DNA from: an uncultured Subdoligranulum sp.
GTDB lineage: Bacteria; Bacillota_A; Clostridia; Oscillospirales; Ruminococcaceae
Direction of reading: 5' to 3'
DNA length: 41,881 nucleotides
Assembly (NCBI RefSeq): GCF_937890665.1
Contig: NZ_CALADU010000105.1
Coordinates: forward strand, 1 to 41,881
Below, one piece after another: positions 1 through 41,881 of the stretch. The notes beneath the pieces are model-generated. The model was not told the origin of the DNA. It saw only the letters and a list, made by a program, of their open reading frames with translations, and ran no database searches. Within the stretch, counting starts at the first letter, position 1, and every line of letters begins with the position of its first letter. Made by a program: the position numbers and the translations under genes.

Positions 1-61
1 AGCACAGCCCTTGGAGAGGGGCTCTAATAACTACTACTCTATAATACAAGGAGGTCCCGCC

Positions 62-976
62 ATGCACGTTCTATGGCTTGTCAGTATGACCCTGCCGCAG
101 GCGGCTGCCGCTTGCGGGCTGCCCGGAGCCAGCGATGTGAGCGGTGGTTGGCTGACCAAGAACGAGTGCCATCTGCGGGACTACATTTTGCGCTACCCCG
201 AAAAGGTGGCCCAGATGAACACCCGGGAACTGGCCCAAGCCAGCTTTACCAGCCCGTCGGCGGTCATCCGCTTCTGCCAAAAATTCGGCTGCAAGGGGCT
301 GAAGGACTTCAAAGCCGAGCTGTTCGCCCAGACGAGCGCCCTAGCCGAGGAAGAGCCGCCGGACGGCAACTATCCCTTTGGGCCGGATACCCCGGCGGCG
401 CAGGTCACGGCGTCGGTGCTGCGGCTGGAGCAGGAGGCTCTGCGCCGTCTGTGGCTGACCCTGCAGCCCGAGCAGGTGGCCCGGGCGGTGGAACTGCTGG
501 CCAAGGCTCAGTCCATCGACCTCTGCGCCATCGGCACCAGCGGCCATATGAGCGCGGACTTCGCCTTCCGGCTGCGCAAGTTCGGGCGGCGGGTCAATGT
601 GGTTTCCGACCGGGTGGACCTGAGTTACAGCATCCAGCAGATGGATGCCACCCACTGCCTGTTGGTGGCGTCCTACTCCGGCGCCAACGAACAACTGCGC
701 ATCTCGCTGCAAGCCGCCCGGGAACATCAGGTGCCGGTGGTGACCATCACCGCCCGGCCGGACAGCATGGCCGGTATGCAGGCCGATGCCCTGTTGTTGC
801 TGCCACCGCTGGAATCCAACGACGATAAAATCTCCACCTTTGCCTCCTCCATTGCCGAAAAAGCGGTGCTGGATGTGCTGTTTGCCCACCTGTACCAGAT
901 GGACTACGCCCGCAACACCGCCTTTGTACGCTCTGACGCCGCCCGTCTGGCCGATGTGCGGATCAAACAACCGTAA
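62..976 (+). CDS. MurR/RpiR-family transcriptional regulator (HTH + SIS)
   Basis: This is a sugar-phosphate-responsive DNA-binding regulator of the RpiR family. The N-terminal part (about residues 35-95) is an HTH_6 domain, with the family-typical stretch TSPSAVIRFCQKFGCKGLKDFK. The C-terminal half is a SIS domain that would bind a phosphosugar (CAIGTSGHMSADF, then VASYSGANEQL). I chose ATG 62 because AAGGAGG lies at 48-54 with 7-base spacing; an upstream in-frame ATG at 11 has no such site. Length (304 aa) is slightly above the usual 280-290 because of an N-terminal extension of about 25 residues. It is monocistronic, closed by the hairpin at 981-1012. Its target is not evident; the region to its left is outside the window. 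The family call is secure, the effector unknown. Confidence 0.9.
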   Translation: MHVLWLVSMTLPQAAAACGLPGASDVSGGWLTKNECHLRDYILRYPEKVAQMNTRELAQASFTSPSAVIRFCQKFGCKGLKDFKAELFAQTSALAEEEPPDGNYPFGPDTPAAQVTASVLRLEQEALRRLWLTLQPEQVARAVELLAKAQSIDLCAIGTSGHMSADFAFRLRKFGRRVNVVSDRVDLSYSIQQMDATHCLLVASYSGANEQLRISLQAAREHQVPVVTITARPDSMAGMQADALLLLPPLESNDDKISTFASSIAEKAVLDVLFAHLYQMDYARNTAFVRSDAARLADVRIKQP

Positions 977-980
977 ACCA

Positions 981-1017
981 AAAGACACCCGCGCAGCCGC
1001 GCGGGTGTCTTTTTTTC
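981..1017. terminator. Bidirectional intrinsic terminator between convergent genes
   Basis: An 11-bp perfect stem (GACACCCGCGC at 984-994, GCGCGGGTGTC at 999-1009) with loop AGCC is followed by eight T on the + strand and preceded by AAAA. It ends the RpiR gene strongly and could also end the convergent O-acylation pair. Confidence 0.9.
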
Positions 1018-1029
1018 TCGGTATGCCGG

Positions 1030-2154
1030 TCAGGCTGGGTCGGTCTGGGCTGCCCAAGTCAGCAGGGTGTCCAGACGGCCCGAAAGATTGTCGCTGAACC
1101 GTTCGCCCACTTCCACCACGACCACAGGGGGCAGGGTGGGCTGCTGGGCCGTCAGGTTTTCCACCGACAGCAGGTTGCCGTGGAGCACCAAGGTCTTATC
1201 AAAGCCTTGGGCCAGACGGCTGCCCAAGGCGGCGCCAAAGCTGTCCCGCACCAGCAGCAGGTTTTGGGTGCCGCTGCCCTGATAGCGGGTCAGCTCGGTT
1301 TCGGAGGTGCCCTCGGTACACTGGGCGGCGGGGGCGTCCACCTCATAGTAGAGATCGTCGGTGCAAAAGGCCCAGCTCCCGCACATGTTGGCCAAATCGG
1401 TGGGGGCGGTCTTTTCCTCGTTCACCTGTACGGCGGGCAGGGTGTCGGCATAGGGCAGGTCCAGCGCTTGCAGCAACTGTTGGGCGGCCAGCCAAGCGCC
1501 CACGTCGTTCCAGTGGGTGTCGTATTTGTAGTAAACCTGCGTGGTCTGTCCGGCGGTTTGCAGTGCTTCCAGCGGGAAAAGCACCGGCACCTCGGTATTT
1601 TGGCGCAGGTAGTCCGTCAGGCTCTGCACCCGGGTGGGGCGGGCTACCACCGGGATGCTGTCCGGCATGTACTGGCTGTACACGCCCTCCTTGGCAGGGG
1701 CAAACAGAATCGCCAGACGGCTGCCCTTTTGGGCCAGAACGTCTGCCAACTGCTGTACCTTGTCGGCCAAGGCCGCCATCTCCTCCTGCGAGTAGGCGGT
1801 AAGGCCCTGATAGTCCGAGATACTGCTGGAATCCCCCACATCCTGTAAGAAGAGCCAGCCGTTTTTGCCCAGCAGCACGTTGGAGGAATCCAGACTGCCC
1901 ACCAGCCGGTCCGCCCCGGCTTTCAGGGTAAGGAACCCGTTGCGGAAGGGGGCGTGGTCCTCCAGCCAATCCTCAAACTGGGCCGGCCACTGTTCCAAAG
2001 AGGTCTCGGCGGAGGGAAAGGCGGTCAGGGTACGGTTTTCGTAGTTGGTGGTATCGCACAGGGGTTTTAGGCCCAGCCAGAGCAGCCCGGGCCCCACCAG
2101 CAGGGCGGCAAACCCGGCGACGAGTCCCAACTGTATTTTGCGGTTTTTGTCCAT
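1030..2154 (-). CDS. DHHW/AlgX-like SGNH-fold exported protein
   Basis: This is a probable partner of the adjacent MBOAT acyltransferase in O-acetylating a cell-surface polysaccharide. An N-terminal membrane anchor (residues 8-28) places the body outside the membrane. The SGNH/AlgX-type catalytic signatures are YDTHWN (D212, H214) and RDSFGAAL (S305). The early segment LFLQDVGDSS is typical of the DHHW family. Start ATG 2154 has AAGGAG 9 bases upstream. It follows the MBOAT gene by 12 bp, so the two are almost certainly co-transcribed and translated together. No polysaccharide biosynthesis genes lie alongside, so the acceptor cannot be named. The role as acyl transfer partner is inferred from the neighbour; the fold call is from motifs. 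Confidence 0.85.
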   Translation of the reverse strand: MDKNRKIQLGLVAGFAALLVGPGLLWLGLKPLCDTTNYENRTLTAFPSAETSLEQWPAQFEDWLEDHAPFRNGFLTLKAGADRLVGSLDSSNVLLGKNGWLFLQDVGDSSSISDYQGLTAYSQEEMAALADKVQQLADVLAQKGSRLAILFAPAKEGVYSQYMPDSIPVVARPTRVQSLTDYLRQNTEVPVLFPLEALQTAGQTTQVYYKYDTHWNDVGAWLAAQQLLQALDLPYADTLPAVQVNEEKTAPTDLANMCGSWAFCTDDLYYEVDAPAAQCTEGTSETELTRYQGSGTQNLLLVRDSFGAALGSRLAQGFDKTLVLHGNLLSVENLTAQQPTLPPVVVVEVGERFSDNLSGRLDTLLTWAAQTDPA

Positions 2155-2166
2155 ATCCGGCGCTCC

Positions 2167-3579
2167 TTAAAAGCGGAAATAAATAAAGGGGTTGTAGGTG
2201 CCGCTGACCAGCAGGACCGTGCAGGCAAAGCCGATGACCAGCAGAGTCACGGTTTGCAGCGGGCCGGTGACCTCCTTATTATAAAGGGCAGCCTTGAACC
2301 GGGGGAAAAGGGCCTGTACCGGTCCGCAGAGGGCCAGCCCCGCCGCCACCAGCAGCAGGGTGCGGGGGTCGAGGTAGCGGGTCACGGGGTAGGCGGCGAA
2401 CCCGGCGGCGGGCAGCAGCATCGCTTTCAGCCAAAGCAGCCCGGCCCGCAGACCCGGCGCCCGGAAGATGACCCAGCCGCACAGGATAAAGAAGAGGGCA
2501 TACACCCGGGACAGCCAAGCGGGCAGCCGGGGCAGAAGGGGCTTCAGCACCGTCCGTTCCAGAATCAGCAGCACCCCGTACCAAACACCCCAAGCCACAA
2601 ACTGCCAGTTGGCGCCATGCCAAAGGCCGGTGGCCAGAAATACAAGGAAAAGGTTGATGAGGGTGCGCGCCAGACCTTTGCGGTTGCCGCCTAAGGGGAT
2701 GTACAGGTAGTCCCGGAACCACCCGGACAAGGTCATATGCCACCGCCGCCAGAACTCGCTGACCGTCTTGGACAGATAGGGGTAGTTGAAGTTTTCCGGG
2801 AAGTCGAAGCCGAACATCTGGCCCAGCCCGATGGCCATATCGGAATAGCCGGAAAAGTCGTAGTAGATCTGCAAGGTGTAGTACAATGTACCCAGCCAAG
2901 CCAGCGGGGTGCTGACCAGTCCCGGTTCCAGCGCAAAGACCTGATCGGCCCGGGCGGCGAACCCGTTGGCCAAAATCACCTTTTTGCCCAGCCCGTACAA
3001 AAACCGCTTGACGCCGTAGGAAAACCGGGTCAGGGAAACCGACCGGCAGGACAGTTGGTTTTCCACTTGGGTGTACAGCACGATGGGACCGGCCACCAAC
3101 TGGGGGAAAAAGCTCACATACAAAGCCACCCGGAACCAGCTTTTCTGCACGGCGGTCTTGCCCCGGTAAAGGTCGATGACATAGCTCATGGCCTGAAAGG
3201 TGTAGAAGCTGATGCCCAGCGGCAGGGCAATGTCCCGCACCGGCAGCAGTTGCCGGCCCGCCAGTGCAGCCAGCGTATTGGCGGCGAAGGTGTAATATTT
3301 AAAGTAGCCCAACAGCCCCAAGTTGGCGGCCACCGTGCAGACGAGGGCCGCTTTGCGGGCGGGGGCGGCGCCAAACCGGCCCAGACACAGCCCGCCCAGA
3401 TAATTTAGGGTGATGGAAACCAGCATCAGCAGGATGTACTTGGGTTCCCCCCAGCCGTAGAAAAAAAGGCTGGCGAAGAGCAGCAGGGCATTCTTGGACC
3501 GGATGCCGGGCAGCAGTTGGTAGACCAGCAAAACCACGGGAAGGAACAGCCAAAGAAAGACAAGGCTGGAAAAGAGCAT
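2167..3579 (-). CDS. MBOAT-family O-acyltransferase (AlgI/DltB-like)
   Basis: This is a polytopic membrane protein that moves acyl groups (usually acetyl) across the membrane to an extracellular polysaccharide or glycopolymer. The 470 residues contain about ten hydrophobic segments. The hallmark block is EFWRRWHMTLSGWFRDYLYIP (H281), followed by GLWHGANW with the invariant histidine H321. Length matches AlgI/PatA relatives (about 470-520 aa). Start ATG 3579 has AAAGGAG at 3590-3596. It is first in a two-gene operon with the SGNH-fold protein at 1030-2154 and has its own promoter at 3629-3657. There is no DltA/C/D or alginate gene nearby, so D-alanylation is unlikely and O-acetylation is inferred. 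Confidence 0.9.
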   Translation of the reverse strand: MLFSSLVFLWLFLPVVLLVYQLLPGIRSKNALLLFASLFFYGWGEPKYILLMLVSITLNYLGGLCLGRFGAAPARKAALVCTVAANLGLLGYFKYYTFAANTLAALAGRQLLPVRDIALPLGISFYTFQAMSYVIDLYRGKTAVQKSWFRVALYVSFFPQLVAGPIVLYTQVENQLSCRSVSLTRFSYGVKRFLYGLGKKVILANGFAARADQVFALEPGLVSTPLAWLGTLYYTLQIYYDFSGYSDMAIGLGQMFGFDFPENFNYPYLSKTVSEFWRRWHMTLSGWFRDYLYIPLGGNRKGLARTLINLFLVFLATGLWHGANWQFVAWGVWYGVLLILERTVLKPLLPRLPAWLSRVYALFFILCGWVIFRAPGLRAGLLWLKAMLLPAAGFAAYPVTRYLDPRTLLLVAAGLALCGPVQALFPRFKAALYNKEVTGPLQTVTLLVIGFACTVLLVSGTYNPFIYFRF

Positions 3580-3628
3580 GGGCGAAGTTCTCCTTTGCAG
3601 GCCCGCAAGGGGGGCTAGAATCCTTGTC

Positions 3629-3657
3629 AGTATAACATTTTTCTACTCAAGCCGCAA
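3629..3657 (-). promoter_or_regulatory. Sigma-A promoter for the MBOAT operon
   Basis: Minus-strand TTGCGG (3657-3652), 17-bp spacer, TATACT (3634-3629) with an extended TG upstream of the -10. It lies about 50 bp before the MBOAT start codon. Confidence 0.6.
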
Positions 3658-3671
3658 TGGAGCGGTACACA

Positions 3672-3704
3672 AAAAAAGCCCCCCTTCCGCGCAGGAAAGG
3701 GGGA
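3672..3704 (-). terminator. Intrinsic terminator of the glycerate kinase operon
   Basis: Minus-strand hairpin with arms CCCCCTTTCC and GGAAGGGGG (one bulged A) is followed by seven T. It lies 20 bp after the glycerate kinase stop codon and before the MBOAT promoter. Confidence 0.85.
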
Positions 3705-3725
3705 AAAGGCAGGGGACGAGGGCGC

Positions 3726-4961
3726 TCAGCCCTGTACCAGTCCCACCGCCACGTCATTGACGTTGGTGCCGGTCGGCCCGGTGATGACCAGCCCGCCCAC
3801 CGCCTGCAAGGCGTGGTAGGCGTCGTTTTGGGCCAGCACGGTGGGCACCTCCAGCCCGGCGGCCCGCAGGGCCTGCATGGTTTCGCCGTCCACATAGCCG
3901 CCGGCGGCGTCGGTGGGGCCGTCAGTGCCGTCCGACCCCACGCTGAAAAGGGCCACCCCCGGCAGGCCGTCCAGTTCCGGGGCGGCGGCCAGCGCCAGTT
4001 CTTGGTTGCGGCCCCCCAACCCGGTGCCGGTCAGCCGCACCACCGTTTCGCCCCCGGCCACAAAGGCCAGCTTGCGGCCCTGCCCGGCGTGGCTGTGCAG
4101 AATGCTGGCCAGAAAGCTGCCGGCCTCTCGGGCTTGGCAGCACAGCCGGTCGGTAAGCAGGACCGGCTCGTAGCCCAGCGCTTGGCACTGGCTGGCCGCA
4201 GCGGCGCAAAGAGTCCGCACGCTGCCGGTGATCTGCAAGGTCACGTTGTCCAGCGCCTTGGGGGTCTCTTGGTCCAGCAGCGCCCGGGCCGTGGGGGAAA
4301 GCCGCAGGCCATATTGGGCGGCGATGGCCCGGGCCTCGGTGCAGGTGGACGGGTCGGGGCTTACCGGTCCCGAGGCGATCATCGCCGGCGGGTCCCCCAA
4401 AATGTCGGAGAGCACCACCGCAAAGACCTTGGCAGGGGCACAGGCCAGCCCAAACCGGCCCCCTTTGACCGCCGACAGCCGCTTGCGCACCGTGTTCATC
4501 TGGACGATGTCGGCGCCGCAGGCCAGCAGTTGGCGGGTAATGTCCTGCAATTCCTCGGCGGGCAGCAAGGGCTTTTCCAACAGGGCGCTGCCCCCGCCGG
4601 AGAGCAAAAACACCACGGTGTCCTGCTCGGTCAGGCCCCGCACCAGCGTCAGGGCTTCCTCGGTGGCGGCAAAGCTCTGGGCATCGGGCACGGGGTGGCC
4701 TGCCTCCCGGCAGCGCAGACCGGGCAATTCCCCCCGCAGATGGCCGTATTTGGTAATGACGATGCCATCGTCCACCCGGCCCAGCACGGCCAGCGCCGCG
4801 TGGGCCATCTGCCAAGCCGCCTTGCCCACCGCCACCAACAGGGTGCGGCCGGACCCCGGCACAAAGGTTTGCAGCGCCCGGGCCACCGCCTGATCGGGCA
4901 GCACGGCCTGAATACTGGCGGTCAAAATCGCGTCGGCGTCGGCGCGCAGTTGGGTGTTCAT
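3726..4961 (-). CDS. Glycerate 2-kinase, MOFRL/DUF4147 family
   Basis: This enzyme phosphorylates D-glycerate to 2-phosphoglycerate, feeding glycolysis. The 411-residue length and layout fit the GckA/TtuD type. An N-terminal DUF4147 Rossmann-like domain carries VAVGKAAWQMAHAAL, the phosphate loop LLSGGGSALLEKP, and the DIVQMNTVRKRLSAVKGGR block. A C-terminal MOFRL domain carries GGRNQELAL and SVGSDGTDGPTDAAGG. Start ATG 4961 has AAAGGAG 9 bases upstream. It lies 24 bp after the Gfo/Idh/MocA oxidoreductase gene, suggesting one operon. The oxidoreductase may generate an acid or keto intermediate ending in glycerate, but that link is inference. The kinase assignment is strong. Confidence 0.9.
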   Translation of the reverse strand: MNTQLRADADAILTASIQAVLPDQAVARALQTFVPGSGRTLLVAVGKAAWQMAHAALAVLGRVDDGIVITKYGHLRGELPGLRCREAGHPVPDAQSFAATEEALTLVRGLTEQDTVVFLLSGGGSALLEKPLLPAEELQDITRQLLACGADIVQMNTVRKRLSAVKGGRFGLACAPAKVFAVVLSDILGDPPAMIASGPVSPDPSTCTEARAIAAQYGLRLSPTARALLDQETPKALDNVTLQITGSVRTLCAAAASQCQALGYEPVLLTDRLCCQAREAGSFLASILHSHAGQGRKLAFVAGGETVVRLTGTGLGGRNQELALAAAPELDGLPGVALFSVGSDGTDGPTDAAGGYVDGETMQALRAAGLEVPTVLAQNDAYHALQAVGGLVITGPTGTNVNDVAVGLVQG

Positions 4962-4985
4962 GGGGGATTCTCCTTTACAAACCGG

Positions 4986-6146
4986 TCAGCCCATGTTGCT
5001 GCTGGCCAAGGTGATTTCGTTGTGGGTGAACTGGGACAAAAAGCCGGTCTTTTTATAAAAGTGGGGCATTCGGGTCTGGACGCCCGTTCGGGTGTAGAAG
5101 GGGTCGTCGGGGGTGATGGGCAGCGTCACCGGGGCGTTTTCCGACGCCGACTTGTAGATGGCCATGATCAGCTCCATCGTGTTGCGGCCCGCCTGTCCAT
5201 CGCTGATCAGCGGCGCGCCCTCGTCCACCGCCCGCAGCAGGTTGTCCGCCAACCCGGCGTGACCCTCGTAGGCAAGGGGCGGCATCGCCGCGTAGGCGGC
5301 CTCCAGCTCGGTCAGCAGGGCGGTGTTTTCCCGGGGAAACCCGTTCTCCTGCGGGGTGTCGGCGCTCAGCGCGTGGGGGATCTCCAGCACGGCGTTCTCA
5401 CAGGCAAAGCTCAGGGCCTGCTTCTGGCCGTGGCTTACCAGATTGGCGGTGAGCTGGGCAAAGCTGCCGTCGTCAAACCGCAGCATCGCCATGGACAGGT
5501 CCTCTTCCTCGCTGTTGGTGTGGGCCACGTTGCCGATCATCGCCGTCACCTGCCGGGGCATGCCCGCCATCCAAGCCAGCAGGTCGATGTGGTGTACGGC
5601 ATGGACCAGCGTGCAGCCGCCGCCCTCGGTGGCCCAACTGCCCCGCCAAGCCAAGTCGTAGTAGCTGCGGCCCCGGTACCACAGGGAATTTACCTGCGTG
5701 TAGAGCAGCTTGCCGGGCAGACCGCTGTCCAGCAACTGCTTGGTCCGCCAGATGGGGGTCAGGCAGCGGCTTTGGGCCACCACCGCCAGTTGGTTCCCGG
5801 TGCGGCGGGCGGCGTCCAGCATGGTGTCGCACTCCGCCAGCGAGGGCGCCATGGGTTTTTCCACCAGCACATGGCAGCCGTGTTCCAGCGCCCAGACGGT
5901 GATCTCGCAATGGCTGTCGGGGGGCGTCATCACCGAGACGATGTCACACCCCGATTCCTCGATGGCCTGCCGGTAGTCGGTGTAGGCCACGGCGTCCAGC
6001 CCGGCGGCTTCGATGGCTTGGCGGGCCGATTCGGTGTGGCGGGCCACGATGCCTACCACCTTGGCCCGGTCCCCCAGGGCGCCGAACGCCTGAATGTGGG
6101 CGGGACAGATGGACCCCGCCCCGATGAGCAATACCTTGTGCTGCAT
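4986..6146 (-). CDS. Gfo/Idh/MocA-family NAD(P)-dependent oxidoreductase
   Basis: This is a sugar or polyol dehydrogenase-like enzyme, cytoplasmic, substrate unknown. The N-terminal Rossmann fold has the dinucleotide motif LLIGAGSICPAH (residues 6-17). It is followed by SVMTPPDSHCEI and the family signature VLVEKPMAPS, whose lysine is the usual catalytic residue. The C-terminal half is the substrate-binding alpha/beta domain, with HAVHHIDLLAWM. Length (386 aa) is normal. Start ATG 6146 is preceded by GGGAGGG. It is first in an operon with the glycerate 2-kinase downstream, and has a promoter at 6186-6214. The pairing suggests catabolism of a sugar acid or inositol-like compound, but nothing fixes the substrate. 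Confidence 0.88.
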   Translation of the reverse strand: MQHKVLLIGAGSICPAHIQAFGALGDRAKVVGIVARHTESARQAIEAAGLDAVAYTDYRQAIEESGCDIVSVMTPPDSHCEITVWALEHGCHVLVEKPMAPSLAECDTMLDAARRTGNQLAVVAQSRCLTPIWRTKQLLDSGLPGKLLYTQVNSLWYRGRSYYDLAWRGSWATEGGGCTLVHAVHHIDLLAWMAGMPRQVTAMIGNVAHTNSEEEDLSMAMLRFDDGSFAQLTANLVSHGQKQALSFACENAVLEIPHALSADTPQENGFPRENTALLTELEAAYAAMPPLAYEGHAGLADNLLRAVDEGAPLISDGQAGRNTMELIMAIYKSASENAPVTLPITPDDPFYTRTGVQTRMPHFYKKTGFLSQFTHNEITLASSNMG

Positions 6147-6185
6147 ACAGAACCCTCCCTGCGGCGAATGGTTTTTCTTGCTTCG

Positions 6186-6214
6186 ATGATACCACAGCCC
6201 GCGGGGGATTGCAA
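6186..6214 (-). promoter_or_regulatory. Sigma-A promoter for the oxidoreductase-glycerate kinase operon
   Basis: Minus-strand TTGCAA (6214-6209), 17-bp spacer, TATCAT (6191-6186) with an extended TG element. It lies 40 bp before the oxidoreductase start. Confidence 0.55.
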
Positions 6215-6230
6215 CGCGGCCCGACCGCGC

Positions 6231-6264
6231 AAAAAGCCCCCGGCCGCAGGGCGCGGCCGGGGGC
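6231..6264 (-). terminator. Intrinsic terminator after sdaAA
   Basis: A 12-bp perfect GC stem (6236-6247 with 6253-6264, 5-base loop) is followed on the minus strand by five T. It lies 14 bp after the sdaAA stop. Confidence 0.9.
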
Positions 6265-6278
6265 GGAAACGGCGAGCG

Positions 6279-7166
6279 TCAACGGTCGCCGAATACCTGT
6301 TTGCAAAGGCGGCAGGCGGTGGGGGTGGCGGCCAGACCGCCCTCGGCGGTCTCCTTTAGGGTGGGGGACATGGCGTTGCCCACCCGGCGCATGGCCACAA
6401 TGACCTCGTCGGCGGGAATGCGGCTGCCGATGCCCGCCAAGGCCAGCTCGGCGGCCATAAAGGCGATGGCTGCCCCCGAGGCATTGCGCTTGATGCAGGG
6501 GATCTCCACCAGCCCCGCCACCGGATCACAGACCAGACCCAACTGGCATTTCAGGGCGATGGCCACCGCGTCGTCCAGCATCTGGGGCGTCCCGCCGCTC
6601 AGTTCCACCAAGGCGGCGGCCGCCATGGCCGCGGCGCTGCCGCACTCCGCTTGGCAGCCGCCCTGCGCCCCGGCCAGACAGGCGTTTTCGGCAATGACCA
6701 GCCCCACGGCGCTGGCCGTGAAAAGACTCATCACGCAGTCCTGTTCGGTGGCGCCCTGTTCCTGCATGGTCAGCAGCACGGCGGGCAGAATGCCGCAGCT
6801 GCCGGCGGTGGGGGCCGCCACCACCCGGCCCATGGCGGCGTTCAGTTCGCTGACTGCCAGCGCCCGGTAGAGCGCCCCGCCCAGCACCGGGCCGGTCAGG
6901 TTTTGGCCGCTTTCTACCCGGCGGCGCATCTTGTAGGCGTCGCCCCCCGTCAGCCCGCTGGTGGACCGCAGGTCGGGCTGGCACCCCGGCTCGATGCAGG
7001 CTGCCATTACCTTGAAATTCTCCTGCATACGGCGGTAGACTTCCGCCTCGCTCTGTTCCAACTGGGCGGCCTGCTGGCGCAGCACCAGCGCCGACAGCGG
7101 TTCGCCCGCCCGGGCGGCGGCTTCCACCAGCCCGGCCAAGGAATGATAGTTCAGTTCTTCCGACAT
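6279..7166 (-). CDS. sdaAA: L-serine ammonia-lyase, Fe-S dependent, alpha subunit
   Basis: This subunit carries the catalytic [4Fe-4S] cluster that deaminates L-serine to pyruvate and ammonia. Three cysteines align in spacing with known cluster ligands of this family: C171 (GGCQAEC), C213 (VCDPVAG) and C224 (EIPCIKRN), 42 and 11 residues apart. The stretch AAPTAGSCGILPAVLL is the family signature. Length (295 aa) is normal for the split alpha chain. Start ATG 7166 has a strong AAGGAGG. It follows the beta subunit gene by 19 bp; the two form an operon from the promoter at 7880-7908 to the terminator at 6231-6264. The cluster makes the enzyme oxygen-labile, consistent with an anaerobe. Confidence 0.97.
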   Translation of the reverse strand: MSEELNYHSLAGLVEAAARAGEPLSALVLRQQAAQLEQSEAEVYRRMQENFKVMAACIEPGCQPDLRSTSGLTGGDAYKMRRRVESGQNLTGPVLGGALYRALAVSELNAAMGRVVAAPTAGSCGILPAVLLTMQEQGATEQDCVMSLFTASAVGLVIAENACLAGAQGGCQAECGSAAAMAAAALVELSGGTPQMLDDAVAIALKCQLGLVCDPVAGLVEIPCIKRNASGAAIAFMAAELALAGIGSRIPADEVIVAMRRVGNAMSPTLKETAEGGLAATPTACRLCKQVFGDR

Positions 7167-7185
7167 CGCACGTCCTCCTTCCGGG

Positions 7186-7842
7186 TCAGGGCAGCAGCGT
7201 GACGCAGAGCATCACGTCGGGCAGCGCCCGGACCTGTGCGGCCAAGGCTTCATCCAAGCCGCCGTCCATCTCGATGGTCATGACCGCCACGCCGCCTTTT
7301 TGACGGCGGGACAGGGAAAAGTTGCAGATATTCACGCCCCGGTCGGCCAGCAGGTCGGTGACCTCGGCAATGACGCCGGGCCGGTCCCGATGCTGTACGA
7401 TCAGGCTGGGATGCTGGCCGCTGATCCGCACCGGCATGCCGTTGATGGCGTCGATAACGATGTTGCCCCCGCCGATGCTGGACCCCCGCACCGTGATGGT
7501 GCCGCCCCGGCGTCCCGTCAGGGTCAGCACGGCGGTGTTGGGGTGGCCTTCGGGCAATTCCCCGGTGGAAAGCGTTACCTCCAGCCCCGTTTCCCGGGCG
7601 ATCTGGGGGGAAAACCGCAGCCGGGCATCGTCGGGGGTCATCCCCAAAATCCCGGCGATCAGCGCCTTGTCGGTGCCGTGGCCCTTGTAGGTCTTGGCAA
7701 AGCTGCCGTACAGTACGATCTGGGCGGCCACCGGCTCATCCTGCAAAAGCTGCCGGGCGATCTGCCCGATACGGGCCGCCCCCGCCGTATGGCTGCTGGA
7801 AGGACCGATCATCACCGGTCCAATGATGTCAAATACGTTCAT
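7186..7842 (-). CDS. sdaAB: L-serine ammonia-lyase, Fe-S dependent, beta subunit
   Basis: This is the partner subunit of the oxygen-labile serine dehydratase. The N-terminal part begins MNVFDIIGPVMIGPSSSHTAGAARIG, the universal opening of the beta domain. The C-terminal 70 residues form an ACT domain (LIVQHRDRPGVIAEVTDLLADRGVNI) that usually senses serine. I chose ATG 7842 because relatives begin at MNVFDII and a G-rich stretch precedes it. An in-frame ATG at 7860 would add six residues and has no ribosome site. Length is then 218 aa, typical. It is the first gene of the sdaAB-sdaAA operon. Confidence 0.96.
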   Translation of the reverse strand: MNVFDIIGPVMIGPSSSHTAGAARIGQIARQLLQDEPVAAQIVLYGSFAKTYKGHGTDKALIAGILGMTPDDARLRFSPQIARETGLEVTLSTGELPEGHPNTAVLTLTGRRGGTITVRGSSIGGGNIVIDAINGMPVRISGQHPSLIVQHRDRPGVIAEVTDLLADRGVNICNFSLSRRQKGGVAVMTIEMDGGLDEALAAQVRALPDVMLCVTLLP

Positions 7843-7879
7843 GGTTGCCCCATCCCCCATGGCATAGCGTTTTGGCTAA

Positions 7880-7908
7880 ATTGTACCATAGCCCCCGGGC
7901 AAAAACAA
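7880..7908 (-). promoter_or_regulatory. Sigma-A promoter for sdaAB-sdaAA
   Basis: Minus-strand TTGTTT (7908-7903), 17-bp spacer, TACAAT (7885-7880). It is back to back with the MATE promoter in the 150-bp intergenic region. Confidence 0.6.
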
Positions 7909-7920
7909 CCGCTCCGCCGC

Positions 7921-7949
7921 TTAACGGTGCGCAAAAAATGTGCTATAAT
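7921..7949 (+). promoter_or_regulatory. Sigma-A promoter for the MATE-GNAT-GH2 operon
   Basis: TTAACG (7921-7926), 17-bp spacer, TATAAT (7944-7949) with an extended TG. The perfect -10 lies 48 bp before the MATE start codon. Confidence 0.75.
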
Positions 7950-7996
7950 GGTTCTGGTTTTTAGGGTATAGGAAAAACGGAAAAAAGGAGTTCCCC

Positions 7997-9409
7997 ATGG
8001 CAGTTTCAACCTCCCATCGCGGCGGACGGCAGGTGGATTTTTCCACCGGCGACGTGCGCCGCAACATTTTGGATGTGGCCGCCCCCATGCTGGTGGCGCA
8101 GGTGCTCAACCTGCTGTACAACATTGTGGACCGCATCTACATCGGTAAGATCCCCGGCGAGGGCACGCTGGCCTTGGCCGGGTTGGGGCTGTGTTTCCCC
8201 ATCGTCACCTTGGTCACCGCGTTTGCCAACCTGTTCGGGGTGGGCGGCGCACCGCTCTGCTCCATCGCCCGGGGCCAAAAGGACGACAAAACCGCCGGCA
8301 AGATCATGGCCAACGCTTATTTTATGCTGGTGGTCTGCGGGTTGGTGCTCACCGTGGTGGGGCTGGTGTTCCACAAACCGGTGCTCTATCTCTTCGGCGC
8401 TAGCGACGAGACCTACCGCTATGCCGCCGACTATATGACCATCTACCTGCTGGGCACCGTCTTTGTCATGACTTCGCTGGGGCTGAACCCCTACATCAAC
8501 AGTCAGGGCTTTGCCCGCATCGGCATGCTCACCGTGCTGCTGGGCGCGGCCGCCAACATCGTGCTGGACCCCCTTCTCATCTATGGCTTGGGCATGGGGG
8601 GGCGGGGGGCGGCCATCGCTACGGTGGTGTCCCAAGGGTTGTCGGCGGTGTGGGTGCTGCGGTTCCTCACGGGGCCCCAGACCGAACTGCGCCTCCAATT
8701 CCACGGCTTCCGCCCCGACTGGGCCTGCATCCGGCGCATCGCGGCGCTGGGCACCTCCAGCTTTGTCATGTCCTTCACCGACAGTCTGGTGCAGGTGGCC
8801 TGCAATGCCACGCTGCGCACCTTCGGCGGGGATCTGTACATCAGCGTCATGACGGTCATCAACTCGGTGCGGCAGATCGCCCAGACCCCCGTCATGGCCC
8901 TTACCGACGGCGCTTCCCCCGTCATCAGCTACAACTACGGCGCCCGCAATGTGCCCCGGGTGCGGGGGGCCATCCGGTTCATGACCCAACTGGGCTTCGG
9001 CTATACGCTGCTCATCTGGGGGCTGATCTCGCTGTTCCCTGCGGGTTTTATCATGATCTTCAACCACGACCCCGACCTGCTGGCTGCCGCCGTGCCCTCG
9101 CTGCACATCTATTTCTTCGGTTTTGTGATGATGGCCTTCCAGTTCAGCGGGCAAAGCGTCTTTAAGTCGCTGAACAAGGCCAAAATGGCCATCTTCTTCT
9201 CGCTGCTGCGCAAGGCCATCATCGTGGTGCCCCTTACGCTGCTGCTGCCCCATCTGGCCGGGCTGGGGGTCAACGGCGTCTTTCTGGCCGAACCCATCTC
9301 GAACTGCATCGGCGGTCTGGCCTGCTACATCACGATGCGCCGCACCGTCATGCCGGAACTGAAAGAGATGGAATCCCCCCACAAGGAGGCCGCCCCATGT
9401 GCCCGCTGA
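7997..9409 (+). CDS. MATE-family multidrug/metabolite efflux transporter
   Basis: This is a cation-coupled membrane exporter. The 470 residues contain about twelve hydrophobic helices in two homologous halves. The opening DVRRNILDVAAPMLVAQVLNLLYNIVDRIYIGKI is the classic NorM/DinF-type start. The segment NPYINSQGFARIGMLTVLLGAAANIVLDPLLIYGLGMGGRGAAIATV is the family's conserved mid-region. Start ATG 7997 has AAAAGGAG at 7983-7990. Its 3' end overlaps the GNAT gene by 13 bp. The substrate cannot be read from sequence; co-transcription with an acetyltransferase and a glycosidase does not clarify it. Confidence 0.95.
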   Translation: MAVSTSHRGGRQVDFSTGDVRRNILDVAAPMLVAQVLNLLYNIVDRIYIGKIPGEGTLALAGLGLCFPIVTLVTAFANLFGVGGAPLCSIARGQKDDKTAGKIMANAYFMLVVCGLVLTVVGLVFHKPVLYLFGASDETYRYAADYMTIYLLGTVFVMTSLGLNPYINSQGFARIGMLTVLLGAAANIVLDPLLIYGLGMGGRGAAIATVVSQGLSAVWVLRFLTGPQTELRLQFHGFRPDWACIRRIAALGTSSFVMSFTDSLVQVACNATLRTFGGDLYISVMTVINSVRQIAQTPVMALTDGASPVISYNYGARNVPRVRGAIRFMTQLGFGYTLLIWGLISLFPAGFIMIFNHDPDLLAAAVPSLHIYFFGFVMMAFQFSGQSVFKSLNKAKMAIFFSLLRKAIIVVPLTLLLPHLAGLGVNGVFLAEPISNCIGGLACYITMRRTVMPELKEMESPHKEAAPCAR

Positions 9410-9897
9410 CCATCCGCCCCGCCACCGCCGCCGACCTGCCCGCCTTGGCCACAATCTACCGCTGCGCCCGGGCTTTTATGGCGGCTGCGGGCAACCCCAC
9501 CCAGTGGGGCACTACCAATCCGCCGATGGCCACGTTGGAGCGGGACATCCGGCGGGGGCAGCTCTTCGTCGTCTGTGACGGGGATACCCCCTGCGGCGCC
9601 TTTGCCTTGGTGCCGGGGGATGACCCCACCTATGGGGTCATCGACGGGGCGTGGCGCAGCGATGCCCCCTACGCCACCATCCACCGCTTGGCCGGGGACG
9701 GCAGCCGCCACGGGGTGTTTGACGCGGCGGTGTCCTTTGCGGCAAGCCGGTACCCCCATCTGCGCATCGACACCCACCAAGACAACCATCCCATGCGCAC
9801 CCTCATTCCCCGGGCGGGGTTTGTTTACTGCGGCGTCATCCATGTGGAGGACGACACCCCCCGCCTAGCCTACGAACGCCTGCCCGACCCAGTCTGA
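9397..9897 (+). CDS. GNAT-family N-acetyltransferase
   Basis: This is a cytoplasmic acetyl-CoA-dependent acyltransferase with unknown acceptor. The N-terminus MCPLTIRPATAADLPALATIY is a standard GNAT beta1-alpha1 opening. The core LFVVCDGDTPCGAFALVPG gives strands 3-4. The C-terminal LRIDTHQDNHPMRTLIPRAGFVYCGVIHV is typical of the acetyl-CoA-binding half, with the N-x-x-M-x-x-L-x-x-x-G-F pattern. At 166 aa it has normal length. It overlaps the MATE gene by 13 bp and is followed 19 bp later by the GH2 glycosidase, so all three share a transcript. Confidence 0.9.
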   Translation: MCPLTIRPATAADLPALATIYRCARAFMAAAGNPTQWGTTNPPMATLERDIRRGQLFVVCDGDTPCGAFALVPGDDPTYGVIDGAWRSDAPYATIHRLAGDGSRHGVFDAAVSFAASRYPHLRIDTHQDNHPMRTLIPRAGFVYCGVIHVEDDTPRLAYERLPDPV

Positions 9898-9916
9898 ACC
9901 GGAAAGGGGACCCGTT

Positions 9917-11653
9917 ATGCTCCATACCCTGTTGACCCCTGCGGGGGAACATCTGCCCACCCTGCCGTGGCCGGACTATCCCCGGCCCCAATTCCGGCGG
10001 CAGAGCTTTCTCAATCTGAATGGCGCGTGGGATTTTGCCGTCACCGACGGCGACGACCCGCCCGCCGTTTTTGACCGGGAGATCGTTGTGCCCTTCTGCC
10101 CCGAGAGCGTCCTCTCCGGCATCGGCACCCATTTTGCCGAGGGCAGCGCCCTGTGGTATCGCCGCCGGTTCACCCTGCCGGAAGGCTTTGTGCAGGACCG
10201 GGTGGTGCTTCATGTGGGAGCCGCCGACCAGATCTTGGATGGCTGGGTCAACGACATCCCGGTGGGACGGCATGTGGGTGGGTACGAGGCCATGGCCTTT
10301 GACATCACCGAGGCGCTGGGCCCCGGCGAAAACGAGATACGGCTGCGGGTGCGGGACGACCTGCGCAGCCTGGTGCTGCCCTACGGCAAGCAGGTGACGG
10401 CCCGGGGCGGCATGTGGTATACGCCGGTATCGGGCATCTGGCAGACCGTCTGGCTGGAAAGCCTGCCCACGCAGGCCATTCCGGGGCTGGTGATCCGGGC
10501 GGATGACCGGGTCGCCCTGTTGGACACCGGGGACTCCACGCAGGAGGGCATCGTCACGGTGGACACGCCCCAAGGGCCCCTGACGGCCCCGCTGCACAGC
10601 GGCCGGGCGGCCATCCGGCCCGAAGCGCCCCGGCTGTGGAGCCCTGCGGACCCCTATCTCTACACCTTTGCCATCGACACCGCCACCGACCATGTGGAAA
10701 GCTACTTTGCCCTGCGCAAACTGACCATACAGGAAGCGGGAGGCTACCGGCGGCTCTGTCTGAACGGGCAGCCGATGTTTTTCCACGGGGTGCTGGACCA
10801 AGGCTATTACAGCGACGGACTGTTCACCCCGGCAGGCCCCGAGGGGTACGAAGCGGACATCCGCGCCATGCGGGAGCTGGGGTTCAACACGCTGCGCAAG
10901 CACATCAAGGTGGAACCGGAAATTTACTACTATCTCTGCGACAAGCTGGGCATGGTGATCTTTCAGGATATGGTCAACAACGGCGACTACGCCTACTGGC
11001 GGGACACCGTCTGGCCCACGCTGGGGCACCAGCGCTGCCGGGATGACCGCCGCCTGCACCGGGATCCGGCGGCCCGGCAGGCCTTTCTCACCGGGATGGA
11101 AGCCACGGTGCGTCAACTGCGCAACCACCCCTGCATCCTGTACTGGACCATCTTCAACGAGGGATGGGGGCAGTTTGACGGGTCCGGCGCCTATGAAAAG
11201 CTGCGGGCACTGGACGATTCCCGCTGGATCGACACCACCTCGGGGTGGTTCCGGGGCAGCGAGACCGACGTGGACAGCCGCCATATCTATTATGGCCCGT
11301 GGCGGCTGCACGCCAAGGAAAAACCGCTGGTCCTCAGCGAGTTCGGCGGGGCCTGCTTGGCGGTGGAAGGCCACCGCTTCAACCCCGACGCCAGCTACGG
11401 GTACAGCACCAGCACCACCCCGGCGGCGCTGCAGCAGGCCATCACAGCGCTGTATACCCGCAAGGTGCTGCCTGCCGTCCGGCGGGGGCTGTGTGCCGCC
11501 ATCTACACCCAACTGTCCGACGTGGAGGACGAGATCAACGGTCTGCTGACCTACGACCGGCGGGTCTGCAAACCCGACCCCGCCGCCATGCAGGCGGTGG
11601 CCGACGCCTTGCAGACCGCCTTTGGGGAATCCTGCGGCGGGCCTGCCGGCTGA
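9917..11653 (+). CDS. Glycoside hydrolase family 2 beta-glycosidase
   Basis: This retaining beta-glycosidase is probably cytoplasmic, as no signal peptide is present. About residues 28-180 form the jelly-roll sugar-binding domain (SFLNLNGAWDFAV), followed by an immunoglobulin-like domain to about 270. A TIM barrel fills the C-terminal half, starting at the segment containing NTLRKHIKVEPEIYYYLCDK. The likely acid/base is E415 in IFNEGWGQFD, and the likely nucleophile is E475 in LSEFGG. At 578 aa it is much shorter than LacZ and lacks the small-chain domain. The NEGWG motif belongs to a GH2 subgroup whose substrate I cannot assign. AAAGGGGA precedes ATG 9917. It is the third gene after MATE and GNAT; the terminator at 11668-11705 follows. 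Confidence 0.9.
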   Translation: MLHTLLTPAGEHLPTLPWPDYPRPQFRRQSFLNLNGAWDFAVTDGDDPPAVFDREIVVPFCPESVLSGIGTHFAEGSALWYRRRFTLPEGFVQDRVVLHVGAADQILDGWVNDIPVGRHVGGYEAMAFDITEALGPGENEIRLRVRDDLRSLVLPYGKQVTARGGMWYTPVSGIWQTVWLESLPTQAIPGLVIRADDRVALLDTGDSTQEGIVTVDTPQGPLTAPLHSGRAAIRPEAPRLWSPADPYLYTFAIDTATDHVESYFALRKLTIQEAGGYRRLCLNGQPMFFHGVLDQGYYSDGLFTPAGPEGYEADIRAMRELGFNTLRKHIKVEPEIYYYLCDKLGMVIFQDMVNNGDYAYWRDTVWPTLGHQRCRDDRRLHRDPAARQAFLTGMEATVRQLRNHPCILYWTIFNEGWGQFDGSGAYEKLRALDDSRWIDTTSGWFRGSETDVDSRHIYYGPWRLHAKEKPLVLSEFGGACLAVEGHRFNPDASYGYSTSTTPAALQQAITALYTRKVLPAVRRGLCAAIYTQLSDVEDEINGLLTYDRRVCKPDPAAMQAVADALQTAFGESCGGPAG

Positions 11654-11667
11654 ATCGGCCGCGATAT

Positions 11668-11705
11668 AAAACCAACGGGCCGCCCCGAAAGGGGCGGCCC
11701 GCTTT
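11668..11705. terminator. Intrinsic terminator, copy 1 of a repeated element
   Basis: A 10-bp perfect stem GGGCCGCCCC/GGGGCGGCCC (11677-11700) with a GAAA loop is followed by GCTTTTG. It is shared by the convergent GH2 and XRE genes. The flank AAAACCAAC plus the stem recurs at 15057-15093. Confidence 0.88.
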
Positions 11706-11710
11706 TGGCG

Positions 11711-11947
11711 TTATCGCAGCAGTTCGTCGTAGCTGGTGTCCAGCGCATCCCGGATGCCCCGCAGTTGTACGGCTTGGATGTGCTGGGTGCCCCGCTCGAT
11801 CTTGACCAAGGTCTCCCGGGTGATGGCAATGCCCTGCAGTTGCAGCCGCCGCACCAGTTCGGTCTGGCCGATGCCTTTGGCCAGCCGTACCCGGCGGATG
11901 TTCTGGCCGATCTGGATCTCGTCCTGTTTGATTTTCTGTGCTGCCAT
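11711..11947 (-). CDS. Small XRE-family transcriptional repressor
   Basis: This 78-residue protein is essentially one Cro/CI-type HTH: IGQNIRRVRLAKGIGQTELVRRLQLQGIAITRETLVKIERGTQHIQAVQLRGIRDAL. No effector or oligomerisation domain is attached. I chose ATG 11947 because GGGAGGA precedes it by about 8 bases; upstream in-frame codons lack a site. It faces the HTH/kinase pair divergently. The 170-bp region between them contains two 16-bp look-alike palindromes (11966-11981 and 12020-12035) that bracket this gene's own -10. Autorepression is therefore likely, and control of the kinase pair possible. Confidence 0.85.
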   Translation of the reverse strand: MAAQKIKQDEIQIGQNIRRVRLAKGIGQTELVRRLQLQGIAITRETLVKIERGTQHIQAVQLRGIRDALDTSYDELLR

Positions 11948-11965
11948 GGCCGGTTCCTCCCGTGT

Positions 11966-11981
11966 GAACCAAAACTGGTCC
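11966..11981. promoter_or_regulatory. Candidate operator 1 for the XRE repressor
   Basis: GAACC-N6-GGTCC, matching the site at 12020-12035 in 13 of 16 positions. It lies between this gene's -10 and start codon, a repressing position. Confidence 0.5.
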
Positions 11982-11992
11982 AATCTGCCTTG

Positions 11993-11998
11993 ATTGTA
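11993..11998 (-). promoter_or_regulatory. -10 element of the XRE gene
   Basis: Minus-strand TACAAT, 46 bp before the start codon. No good -35 is visible at the expected distance, so activity may be weak. Confidence 0.4.
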
Positions 11999-12019
11999 GA
12001 GGGTTTCGGTGGTAGAATG

Positions 12020-12035
12020 GGACCAGAACGGGTCC
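12020..12035. promoter_or_regulatory. Candidate operator 2 for the XRE repressor
   Basis: GGACC-N6-GGTCC, a perfect 5-bp inverted repeat 54 bp from the first copy. It overlaps the -35 zone of the XRE gene and ends 18 bp before the -35 of the HTH/kinase operon. Confidence 0.5.
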
Positions 12036-12053
12036 AGATGCGCGGCGCGGGAA

Positions 12054-12082
12054 TTGCCTTTTCCCGCGGGGTGCGCTACAAT
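12054..12082 (+). promoter_or_regulatory. Sigma-A promoter of the HTH/kinase pair
   Basis: TTGCCT (12054-12059), 17-bp spacer, TACAAT (12077-12082), 33 bp before ATG 12116. Confidence 0.55.
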
Positions 12083-12115
12083 ACAGGTAAATCTACCACA
12101 CAAAAGGATGACAGG

Positions 12116-12544
12116 ATGAACCGCACCACCGATGAATTGATGAATGCCCTGCTCACCAAACAGGATGTGCAGGCCTACTGGCAGGAAAACGCCGGCGAAC
12201 TGCTGCACGGCACGCTGGCGGAGCAGTTGAACACCCTTTTGCAGCGTCATGGGCTGAAAAAAGGCCCGGTCATCGAGGCCGCTCAGATCGAGCGCAGTTA
12301 CGGGTACCAGCTCTTTTCGGGGCGGCGGGACACACCTTCCCGGGATGTACTGCTGTCCTTGGCGCTGGCCATGCATCTTTCCCTGACCGAGACCCAGTCC
12401 CTGCTGCGGATGGCCGGGCAGGCCATGCTCTATCCCCGGGTACGGCGGGACAGCATCCTTCTCCATGCGTTGGGGCAGGGGCTGTCGGTCATGGCCTGCA
12501 ACGCCCAACTGGAGCGGTACGGCGAACCGGTACTGGGGGAGTGA
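12116..12544 (+). CDS. HTH-like protein paired with a Ser/Thr kinase
   Basis: This 142-residue protein contains a central Cro/CI-like helical region: LAEQLNTLLQRHGLKKGPVIEAAQIERSYGYQLFSGRRDTPSRDVLLSLALAMHLSLTETQSLLRMAGQ. The rest has the repeating pattern PRVRRDSILLHALGQGLSVMACNAQLERYGE. I recall similar proteins encoded immediately before eukaryotic-like kinases in Clostridia, but no function is established that I know of. ATG 12116 is taken because relatives start at about this point; the ribosome site (AAAAGGA at 12102-12108) is moderate. Its stop codon lies 2 bp before the kinase start, so the two are translationally coupled. It may be the kinase's substrate or DNA-binding output; that is inference. 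Confidence 0.8.
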   Translation: MNRTTDELMNALLTKQDVQAYWQENAGELLHGTLAEQLNTLLQRHGLKKGPVIEAAQIERSYGYQLFSGRRDTPSRDVLLSLALAMHLSLTETQSLLRMAGQAMLYPRVRRDSILLHALGQGLSVMACNAQLERYGEPVLGE

Positions 12545-12546
12545 CG

Positions 12547-13641
12547 ATGGAGGAATTGCAGTTTCTTGAAACGCTGAACGAGCGGGGCACGCTGTATCTG
12601 ATCCGCCAGACCTCCACCGGGCGGATCTTGACCGGACGGCGGGTCCCGGCGCCCCAGCAAAAAATCTACCAGACCTTGGCGCAGAACCCGGTGGACCATG
12701 TGCCCCGGGTGCGGGCGGTACAGCCCGAGCCGGACGGCCAGTTTTTGGTTTTGCAGGACTATGTGCCGGGCATCACGCTGGAAGCGCTGCTGGCCCGGGG
12801 GCAGTTGCTGCCCCAACAGGCCGCGCAGGTCGGTATGCAGCTTTGCCGGGCACTGGATGGGCTGCACCGGCAGGGCATCATCCACCGGGACATCAAGCCC
12901 GCCAACGTGCTGCGCACCGCGGAAGGGCAGATCTGGCTCATCGATTTTGACATTGCCCGTACCCATAAACAGGCCCCGGTGCGGGATACCGTACTGCTGG
13001 GCACCCCGGGCTATGCCGCCCCGGAGCAGTTCGGCTTCCGGCAGACCGATGCCCGGGCGGACTTGTACGCCGTGGGGGTGCTGCTCAACCAGCTGGTGAC
13101 GGGGGCTTTCCCGCAGGAGCAGTTGGCCCCGGCGCCGCTGGGGGAGATCGTGCGCCGCTGTACGGCTTTGGAACCGGCCCAGCGCTATGCCGATGCTGCC
13201 GCTTTGCATCTGGCGCTGGCCCAAAGTTTCCCCGAGCAAACGGCCCAGCCGGAACCCCAGCCCGGCGGCCCGGTGGGGGCGCGCTGGGGCGGTGTGCCGG
13301 GCTTTCGGCGGGGGGACCCGGCCCATATGCTGATGGCCATTGGCCTGTACGGTTTGGCGCTGCTGTTTGGGGCGGCGCTGGTGGTGGTCTCGCTGGAATC
13401 GCTGAGCAACTTTATGGTGGGCATGCCGCTGCTGGCCATGGCGGTGGGGTGCTATCTCTTCCGGTTCGATGTGGCGGGGCTGCGCAGCCGCTGGGCCCCG
13501 TTGGAACGGTACCGGGGCACCCGGTGGTACAAACCCTACTGTGTCTGCCTGATGGCCCTTTGGTTGGCGGTGTGGATCTTGGTGATGTTCTTCGGCGTTT
13601 TGGTGGCCGAAAAACTCACAGCCCTGTGGGCAGCTTTGTAA
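12547..13641 (+). CDS. Membrane-anchored eukaryotic-like Ser/Thr protein kinase
   Basis: This kinase has its catalytic domain in the cytoplasm and three C-terminal membrane helices (about residues 262-282, 288-306 and 335-358). The catalytic loop IIHRDIKPANVL (H113-R114-D115) and the APE segment GTPGYAAPEQFG are intact. Two features are unusual. The metal-binding DFG is DFD (IDFDIAR, about 133-135). The N-lobe is short, with no clear glycine loop or VAIK lysine; arginines (TGRRV, about 31-33) occupy the expected place. There is no PASTA domain, so it is not a PrkC-type cell-wall kinase. ATG 12547 is preferred to GTG 12541 because GGGGGAG lies just upstream. It is coupled to the HTH-like gene. 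Confidence 0.88.
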   Translation: MEELQFLETLNERGTLYLIRQTSTGRILTGRRVPAPQQKIYQTLAQNPVDHVPRVRAVQPEPDGQFLVLQDYVPGITLEALLARGQLLPQQAAQVGMQLCRALDGLHRQGIIHRDIKPANVLRTAEGQIWLIDFDIARTHKQAPVRDTVLLGTPGYAAPEQFGFRQTDARADLYAVGVLLNQLVTGAFPQEQLAPAPLGEIVRRCTALEPAQRYADAAALHLALAQSFPEQTAQPEPQPGGPVGARWGGVPGFRRGDPAHMLMAIGLYGLALLFGAALVVVSLESLSNFMVGMPLLAMAVGCYLFRFDVAGLRSRWAPLERYRGTRWYKPYCVCLMALWLAVWILVMFFGVLVAEKLTALWAAL

Positions 13642-13647
13642 AGAACG

Positions 13648-13687
13648 AGTCCCCGACGGTTGAAAAGACCGTCGGGGGATTTTTTAT
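13648..13687 (+). terminator. Intrinsic terminator after the kinase gene
   Basis: A 10-bp stem CCCCGACGGT/ACCGTCGGGG (13651-13660 with 13668-13677) with a 7-base loop is followed by a run of six T. Confidence 0.92.
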
Positions 13688-13767
13688 GCCGGTGTGGGCT
13701 GGCAGCCCACCAAAAGGCGACGGGCTTCGACTATACTTTGGGGTATACGACGAAAGGGGATAGCAGG

Positions 13768-14679
13768 ATGAAACAACAAATTGCGGCGGGGCTGGCCGCC
13801 CTCTGTCTGGTGGGGCTGGCGGGCTGTTCGGCCCCCGAAAGTACCGTGTCCGACACCGCGGAAGCGGCTTCTCCGGCGGCGGAGTCGGCGGCGGAATCCA
13901 CCGCGGCGGCGGAAACGCCGGAACCGCAGGCGGCGGAGGTGACGCTGGACGAAACGGTGATCTACGATGCAGACGGCGTGCGGATCACCGCCACCGGTCT
14001 GGACACCGATGGGCTGATGGGCCCGGAGCTGACGCTGCGCATCGAGAACGGCACCGCCCAAAATCTGGTGGTGCAGCCCGCGTGGTGTACTGTCAACGGG
14101 TATATGATGAGCGACCTCTTCTCTGCCGATGTGGCAGCGGGCAAGACCGCCAACGAGAGTTTTTATTTCCCCAGCACGGCGCTGGCGCGGTGCGGGGTGG
14201 ACACGGTGGCGGAGATCGGCCTGCAGCTCAAGATCATTGACGGCGGTACCTATCAGATTCTGACCACCACCGAGGGCGTCACCCTGCAAACCTCGGCGGC
14301 GGGCAGCTACACCCAGACCTATGATGACAGCGGCGAGGAGATCTACAACGCCAACGGGGGGCGGGTGGTAGCCCAGCAGATGACCGAGGACCTGTTTGGC
14401 CAGAACCTCTGCTTCTATGTGGAAAATACCTCGGACCGGGCCGTGGTGGTGGAAAGCGAGGATCTTTCGGTCAATGGGTACATGGTCAGCAACTTCTTCT
14501 ATGCCGATGTGGTGCCCGGCGCCCGGGCAGTGGAACCGCTGACCCTGCTGAACAGCGAGCTGGAGGACAACGGCATCGAAACGGTGGACACGGTGGAGTT
14601 TTCCCTCAAGCTGGTGGACCCCGACAGTTTTTCGACCATCGACCAGACGGACCCCATCACCTTGCAGCCGGGGGCCTGA
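13768..14679 (+). CDS. Lipoprotein with two tandem copies of a beta-rich domain
   Basis: This is a surface lipoprotein of unknown function. The signal peptide ends in the lipobox LAGC (C20), followed by a low-complexity Ala/Glu/Ser linker to about residue 60. The mature part contains two related units of roughly 110 residues. Unit 1 has ITATGLDTDGLMGPELTLRIEN, then VNGYMMSDLFSADV and a LQLKIID end. Unit 2 has VVAQQMTEDLFGQNLCFYVEN, then VNGYMVSNFFYADV and a FSLKLVD end. I chose ATG 13768 because the signal peptide begins there and AAAGGGGA precedes it. The small membrane protein gene follows after 24 bp. A TATACT at 13732-13737 may be its -10, though no -35 is clear. Confidence 0.85.
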   Translation: MKQQIAAGLAALCLVGLAGCSAPESTVSDTAEAASPAAESAAESTAAAETPEPQAAEVTLDETVIYDADGVRITATGLDTDGLMGPELTLRIENGTAQNLVVQPAWCTVNGYMMSDLFSADVAAGKTANESFYFPSTALARCGVDTVAEIGLQLKIIDGGTYQILTTTEGVTLQTSAAGSYTQTYDDSGEEIYNANGGRVVAQQMTEDLFGQNLCFYVENTSDRAVVVESEDLSVNGYMVSNFFYADVVPGARAVEPLTLLNSELEDNGIETVDTVEFSLKLVDPDSFSTIDQTDPITLQPGA

Positions 14680-14703
14680 CGGCATCATAAGGAGGAACAA
14701 GGA

Positions 14704-15045
14704 ATGAAAACGGCAAAATTGGTCATTGGGATTCTCAGCATCGTGCTGTTTGTGCTGGTGGGCATGCAGTCCTGCGTGGCGGGGCTGGGCAACACGATGA
14801 GCAACAACGGCGAGATGGGCGGCACCGCCGGTCTGTTGGTGGCGATCTGCCTGCTGGTGGCGGGCATCGTGGCCATCTGCACCCGCAACGGGGGCAAAGG
14901 CGGGCTGGTCAGCGCCGGGTTTTATCTGGTAGGCGGCGTGGTCGGCCTGCTGGGGGCCGGCAGCTACGGCGATTTGTACGTCTGGTCGGTGCTCAGCCTT
15001 GTGTTCGGCGTGGTCTGTCTGGCAGGCTCGCGGAAATCCTCTTAA
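14704..15045 (+). CDS. Small conserved membrane protein
   Basis: This 113-residue protein has four hydrophobic segments (about 5-25, 42-60, 68-85 and 90-107) and short charged loops. Its opening KTAKLVIGILSIVLFVLVGMQSCVAGL and end YVWSVLSLVFGVVC resemble a small integral membrane family that I recall from Clostridia, without known function. The start has a very good AAGGAGGAA 6 bases upstream. It lies 24 bp after the duplicated-domain lipoprotein and is probably co-transcribed, so it may anchor or assist it. Confidence 0.8.
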   Translation: MKTAKLVIGILSIVLFVLVGMQSCVAGLGNTMSNNGEMGGTAGLLVAICLLVAGIVAICTRNGGKGGLVSAGFYLVGGVVGLLGAGSYGDLYVWSVLSLVFGVVCLAGSRKSS

Positions 15046-15056
15046 AAGCGGCATAC

Positions 15057-15093
15057 AAAACCAACGGGCCGCCCCTTTTGGGGCGGCCCGCTT
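15057..15093. terminator. Intrinsic terminator, copy 2 of a repeated element
   Basis: Same sequence as 11668-11705 (flank AAAACCAAC and 10-bp stem GGGCCGCCCC) but with a TTTT loop. It sits between the convergent membrane-protein and ABC operons. Confidence 0.88.
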
Positions 15094-15107
15094 TGCTCGT
15101 ATAGGGG

Positions 15108-15835
<728 letters not shown>

Positions 15836-15839
<4 letters not shown>

Positions 15840-17272
15840 TTCCAGTTCCCTCCGTCCTTTTGCAGGCTGTCAAAGTGGAGCTCCCGCCGCAGCAGTTTTC
15901 CGTTCCAAAGATAGTCGGCGTACCAGTCCCGCTCGGCGCCGGTGGTCATCGTGCCCCAGTATTGCAGCCGTCCGCCTTCCAGATCATAGACCCGCAGGTC
16001 CATGCCCCGGCCGTTTTCCCCCGCTACGGTGGGCACGCCGTCCTGAAAGACGGTGTTTTCGTAGGCAAACAGCACCTTGTCCCCGGCTTCGTTCAGCAGG
16101 ACGGTGTCGGGGTTCAGATGATCCTTGTCCTCCATGGTGCCGGCCACCGTGAACTTGCCGTTCTCGGCGCGCAGCAAAGCGATCACCGGCTGGGTGCTGC
16201 TGTACAGGTACTCGTCGATCTGCTGGTCGTAGCCCTCCACCCACAGGACGGCGTCCCGGTCGGTGGTGCGGGGCAGCAGCTTGGCATGGATGTGGGCTGC
16301 CTCCTCCAGCGTGGTCAGTTCCCGGTGGTCGGTGCGGGTCCCCGCCGCGTTGACAAGGTCGGCACAGAGGACGTTCTCCCCGTTCAGATAGAGCAGCAGG
16401 GTGGACCCGTCCGCCATCGACGCCCCCGCCAGTGCCTGCTTAGCATCGGCCGGGCAGTAGAAGGGGGTCAGGCTGCCGTACTCGGTGGAGTTGCAGACCA
16501 CCGGATAGCCCTGTACCATGCCGTCGGTGGGCAGTTGCCTGATCTGATACCGGGTCAGCCCCTGCCCCTTGTCCAGTCCCGGCGCCCGGCCCGCCAGATT
16601 CTGGGTCCAGCAGAGTCCCTTTTCGGCCCCCAGAACAAAGCTCTGGGTGTTGACCGGAAGGTCGGGCCAACTGGTGTCGGCGTCCCCGGACAGGACTTGC
16701 AGCGTATAGTCATTGTAGGAAAAATCGTCCCGGGGGTTTTCCTCCGTGGCGGTGAGGGTAACGTCCTCGGACAGGGAAACGTCACCGGCGTCCAGCCGCA
16801 GTTCGGTGCCGTCGGGCAGCCAGATGGTGTACATCCGGCGCACGGTGTTCACCGTGGTGTTGGCCTGCCGGTTGCCCTCGATGCCAGGACGGTTCACCAC
16901 CGCGTTGGCGTCGGCTTGGTCGCGGGTCTCGGGGGGCAGGGCATAGCTGCGGGTGGGCACCACGCCTGAGGTGTCGTGGACGGCGTCGGGGTCGTCCAGC
17001 CGCAGCTCGGTGTGGAGCACCCCGTCCTGCAAGGTAAAGTGGATGCGGTTCTGGGTGACCGTCCAGCCCAGCGACCCCGACAGGGTAAACCCTTCCAGCG
17101 GGGTGCCGTTGCAAAGCTGGGACCGCAGCGTAAGGCCGATGCCGGTCCAGCCGGTGTGCAGCCAGATGCCGGCGGCGGCCAGCACCGCCACCGAGGCCAC
17201 CGTCAGTACCGCCAGCGCCAGCCCCGGGCGGCGGGTGCGGCCCGGGCCAGGGATGCGTAAGGCTTTGCTCAT
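15836..17272 (-). CDS. Membrane-anchored extracytoplasmic protein, paralogue B
   Basis: I do not recognise the family. The 478 residues have one N-terminal membrane anchor (about 16-38, after a basic segment RTRRPG) and a large, probably extracellular beta-rich body. It is paralogous to the gene upstream. Shared landmarks are GFTLSG near residue 65, YCPADAKQALAGASMADGSTLLLYLNGE, the D-x-V-N-A-A-G-T-R-T-D-H-R-E-L-T block, and TTGAERDW near the end. The gene overlaps both neighbours by 4 bp, so the operon is tightly coupled. A role as an accessory or sensing subunit of the ABC system is inferred only from position. Confidence 0.8.
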
Positions 17273-18708
17273 AGTCCGATCCCTCCATCCTTGGGCAACG
17301 GGTCAAAGGTCAAGTAGCGGGCGCTGCGGTGCAGATTGATGCTGTTGAGGCCGTAGCTGGCAAACCAGTCCCGGTCGGCCCCGGTGGTCAACAGCCCCCG
17401 GTAGGAGGGGCCCGCCCCGTCCAGCGGATAGACTTCCAGCCGCACGCCGTCCTCCGGCTGGGAGCCGTCGTTGGTGGCGGGCAGCGAAGCGTAGTGCCGG
17501 CGACCGATCAGCAGGGCGTTGCCCTCGGCGTTCAGCACTGCGGCGTTCAGCATCCCCGCGTCGTCCCCACCGCCAAAGCGGCTTTCGGGCAGCAGGGTGC
17601 TCAGCGTAAAGTGTCCGTCCTCGGCCCGCAAAGCGGCCAAATAAAGGGTCGCCTGCGGGTCTGATTCATCCCGGTAGTCGTACAGGGTCAGCACCGCATC
17701 CCGGTCATTGGTGCGGTTGTTCAGCGCAGCGCTCAGGCTGCCTGCCGCGGCTATGGTGCCCAGTTCCCGGTGGTCGGTGCGGGTCCCTGCCTCGTTCACC
17801 AGGTCGGCCCAGAGGGTATCCTCACTGTCCAGATAGACCAGCAGGGAAGACCCGTCCGCCATGGCCGCCCCCAGCAGCGCTTTGCTGGCATCCGCGGGGC
17901 AGTAGAAGGCTTCCAGCGAGCCGAAAGGCGTGCTGCCGCAGATCACCGACTGGCCGCTTATCGTTCCGTCGTGGGGCAGGGCGTCCAGCTCGTCCCGGGT
18001 CAGGCCGTTCATCCGGTACAGTCCCGGAGCCATGCCCAAAAAGTCCTCCTGCCAGCACAGACCCACCCCGCCGTCCAGCGCAAAGGGCAGGGGCGCTACC
18101 ATCGAGTCAGGCCAGTCCGCAAAGGTGTCTTCCTCGTAGGTTTCCTGCTCAAAGTCGGACATGGCGTTGGTGGGGGAGTAGCCGTCCTCGATCAGCATGG
18201 CCGATACCGTTGCGGGGGCATCCAGTTCTATGGTATCCACCGCCATTCGTACAAAACGCTCCGTGCCGTCCGGCAGGGAAAGGCTCAGCGTTACGGTGCG
18301 CAGCAGGGTGTTGGTGCGGCTCTCTACCACAAAGGGGGTGCCGTCGCTGTTGCGCTGCCGCACGGTGGCGTTGCGCTCGACCTCGGCCCGGGCCTGCTGC
18401 GGCACCACACAGTTGTAATTGGTATACACCGAAGCCCGCTGCACAAAGGGGGCGCGCTGGTCGTCAAAGACCAGTTCGGTGTCCAGATACCCGTCATGGA
18501 GGGAAAAATGCAGGCTGTCATACAGGCCGTCCCAGTTGATCCGCCCATTGAGGGTGAACCCCCGCAGGGCGGCGGCGTCCCCGCTCTGGTCGATGAGTTG
18601 GCAGTCCATGGCCCGCCAGCCCCGGTGGAACCAGACCGTGGCAGCCAGCCAGACGGCCAGCGCCAGAATCGCCAAAAGGGCAAATCCGCGGCGAAATCCT
18701 TTGGTCAT
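17269..18708 (-). CDS. Membrane-anchored extracytoplasmic protein, paralogue A
   Basis: This unrecognised 479-residue protein has a single N-terminal membrane helix (about 8-26) and an extracytoplasmic body. It matches its downstream neighbour along the whole length. Examples are GFTLNGRINW, YCPADASKALLGAAMADGSSLLVYLDSE, NEAGTRTDHREL and LTTGADRDWFASYG. I chose ATG 18708 because AAAGGAGGGG precedes it; the open frame extends far upstream but overlaps the permease gene in another frame. It follows the permease by 14 bp. Tandem duplication with clear divergence suggests two related but distinct roles, such as two ligands or a heterodimer. Confidence 0.8.
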   Translation of the reverse strand: MTKGFRRGFALLAILALAVWLAATVWFHRGWRAMDCQLIDQSGDAAALRGFTLNGRINWDGLYDSLHFSLHDGYLDTELVFDDQRAPFVQRASVYTNYNCVVPQQARAEVERNATVRQRNSDGTPFVVESRTNTLLRTVTLSLSLPDGTERFVRMAVDTIELDAPATVSAMLIEDGYSPTNAMSDFEQETYEEDTFADWPDSMVAPLPFALDGGVGLCWQEDFLGMAPGLYRMNGLTRDELDALPHDGTISGQSVICGSTPFGSLEAFYCPADASKALLGAAMADGSSLLVYLDSEDTLWADLVNEAGTRTDHRELGTIAAAGSLSAALNNRTNDRDAVLTLYDYRDESDPQATLYLAALRAEDGHFTLSTLLPESRFGGGDDAGMLNAAVLNAEGNALLIGRRHYASLPATNDGSQPEDGVRLEVYPLDGAGPSYRGLLTTGADRDWFASYGLNSINLHRSARYLTFDPLPKDGGIGL

Positions 18709-18722
18709 ACACCCCCCTCCTT

Positions 18723-19505
18723 TCAGGCCGGTTCGGCGCGGCGGATGGCCCGCAGCGCCCACACAAGGCTGACCAGCACCAGCACCACCAGCACAGGCAC
18801 CACCCGGACGAAATCCTCTACCAGAGCCTCGTTGATGCCGTAGAGGGCAAGGTACTGTTCGTCGTGGAAGAGCACCCCGCAGCAGACGGCACAGATCACC
18901 CCAATGACCACCGCCACGCCCCGGCGCCAGCCCCGGTGGAGCCGCACACAGATCAGCAGCAGGGCAGAGGCCAGCCAGGTGACCACCAGCAGCACCAGCT
19001 GCAGGGGACGGCGGGGCAGCAGCCAGTAGAGATCCCCGTTGAGGAGGAGCTGCTCGTAGAGATTCTGGGCGGGCATGGACATGCCGAACCGCTCCAGCGC
19101 CCGGGCGCTTTCCATGGCCTGCACCGGGAAAAAGTAGAGAATGTACAGCACGAACTGCAAGGCTACCACCCCCAACTGCAACACGGCGGCGGTCAGCACC
19201 TGGGCAGCCAAGCGCAGGGCAGGAGAAATAGGCAGCGTCAGCCAAGTATAGCTGCATTTGGCCCGCTTATGGTCCGACACGGCGGGCCCGGCCAAAAAGC
19301 CGGCCAGCAAAAAGACCACGCCAAAGACCTGAAACTGCAGCCCGCTTTGGTAATAGGTGGCCAGTCCCATGCCCAGTTGGTCGGGGCGGCTGGCCTCAAA
19401 GAGCAGCACTGCCAGTTGCTCCACGGCAAACACCGCGCAGAGGATCCCGTAGGACCGGCGGGCCAGCCGCCAGTTCCATCCGGCCAAAGATAACATCGCT
19501 TTCAT
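18723..19505 (-). CDS. ABC-2-type transporter permease
   Basis: This is a 260-residue membrane protein with six hydrophobic helices. The layout is the usual ABC-2 one: an N-terminal helix after LAGWNWRLARRSYGI, a cytoplasmic segment VSDHKRAKCSYTWLTLPIS, then four further helices. ATG 19505 is chosen because AAAGGAG precedes it and the upstream in-frame part crosses the candidate operator. It would pair with the ATPase at 15108-15839, and only one permease is visible, so a homodimer is expected. It follows the GntR gene after 65 bp containing a palindrome. The exported substrate is unknown. Confidence 0.85.
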   Translation of the reverse strand: MKAMLSLAGWNWRLARRSYGILCAVFAVEQLAVLLFEASRPDQLGMGLATYYQSGLQFQVFGVVFLLAGFLAGPAVSDHKRAKCSYTWLTLPISPALRLAAQVLTAAVLQLGVVALQFVLYILYFFPVQAMESARALERFGMSMPAQNLYEQLLLNGDLYWLLPRRPLQLVLLVVTWLASALLLICVRLHRGWRRGVAVVIGVICAVCCGVLFHDEQYLALYGINEALVEDFVRVVPVLVVLVLVSLVWALRAIRRAEPA

Positions 19506-19530
19506 ACGCACACTCCTTTGTTTTGCAGTT

Positions 19531-19554
19531 GGTGTATTACTGTATTGGTACACC
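19531..19554. promoter_or_regulatory. Candidate GntR operator before the permease
   Basis: GGTGTA-N12-TACACC, a 6-bp inverted repeat containing TGTATTA, which also occurs in the operator at 19978-19997. It lies 25 bp before the permease start codon. Confidence 0.5.
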
Positions 19555-19570
19555 TGCCGCGAAAAAAAAT

Positions 19571-19948
19571 TCACTCGTCGCCCCACAGTTCGCTGACCAA
19601 GGCGATGACCTTTTTGTAGCTGAGCTGGTTTTGCTTGGCTTCTTCCACAAAGCGTTCCACCAAGCCCCGGGTCAGCTCTTCCTCAATGGCGTCCCGCAGC
19701 CCGGGCGTCAGCCGCACCACGCTGCCGTTGTTGCCGTCGGTGTAGATGTAGCCTTCCTCGGTCATCAAGCGGTAGGCTTTCTGGGCGGTGTTGGGGTTGA
19801 TGCCGGTTTGGGCTGCCAACTCCCGCCGGCTGGGTATGGCGTCGCCATCCTGTACGGTCCCCAGCAAAATCTGCCGCTTTAGGTGCTCTGCAATCTGTTG
19901 GTAGACGGGCGCGCGGTCATGAAACTGCAGCCCGCTGAAACTGACCAT
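19571..19948 (-). CDS. GntR-family regulator, YtrA type
   Basis: This 125-residue protein has a winged HTH (about 13-75: PVYQQIAEHLKRQILLGTVQDGDAIPSRRELAAQTGINPNTAQKAYRLMTEEGYIYT). A short C-terminal helical tail replaces an effector domain, which is the YtrA subfamily layout. Members usually repress an adjacent ABC transporter operon and respond to cell-envelope antibiotics. It is the first gene of the ABC operon to its left and has a consensus promoter with an overlapping palindrome, so autoregulation is likely. ATG 19948 has GGGGA upstream. The inducing signal is unknown. Confidence 0.92.
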   Translation of the reverse strand: MVSFSGLQFHDRAPVYQQIAEHLKRQILLGTVQDGDAIPSRRELAAQTGINPNTAQKAYRLMTEEGYIYTDGNNGSVVRLTPGLRDAIEEELTRGLVERFVEEAKQNQLSYKKVIALVSELWGDE

Positions 19949-19977
19949 CCAATCCCCTGCCTTTCCTTGGATTTTGC

Positions 19978-19997
19978 TGTATTATACCCGTAATACA
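19978..19997. promoter_or_regulatory. Candidate GntR operator over the promoter -10
   Basis: TGTATTA-N6-TAATACA, a perfect 7-bp inverted repeat that covers the -10 and part of the spacer of the gntR promoter. Bound regulator would block RNA polymerase. Confidence 0.65.
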
Positions 19998-20010
19998 CAT
20001 AGGCTGTCAA
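19981..20010 (-). promoter_or_regulatory. Consensus sigma-A promoter of the GntR-ABC operon
   Basis: Minus-strand TTGACA (20010-20005), 18-bp spacer, TATAAT (19986-19981). Both hexamers are perfect, implying strong transcription that needs repression. Confidence 0.85.
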
Positions 20011-20037
20011 GAGGGTTTCCACAAAATCAACACAGGA

Positions 20038-20071
20038 TTTTCAGCTTCTTTTCAGTTTTGCGGCGTACACT
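20038..20071 (+). promoter_or_regulatory. Response-regulator direct-repeat box and promoter, copy 1
   Basis: TTTCAG occurs twice with an 11-bp period (20039-20044 and 20050-20055). A 10-bp gap then leads to the -10-like TACACT (20066-20071). The -35 position is taken by the repeats, as in PhoB-type activated promoters. The same arrangement recurs at 22095-22127. Confidence 0.65.
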
Positions 20072-20107
20072 ATTGTATACAAGACAAAATTCCCGGAGGT
20101 GTGTAAG

Positions 20108-20782
20108 GTGCGGGTATTGATCGTGGAAGACGAGACCCTGTTGGCCCAATCGCTGCAAACCTTGTTGCAGCGCAAAGGGTTTGAGGTGGAGGTTGCCTAT
20201 GACGGCAACACCGGGGCCGACTACGCCGACACCGGCATCTACGATCTGTTGATTCTGGATGTGATGATGCCGGGGCTGAACGGCTACGAGCTGGCGCGCC
20301 ATGTGCGGCAGCGGCACAGCGCGGTGCCCATCCTGATGCTGACGGCCAAATCCGACCTGCCGGACCGCATCGAGGGGCTGAACGCCGGGGCGGACTACTA
20401 CCTGACCAAGCCCTTTGATATTGTGGAGCTGCTGGCCTGCATCCGGGCGCTGCTGCGGCGGCAGGGCGGGCAGGTGGACTTGCTGCGTTTCGGGGATGCC
20501 TCGCTGGATCTGGCGGGGGGCAAGCTCTGCTGCGGGGACAAAAGCGTGCGCCTTTCGGCCAAGGAGTTTGACGTCATGCGGCTGCTGATGCAGGCGGGGG
20601 GCGGCAACATCCCCAAGGAGGTCATCCTGACCCACGTGTGGGGCTTTGACTCCGACGCGGTGGAAAACAATGTGGAGGTGTATGTAGGATTTTTGCGCAA
20701 AAAGCTGAAAAGTTTAGGGCCCCGGGTGCAAATCGCGGCGGTGCGGCGGATGGGCTACCATCTGGAGGCGGCAGCGCCATGA
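20108..20782 (+). CDS. OmpR/PhoB-family response regulator
   Basis: This is the output protein of a two-component system. The receiver domain (1-120) has the acidic pocket ED (7-8), phosphoacceptor D51 in LLILDVMMPG, and the conserved LTAKS lysine. The C-terminal winged helix (about 130-224) contains LSAKEFDVMRLLMQAGGGNIPKEVILTHVWGFD and ends NNVEVYVGFLRKKLK. I chose GTG 20108 because GGAGG (20095-20099) is 8 bases upstream and relatives begin MRVLIVEDE; the in-frame GTG at 20099 overlaps that site. The gene overlaps the kinase by 4 bp. A direct-repeat box before it suggests autoregulation. Confidence 0.95.
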   Translation: MRVLIVEDETLLAQSLQTLLQRKGFEVEVAYDGNTGADYADTGIYDLLILDVMMPGLNGYELARHVRQRHSAVPILMLTAKSDLPDRIEGLNAGADYYLTKPFDIVELLACIRALLRRQGGQVDLLRFGDASLDLAGGKLCCGDKSVRLSAKEFDVMRLLMQAGGGNIPKEVILTHVWGFDSDAVENNVEVYVGFLRKKLKSLGPRVQIAAVRRMGYHLEAAAP

Positions 20783-21987
20783 TCCGGCGGCTGCGCATCA
20801 AATTTGTCTGCATTACCATGAGCATCGTCACGGTGATCTTGCTGGGGGTGCTGGTGGCGGTGCTGGGGCTGACCCGGGCCAGTTTGGAGCGGGAAAGTCT
20901 GGACGCCATGCACCGCATTGCCATGAACCCGCTGCCGCTGCAATCCCCCAACGAGGAAATCGACGGGATGCGGCTGCCCTACTTTGTGCTGGAAGTGGCC
21001 GAGGACGGCACGGTGCAGACCGTAGCCGGGGGCTACTATGACCTGTCGGACACTGCCTTTTTGCAGCAGGCCGCCGACGAGGCCCGGCAAAGCAGCGAAC
21101 TCAGCGGCGTGCTGCCCCACTACAACCTGCAATTTTTGCGGGTAGAGACCCCGCGCCACAGCTACATCGTGTTTGCCGACCTTTCCAACGAGAAGCAGAC
21201 CCTCAACGGGCTGCTGCGCAGTTGCCTGCTCATCTGCGGGGCGGCGTTCGGGGTGTTTTTGGTGCTCAGCACCCTGTTGGCCCGGTGGGCGGTGCGCCCC
21301 GTCGAGCGGGCATGGATCCAGCAAAAGCAGTTTGTGGCCGATGCCAGCCATGAGCTGAAAACCCCGCTGACCGTGATCTTGACCGACGCGGAACTGCTTT
21401 GTGCGCCGGACGGCACCCCGGCCGAAAAGGCCCAACTGTCCCAGAATATGCTCACGGTGTCCCGGCAGATGCGGGACTTGGTCGAGCGGCTGCTGGAACT
21501 GGCGCGGGTGGACCAAGGCCTGCCCCAGACCGCCCACACCCGCATCGATTGGAGCGATGCCGTCACCGAGGCCACGCTGCCCTTTGAACCCCTCTATTAC
21601 GAAAAAGGGCTGGGGCTGGACACCAACATCGAACCGGGGCTGATGGTGCGGGGGGATGCCGCCCAACTGCAGCAGTTGACCGGCATTTTGCTGGACAATG
21701 CCCAAAAATATGCCGACCCCGGCGGCACCATCCACTTGGCGCTCTGCCGCAGCGGGCAGCGGCGGGCGGTACTGGCGGTGACCAACTGCGGCGCCCCCAT
21801 TGCCCCGCAGGACCTGCACAACATCTTTAAGCGGTTTTACCGGGCGGACCCCGCCCACCGGCGGGACGGCAGCTGCGGGCTGGGGCTGGCCATTGCCCAG
21901 GGCATCGTCACCCAGCACGGCGGCCGTATCTGGGCCACCAGCGAAAACGGCGTCAACACCTTTTATGTGGCCCTTAAAACGCTGTAA
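20779..21987 (+). CDS. Sensor histidine kinase
   Basis: This is the membrane partner of the response regulator encoded just upstream. Helix 1 (about 9-31) and helix 2 (about 146-168) bracket an extracellular sensor of roughly 115 residues. The phosphoacceptor H191 is in DASHELKTPLT. The ATPase domain has LDNAQKYAD (N box), IFKRFYRAD (F box) and GSCGLGLAIAQGIV (G2 box). Only about 15 residues separate helix 2 from the H-box helix, so there is no normal HAMP domain. The ligand is unknown. The ABC system downstream is the likely target. Confidence 0.94.
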   Translation: MIRRLRIKFVCITMSIVTVILLGVLVAVLGLTRASLERESLDAMHRIAMNPLPLQSPNEEIDGMRLPYFVLEVAEDGTVQTVAGGYYDLSDTAFLQQAADEARQSSELSGVLPHYNLQFLRVETPRHSYIVFADLSNEKQTLNGLLRSCLLICGAAFGVFLVLSTLLARWAVRPVERAWIQQKQFVADASHELKTPLTVILTDAELLCAPDGTPAEKAQLSQNMLTVSRQMRDLVERLLELARVDQGLPQTAHTRIDWSDAVTEATLPFEPLYYEKGLGLDTNIEPGLMVRGDAAQLQQLTGILLDNAQKYADPGGTIHLALCRSGQRRAVLAVTNCGAPIAPQDLHNIFKRFYRADPAHRRDGSCGLGLAIAQGIVTQHGGRIWATSENGVNTFYVALKTL

Positions 21988-22037
21988 AACGGCGGGGAAT
22001 GCTGACGAATCCGGCCATCCCCGAGGGAAACGGGAAG

Positions 22038-22067
22038 AAAAAGGAGCGGCTTTGCCGCTCCTTTTTT
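22038..22067 (+). terminator. Intrinsic terminator of the two-component operon
   Basis: Stem AAGGAGCGGC/GCCGCTCCTT with a TTT loop is followed by a T run (22061-22067). It separates the two-component genes from the ABC operon, which has its own promoter. Confidence 0.92.
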
Positions 22068-22094
22068 CGGAATTTTCACAAATGGGCCGGGCTT

Positions 22095-22127
22095 TTTCAG
22101 CTTCGTTTCAGCATGGGGTGGTAGAGT
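22095..22127 (+). promoter_or_regulatory. Response-regulator direct-repeat box and promoter, copy 2
   Basis: TTTCAG at 22095-22100 and 22106-22111 (11-bp period), a 10-bp gap, then TAGAGT (22122-22127). Sequence and spacing match the copy at 20038-20071, including TTTTCAGCTTC and the following TATT. Confidence 0.65.
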
Positions 22128-22156
22128 ATTCCCCATGAAACAGGGAGGTATCTGCA

Positions 22157-23299
22157 ATGATCACAGTTGAACACCTGACCAAGCGGTATGGTGACGTCAC
22201 GGCGGTGGAGGACATCTCCTTCACCATCGAGGACGGCCATATCTACGGCTTTCTCGGGCCAAACGGCGCGGGCAAGTCCACCACAATGAACATCATGACC
22301 GGGTGTCTGGCCGCCACCAGCGGCGAAGTGAAGATCGACGGGTACGATATCTTTGAGCAGGCGCGCCAAGCCAAGCAGCTCATCGGCTACCTGCCCGAGA
22401 TCCCGCCGCTCTACACCGACGAAACACCGGAGGAATACCTGCGTTTTGTGGCCGAGGCCAAAGGCCTGCCCAAGCGGTCCATTGCCGCCGAGGTTGCCCG
22501 GGTCATGGAGGAAACCCGTCTGACCGAGATGGGGGACCGGTTGATCCGCAACCTGTCCAAAGGCTACCGCCAGCGGGTGGGGATCGCGCAGGCTCTGCTG
22601 GGCAATCCCCGGTACATCATCCTCGACGAACCCACGGTGGGCCTTGACCCCTTGCAGATCATCGAGATTCGAGATCTGATCCGGGAGCTGGGGGAAAAAC
22701 ACACCGTCATCCTCAGTTCCCACATCCTCAGCGAGGTACAGGCCATCTGCGAAAGTGTGCTCATCATCGCCCACGGCAAGCTGGTGGCCTTTGACACGCC
22801 CCAGAATCTGGAGCGGACGCTGGCGGCCAACAACCGGCTGCTGCTGACGGCGGAAACCGACGAAGCCGGCCTGCGGGCCATTCTGGACGGACAGCCGGTG
22901 GTGGACAGCTACACGGTGGACGGGGTGGAGTACCCCCAGCCGGCCCAACCGGCGCAGGCCCCCGAAGCCCCCGCCATCCCGGAGGAAGCCGAAGCCCCCG
23001 ACGAGCCCGAAGCCGCCGCACCGGACGCCGAGGATGCCGAGGTACTCTCGGCCCCCGAATCGCTGCCTGACGCGGCGCAGCTTGTCCCGTCGGCGCCGGA
23101 GGCCCTCTGCAAAGCCACGGTAACGCTGGCAGGGGACCCCGCCGTTGCCTGCCGCACCCTCTTCTTCGCCTTTGCGCAGGCGGGGTGCGCCTTGGTGCAG
23201 ATGACCCCCATCAAGGCGGATCTGGAGAATATCTTTATCGAATTGACCGAGGACGAACCGTCCGGAAAGGAGGCGCCGGACCATGAAAGCGGTGTTTAA
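22157..23299 (+). CDS. ABC transporter ATP-binding protein, GldA-like, with acidic linker
   Basis: This is the ATPase of an ABC-2 export system. Walker A is GPNGAGKSTT, the signature is LSKGYRQRVGIAQAL, and Walker B is YIILDEPTVGLDP. These lie in the first 220 residues. About residues 240-255 begin a C-terminal regulatory domain. It is interrupted at about 255-315 by a Pro/Ala/Glu/Asp-rich low-complexity segment, after which the domain resumes (KATVTLAGDPAVACRTLFFAFAQAGCALVQMTPIKADLENIFIEL). GGGAGG precedes ATG 22157. The permease gene overlaps by 17 bp. The extra segment makes it longer (380 aa) than the usual 300-320. Likely under the response regulator via 22095-22127. Confidence 0.95.
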   Translation: MITVEHLTKRYGDVTAVEDISFTIEDGHIYGFLGPNGAGKSTTMNIMTGCLAATSGEVKIDGYDIFEQARQAKQLIGYLPEIPPLYTDETPEEYLRFVAEAKGLPKRSIAAEVARVMEETRLTEMGDRLIRNLSKGYRQRVGIAQALLGNPRYIILDEPTVGLDPLQIIEIRDLIRELGEKHTVILSSHILSEVQAICESVLIIAHGKLVAFDTPQNLERTLAANNRLLLTAETDEAGLRAILDGQPVVDSYTVDGVEYPQPAQPAQAPEAPAIPEEAEAPDEPEAAAPDAEDAEVLSAPESLPDAAQLVPSAPEALCKATVTLAGDPAVACRTLFFAFAQAGCALVQMTPIKADLENIFIELTEDEPSGKEAPDHESGV

Positions 23300-24146
23300 A
23301 CACGAGATCGGCCTATACTACCACAGCATGCTGGCCTATGTGTTCGGGGCGTTTTTGTTGGACTTTATCGGCATCGGCGCCATGATGTACAACATCAACA
23401 GCGCCGTGGCCAACTTTGAGTATGCCTTGGGGACCTTCTGCATCGGGTTTGTGGCGCTGGTGCCCATCCTGACCATGCGGGTCATGGCCGAGGAGAAAAA
23501 GCAGAAAACCGACCAGCTTCTCTCGCTGCTGCCCATCACCGGGGTGGACATCGTGCTGGGCAAATACTTTGCCATGGCGGTGGTCTTTGTGACCCCCATG
23601 CTGGTGGCCTGCGTCTATCCCTTCATCTTCTCCTTCTACGGTGATGTCTACCTGCCCACCTCCTACGGGGCGCTCTTCGCCTTCATCTGTCTGGGGCTGG
23701 CCCTCACCGCCATCGGCATGTTCATCTCCTCCTTGACCGAATCTCAGGGCATGGCGGCAGGCCTCTGCGTGGTGGTCATGCTCTTCTGCTATTACAGCGC
23801 CTCGCTGGCGGATTATATCTCCTCCACGGCCTTCAACGTGGCCGCGCTGCTGGTGCTTTCGGCGCTGATGGCCATGCTGGTCCGCCGCCTGACCCGTTCC
23901 GATGTGGCAGGCCTCATCATTCTGGCGCTCTGTGTGGCGGCGGTGGTCATCACCTGGCTGGTCAGCCCCACCTCGCTGGAAACGCTGATCCCCGACCTGA
24001 TGAACCAGCTATCGCTGTTTGAGCGGTTCTACACCTTCGTCAACGGGGTGTTCGATGTGACCGCCATCATCTACTACATCAGCGTAGCGGTCTTCTTTCT
24101 GTTCCTCTGCGTGCAATCTTGGGAGAAAAAGAGGTATAACGGATGA
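23283..24146 (+). CDS. ABC-2 permease, GldF-like
   Basis: This is the membrane channel subunit for the ATPase just upstream. The 287 residues have about seven hydrophobic segments. The cytoplasmic segment MRVMAEEKKQKTDQLLSLLPITGVDIVLGKYFA between the first helices is the ABC-2 family hallmark. AAAGGAGG precedes ATG 23283, inside the end of the ATPase gene. Its stop overlaps the GldG-like gene by 4 bp. GldA/GldF/GldG-like systems are best known from Bacteroidetes gliding motility. In Firmicutes the same set occurs without motility genes, and the substrate is not established. Confidence 0.92.
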   Translation: MKAVFKHEIGLYYHSMLAYVFGAFLLDFIGIGAMMYNINSAVANFEYALGTFCIGFVALVPILTMRVMAEEKKQKTDQLLSLLPITGVDIVLGKYFAMAVVFVTPMLVACVYPFIFSFYGDVYLPTSYGALFAFICLGLALTAIGMFISSLTESQGMAAGLCVVVMLFCYYSASLADYISSTAFNVAALLVLSALMAMLVRRLTRSDVAGLIILALCVAAVVITWLVSPTSLETLIPDLMNQLSLFERFYTFVNGVFDVTAIIYYISVAVFFLFLCVQSWEKKRYNG

Positions 24147-25612
24147 AAAACAGCTTACAAAACAAATGGCAGGGTGCCATGGCCCGCAACCGGCAGGCCC
24201 TGAACACCCGCACTGCCAAGGTGGGCGGTTACAGCTTTGTGCTGAGCTTGGTGGTGTTGGCCATTCTCATCGCCGTCAACGTGCTGGCCTCCAAGCTGCC
24301 CACTAGCTGGACCCAGTTTGATATTTCCGCCGCCCAGCTCTACTCGCTGACCTCCGACACCAAGGTGGTGGTCACCAACCTGCAGCAGGATGTGACCATC
24401 TACTGGATCAGTCAGGCCGGTAAAGAGGACACCGTCATCCAGAAACTGCTGGACCGTTACGCCGAACTGTCCGACCACATTACGGTGGTCAAAAAGGACC
24501 CCGACGTCTACCCCACCTTTGCCCAGCAGTACACCGAGGAAACGGTGACCAACAACTCGCTGGTGGTGGAATCCGGCGACAAGAGCCGCTACATCGGCTA
24601 CGACAACATCTATCAGGTGGACACCGGCAGCTACTACACCACCGGTTCGGTGTCCCAGTCCTTTGACGGCGAGGGGCAGATTACCTCGGCCATCGACTAT
24701 GTAGTCAGCACCGACCTGCCCCAGATCTACCTGCTCAGCGGCCACGGCGAAGCCGAGCCGTCCCAGACCCTCTCTGACGAGCTGCAGCGCAGCAACTACG
24801 AGACGGTGTCGGATTTCTCGCTGCTCAACGTGGACGCCATCCCTGAGGACTGCGACGTGCTGCTCATCAACGCACCCACCAGCGACATCTCGGACGAAGA
24901 GCTGACCATGCTGCAGGACTACATCACAAACGGCGGCAAGGTGGTGGTGCTCTCCGGCCCGCAGGAGGATGCCGACCTGCCCAACCTGCAAACCTTGCTG
25001 ACCAACTACGGCGTCACCTTCACCGACGGCGTGGTGGTGGACACCAACCGGGATTACTACGCCTTCACCGCCCCCTATGTGCTGATGCCAGAGATCCAGT
25101 CCTCTGACATCACCGACCCCCTGAAGGACGGCGACTACCATGTGATCGTGCCCATCGCGCAGGGCCTGACGGTGGGCGAAACCACCAACGGCGCCACCGT
25201 TACCTCGCTGCTGCAAACCTCCACGGACTCCTTCTCCAAGGCGGCAGGCTACGCCATGACCACCTATGACAAGGAAGAGGGCGACGTGGACGGTCCCTTC
25301 ACGCTGGCGGTCTCGGTGGAAGATTCCGCCGCCGGCGGACGGCTGCTCTGGGTGGCCAGCGACTACCTGCTGGACGATATGTACAACTCCTATTCGTCGG
25401 GGGCCAACTTAGACTTCCTGATGAACGGGCTGACTTGGATGATCGGTGACACCGACGCGGTGTCCATCCGCAGCAAGTCCTTGAATTACAACTATCTGAC
25501 CATCAGCTCCTCGTCGGCCGCATGGCTCAAGATCTGCATGATCGGCATCATCCCCGTAGGCTTCCTGCTGCTGGGCGTGGATGAAGTATTGCGCAGGAGG
25601 AAAAAGGTATGA
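24143..25612 (+). CDS. GldG-like auxiliary protein of the ABC export system
   Basis: This is a large extracytoplasmic subunit, held by an N-terminal helix (about 30-50) and a C-terminal helix (about 458-480) ending in RRRKKV. The central part has the GldG/DUF4350-type fold, including LPQIYLLSGHGEAEPSQ, a beta-strand block VLLINAPTSDISDEELTMLQDYITNGGKVVVLSGPQ, and a later LLWVASDYLLDDMYNSYSSGANLDFLMNGLTWM. Length (489 aa) fits. It overlaps both neighbours by 4 bp, so the four-gene system is tightly coupled. Its molecular role, such as substrate handover or periplasm-facing gating, is not known. Confidence 0.9.
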   Translation: MKNSLQNKWQGAMARNRQALNTRTAKVGGYSFVLSLVVLAILIAVNVLASKLPTSWTQFDISAAQLYSLTSDTKVVVTNLQQDVTIYWISQAGKEDTVIQKLLDRYAELSDHITVVKKDPDVYPTFAQQYTEETVTNNSLVVESGDKSRYIGYDNIYQVDTGSYYTTGSVSQSFDGEGQITSAIDYVVSTDLPQIYLLSGHGEAEPSQTLSDELQRSNYETVSDFSLLNVDAIPEDCDVLLINAPTSDISDEELTMLQDYITNGGKVVVLSGPQEDADLPNLQTLLTNYGVTFTDGVVVDTNRDYYAFTAPYVLMPEIQSSDITDPLKDGDYHVIVPIAQGLTVGETTNGATVTSLLQTSTDSFSKAAGYAMTTYDKEEGDVDGPFTLAVSVEDSAAGGRLLWVASDYLLDDMYNSYSSGANLDFLMNGLTWMIGDTDAVSIRSKSLNYNYLTISSSSAAWLKICMIGIIPVGFLLLGVDEVLRRRKKV

Positions 25613-26943
25613 ATCGACAGAAAAAACTGGCCGTCCTGATCGGGGTGCTGGTAGCGCTCTGCGCCATCATCGCCATCGTTTCCGGCGTGCAGAAACACAT
25701 CGACACCATCTCCACCGTGGATGAAGAGATCTTCGCCACCAGCGAAAGCGCCCTGACCGCCGTTTCTTGGACCAAGGACGGCAGCTCCCTCAGCTTTACC
25801 AAGACCGACGACACTTGGCACGACGCGTCGGATGAGGCGTTCCCCATCGATCAGGAGAAGATGAGCGACTTCCTTGCCCATTTCGAGAGCGTCCATGCCA
25901 GCTTCATCATCGAGGATGTGGAGGACTTCGGCCAGTATGGGCTGGATAGTCCCAGCTGCACCATCACGCTGTCCAGCGACGACGGGGACACCGTCATCCA
26001 GTTGGGCGACTACTCCACCATGGACGAAAAGCGCTATCTGACGCTGGGGGATGGCACGGTCTACCTTATCGACGACGATCTGGCCGAGTATGTGGCCACC
26101 GACCGGGATGAGCTGATGCGGCAGGATACGGTGCCGGAGTACGACACCCTCGACACCATCGTGGCCACCGGCGAGAGCGCCTTCACGGTGGAGCATCACC
26201 CCGACGAGGACCTGACCTACACCGATGCCTACGAGTATTACCTCAACGACAACGGCAGCTATCAGGCGCTTTCCACCGATAAGGTGGAAGGGCTGCTCAC
26301 CACGCTGGGGGATCTGGACCGCACCGACTATGTGACCTACACCGCCGACGATTCGGTGCTGGCAAACTACGGTCTGGACGCGCCCACCGTGACCTTTACG
26401 GTGACCTATACCGCCGATGACGAGCAGAACACCTTCGCGCTGGCCTTCGGGCAGGAAGGGGACAACCGCTATATGCGGATGGACGATTCCCCCATCATCT
26501 ATAAAGTGGACAGCGACACCTACGACGAGGAGATCGCCGACGTAGGGTACGACACGCTGCGCCCCGACGAGATTCTGGCGCTGAACTGGGATGACGTGCA
26601 GAGCATCGACTTTACCATCGACGATACCACCTACACGGTGGAAAAGAGCGGCGACACCTACAAGATTGGCGACGATGAGGTGGAATTTGAGGACACCGCC
26701 GACGCCATCGACGCCCTGAAGATCAACGAGTTCAACACCGAGAGCCCCGCCAAAAAGCAGGAGATCTCCTTCACGGTGCACCTCGACAACGACACCTACC
26801 CCACCCTGACCGTCACCCTTTACCAGTATGACGGCGACAACTGCTTGGCGCAGTTGGACGGCACCACGCTGGGCTTCATCTCCCGGTCGCTGGTGGTGGA
26901 CCTGACCGAAGCGGTCAACGCCATCACGCTGGGGCTGGAATAA
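25609..26943 (+). CDS. DUF4340-domain membrane-anchored protein
   Basis: This is the fourth subunit of the GldA/F/G-like system. A single N-terminal helix (about 7-27) anchors a highly acidic extracellular body. The body contains repeated DUF4340 units, each with a Y-G-L-D-x-P motif (QYGLDSPSCTITL and NYGLDAPTVTFTV) followed by a G-D/G-Q-x-x-x-x-x-x-R-Y-x-x turn. Length 444 aa. It starts within the stop of the GldG-like gene (ATGA). DUF4340 proteins regularly follow GldG in such operons; no biochemical activity is assigned. The terminator at 26988-27030 closes the operon. Confidence 0.9.
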   Translation: MNRQKKLAVLIGVLVALCAIIAIVSGVQKHIDTISTVDEEIFATSESALTAVSWTKDGSSLSFTKTDDTWHDASDEAFPIDQEKMSDFLAHFESVHASFIIEDVEDFGQYGLDSPSCTITLSSDDGDTVIQLGDYSTMDEKRYLTLGDGTVYLIDDDLAEYVATDRDELMRQDTVPEYDTLDTIVATGESAFTVEHHPDEDLTYTDAYEYYLNDNGSYQALSTDKVEGLLTTLGDLDRTDYVTYTADDSVLANYGLDAPTVTFTVTYTADDEQNTFALAFGQEGDNRYMRMDDSPIIYKVDSDTYDEEIADVGYDTLRPDEILALNWDDVQSIDFTIDDTTYTVEKSGDTYKIGDDEVEFEDTADAIDALKINEFNTESPAKKQEISFTVHLDNDTYPTLTVTLYQYDGDNCLAQLDGTTLGFISRSLVVDLTEAVNAITLGLE

Positions 26944-26987
26944 CCGGCGCCTAAGGGATTTTCGCCGCCTTGGGGGCGGCTCCTCCC

Positions 26988-27030
26988 AACGCAAAACCCC
27001 GTACTGCGGTAAGCAGTACGGGGTTTTTGC
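26988..27030 (+). terminator. Long intrinsic terminator of the ABC export operon
   Basis: Arms of about 21 bases (26988-27008 and 27013-27034) with one extra T pair through ACCCCGTACTGC/GCAGTACGGGGT; the stem top is followed by TTTTTGC. An outer near-perfect 12-base inverted repeat (26964-26975 with 27036-27047) surrounds it. Confidence 0.85.
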
Positions 27031-27097
27031 GTTGTCCCCAAGGCAGCCTAACAAAACAAAAAATGTGTCAGGACAAAGTGGGGAAACTATCAGTGTT

Positions 27098-27142
27098 TCG
27101 ACAAGCTTTGCGGTGGTATCCTATATATGATACGCTGGTATC
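27098..27142 (+). promoter_or_regulatory. Promoter and candidate operator of the radical SAM gene
   Basis: TCGACA (27098-27103), 18-bp spacer, TATATA (27122-27127). TGGTATC occurs at 27114-27120 and again 22 bp later at 27136-27142. GATAC (27129-27133) forms an inverted repeat with the first copy across the -10. Confidence 0.45.
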
Positions 27143-27202
27143 TGCATAGTTTGGCAGCATGCCGCGTACAAAAGGACTAGCAAGGTATGGAGGTGTACCG
27201 TA

Positions 27203-28561
27203 ATGGCACAAAATACGCCTTTGAAAGATGCCGCGCTCTCGGCCGGCATCGAGCAGGTTTTGCATTATCTGGAAAAAGATCCCGAGATCAATATCCCCAA
27301 GATCATGAAGCTCATCGACACCGTGACGCCCAAGGATTGGTACGCCAAGCAGCGGGCCGCCTTCCGCAAGGCCATCGAGGAGAAGAACAACTGGTATCAG
27401 CTGATCATGAAGGTCTATGAACTGGACCCCGGTGTGCGGCAGACCTTCTTCCGCAACTTTATCCTCAATGCCAGTTTGCAGGGCAGCGCCCGGCAGCAGG
27501 AAGTCAGCGCCAAGGAAAACTGCAACGTGCCGTGGGCCATCCTGTTGGACCCCACCTCGGCCTGCAATATGCACTGCACGGGCTGTTGGGCGGCGGAGTA
27601 TGGCAACCGGCTCAACCTGACCTTGGACGAGCTGGATTCCATCGTCACCCAAGGCAAGGAACTGGGCACCTATATGTACATCTTTACCGGCGGCGAACCG
27701 CTGGTGCGCAAACAGGATGTCATCGCCCTGTGTGAAAAGCACAGCGACTGCGAATTTTTGAGCTTTACCAACGGTACCCTCATCGACGAGGCGTTCTGTC
27801 AGGAGATGCTGCGGGTCAAGAACTTTGTGCCCGCCTTCAGTCTGGAAGGCTTCGAGGCCGCCAACGACTCCCGCCGGGGGGACGGCGCTTACCAGAAAGT
27901 ACAAAAAGCCATGAAGCTCCTCAAGGACCACAAGCTGCCCTTCGGCATCTCGGCCTGCTATACCAGCGCCAACTACGCCGACATCAGCAGCGAGGCGTTC
28001 TTCGACTCCCTCATCGACGCCGGGGCGCTCTTTGTCTGGTTCTTCCACTACATGCCGGTGGGCAGCGGGGCCGCGCCACAACTGCTGCCTACCCCGGAAC
28101 AGCGCACCGAGGTCTACAACCGCATCCGGGCCTTCCGCAAGACCAAGCCCATCTTCTCGATGGACTTCCAGAACGACGCGGAGTATGTGGGCGGCTGCAT
28201 CGCCGGCGGGCGGCGCTACCTGCACATCAACGCCCGGGGCGATGTGGAACCCTGCGTCTTTATCCACTATTCCAACGTGAACATCCGCAACTGCACGCTG
28301 CTGGAAGCCCTCAAGAGCCCCCTCTTTATGGCCTACCACGACGGTCAGCCCTTCAACGGCAATATGCTGCGGCCCTGCCCCATGCTGGAAAACCCCGAAA
28401 AACTCCGCCAGATGGTCCACGACACCGGCGCCCAGTCCACCGACTACGAATCGCCGGAAGCGGTGGACACACTCTGCGACCGCACCACCCCCTATGCCGA
28501 GGCATGGAAGCCCCAGGCCGAAAAGCTCTGGGCGGTGAGTCATCCTCACAAAGGGGAGTGA
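27203..28561 (+). CDS. Radical SAM/SPASM-type enzyme of unknown substrate
   Basis: This is an iron-sulfur enzyme that generates a radical from S-adenosylmethionine. The cluster motif is CNMHCTGC (C121, C125, C128), followed by the SAM-binding IFTGGEPL. The C-terminal region has cysteines spaced like an auxiliary SPASM-type cluster (GGCIAGG, DVEPCVF, IRNC, LRPCPM). About 100 residues of helical sequence precede the radical SAM core. GGAGG precedes ATG 27203. I recall relatives across Clostridia but no substrate. No small precursor peptide gene is visible nearby, so peptide maturation is unsupported. It converges with the TetR gene with only 6 bp between stops. Confidence 0.88.
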   Translation: MAQNTPLKDAALSAGIEQVLHYLEKDPEINIPKIMKLIDTVTPKDWYAKQRAAFRKAIEEKNNWYQLIMKVYELDPGVRQTFFRNFILNASLQGSARQQEVSAKENCNVPWAILLDPTSACNMHCTGCWAAEYGNRLNLTLDELDSIVTQGKELGTYMYIFTGGEPLVRKQDVIALCEKHSDCEFLSFTNGTLIDEAFCQEMLRVKNFVPAFSLEGFEAANDSRRGDGAYQKVQKAMKLLKDHKLPFGISACYTSANYADISSEAFFDSLIDAGALFVWFFHYMPVGSGAAPQLLPTPEQRTEVYNRIRAFRKTKPIFSMDFQNDAEYVGGCIAGGRRYLHINARGDVEPCVFIHYSNVNIRNCTLLEALKSPLFMAYHDGQPFNGNMLRPCPMLENPEKLRQMVHDTGAQSTDYESPEAVDTLCDRTTPYAEAWKPQAEKLWAVSHPHKGE

Positions 28562-28567
28562 CCCGGC

Positions 28568-29119
28568 TTAGGAATGTAAAATGTGCCCCCAGGGATTCTG
28601 GAACAACAGCCAGTAAAGCTGGTTGACCAGGGTTTCCCGCTCGGCATCGGTGCGGGGGTTCTCTTCCATCAGCAGCCCCGAGATGCCGCAGGCATAAAAC
28701 AGCAAAAAGGCTTCCTCGTCGGCGGGGGACATAGCCAAGTTGGGGTGCGCCCGGTGCAGCATGTCCTGCAAGTAGGTGGTAAACACCTCCACCAACTGCC
28801 GCTCCAACTGTTCCCGCCACCGGCTGGCCAGCAGATGCTGCAAGGTCTGGCGATGGTCACGGTCACAGGCAAAGTCCACAAACATCCGCAGCGCCAGACG
28901 GGGGTCATCGGTGCGCAGGCTTTGCTCCAGCAGGTGCTGGGCCCCTTGGCGGGTCCACCAATCCACCACGTCCAGCACGTCCTGAAAGTGGTAGTAAAAG
29001 GTTTGACGGCTGATACCGCACAGCGTTACCAGCTCCTTGACGGTGATCTTCTCCAAACTTTTTTTCTCCAGCAACTGGAGCAGCGTATCGGTGATCTGAC
29101 GTTTTACATCGCCCGGCAT
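28568..29119 (-). CDS. TetR-family transcriptional regulator
   Basis: This 183-residue repressor has the N-terminal TetR HTH (about 5-50: KRQITDTLLQLLEKKSLEKITVKELVTLCGISRQTFYYHFQDVLDVVDWW). The rest is an all-helical ligand-binding domain resembling the DhaS-like TetR_C_8 group, ending NQLYWLLFQNPWG. GGGAGGG precedes ATG 29119. Its promoter (TGGACG at 29184-29179, 17-bp spacer, TACAAT at 29161-29156) faces the rpoN promoter, with a palindrome between them. Possible targets are itself, rpoN or the radical SAM gene that converges on it. The ligand is unknown. Confidence 0.9.
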   Translation of the reverse strand: MPGDVKRQITDTLLQLLEKKSLEKITVKELVTLCGISRQTFYYHFQDVLDVVDWWTRQGAQHLLEQSLRTDDPRLALRMFVDFACDRDHRQTLQHLLASRWREQLERQLVEVFTTYLQDMLHRAHPNLAMSPADEEAFLLFYACGISGLLMEENPRTDAERETLVNQLYWLLFQNPWGHILHS

Positions 29120-29155
29120 ATTCGTTCCCTCCCGCCTGCAACTTCGTATTTTGTT

Positions 29156-29184
29156 ATTGTATCATAGCAAACCAGCCGCGTCCA
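29156..29184 (-). promoter_or_regulatory. Sigma-A promoter of the TetR gene
   Basis: Minus-strand TGGACG, 17-bp spacer, TACAAT, about 37 bp before the TetR start codon. Confidence 0.5.
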
Positions 29185-29210
29185 GCGGCAATCTACCGCG
29201 TCTTGCCGCT
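29184..29210. promoter_or_regulatory. Candidate TetR operator between tetR and rpoN promoters
   Basis: AGCGGCAA-N11-TTGCCGCT, a perfect 8-bp inverted repeat. It begins at the -35 of the TetR promoter and ends 1 bp before the -35 of rpoN, so one bound protein could affect both. Confidence 0.5.
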
Positions 29211-29211
29211 A

Positions 29212-29240
29212 TTTACAAGGCGCGGCTTTTTCTTTATAAT
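29212..29240 (+). promoter_or_regulatory. Sigma-A promoter of rpoN
   Basis: TTTACA (29212-29217), 17-bp spacer, TATAAT (29235-29240), 45 bp before the rpoN start codon. Confidence 0.8.
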
Positions 29241-29285
29241 GAAGGCAAAATACAACGCCCGCACCGCGGGGAAAGGGGGCTGCCT

Positions 29286-30554
29286 ATGCTGTCACAGGAA
29301 CAGCGGCAGCAGCAGTGTCTTGGCCAGCAGCAGATGCAGGCGCTGGCGGTACTCTCGCTGGACGGCGTCGGGTTGGAGGAACTGCTCAAACAAGAAGAGG
29401 TGGACAACCCCGTCTTTGATCTGGAGAAGATCGCGGTGTCCCGCAGGACCCCGGCGCCTGACACCGCCCCCCGGGAGGAAGCGGTGGCCGACAAAACGCA
29501 GGAGGATCTGCGGCTGATGCTGGAAAGCCAACTGCCCGCCGATGCCGACGCCGAGGACCGCCGCCTTTTTGCCCGGATGACTGAATTTCTCGAGAGCGGC
29601 ACCGGTCTGCTGCCCGAGAGCGTGCAGGAAATATCCGAGATCTTGGGGGCGCCCCTCTACCGGGTGGAACGGTGCCTGTCTTGGATGCACCAGATGGAAC
29701 CGGCCGGGGTGGGGGCCGCCACCACCGCCGAAAGTCTGGTGCTGCAAGCCTACCACCGGCAGATGGTGGACCCCAAACTGTATGACATCCTCTTTGACCA
29801 TCTGGAAGATCTGGCAGCCCGGCGGTACCGGCGGATCATGCGGGCCTGCGGGCTGACGCTGGAACAGGTGGAGGACTATGCGGCCCAGATCCGCACGCTG
29901 GAACCCTACCCCACGGCGGAGTACGGCGGGCTGGACACGGCGGCCTACATTGTGCCCGATCTGGTGTTTGCCCGGGAAAAGGACGGCTGGACCGTGCAGG
30001 TGCGGGACCGCTGGAGCGGCGGCGTGCCGTACAGCGAATTGTATACCACCCCGCTGGCCGACGCTGCGCCGGAACTGCGCAGCTATCTGCAGGCCCAGCG
30101 CCGCCATGCCGAGCAGATCGTCCGCTGTGTGGAGCGCCGGCGGCAGACCCTCTGCGCGCTGGGGCGGTGCATTGTACAGACCCAGCAGGACTTTCTCGAG
30201 CGGGGCGAGGCGCTGCACACCCTGACGGCGGACCAACTGGCCGCCGAAACCGGGCTGAACCCCTCCACCGTGAGCCGGGCGCTGAAGGGCAAATACGTCC
30301 AGACCCCCGACAAGGTCTATCCGCTGACCTTCTTTTTGTCCCGGGCGGGCAGCCGGGAGGCCGGCGGCGAGAGCCGCAGCGAGATTCTGGCCGCCCTCAG
30401 CGGGCTGCTGGCGCAGGAGGACGCCGCCCATCCTCTCTCGGACGCCCAGTTGGTGGACGCGCTGGGGCGTCAGGGCATCACGGTATCCCGCCGGACGGTG
30501 GCCAAATACCGGCTGTTTTTGGGCGTGCCCGGCGCCGCCGAACGCAAACGATGA
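29286..30554 (+). CDS. rpoN: RNA polymerase sigma-54 factor
   Basis: This sigma factor recognises -24/-12 promoters and needs an AAA+ activator to open them. Region I is the Gln/Leu-rich start (QRQQQCLGQQQMQALAVLSLDGVGLEELLKQEEVDNPVF), where the activator acts. The core-binding domain holds MEPAGVGAA (canonical DPAGVGA). The DNA-binding part has an HTH (LAAETGLNPSTVSRALKGKYVQTP) and the C-terminal RpoN box SRRTVAKYR. Length 422 aa is normal for Firmicutes. I chose ATG 29286 because AAGGGGG lies upstream; the frame is open further 5' but without a site. Its promoter is at 29212-29240 and the terminator at 30567-30608. The LevR-type activator and a perfect -24/-12 promoter lie 4-7 kb away. Confidence 0.96.
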   Translation: MLSQEQRQQQCLGQQQMQALAVLSLDGVGLEELLKQEEVDNPVFDLEKIAVSRRTPAPDTAPREEAVADKTQEDLRLMLESQLPADADAEDRRLFARMTEFLESGTGLLPESVQEISEILGAPLYRVERCLSWMHQMEPAGVGAATTAESLVLQAYHRQMVDPKLYDILFDHLEDLAARRYRRIMRACGLTLEQVEDYAAQIRTLEPYPTAEYGGLDTAAYIVPDLVFAREKDGWTVQVRDRWSGGVPYSELYTTPLADAAPELRSYLQAQRRHAEQIVRCVERRRQTLCALGRCIVQTQQDFLERGEALHTLTADQLAAETGLNPSTVSRALKGKYVQTPDKVYPLTFFLSRAGSREAGGESRSEILAALSGLLAQEDAAHPLSDAQLVDALGRQGITVSRRTVAKYRLFLGVPGAAERKR

Positions 30555-30566
30555 TCGACCATACCA

Positions 30567-30608
30567 AAAGCCCCGCGGGCCGGTAAAGCTACCGGCCCGC
30601 GGGGCTTT
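30567..30608. terminator. Bidirectional intrinsic terminator between rpoN and dgoA
   Basis: An 18-bp perfect stem (30567-30584 with 30591-30608) with a 6-base loop runs AAAGCCCCGCGGG... to ...GGGGCTTT, so it works in both directions for the convergent genes. Confidence 0.92.
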
Positions 30609-30651
30609 GCTTTGGAGAAAAACTTTGGAGGATAAGGGGAGAATTTTGGGG

Positions 30652-31278
30652 TTACGGCAGCCGGCTGACCAGATCCCGCACATAGGCTTCGCAGGTTTCC
30701 CAGTCGTTGGCAGCCACGGCGTCTTTGGGCATCAGGCTGCTGGCCAAGCCCACACTCAGGTAGCCTTCGTCGGCGATTAAGTGGTGCAGGTTGTCCGGCG
30801 TCACGCCGCCGATGGCCATGTAGTGGGTGTCGTCAAAAGGCCCTTTCAGGTCTTTCAAGTAGTGGTCGGGCATGCTGCCGGCGGGGAAGAGCTTCATGGT
30901 TTTGTAGCCGTACTCCAAGCAGACCGCCACATCGGTGGGGGTCATGACGCCGGGCAGCAGGGCGATGTTCTGGGCGGCACAGTAGGACAATACATCCAGC
31001 GGGGTGCCGGGGGTAAGCAAAAACTGGGCGCCGGCGGCAATGGCGGAACGGCAGCGCTCCACCGTGATGGCGGTGCCGCCGCCTACCAGACAGCGGTCCC
31101 CAAAGTGGCTGCGCAGCAGGGTGATCTGCTCCAGCGCATGGGGACTGTTCAAAGCGACTTCAAAAAAGGCCACACCGCCCCGCACCGCAGCCTCGGCGTA
31201 ATCCACCGTCTTTTCCAGCGGGACGTTGCGCAGAATGCCCAGCAGGCGGTTCTGCGATACCATCGAATACATATCCAT
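30652..31278 (-). CDS. dgoA: KDPG/KDPGal-type aldolase (DgoA/Eda family)
   Basis: This class I aldolase cleaves a 2-keto-3-deoxy-6-phospho-sugar acid to pyruvate and glyceraldehyde 3-phosphate. The Schiff-base lysine is K129 in MKLFPAG; the catalytic glutamate is E40 in FFEVALNSP. GGGTAI and LLTPGTP form the usual phosphate/substrate loops. Length (208 aa) is standard. ATG 31278 is chosen because AGAGG lies 7 bases upstream; a GTG at 31287 overlaps that site. It is 12 bp after the DgoD-family dehydratase and last in the PTS operon. The galacto versus gluco preference cannot be read from sequence; the DgoD neighbour favours KDPGal. Confidence 0.9.
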   Translation of the reverse strand: MDMYSMVSQNRLLGILRNVPLEKTVDYAEAAVRGGVAFFEVALNSPHALEQITLLRSHFGDRCLVGGGTAITVERCRSAIAAGAQFLLTPGTPLDVLSYCAAQNIALLPGVMTPTDVAVCLEYGYKTMKLFPAGSMPDHYLKDLKGPFDDTHYMAIGGVTPDNLHHLIADEGYLSVGLASSLMPKDAVAANDWETCEAYVRDLVSRLP

Positions 31279-31290
31279 CTCCGTCACCTC

Positions 31291-32436
31291 TTACCATTCG
31301 GCCATGGTGCCGTCGTAGTTGCGCCACTTGGGGTTGGTCCAGTGCAGACCTTCCGCCGACACTTCCTTGACCAGATCTTCGTCGATCTCCAACCCCAGAC
31401 CCGGTTTGTCGGGCACGTTCACATAGCCGTCCTTGTACTGGAAGACCTCTTTGTTCTTCACGAAGTCCAGCAGGTCAAAGCCCTTGTTGTAGTGGATGCC
31501 CAAGCTCTGTTCCTGAATAAAGACGTTGGGGGAGCAGACGTCCACCTGCAGGGTAGCCGCCAGCGCAATGGGACCGTAGGGGGCGTGGGGCGCAGCGGCC
31601 ATGTCAAAGGCTTCGGCCATGGCCACGATCTTCTTGGTTTCCAGAATGCCGCCCACAAGGGCCACATCGGGCTGGATGATGTCGATGGCACCCTGCCGGA
31701 AGAGGGACTTGTACTGCCAGCGGCTGACCAGCCGCTCGCCGGTGGCCAGCGGGGTGGAAACCTGCTGGGCCACTTCCCGGAAGCCCTCCTCGTTTTCGGG
31801 CAGGACCACTTCCTCCAAGAACATCAGCTTGTAGGGTTCCAGCGCGTGGGCCAGCACCTTGGCCATCGGCTTGTGGACCCGGCCGTGGAAGTCCACCGCG
31901 ATGCCGAAGCCGTCGCCGCAGACCTGCCGGATGGAGGCCACCCGGTCCACCACGGCTTGGATCTTGTCGTAGGAATCGATGTAGTGCAGTTCCTCGGTGG
32001 CGTTCATCTTGACGGCGTCAAAGCCCATGGCCCGGCGCTCCAGCGCGGCCTTGGCCACGTCGTCGGGGCGGTCGCCGCCGATCCAAGAGTAGACCTTGAT
32101 GCGGTCCCGGGCCTTGCCGCCCAGAAATTCATAGACCGGCACGCCGAAGGCCTTGCCTTTGATGTCCCACAGGGCCATCTCCAGACCGGAAACGATGGTG
32201 CCGTTGATGGGCCCGCCCCGGAAGAAGGACTTGTACATCTCCTGCCAAAGGCGCTCGATCTCAAAGGGATCCCGGCCCAGCAGGTAGGCGCCCATCTCTT
32301 TGGCGCCGGCCACTACGGTCTCGGTCTTGGTGCCCGAGATCATCTCGCCCCAGCCCTCGATGCCTTCGTCGGTGCTCAGCTTGACGAAGATCCAGCGGGG
32401 TTTGACTTCATATACGGTAATACCAGAAATTTTCAT
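31291..32436 (-). CDS. dgoD: Galactonate dehydratase-family enzyme (enolase superfamily)
   Basis: This Mg-dependent dehydratase converts an aldonate to the 2-keto-3-deoxy acid. It aligns almost throughout with E. coli DgoD as I recall it, ending AEW. The metal ligands are D182 (VDFHGR), E208 (FLEEVV) and E234 (GERL). The catalytic bases are H184 and H284 (APHAPYGPIALAATLQ). The EEV in place of the usual EEP after the second ligand is a small difference. ATG 32436 has GGGAGG upstream and gives 381 aa. It is encoded between a PTS permease and a phospho-aldolase, with no kinase. Its true substrate may therefore be a 6-phospho-aldonate rather than free galactonate; this is inference. Confidence 0.9.
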   Translation of the reverse strand: MKISGITVYEVKPRWIFVKLSTDEGIEGWGEMISGTKTETVVAGAKEMGAYLLGRDPFEIERLWQEMYKSFFRGGPINGTIVSGLEMALWDIKGKAFGVPVYEFLGGKARDRIKVYSWIGGDRPDDVAKAALERRAMGFDAVKMNATEELHYIDSYDKIQAVVDRVASIRQVCGDGFGIAVDFHGRVHKPMAKVLAHALEPYKLMFLEEVVLPENEEGFREVAQQVSTPLATGERLVSRWQYKSLFRQGAIDIIQPDVALVGGILETKKIVAMAEAFDMAAAPHAPYGPIALAATLQVDVCSPNVFIQEQSLGIHYNKGFDLLDFVKNKEVFQYKDGYVNVPDKPGLGLEIDEDLVKEVSAEGLHWTNPKWRNYDGTMAEW

Positions 32437-32470
32437 GCAGAACCTCCCGGTTATGTCCCCCACACAAGGT

Positions 32471-32500
32471 CCGGAGGCGGTCCTTCCGGACCGCCTCCGG
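32471..32500 (-). other. Stable intercistronic hairpin between PTS IIC and dgoD
   Basis: A 13-bp perfect stem CCGGAGGCGGTCC/GGACCGCCTCCGG; on the transcript the loop is GGAA, a GNRA tetraloop. No T run follows, so it is not a standard terminator. It may stop 3' exonucleases and set different levels for the PTS and enzyme genes. Confidence 0.7.
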
Positions 32501-32518
32501 CAGGGGGAGATCAGAGAA

Positions 32519-33781
32519 TCAATGGAACAGACCTGCTACCAGACTCAGCAGGTAGGAGAGCAGGTGGGGACCGGCGTCCTCGGTGGAGATGAGGGCGGCG
32601 CCCGCCAGCTCGTAGCCGCCAGCCACAGCCAGCGAGGTGTGGACCGGTGCCAGCGCCGTGGCGATGAAGAGCATGATGCAGGTGAAGATCACGCAGGAAA
32701 TGTAGCTGCGCACCACGTTGCCCTTGCTGAACGCCACCGGATAGGCGGACAGCCACATGGCCTGATAGGCAATGTCAGAGATGGGCAGCAGGCGGTTGAA
32801 GGGCAGCACCATGGCCAGAATGATGGTGGTGGGCACCATCAGGATGCCGACGGCGATGCAGCTGGGGTTGGCGATGGTCAGGGCGGCGTCGATGCCGATG
32901 TGGAACTTGTTGCCCACAAAGCGCTTGTTCAACAGGTCCTTGACGGCATCGGCGAAGGGGATCAGGCCTTCCATCAGGACCTGCATCATCTTGGGGGTCA
33001 GCATCATGGTGGCGGCGGTGTACATAGCCACGCTCATAACGCCGGCAACGTCGTTGCCGCCCAGAATGCCGAACAGGGCGCCCAGAATGGTGCCGATCAT
33101 CAGGGGCTCGCCCAGAATGCCGAATTTCTTCTGGATGCTTTCGGGGTCGGCCTTCAGCTTGTTCAGGCCGGGGATGTGGTCATACAGCTTGTTCAGCAGG
33201 TAGGCCAGGGGCGCCCAGCTGATGCTGTTGGAGGTGGGGAAGGAAACGCCGGGGATGCCGAAGGATTCTTCCACCACAGGCTGGGTCCAGTCGGCCAGCT
33301 TGAAGGTGACCATGGCGCAGATGGCGCCGCAGACCAGACCGATGATGGCGCTGCCCGAAGCGTAGTAGCAGATGGCGGCGCAGAAGATGAAGTGGTTGTA
33401 GCTCCAGAAGTCCACCATCACGCAGTTGGTGAGCTTGAGGGCCAGCATGATCAGGTTCAGGCCCAGTACCACAAAGACCACCACGGCGGCCAAGGGGTAG
33501 GCCCAAGTAGCGGCGGCGCGGGCAGGCCAGCCCACGTCCATAATATCGGTGTGCAGGCCAAAGCGGGTGACCATGTTCTGCACGCTGGGGCCTACCTGTG
33601 CGATGAAGGTGTTGATGACCAGGTTGACACCGCAAAAACCAACACCGGTGGTGATGCAGCACTTCAGCAGGGTGCCCAGTTTGACCCGCAGGCAGATGCC
33701 GATGATGAACATGATAATGGGCATCATGCACATGGGACCCAGACCGGCGATCCAATTCAAAGCATCAATAACGACTTGCAT
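32519..33781 (-). CDS. PTS EIIC component, galactitol family
   Basis: This is the membrane channel of a phosphotransferase system that phosphorylates its substrate during import. The 420 residues contain about ten hydrophobic segments. The opening VIDALNWIAGLGPMCMMPIIMFIIGICLRVKLG and the mid-region SIQKKFGILGEPLMIGTILGALFGILGG are typical of GatC/SgcC-type EIIC. Later KFHIGIDAALTIANPSCIAVGILMVPTTIILAMVLPFNRLLP matches the same family. AAGGAGGAA precedes ATG 33781. It follows the IIB gene by 24 bp. The family handles polyols and related acyclic sugars; the enzymes downstream point to a sugar acid here. Confidence 0.93.
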   Translation of the reverse strand: MQVVIDALNWIAGLGPMCMMPIIMFIIGICLRVKLGTLLKCCITTGVGFCGVNLVINTFIAQVGPSVQNMVTRFGLHTDIMDVGWPARAAATWAYPLAAVVVFVVLGLNLIMLALKLTNCVMVDFWSYNHFIFCAAICYYASGSAIIGLVCGAICAMVTFKLADWTQPVVEESFGIPGVSFPTSNSISWAPLAYLLNKLYDHIPGLNKLKADPESIQKKFGILGEPLMIGTILGALFGILGGNDVAGVMSVAMYTAATMMLTPKMMQVLMEGLIPFADAVKDLLNKRFVGNKFHIGIDAALTIANPSCIAVGILMVPTTIILAMVLPFNRLLPISDIAYQAMWLSAYPVAFSKGNVVRSYISCVIFTCIMLFIATALAPVHTSLAVAGGYELAGAALISTEDAGPHLLSYLLSLVAGLFH

Positions 33782-33805
33782 GTTTATTCCTCCTTACAGT
33801 GGTGC

Positions 33806-34096
33806 TTAGCCGCGCAGGATCTTAACGATCTCGTCGATGGCTTCTTTTTCGCCCACACCGGTGACAAAGCAGGTGCCGCGCACCACCGGGATGGAATCGG
33901 TCAGGCTGTCTTTCAGCGCGCCGGTGGGTACAATGACATCAGGGCGATCTACTTTGATCTTGCCTTGTACCTCGGCAAATTTGCACTGAATGAACTTTAC
34001 ATCAATGCCGGCGTTGGCCATAGCGGTCTTCAGCTTGTTGATTGCCAGAGTAGAGGTAATCATGGAAGAGCCGCAGCAAACCATAATTTTTTTCAT
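33806..34096 (-). CDS. PTS EIIB component, galactitol family
   Basis: This 96-residue cytoplasmic protein passes phosphate to the incoming substrate. The P-loop-like start KKIMVCCGSSMITSTLA holds the phosphocysteine; C8 aligns with the GatB active cysteine. The rest is a four-stranded alpha/beta fold ending FVTGVGEKEAIDEIVKIL. AAGGA precedes ATG 34096. Its start overlaps the IIA stop by 4 bp, and IIC follows, giving order IIA-IIB-IIC. Confidence 0.94.
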   Translation of the reverse strand: MKKIMVCCGSSMITSTLAINKLKTAMANAGIDVKFIQCKFAEVQGKIKVDRPDVIVPTGALKDSLTDSIPVVRGTCFVTGVGEKEAIDEIVKILRG

Positions 34097-34563
34097 ACGG
34101 AAATCCTTCTTTCTTGTAAAATATGCAGTACGTCTTGGGGGGTGTCGGCCGTGGCCAACTGTCCCATGATGTCAGCGTCGGATACAATGCCCATGATCTG
34201 CTGCAGAATATCCAACTGTTTGCCGTTGTGGTCCAAAGCGATGTTGAAAATTACCTTGACCTCCACGGTGGCTTCATCGTCATCCATCCGCCGGAAGGTC
34301 ACCGGCGTGTCCAAGATGGCAATGCCCATAGCGGAATGCTCCACATGAGCGGGGACTACATGGGGAATGGCCGCGTTCCATTGCTCCAGCTCCAGCCCGG
34401 TGGGATAGTCCCGTTCCCGTTCCAGCACGGCCTCGTAAAAGCTGGGCTTTACCTTGCCGGCGTGCAGCAGTGCTTCGTACAGCTGGTGCAGCGCCTCCTC
34501 TTTGTTGGCTGCTTGTACATGGGTCAGAATGCATTCGGGAAAAAGAATCTCATTGAGTTCCAA
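34093..34563 (-). CDS. PTS EIIA component, fructose/galactitol type, TTG start
   Basis: This cytoplasmic protein accepts phosphate from HPr and passes it to EIIB. The active histidine is H68 in AAIPHVVPAHVEHSAMGIAIL; the C-terminal VKVIFNIALDHNGKQLDILQQIMGIVSDADIM is the family's second conserved block. No ATG lies at a sensible place. The likely start is TTG 34563, with GGAGG 11 bases upstream, giving 156 aa as in GatA. An ATG at 34623 would put that site inside the coding part and add 20 unrelated residues. It is first in the sigma-54-driven operon IIA-IIB-IIC-dgoD-dgoA. Confidence 0.88.
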   Translation of the reverse strand: MELNEILFPECILTHVQAANKEEALHQLYEALLHAGKVKPSFYEAVLERERDYPTGLELEQWNAAIPHVVPAHVEHSAMGIAILDTPVTFRRMDDDEATVEVKVIFNIALDHNGKQLDILQQIMGIVSDADIMGQLATADTPQDVLHILQERRISV

Positions 34564-34620
34564 ATTGTGCTTCACCTCCTCTGGCTGTGTTCTGTCAACT
34601 CTGTGCGCCCCTGCAAAATG

Positions 34621-34665
34621 CAAAAAAAGAATGGGCGCAAGGAATCTGGAATCCTTACACCCATT
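34621..34665 (-). terminator. Intrinsic terminator or attenuator overlapping the sigma-54 start site
   Basis: On the minus strand a 14-bp stem (34665-34652 with 34643-34630, two G-U pairs, 8-base loop) is followed by CTTTTTTTG. It would end the regulator transcript. The predicted sigma-54 +1 (about 34661) lies inside its 5' arm. Confidence 0.8.
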
Positions 34666-34670
34666 ACTTA

Positions 34671-34688
34671 TAGCAAGTTGCGTGCCAA
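34671..34688 (-). promoter_or_regulatory. Sigma-54 (-24/-12) promoter of the PTS operon
   Basis: The minus strand reads TTGGCACGCAACTTGCTA, a full match to the consensus TTGGCACG-N4-TTGCW, with GG at -25/-24 and GC at -13/-12. Predicted +1 is about 34661, 98 bp before the IIA start codon. A sigma-54 gene and a matching activator are both in the window. Confidence 0.92.
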
Positions 34689-34708
34689 CATGACGGCAGG
34701 TTTTGTTT

Positions 34709-37519
34709 TTAGCGCAAAAGATCGTAAATTTCTTGGGCGGATTTGGCGGAAAGAAGCGCTTTCACGCGGTTTTCGTCCTTGAGCAAATCGCAAAATCTTT
34801 GTACAAAAATTTGGCAGCTTTCATCCAAAGCGAACAGAAAAACAATTTCTGCCACAAAACCGCCCGACCAGTCCACCGGACGGCAGGTTTTGGCGATGCA
34901 GATGGCAGGTTTTGTGACCAGCGCCGGGTCCCCGTGGGGAATGGCGATCTGCTGGGGCAGGCAGGTGGCGCCCAAATTCTCCCGCTTGTAGACACTGAGC
35001 AGAAAATCCGGCTTGACGCAGCCCTTTTCGGTCAGCATGGTACACAGGGTATCCAGCGCGTCGTTCTTGTCGTTGAAGTCGGCGTCGCAAAGGATCAACT
35101 GGGGGTCCAGCAGGTCGCCCAGCCCGTTGGGGCGCTGGCAATGGCTTTCCAGCAGATTGGTCAGAGCCATCGTCCCCTGTCCCGAGAAGATGTAGTTCAT
35201 CGGCAAAAAGGGGATGCCGGGCAATTCGGGGTTGATGGTGCCCACGGCGGCCACAATGTCGTAGTCATGGCGCAGCTCTTCCACCCGGGCCAGCATGGCG
35301 TCCCGGTTCAGCAGGCCCACATCCACGATCTTGATGTCCCGGCATTCCACCACGGTGGCTTTCAGGAAACTTTCAATGCGGCGGGCATAGCCTTCGCCGG
35401 TGATGCAGACGGTAAGAATGGCCGAGGGTTTGCCGGTGCGCTGTTCCAAATCGGAAAAACCGGCGTGCAGACGGCCGATCTCCAGAGTGTCGGCCAGCTC
35501 GTCCAGTGTACACCGCTCCCGAAAACTGGCACGGTGGACCGCATCCAGCGCCATCAGGGTATCTACTCGGGCCACGCAGCGCACATGAACGCCGGTGCGC
35601 AGCGAAATTTCCGGCGCAAAGGAGGCCAGCGACCCCATATCCACCAGCAGCAGGCAGCCCAGTCCTTCGTCCACCTGCTGGACCAGCCGGATGGCCCGTT
35701 CCAGCACCTGCTCGCTGCTCTCCTGCCAGTCCATCGAAAAGCCGATGGCGTTGTCGTCCTGCAAAATGTGGTTGACCACCTCTGCCATGGCGGGGCCGAC
35801 CTGCCCGTGGGCCATCAGGATGATGCGGATGCGCTTGCCGGTGCGCCGGGCCGAGAAGGCATACAGGCAGAGGGTGAGCATCTGGATTTGGTAGGCCGAC
35901 AGGTTGCTGGGGCGCAGGGCACAGTATTTGCTGGCAAAGCGGCGGGCCAGCTCGTACTCGGCGGGGTATTTGTCGGCCAGATGGGCGGTGTCGGTGGGGT
36001 CGCCGTGGGGCCCTTGGGATGTCAGGCACAGGGCCACCGATTCCTCAAAATCCCCGCCCAGACAGAGCAGGCAGTCCTGCATGTCGGCCAGCACGGTACG
36101 CACCAGCGCCAGCGTTTCCTGATGTTTGCGGCGGCGGACTTCGGCGGCCTCGGCGGCTTCTTGCAGCACCCGGGGCCCGGGATGGATAAACTGGTTCAGC
36201 AGGCCCCGGATCCGCTCAGGGGAGGAATCGTCGCTGTCCACGGCTTCTTTTAGCCGCTTGTAGAGCTCGTCGGGTTCGGCTTCCGCCTGCGGTTTGGCAT
36301 CCCCCGGCGGAAAAACCAACTGCCGGTCATACTGGCTCTCGATTTCCAGCGTGCGGGAACCGGTGACGGCGGGCAAAAGCTGCTGGACCAGCTCGGCCCG
36401 GATGTAGACGGCGTCCTCCTGACGGGAAACGCTTTCCAAAAAGGCGTTGGCGCAGCAAACCTGAATGTCGCTTTGCAGTTGGCCGATGTTGCCGGGGCAG
36501 TCGTATTGCAGCAGCAGGCGGGCGGCTTCCCGCTCCACCACCAGACGGCGGCCGATCTTGCGGTATTCCGTTTCCAGAATGCTCTGCACCACGGCAAACC
36601 GCTCCGACAAGGGCCGGTCGGCCAGCGCCGGCATCGAGATGACGATGGGGATGCGGCGGCGGAAGGTGAGCAGCAGCGCCGATTCGGGGGAGGAGGTGGT
36701 GGCGGCAATGAGCCGCACCTTTACCTGATGGGCGGGGCCGGAATCCCCCAGCCGGCGGAAGGCGCCCTTGTCCAGCAGGTAGAAGAGCATCTCCTGCCCT
36801 TCGCCGGACAGGCGGTGGATCTCGTCCAAAAACAGGATGCCGCCGTCCGCTTTGTCCACCAGACCGCTGCGGGTGGTGGTAGCGCCGCTGAAAGCGCCGC
36901 GCACATAGCCGAAAAGCTGGCTGTTCAGCAGCTGGGGGTTGTCGGCATAGTCGGCACAGTTGAAGGCCACAAAGGGGGCGTCGGGGGCCAGCAGCTTTTG
37001 CTGGATGGCGTAGCGGTACATCGTTTCGGCCAGCAGGGTCTTGCCGGACCCCGAGGGGCCGATGATCAGGGTGTGCAGCCCGTTGGGCGGGTAGGATACC
37101 GCCGCTTTGGCCTGATGGATCTGGGCTTTCAGGCCGCCGTCAAAGCCGATCATCCGGGCAAAGAGGTTTTCCTCCGCCTCCTGCGGGGCGGGCGGCTCGG
37201 CGGCAGCCGTGACCGGTCCGGGGGCTGGGGGCAGGGTCTCCCGCAGTTCCCGCACCAGATAGCGGGATACTTTGAAACCGCTTTCGTTCAGGCGGGCGGT
37301 CAGCGACCGGTCGGACAGATCCGGCTCCTGCGCCAGCAGGCGGGCGAGTTCCCGGGTCAGGATGGGCCGCAGCCGTGTGCGGGAATCGGCCACCCCGGCG
37401 GTACGGCGCAGCTCCACCACCTGTTCCCGGCGTATCCCCAACATCTGGGCCAGTTGTTCGTCGGTGTAAGGCTGGCGGGGGTCCTCCTGTTCTATCAGGC
37501 GGGTAAGGGACGAAGTCAT
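34709..37519 (-). CDS. LevR-type sigma-54 activator with PTS regulatory domains
   Basis: This AAA+ activator opens the PTS operon promoter and is controlled by PTS phosphorylation. Domain order: N-terminal HTH segments (about 18-95, DNA binding); AAA+ (120-390) with Walker A GPSGSGKT (154-161), GAFSGA loop (208-213) and Walker B GGILFLDEIH (226-235); a PRD-like region (about 465-560); an EIIA-Man domain with H571 in ILMAHGQ; an EIIB-Gat-like domain with C705 in TVCITGEG; and a C-terminal EIIA-Mtl/Fru domain with H862 in AIPHGDP. I see no second PRD at the C-terminus as in LevR. The loop has Ser in place of the usual Thr of GAFTGA. The gene starts 14 bp after the lactonase gene and ends 46 bp before the TTGC of the promoter it should activate. 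Confidence 0.93.
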   Translation of the reverse strand: MTSSLTRLIEQEDPRQPYTDEQLAQMLGIRREQVVELRRTAGVADSRTRLRPILTRELARLLAQEPDLSDRSLTARLNESGFKVSRYLVRELRETLPPAPGPVTAAAEPPAPQEAEENLFARMIGFDGGLKAQIHQAKAAVSYPPNGLHTLIIGPSGSGKTLLAETMYRYAIQQKLLAPDAPFVAFNCADYADNPQLLNSQLFGYVRGAFSGATTTRSGLVDKADGGILFLDEIHRLSGEGQEMLFYLLDKGAFRRLGDSGPAHQVKVRLIAATTSSPESALLLTFRRRIPIVISMPALADRPLSERFAVVQSILETEYRKIGRRLVVEREAARLLLQYDCPGNIGQLQSDIQVCCANAFLESVSRQEDAVYIRAELVQQLLPAVTGSRTLEIESQYDRQLVFPPGDAKPQAEAEPDELYKRLKEAVDSDDSSPERIRGLLNQFIHPGPRVLQEAAEAAEVRRRKHQETLALVRTVLADMQDCLLCLGGDFEESVALCLTSQGPHGDPTDTAHLADKYPAEYELARRFASKYCALRPSNLSAYQIQMLTLCLYAFSARRTGKRIRIILMAHGQVGPAMAEVVNHILQDDNAIGFSMDWQESSEQVLERAIRLVQQVDEGLGCLLLVDMGSLASFAPEISLRTGVHVRCVARVDTLMALDAVHRASFRERCTLDELADTLEIGRLHAGFSDLEQRTGKPSAILTVCITGEGYARRIESFLKATVVECRDIKIVDVGLLNRDAMLARVEELRHDYDIVAAVGTINPELPGIPFLPMNYIFSGQGTMALTNLLESHCQRPNGLGDLLDPQLILCDADFNDKNDALDTLCTMLTEKGCVKPDFLLSVYKRENLGATCLPQQIAIPHGDPALVTKPAICIAKTCRPVDWSGGFVAEIVFLFALDESCQIFVQRFCDLLKDENRVKALLSAKSAQEIYDLLR
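34793..34812. promoter_or_regulatory. Candidate upstream activator site inside the regulator gene
   Basis: AAATCTTTGTACAAAAATTT is a 20-bp palindrome with one mismatched pair, centred about 141 bp upstream of the predicted sigma-54 +1. The distance is normal for an activator site. It stands out as AT-rich in GC-rich coding sequence. Confidence 0.45.
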
Positions 37520-37533
37520 GACCGTTCTCCTTT

Positions 37534-38457
37534 TTATGGTTGCCCGGCAAAGATGCGGCGGGGGTTATCCACCAGAATGGTGTGCAGTGCGGTTTCCCCA
37601 ATGCGGGGCAGCAGGGCGTCGTACAGCCGGGTCAGGATATAGGCAAAGCCGGGCTTGCCGCCGTAGGCGGGCAGATAATCGGTCTTGCCCATGTCGCCGG
37701 CCAGCGTCACCCGGTCGGCGTAGCCGGCCTCCACCAAGTCGGTGATCATCTGGACCCGGAAGGCGTCGGTGTCCGCCAGTTCCCGCCCCACATGGTCGAT
37801 GCAGATGGTGGCGCCGGTCTGGCAGAGGGCTTTGGCATAGTCGGTATCCCGGCGGCTGTCGATGTGGCAGAGCAGCACCTCGCAAGGGTCCACGCCGCAG
37901 TGCTCCAGCGCCTGCAGTTGTTCCAGCCCCATGGTGCCCTTGTCGCAGTGGGTGCTCAGGGGAATGCCGGTGTCCCGGTGGACCCGGGCGGCGATGGCCA
38001 GCGACCGGGCTTCCCGGGGGGTGATCTGTTCGTAGCTGGTGCCCAGCTTCAGCACACCGGGGCGCACCCCGGTGCCGTCCAATCCGTCGGTGATCTCCCC
38101 CATCAGCAGGTCGTAGAGTTCTGCGTCGCTCTTTTCATCAAACCACGGGGGCATAAACAGCTCTTTGTGAAAGCCCGTGCAGCATAGGATGTGCGCCCCG
38201 GTCTTTTCGGCGATGCGGCGGTAGGCGGCGGGGTCCCGCCCGTAGTGCAGCGGGGTCATCTCCACCAGCGTGCAGCCGCCGGCGTCCAGAAACGATTGGG
38301 TCTCCGCCGCCGAGGCTTCCTCGTCCTGCAAGGTGTAGGGAATGTAAGCGGGGTCGTCCAGTTGGGGTTTTACCATCAGGTGCTCGTGCACATAGGTCAC
38401 GCCCAGTGCCTGCCCGTCCACCGGTCCCGTTACCGTCATGGCGCAATGCCAATTCAT
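37534..38457 (-). CDS. Phosphotriesterase-family (COG1735) lactonase-like hydrolase
   Basis: This is a binuclear-metal TIM-barrel hydrolase. Metal ligands are H24 and H26 (VHEHLMV), the carbamylated lysine K137 (VLKLGTSYEQI), H170 (STHCDKG), H198 (CHIDSR) and D255 (AGDMGKTD). Several COG1735 members hydrolyse phosphorylated sugar-acid lactones rather than phosphotriesters, which fits its place beside a sugar-acid PTS pathway. I chose ATG 38457 because AAAGGA precedes it and the metal motif then sits at the usual distance; upstream in-frame starts have no site. It shares a transcript with the activator gene, from the sigma-A promoter at 38616-38644. Lactonase activity is inference; the fold and metal site are clear. 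Confidence 0.88.
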   Translation of the reverse strand: MNWHCAMTVTGPVDGQALGVTYVHEHLMVKPQLDDPAYIPYTLQDEEASAAETQSFLDAGGCTLVEMTPLHYGRDPAAYRRIAEKTGAHILCCTGFHKELFMPPWFDEKSDAELYDLLMGEITDGLDGTGVRPGVLKLGTSYEQITPREARSLAIAARVHRDTGIPLSTHCDKGTMGLEQLQALEHCGVDPCEVLLCHIDSRRDTDYAKALCQTGATICIDHVGRELADTDAFRVQMITDLVEAGYADRVTLAGDMGKTDYLPAYGGKPGFAYILTRLYDALLPRIGETALHTILVDNPRRIFAGQP

Positions 38458-38602
38458 ACTACCAGTCCTTTCAAAAAGGGGGGACAAAAGCGATTTTGGG
38501 CATACAAAATCAGGCCCCGCCCCTGTTTGCAAATCGAAAGGATTCCAGATTCCCGCGCGATCTGCCTGTAAAAGCTGGACTTACATGGTGTTTATCGTGA
38601 CA

Positions 38603-38613
38603 TTTTGACAAAA
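38603..38613. promoter_or_regulatory. Candidate operator at the lactonase-activator start site
   Basis: TTTTGACAAAA, a perfect 5-bp-arm palindrome just downstream of the -10, covering the expected +1 (about 38609). TGACA also occurs 8 bp earlier as a direct repeat. Confidence 0.4.
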
Positions 38614-38615
38614 TC

Positions 38616-38644
38616 ATTATAAGGTTTTCCGCTTTTTTTGTAAA
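38616..38644 (-). promoter_or_regulatory. Sigma-A promoter of the lactonase-activator operon
   Basis: Minus-strand TTTACA (38644-38639), 17-bp spacer, TATAAT (38621-38616). The activator is thus made from a housekeeping promoter while its target uses sigma-54. Confidence 0.8.
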
Positions 38645-38726
38645 TAGAGCGGCGTAGGACTTGACCCGTACCGGGGCGGTGAACGCCGAAGCGCCGGGGC
38701 GTTTTCCCGGTTCCGGGAAAAAATGG

Positions 38727-38758
38727 AAAACCCGCCCTGCCGTAGCGGCAGAGCGGGT
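38727..38758 (-). terminator. Intrinsic terminator of the nan operon
   Basis: Minus-strand stem CCCGCTCTGCCG/CGGCAGGGCGGG (one G-U pair) with a CTA loop is followed by TTTTCC, 18 bp after the nanK stop. Confidence 0.85.
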
Positions 38759-38776
38759 CGGGAGAAGAGAAAACGG

Positions 38777-39694
38777 TTATGCAGTTTGCTGTAACAGATA
38801 GTAGACGGCGCCCACCAGACCGGCGTCGTTTTGCAGCGCCGCAGCGGTCAGGGTCAGCCCTTCGGCAAAGGCGGGCATGACCGCCGCCTTGACCTTGCGC
38901 TCCAGCGGTTGGATGAGCAGCGTGTTCTGGGCGCTGACGCCGCCGCCCACCAAGATGCGCTGGGGGTTGAAGATGTGGACCATGCCCGCCAGACCTTGGG
39001 CGATCTCGTCCATCCAGTGGTCCAGCAGGTCCAGCACATCGCAGCGGCCCGCCTGCGCGGCGGCAAAGATGGCGCGCCCGTCCACCAGAGTGGGGTCCAT
39101 CGCCTTGGCGGCCCGGACCAGCGCCGTGGTGGAAGCGTACCGTTCCCAGCAGCCCTTGGCGCCGCAGGTGCAGGGCACCCCGTCCAGCGCGTGGGTGCGG
39201 TAGTGGCCCATCTCGCCGCCCAGACCCCGGGCGCCTTCCAGCAGCCGTCCCCCGGTAAGGATGCCCCCGCCGATGCCGGTGCCGATGGTGATGCCGATGA
39301 CATCGGTGCAGCCTTGGGCCGCACCCACCCACACTTCGCCCAGACACATGCAGTTGGCGTCGTTGGCGACCGTTACCGGCAGGTGGTAGTCGGCTTCCAG
39401 CCGGTCCCGGATGGGGGCGCCCACCCAGCCCGGCAGGCTGCCGCAGGTGCCCGCTACGATGCCCCGGCGGCTGTCGATCTGCCCGGTGGCCGATACGCCG
39501 ATGCCGCACAAGAGTTCCCGCCGTCCGGCGGTAAAGTCGGCGGCGGCTGCCTGTACGGTGTCCAAGATGGGGGTGCGGTAGTCGTCAAAGCTCACGCTCC
39601 GCTCCGTCCGGTCCAGCACGGCGCCGGTCTCGTCCACAAGGCCCAGCTTGACCGCTGTGCCGCCAATGTCGATGCCCAGATAGATCTTGCTCAT
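38777..39694 (-). CDS. nanK: ROK-family kinase, probable N-acetylmannosamine kinase
   Basis: This enzyme would phosphorylate N-acetylmannosamine with ATP in sialic acid breakdown. The ATP-binding start is IYLGIDIGGTAVKLG, and the ROK signature with zinc ligands is CTCGAKGCWERYAS. The substrate loop shows GEMGHYRTHALDG and the catalytic aspartate sits in VANDANCMCLGE. ATG 39694 has AAAGGAG upstream; length 305 aa is normal. It is 10 bp after nanE and last in the operon. ROK kinases vary in substrate (glucose, allose, ManNAc); the nanE/nanA context decides this call. It is the only sugar kinase near the PTS cluster, but it lies in another operon. Confidence 0.88.
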   Translation of the reverse strand: MSKIYLGIDIGGTAVKLGLVDETGAVLDRTERSVSFDDYRTPILDTVQAAAADFTAGRRELLCGIGVSATGQIDSRRGIVAGTCGSLPGWVGAPIRDRLEADYHLPVTVANDANCMCLGEVWVGAAQGCTDVIGITIGTGIGGGILTGGRLLEGARGLGGEMGHYRTHALDGVPCTCGAKGCWERYASTTALVRAAKAMDPTLVDGRAIFAAAQAGRCDVLDLLDHWMDEIAQGLAGMVHIFNPQRILVGGGVSAQNTLLIQPLERKVKAAVMPAFAEGLTLTAAALQNDAGLVGAVYYLLQQTA

Positions 39695-39704
39695 GGCCGC
39701 TCCT

Positions 39705-40406
39705 TTACTTGCAGTCCTGAATGGCCGCGGTGAACCGGGCCGTGATCTCGGCGGGGCGGGTGATGGCGCCGCCGACCACCAGCGCATAGGCGCCGGCTTC
39801 CAGCGCTTTGCGGGCCTGCTCGGGGTAGTGGATGTGCCCCTCGGCGATCACTTTGGCGGGGCATTCCTTGGCAAGCTGGGCCACAAAGTCGAAGTCGATG
39901 TCGTTGATGCCGGTGGTCTCGGGGGTGTAGCCCCGCATGGTGGTGCCCACAAAGTCGGCCCCGGCGGCGGCACAGGCCATGGCTTCCTCCAAGGTGGCGA
40001 TGTCGGCCATCACCAACTGGTCGGGATACTTGGCCTTGATTTCCCGGATAAACTCCGCCGCCGTCTTGCCGTCGGGGCGCAGGGCGCTGGTGCCCTGTAC
40101 GGCCAGAATGTCCACGCCGCAGGCCACCAGCGCGTCCACCTCGGCCATCGTTACGGTGATGTACATGGGGGTGCCGGGGTAGTCTTTTTTGATAATGCCG
40201 ATCACCGGCAGGTCCACCACCGCCTTGATCTGGGTGATGTCCCGCACGGTGTTGGCCCGGATGCCCACCGCTCCGCTCATGGCGGCAGCCTTGGCCATCA
40301 GCGGCATAATGCCGCCTTCGGGGGTGTACAGGGGTTCATGCTCCAGCGCTTGGCAGGACACGATCAGCCCGTGATGGATTTGCTGGAAAATTTCTTCCTT
40401 CTTCAT
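39705..40406 (-). CDS. nanE: N-acetylmannosamine-6-phosphate 2-epimerase
   Basis: This enzyme converts ManNAc-6-phosphate to GlcNAc-6-phosphate. It is a TIM barrel of 233 residues. Family blocks are GLIVSCQALEHEPLY at the N-terminus, GAVGIRANTVRDI, PVIGIIKKDYPGTPMYITVT (catalytic lysine region), ADIATLEEAMACAAAGADFVGTT, and VIAEGHIHYPEQARKALEAGAYALVVGGAITRP. ATG 40406 overlaps the yhcH stop by 4 bp; GGAG lies 10-13 bases upstream, helped by translational coupling. Confidence 0.95.
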   Translation of the reverse strand: MKKEEIFQQIHHGLIVSCQALEHEPLYTPEGGIMPLMAKAAAMSGAVGIRANTVRDITQIKAVVDLPVIGIIKKDYPGTPMYITVTMAEVDALVACGVDILAVQGTSALRPDGKTAAEFIREIKAKYPDQLVMADIATLEEAMACAAAGADFVGTTMRGYTPETTGINDIDFDFVAQLAKECPAKVIAEGHIHYPEQARKALEAGAYALVVGGAITRPAEITARFTAAIQDCK

Positions 40407-40876
40407 TCCAAATACGCTCCTTTGTTGTGCAGCATCTCGATCTTGACCACGGCTTTGCGCACGGTGTCGCAGTCCGGGGTGCGGCAACTGGGTTTGTGGG
40501 GCTCGCCGGGGAAGAACAGGGCAAACCGCCCATCCCCCAAGGTGCCGGCGGCTTGCTCCGGTCCGGTCACAAAACCGGCGTCGGTCTCCCCGTCGTAGGG
40601 CTTGTCCTCGGCCCCGGCGGCGGCCCAGCCCCACTGCTCCGACCCCGTCAGGTCGATCTGCAAATCGGCATAGCGGTGGTGGTACTCAAAAGCGGCGCCT
40701 TCGGCGTCCCGCAGGGCGGCATCCATCACGTTGATGAACACCCGGTCGCCGTCGATCTCGGTGCGGCCGTTGGGCAGGGCGGCAGGGTCATGGGCCATCA
40801 GCCACCGGATGGCCACGTCCAAATTTTTGTGCAGGCCGCGGTAGCGCGGCAGATTCTGCAAGGTATCGGTGATCAT
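40403..40876 (-). CDS. yhcH: YhcH/YjgK/YiaL-family cupin protein
   Basis: This 157-residue cupin-fold protein is regularly found in sialic acid operons. In E. coli the homologue (NanQ) is reported to speed anomer interconversion of sialic acid. Sequence blocks are FEYHHRYADLQIDLTGSEQW, FALFFPGEPHKPS (metal-binding histidines) and VRKAVVKIEML near the end. ATG 40876 has AAAGGA upstream. It lies 72 bp after nanA across a small hairpin, and overlaps nanE by 4 bp. Confidence 0.9.
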   Translation of the reverse strand: MITDTLQNLPRYRGLHKNLDVAIRWLMAHDPAALPNGRTEIDGDRVFINVMDAALRDAEGAAFEYHHRYADLQIDLTGSEQWGWAAAGAEDKPYDGETDAGFVTGPEQAAGTLGDGRFALFFPGEPHKPSCRTPDCDTVRKAVVKIEMLHNKGAYLE

Positions 40877-40912
40877 AGGGGGTCCTTTCCGGGGCGGCGC
40901 CCCAAACAGGGA

Positions 40913-40940
40913 CAGGCTCCCCTGAAATCAGGGAAGCCTG
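40913..40940 (-). other. Intercistronic hairpin between nanA and yhcH
   Basis: Arms of 13 bases with one mismatch (40913-40925 and 40928-40940) and only a 2-base centre; no T run follows. It may set transcript stability or reduce expression of the later genes rather than terminate. Confidence 0.5.
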
Positions 40941-40948
40941 CCGCCGGA

Positions 40949-41881
40949 TTATAGCGTCTGGACTTCGGCCAGCGCGCTTTCGATCATCGTCTGGGCGGCC
41001 ACCACAACGGCGTCGTCCGCCTCGGTCAAACCGGGCAGCGGCGGGCGCACGCCGCCCAGCTCCAAACCGTACATGCGGCGCAGGATCTCTTTCTGCACAG
41101 CGTACAGGTTGCCGTGGGCCTCGCACATCTTGTAGATGATCCGGTCCGCCAGATACTGCACATGACGGGCGGTGGCGATGTCCCCCTTGCCCAGCAGCTC
41201 GTTCATCTTGAGGAACAGCTCGGGCATGACGGCATAGGTGCCGCCGATGCCGCCGTCGGCGCCCATCACCCGGCCCGACACAAACTGCTCGTCGGGACCG
41301 TTGAAGACCGCGAAGCCGTCCTTGCCCCGGGCGGCGATGCCGGCATCCTTGAACATCTGGATGTCCTGCACCGGCATGGAGGAGTTCTTCACAGCCACCA
41401 CGTTGGGGTTTTTCAGCATTTCGGCCAGCAGGGGCATGGTCAGGGCGGTGCCCGCCAACTGAGGGATGTTGTAGATGACGAACTCAGTGTTGGGGGCGGC
41501 GGCGCTCATGGCGTTCCAGTAGTCCGCGATGGCGTAGTTGGGCAGGTGGAAGTAGATGGGCGGGATGGCCGCGATGGCATCCACGCCGCACTGTTCCGCA
41601 TGGGCGGCCAGTTCCACACTGTCGGCGGTGTTGTTGCAGGCCACATGGGCAATAACGGTGATCTTGCCCTTGGCCTCGCTCATGACGGCTTCCAGCACGG
41701 TTTTGCGCTCCGCCACGCTTTGGTAGATGCACTCGCCGGAAGAACCGCCCACGTACAGGCCCTTGACGCCCTTGGCGATCAGATGCCGGGCCAGCGCCTT
41801 GACGCCTTCCACTGAGATCGCCCCGTTCTTGTCATAGCAGGCATAGAAGGCCGGGATCACACCGCGGTATTTGTTGATGTC
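40949..41881 (-). CDS. nanA: N-acetylneuraminate lyase, 5' end outside the window
   Basis: This class I aldolase splits sialic acid to pyruvate and N-acetylmannosamine. The DapA/NanA TIM barrel shows GLYVGGSSGECIYQSVAERK (substrate loop), the tyrosine in EFVIYNIPQLAG, and the Schiff-base lysine in VVAVKNSSMP. The reading frame is open to the last base. The residues before GTG 41860 (DINKYRG) continue the normal NanA start, so the true start lies just beyond the right edge and only about ten residues are missing. It is the first visible gene of nanA-yhcH-nanE-nanK; transporter or sialidase genes may lie further right. Confidence 0.94.
   Translation of the reverse strand, partial: DINKYRGVIPAFYACYDKNGAISVEGVKALARHLIAKGVKGLYVGGSSGECIYQSVAERKTVLEAVMSEAKGKITVIAHVACNNTADSVELAAHAEQCGVDAIAAIPPIYFHLPNYAIADYWNAMSAAAPNTEFVIYNIPQLAGTALTMPLLAEMLKNPNVVAVKNSSMPVQDIQMFKDAGIAARGKDGFAVFNGPDEQFVSGRVMGADGGIGGTYAVMPELFLKMNELLGKGDIATARHVQYLADRIIYKMCEAHGNLYAVQKEILRRMYGLELGGVRPPLPGLTEADDAVVVAAQTMIESALAEVQTL

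Follow-up and report, generated by a model that had tools for sequence, protein, structure and literature searches.

The window analysed here, a stretch of 41,881 nucleotides from an uncultured Subdoligranulum sp., carries on its minus strand an operon whose named parts were all found by Pfam, NCBIfam and motif scans (Table 1). A preliminary description made from the letters had listed a lactonase-like COG1735 hydrolase, a PTS-domain AAA+ activator, galactitol-type IIA-IIB-IIC, a DgoD-family dehydratase and a KDPG-type aldolase, and each of these was confirmed by Pfam or NCBIfam. Start codons were chosen by eye: the IIA gene most likely starts at the TTG at 34563 behind AGGAGGTG rather than at 34623, and the dehydratase and hydrolase genes probably start with ATG at 32436 and 38457. 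The start of the convergent rpoN gene was also picked by eye, and the cut-off of its TIGR02395 model is 277.35 bits.

Table 1 Genes and sites of the operon and its surroundings in the window
Feature	Position	Strand	Evidence
COG1735/PTE-family hydrolase, predicted phospho-sugar lactonase	37534..38457	-	PF02126, 2.4e-53 for ORF from 38532
LevR/DgaR-like sigma-54 activator	34709..37519	-	Pfam Sigma54_activat (AAA+), EIIA-man and EIIA_2
Sigma-54 -24/-12 promoter TGGCACGCAACTTGCT	34672..34687	-	Exact match
Hairpin with trailing T run, near +1 of transcription from the sigma-54 site	34630..34665	-	Terminator-like match
PTS IIA, galactitol family	34093..34563	-	PF00359 (EIIA_2)
PTS IIB, galactitol family	33806..34096	-	PF02302 (PTS_IIB)
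PTS IIC, EIIC-GAT family, subtype A	32519..33781	-	PF03611, 9e-70; subtype by scores and tree
DgoD-family dehydratase (MR_MLE), predicted galactonate 6-phosphate substrate	31291..32436	-	NF010624, 604 bits, ORF from 32463
KDPG/KHG-family aldolase, KDPGal-type residue	30652..31287	-	PF01081, 1.1e-37
Sigma-70-like promoter TTTACA-17-TATAAT, ahead of the hydrolase and activator genes	38616..38644	-	11/12 matches
rpoN (sigma-54), convergent neighbour	29286..30554	+	TIGR02395, 285.7 bits, ORF from 29151

The hydrolase and activator genes sit upstream of the sigma-54 promoter, which had been described beforehand as perfect and is indeed the only exact -24/-12 match within the window. The motif alone was set aside as evidence, since with one mismatch allowed it did not go beyond chance (2 found, 4.2 expected in the window), so we preferred the conserved place of the site: all 21 activator-linked loci, the window included, had a site scoring at least 10/11 shortly after the activator gene, and single-base shuffles of these stretches reached at least 10/11 in only 6 of 10500 cases. 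A hairpin similar to that at the transcript start was seen by eye in locus L001, with paired changes. For the sigma-70-like site, 1 was found in the region and 2.3 were expected by chance. In the activator, the translation has the GAFSGA variant of GAFTGA; Pfam at 0.001 reported EIIA-man and EIIA_2 domains and no PRD, and the score with the NCBIfam DagR model was 413 bits, far under the cut-off of 1400. As this LevR-like protein has an AAA+ sigma-54 domain, the -24/-12 promoter is predicted to depend on it. A sigma-54 dedicated to the operon was favoured by activator counts, and against it stood the sigma-54-like sites in genomes G004 (6) and G005 (3), compared with 0 in each control.

The Salmonella dga system likewise places a LevR-like sigma-54 activator, DgaR, over a sugar-acid PTS, but its dehydratase is a PLP enzyme, whereas the one in the window belongs to the enolase superfamily. 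The available text of PMC4987338 describes DgaR as the activator of a sugar-acid PTS, and a title cited there places the PTS in the mannose family; the PTS here is of the galactitol family. The dga system can stand as a precedent in logic, as had been suggested, with the type of activator and a sugar-acid PTS in common and the PTS family and dehydratase different. By analogy with DgaR, the activator may switch on transcription from the sigma-54 promoter once phosphate moves from the EII proteins to the substrate.

The Pfam scan of the operon found no kinase among its proteins, which agrees with the earlier statement that none is present. The ROK kinase at 38777-39787 was set aside as the missing kinase, as its best NCBIfam match was a ROK glucokinase model, below cut-off, the next-best scores were with other hexose and aminosugar kinases, and by eye its gene adjoins others resembling nanE and nanA.

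We consider it likely that this operon encodes a PTS-driven version of the De Ley-Doudoroff route that needs no kinase. Galactitol-family IIABC would import a galacto-configured sugar acid and phosphorylate it at C6. With one type of IIC (type B), D-galactonate would enter as the 6-phosphate; with type A, the type in the window, galactonolactone would most likely be imported and enter as its 6-phosphate, and the ring of this phospho-lactone would be opened by the COG1735 hydrolase, giving D-galactonate 6-phosphate. This acid phosphate would be dehydrated directly to KDPGal by the DgoD homologue, and the aldolase would cleave KDPGal to pyruvate and glyceraldehyde 3-phosphate. What the sequences show is gene content, its conservation, residue signatures and co-variation; from these we infer all the substrates and reactions, and phosphorylation at uptake is supported by the dehydratase loop, the KDPGal-type aldolase and the pairing of the hydrolase with IIC type A.

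The dgoRKADT system of E. coli (De Ley-Doudoroff) likewise has a DgoD-family dehydratase, a KDPGal-type aldolase and the same end products, but it uses the DgoT symporter, DgoK and another regulator, whereas here there is a PTS and no DgoK in the operon; dgoRKADT phosphorylates after dehydration, and the proposed route would do so before. E. coli GatABC, which places phosphate on the hydroxyl corresponding to C6 of D-galactose, shares its IIA, IIB and IIC families with the window. H68 of IIA (57/57 rows, GatA included) and C8 of IIB (55/55, GatB included) were invariant, and IIC scored 391 bits with the galactitol-specific model, under the cut-off of 542. Galactitol catabolism was rejected, because that route goes with galactitol-1-phosphate dehydrogenase and tagatose genes and none of these was present among the operon proteins scanned.

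The gene set is a conserved module. Of 56 close relatives, 55 have IIC within 4 kb of DgoD on the same strand; the corresponding counts for IIA, IIB and the aldolase are 54, 53 and 53, and 52 relatives have all four. Among the exceptions, L039 is cut by a contig end and L034 is without most of the genes, while the L028 aldolase and L012 IIB exist and were dropped when overlapping ORFs were thinned. Judged by record titles, there are carriers among enterococci, streptococci, lactobacilli, clostridia and Coriobacteriia, and in Bacillota and Coriobacteriia alike the PTS genes go with this dehydratase clade. The proposed search for co-occurrence bore out the link of a GatABC-type PTS with DgoD; the COG1735 hydrolase was present in 22 of 58 loci.

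The window aldolase scored higher with the generic Eda model (158.5 bits) than with the DgoA model (120.8 bits). At the stereo-determining site of E. coli V154/T161 it has Ile, which is the DgoA type; this site affects KDPGal/KDPG selectivity according to the available text of PMC4915726. In-operon aldolases had V or I at this site in 55/55 cases, while aldolase copies elsewhere in the loci had T in 6/6; the in-operon enzymes have the residue type of a KDPGal, not a KDPG, aldolase. A galacto-type aldolase would imply a 6-phosphate intermediate of the galacto configuration.

The dehydratase was matched by the NCBIfam galactonate dehydratase equivalog with a score well above the cut-off of 311 bits, and the PTS-linked DgoDs formed one side of a branch valued at 100 in the DgoD tree. 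The comparison set of non-PTS DgoDs (E. coli and 20 loci from a single class, “non-PTS” meaning no match to the window PTS proteins in the stretch fetched) had Glu at residue 35 in 21/21 cases, and this Glu35 of classical DgoD, assumed to contact the substrate, was replaced by Gly in all 57 PTS-linked dehydratases. The surrounding loop was SGTKT in 56/57 (SGAKT in L046) and in 120/120 database relatives among the matches listed. In the predicted model, which is ligand-free and has a mean pLDDT of 85.1 (weak at 316-318, 366-370 and 376-381), the N-terminus of helix 38-52 marks the end of the loop, and K12 lies at the end of strand 3-12, before strand 15-22. The changed loop could hold a phosphate, and the DgoD homologue is predicted to act on galactonate 6-phosphate; the loop and the KDPGal-type aldolase lend support to the earlier idea of a dehydratase for a 6-phospho-aldonate. 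The loop changes could instead mirror the C2 or C5 configuration of another acid leading to KDPGal, for example D-talonate, or of one with a different configuration, and six Olsenella-type loci have an IlvD/EDD-family gene after the hydrolase gene, which suggests more than one acid. But the equivalog score, the motifs DFHG and APHAPYGP kept in 57/57 PTS-linked dehydratases and the KDPGal-type aldolase speak for galactonate, and we regard another acid as quite improbable.

Classical DgoK was rare in carriers. With E. coli DgoK detected as a control, it was found in 2 of 49 module-carrier genomes, both times on a contig that, by its length, was not that of the module. But 16 of 22 non-carrier genomes from the same class lacked it as well; these 22 had been picked by strong DgoD matches, had no known module and excluded the carrier G007. 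DgoK absence is therefore weak, non-specific evidence and was dropped as a stand-alone argument. These numbers would also suit a scheme in which the PTS imports something else, DgoD uses free galactonate and a remote PfkB-type KDG kinase phosphorylates KDGal: many genomes have DgoD-family genes without DgoK, and DgoK- or KdgK-like genes were present in only 5/20 non-PTS DgoD stretches, which means that kinases can be remote. Four module loci (L015, L016, L017 and L020) have a PfkB kinase gene some 7.7-8 kb upstream of DgoD, in each case close to another aldolase gene whose product has the KDPG-type Thr, and the L017 kinase matched KDG/KDGal kinase models below cut-off. With DgoK, KdgK and one ROK protein as the only queries, weaker or more distant PfkB matches (L045, L018, L019) and ROK matches (L012, L029, L032, L043, L048) were seen 4.7-10 kb from DgoD. 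However, no kinase gene was tied to the PTS-linked dehydratase clade as the PTS genes were, the clade loop differs in all 57 members, and the aldolase type implies a galacto-configured 6-phosphate, so we give this scheme little credence. The preliminary claim that phosphorylation by the PTS would make a kinase unnecessary belongs to the reading that the comparison supports best, through module conservation, rare DgoK, the changed dehydratase loop, the aldolase type and the pairing of the hydrolase with one IIC subtype.

The hydrolase was present in 22/22 loci with IIC type A and 0/36 with type B; the L053 hydrolase ORF has only 80 aa. On the DgoD tree, IIC type and hydrolase switched four times, always together; with four pairs (p = 0.125) this co-switching cannot reach significance. 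The earlier proposal that the hydrolase opens a phospho-lactone is consistent with this pairing, but such a step would not belong to the core route, as 36 of 58 loci are without the hydrolase. The family profile first matched 3pnz (2.4e-70), which we take to be the phospho-sugar lactonase Lmo2620, ahead of php and of 3msr, presumably Mycoplasma MS0025 and the fourth PDB sequence matched. In the alignment, which covered 16 of the 22 hydrolases, H24, H26, K137, H170, H198 and D255 never varied; they presumably bind the two metal ions, the bridging Lys among them. Of four Lmo2620 residues that we believe to bind the distal phosphate, three have counterparts in R225, K258 and Y261, and R225 and Y261 were invariant; Lmo2620 K244 is not conserved and corresponds to L227 in the window. 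Lmo2620/Bh0225 and MS0025 share the COG1735 superfamily with the window hydrolase but reportedly act on pentono-lactone 5-phosphates, whereas a hexono-lactone 6-phosphate is proposed here.

With the phospho-furanose lactonase model NF045706 the window hydrolase scored 149 bits, far under the cut-off of 630 and equal to the php-type model (148 bits); in L036 the lactonase score was below the php-type one. COG1735 also contains an amidase, PTER, which is an N-acetyltaurine hydrolase. These points would fit an enzyme that cleaves another bond, such as a galactonate amide or ester, with IIC type A importing the conjugate. We think this unlikely, as the profile was closest to 3pnz, R225 and Y261 stand at presumed phosphate-binding positions, and UlaABC-UlaG, where UlaG is a metallo-beta-lactamase-fold enzyme, gives a precedent for joining a PTS to a lactonase. 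In the L-ascorbate ula system, according to the available texts of PMC3219644 and PMC4324149, the PTS takes up the lactone as a 6-phosphate, which then meets a cytosolic phospho-lactonase; the downstream route differs from the one proposed here. Of 20 related hydrolase genes in Bacilli, up to 12 come after what looks like a series of PTS genes, with an ORF of 420-439 aa directly upstream; 11 of these 12 have an IIA match nearby, and EIIC-GAT was present in the 3 tested.

Taken together, the operon may represent an enolase-superfamily 6-phosphogalactonate dehydratase that receives its substrate from either of two exchangeable PTS front ends, type B for D-galactonate and type A with the obligatory COG1735 hydrolase for D-galactonolactone, swapped about four times before the same dehydratase clade; in the window's nearest relative, and perhaps also in two MAGs of Lachnospiraceae, sigma-54 and its only strong activator may serve mainly this operon. 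To this joint reading as a whole we give an even chance.

In the open-access literature on the gene set, 6-phosphogalactonate and the lactonase, with subscription papers mostly outside the scope, we found no account of this route, and the available parts of PMC7513527, PMC6042284, PMC6615313, PMC12316311, PMC13204991, PMC3142484, PMC10117131 and PMC8605565 do not describe it. Where such genes are named, they are annotated as galactitol PTS and galactonate dehydratase. Comparative genomics lists separate galactitol and galactonate traits in the available parts of PMC6042284 and PMC10117131, and these are probably the same genes. If the proposed route is true, the genes would make up a single pathway in which an enzyme activity and PTS substrates are new and no separate KDGal kinase is needed, and the five-residue loop would help to separate phospho-substrate from free-substrate DgoDs in annotation. 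Many other gut bacteria and lactic bacteria carry the genes of the route as well.

The preliminary description had claimed a lactonase-like hydrolase, an activator, PTS IIA, IIB and IIC, a dehydratase and an aldolase, together with a perfect -24/-12 promoter; every part was present in the window operon, the promoter site was exact, and no kinase gene was found in the operon, also as claimed. The closest relative of the window was locus L001 from Candidatus Gemmiger excrementigallinarum (DgoD identity 94-95%), and the alignments showed that H68 of IIA and C8 of IIB were both invariant. The hairpin at about the sigma-54 start site could either terminate the preceding unit or act as a leader element; a similar hairpin with paired base changes was seen by eye at about 7715-7748 of L001.

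Features of the window operon and its surroundings
Feature	Position	Strand	Remark
COG1735 hydrolase, LevR-like activator, galactitol-family IIA/IIB/IIC, DgoD-family dehydratase, KDPG/KHG-family aldolase	30652-38457	minus	operon
Sigma-54 site	34687-34672	minus	exact, TGGCACGCAACTTGCT; between activator and IIA genes
Hairpin and T run	34665-34630	minus
Aldolase	31287-30652	minus	behind dehydratase, as in L001, L002 and L003; unlike most relatives
rpoN	29286-30554	plus	adjoins module
Upstream neighbours	38777-41860	minus	resemble sialic acid cluster (ROK family by Pfam; nanE, YhcH-like, nanA by eye)

The module of PTS, dehydratase and aldolase is real and widespread. A scan seeded with words of the window dehydratase gave 63 loci, so these are a sample of close kin and not of all DgoDs, and L001-L056 matched at 68% identity or more. 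On the same strand and within 4 kb of DgoD, these 56 loci carried IIC in 55, IIA in 54, IIB in 53 and the aldolase in 53, and all four were present in 52/56. The exceptions included L039, truncated by a contig end, and L034, without most module genes; the L028 aldolase and L012 IIB exist, but were dropped from the count by thinning of overlapping ORFs. On an Enterococcus durans plasmid (L100, CP012367.1), a regulator, aldolase, IIA-IIB-IIC and dehydratase were flanked by transposase genes on both sides, and a hydrolase was not listed. The dehydratases of Streptococcus parasanguinis (L018) and Enterococcus lactis (L019) were identical, which means either recent transfer or a sample mix-up. In six loci (L036, L037, L038, L040, L046 and L055), the hydrolase gene was followed by one of the IlvD/EDD family (tested in L036), and the gene ahead of the aldolase encoded a D-2-hydroxyacid dehydrogenase (as tested in L038).

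The regulator varied between loci: some had a sigma-54 activator, others a PRD-type regulator (assigned by Pfam for L002 and L018) or a further type. Just beyond the activator gene, a -24/-12 site scoring at least 10/11 was found in all 21 activator loci, window included, and in 6 of 10500 single-base shuffles of the same stretches. The gene that comes next in L006-L008 encodes an enzyme I-family PTS protein (tested in L006). Carrier genomes G001, G004 and G005 each had a single strong sigma-54 activator domain, with E-values between 1e-40 and 1e-43 (the runner-up reached 2.7e-8 at best); it lay on the same contig as rpoN and the module. Genome G033 had two. Sigma-54-like sites numbered 3 in G001 versus 4 in the control, and 6 in G004 and 3 in G005 versus 0. 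In G001, G004 and G005, which are possibly incomplete, sigma-54 may serve mainly this operon. The activator logic is already known from the dga system, where, according to PMC4987338, EII phosphorylation inhibits DgaR and the substrate lifts the inhibition; by analogy, the window activator would be regulated in the same way.

The dehydratases of module loci formed one side of a 100* branch in a quick tree of 71 rows. Twenty-five alignment columns discriminated them from 12 close non-PTS DgoDs, and 14 of these fell within residues 1-90, in the N-terminal domain, from which, according to PMC9795676, related enolase-superfamily dehydratases primarily derive their substrate specificity. Residue 35 was Gly in 57/57 PTS-linked DgoDs and Glu in 21/21 non-PTS ones, even where identity to the window fell to 44%. 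The loop I/V/L-E-G-R/K/H of nearly all non-PTS DgoDs was replaced by SGTKT in 56/57 and by SGAKT in one, and SGTKT was also found in 120/120 database relatives among the matches listed (at least 79% identity). In a structure model (mean pLDDT 85.1) the SGTKT loop terminates where helix 38-52 begins, a common phosphate-binding arrangement. The loop would face the substrate. The motifs DFHG and APHAPYGP were intact in 57/57.

Stereoselectivity is influenced by V154 in KDPGal aldolase and by T161 in KDPG aldolase (PMC4915726). The residue at this site was V in 53 of the 55 in-operon aldolases, I in those of the window and L001, and T in 6/6 other aldolases of the same loci. The window aldolase shared 83% identity with the L001 copy and no more than 33% with any of the remaining 53, so it appears from sequence to be a replacement that retains the galacto-type residue.

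A DgoK (PF05035) match was found in 2/49 carrier genomes, both on contigs differing in length from that of the module. The control is sobering for this argument, because DgoK was frequently absent outside carriers: among 23 genomes from the same class as G007, chosen for strong DgoD matches, 6 had DgoK, and 16/22 were without it when G007, a DgoK-less carrier (L007), was excluded. The contexts of 20 control DgoD genes contained no match to the window PTS proteins, and 5/20 matched E. coli DgoK or KdgK (E 1e-3). Around module loci, queries with DgoK, KdgK and one ROK protein found a PfkB gene in L015, L016, L017 and L020, some 7.7-8 kb upstream of DgoD and always close to another aldolase, one carrying the KDPG-type Thr; the L017 copy scored with KDG/KDGal kinase models, below cut-off. 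Further PfkB matches lay downstream at 4.7 kb in L018 and L019 (weak) and 7.4 kb in L045, and ROK matches lay 5.9-10 kb from DgoD in L012, L029, L032, L043 and L048.

IIC scores split into type A (at least 405.8) and type B (at most 316.9), also a single split on the tree. The hydrolase was found in 22/22 loci of type A, to which the window belongs (in L053 as an 80 aa ORF), and 0/36 type B loci. On the DgoD tree IIC subtype switched 4 times and the hydrolase switched along each time, four pairs that cannot reach significance. Both IIC kinds occurred in Enterococcus malodoratus ATCC 43197 (L027, L048) and Clostridium polynesiense (L062, L063). The window hydrolase scored far below the curated NCBIfam lactonase cut-off. 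The family profile (16/22 sequences) best matched 3pnz, then php and 3msr. We take 3pnz to be Lmo2620, in which K242, K244, R275 and Y278 presumably hold the distal phosphate; this numbering agreed with the sequence, and the counterparts were R225 (invariant), L227, K258 (K or R) and Y261 (invariant). Of 299 genomes from the class to which G026 belongs (Bacilli), 54 carried a related hydrolase. In 14/20 such loci the hydrolase was immediately preceded by a co-oriented ORF of 420-439 aa. L132 and L134, two of the 14, resembled L133, whose upstream ORF is YhfT, and the remaining 12 looked like PTS series (IIA match nearby in 11/12, EIIC-GAT in 3/3 tested), so the COG1735 hydrolase with this PTS family is a wider pattern. 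In the Bacilli loci L116-L118, a PTS-like series was followed by hydrolase and aldolase, with no DgoD match and, in L118, a creatininase-family gene next; this is possibly another PTS sugar-acid route.

The route of the module was not found described in the literature searched, mainly open-access papers. PMC6042284 and PMC10117131 treat galactitol PTS and galactonate catabolism as separate entries, and their genes are probably the same as the module genes; a Tetragenococcus paper reports a galactonate cluster, and the main text of a sigma-54 regulon survey in Clostridiales leaves galactonate and galactitol unmentioned. Type B IIC would deliver D-galactonate 6-phosphate directly, and type A IIC would deliver the lactone 6-phosphate, whose ring the hydrolase would open; PTS uptake of a lactone is already known from the ula system, with the same logic. 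The dehydratase would then convert D-galactonate 6-phosphate directly to KDPGal, which would make DgoK superfluous.
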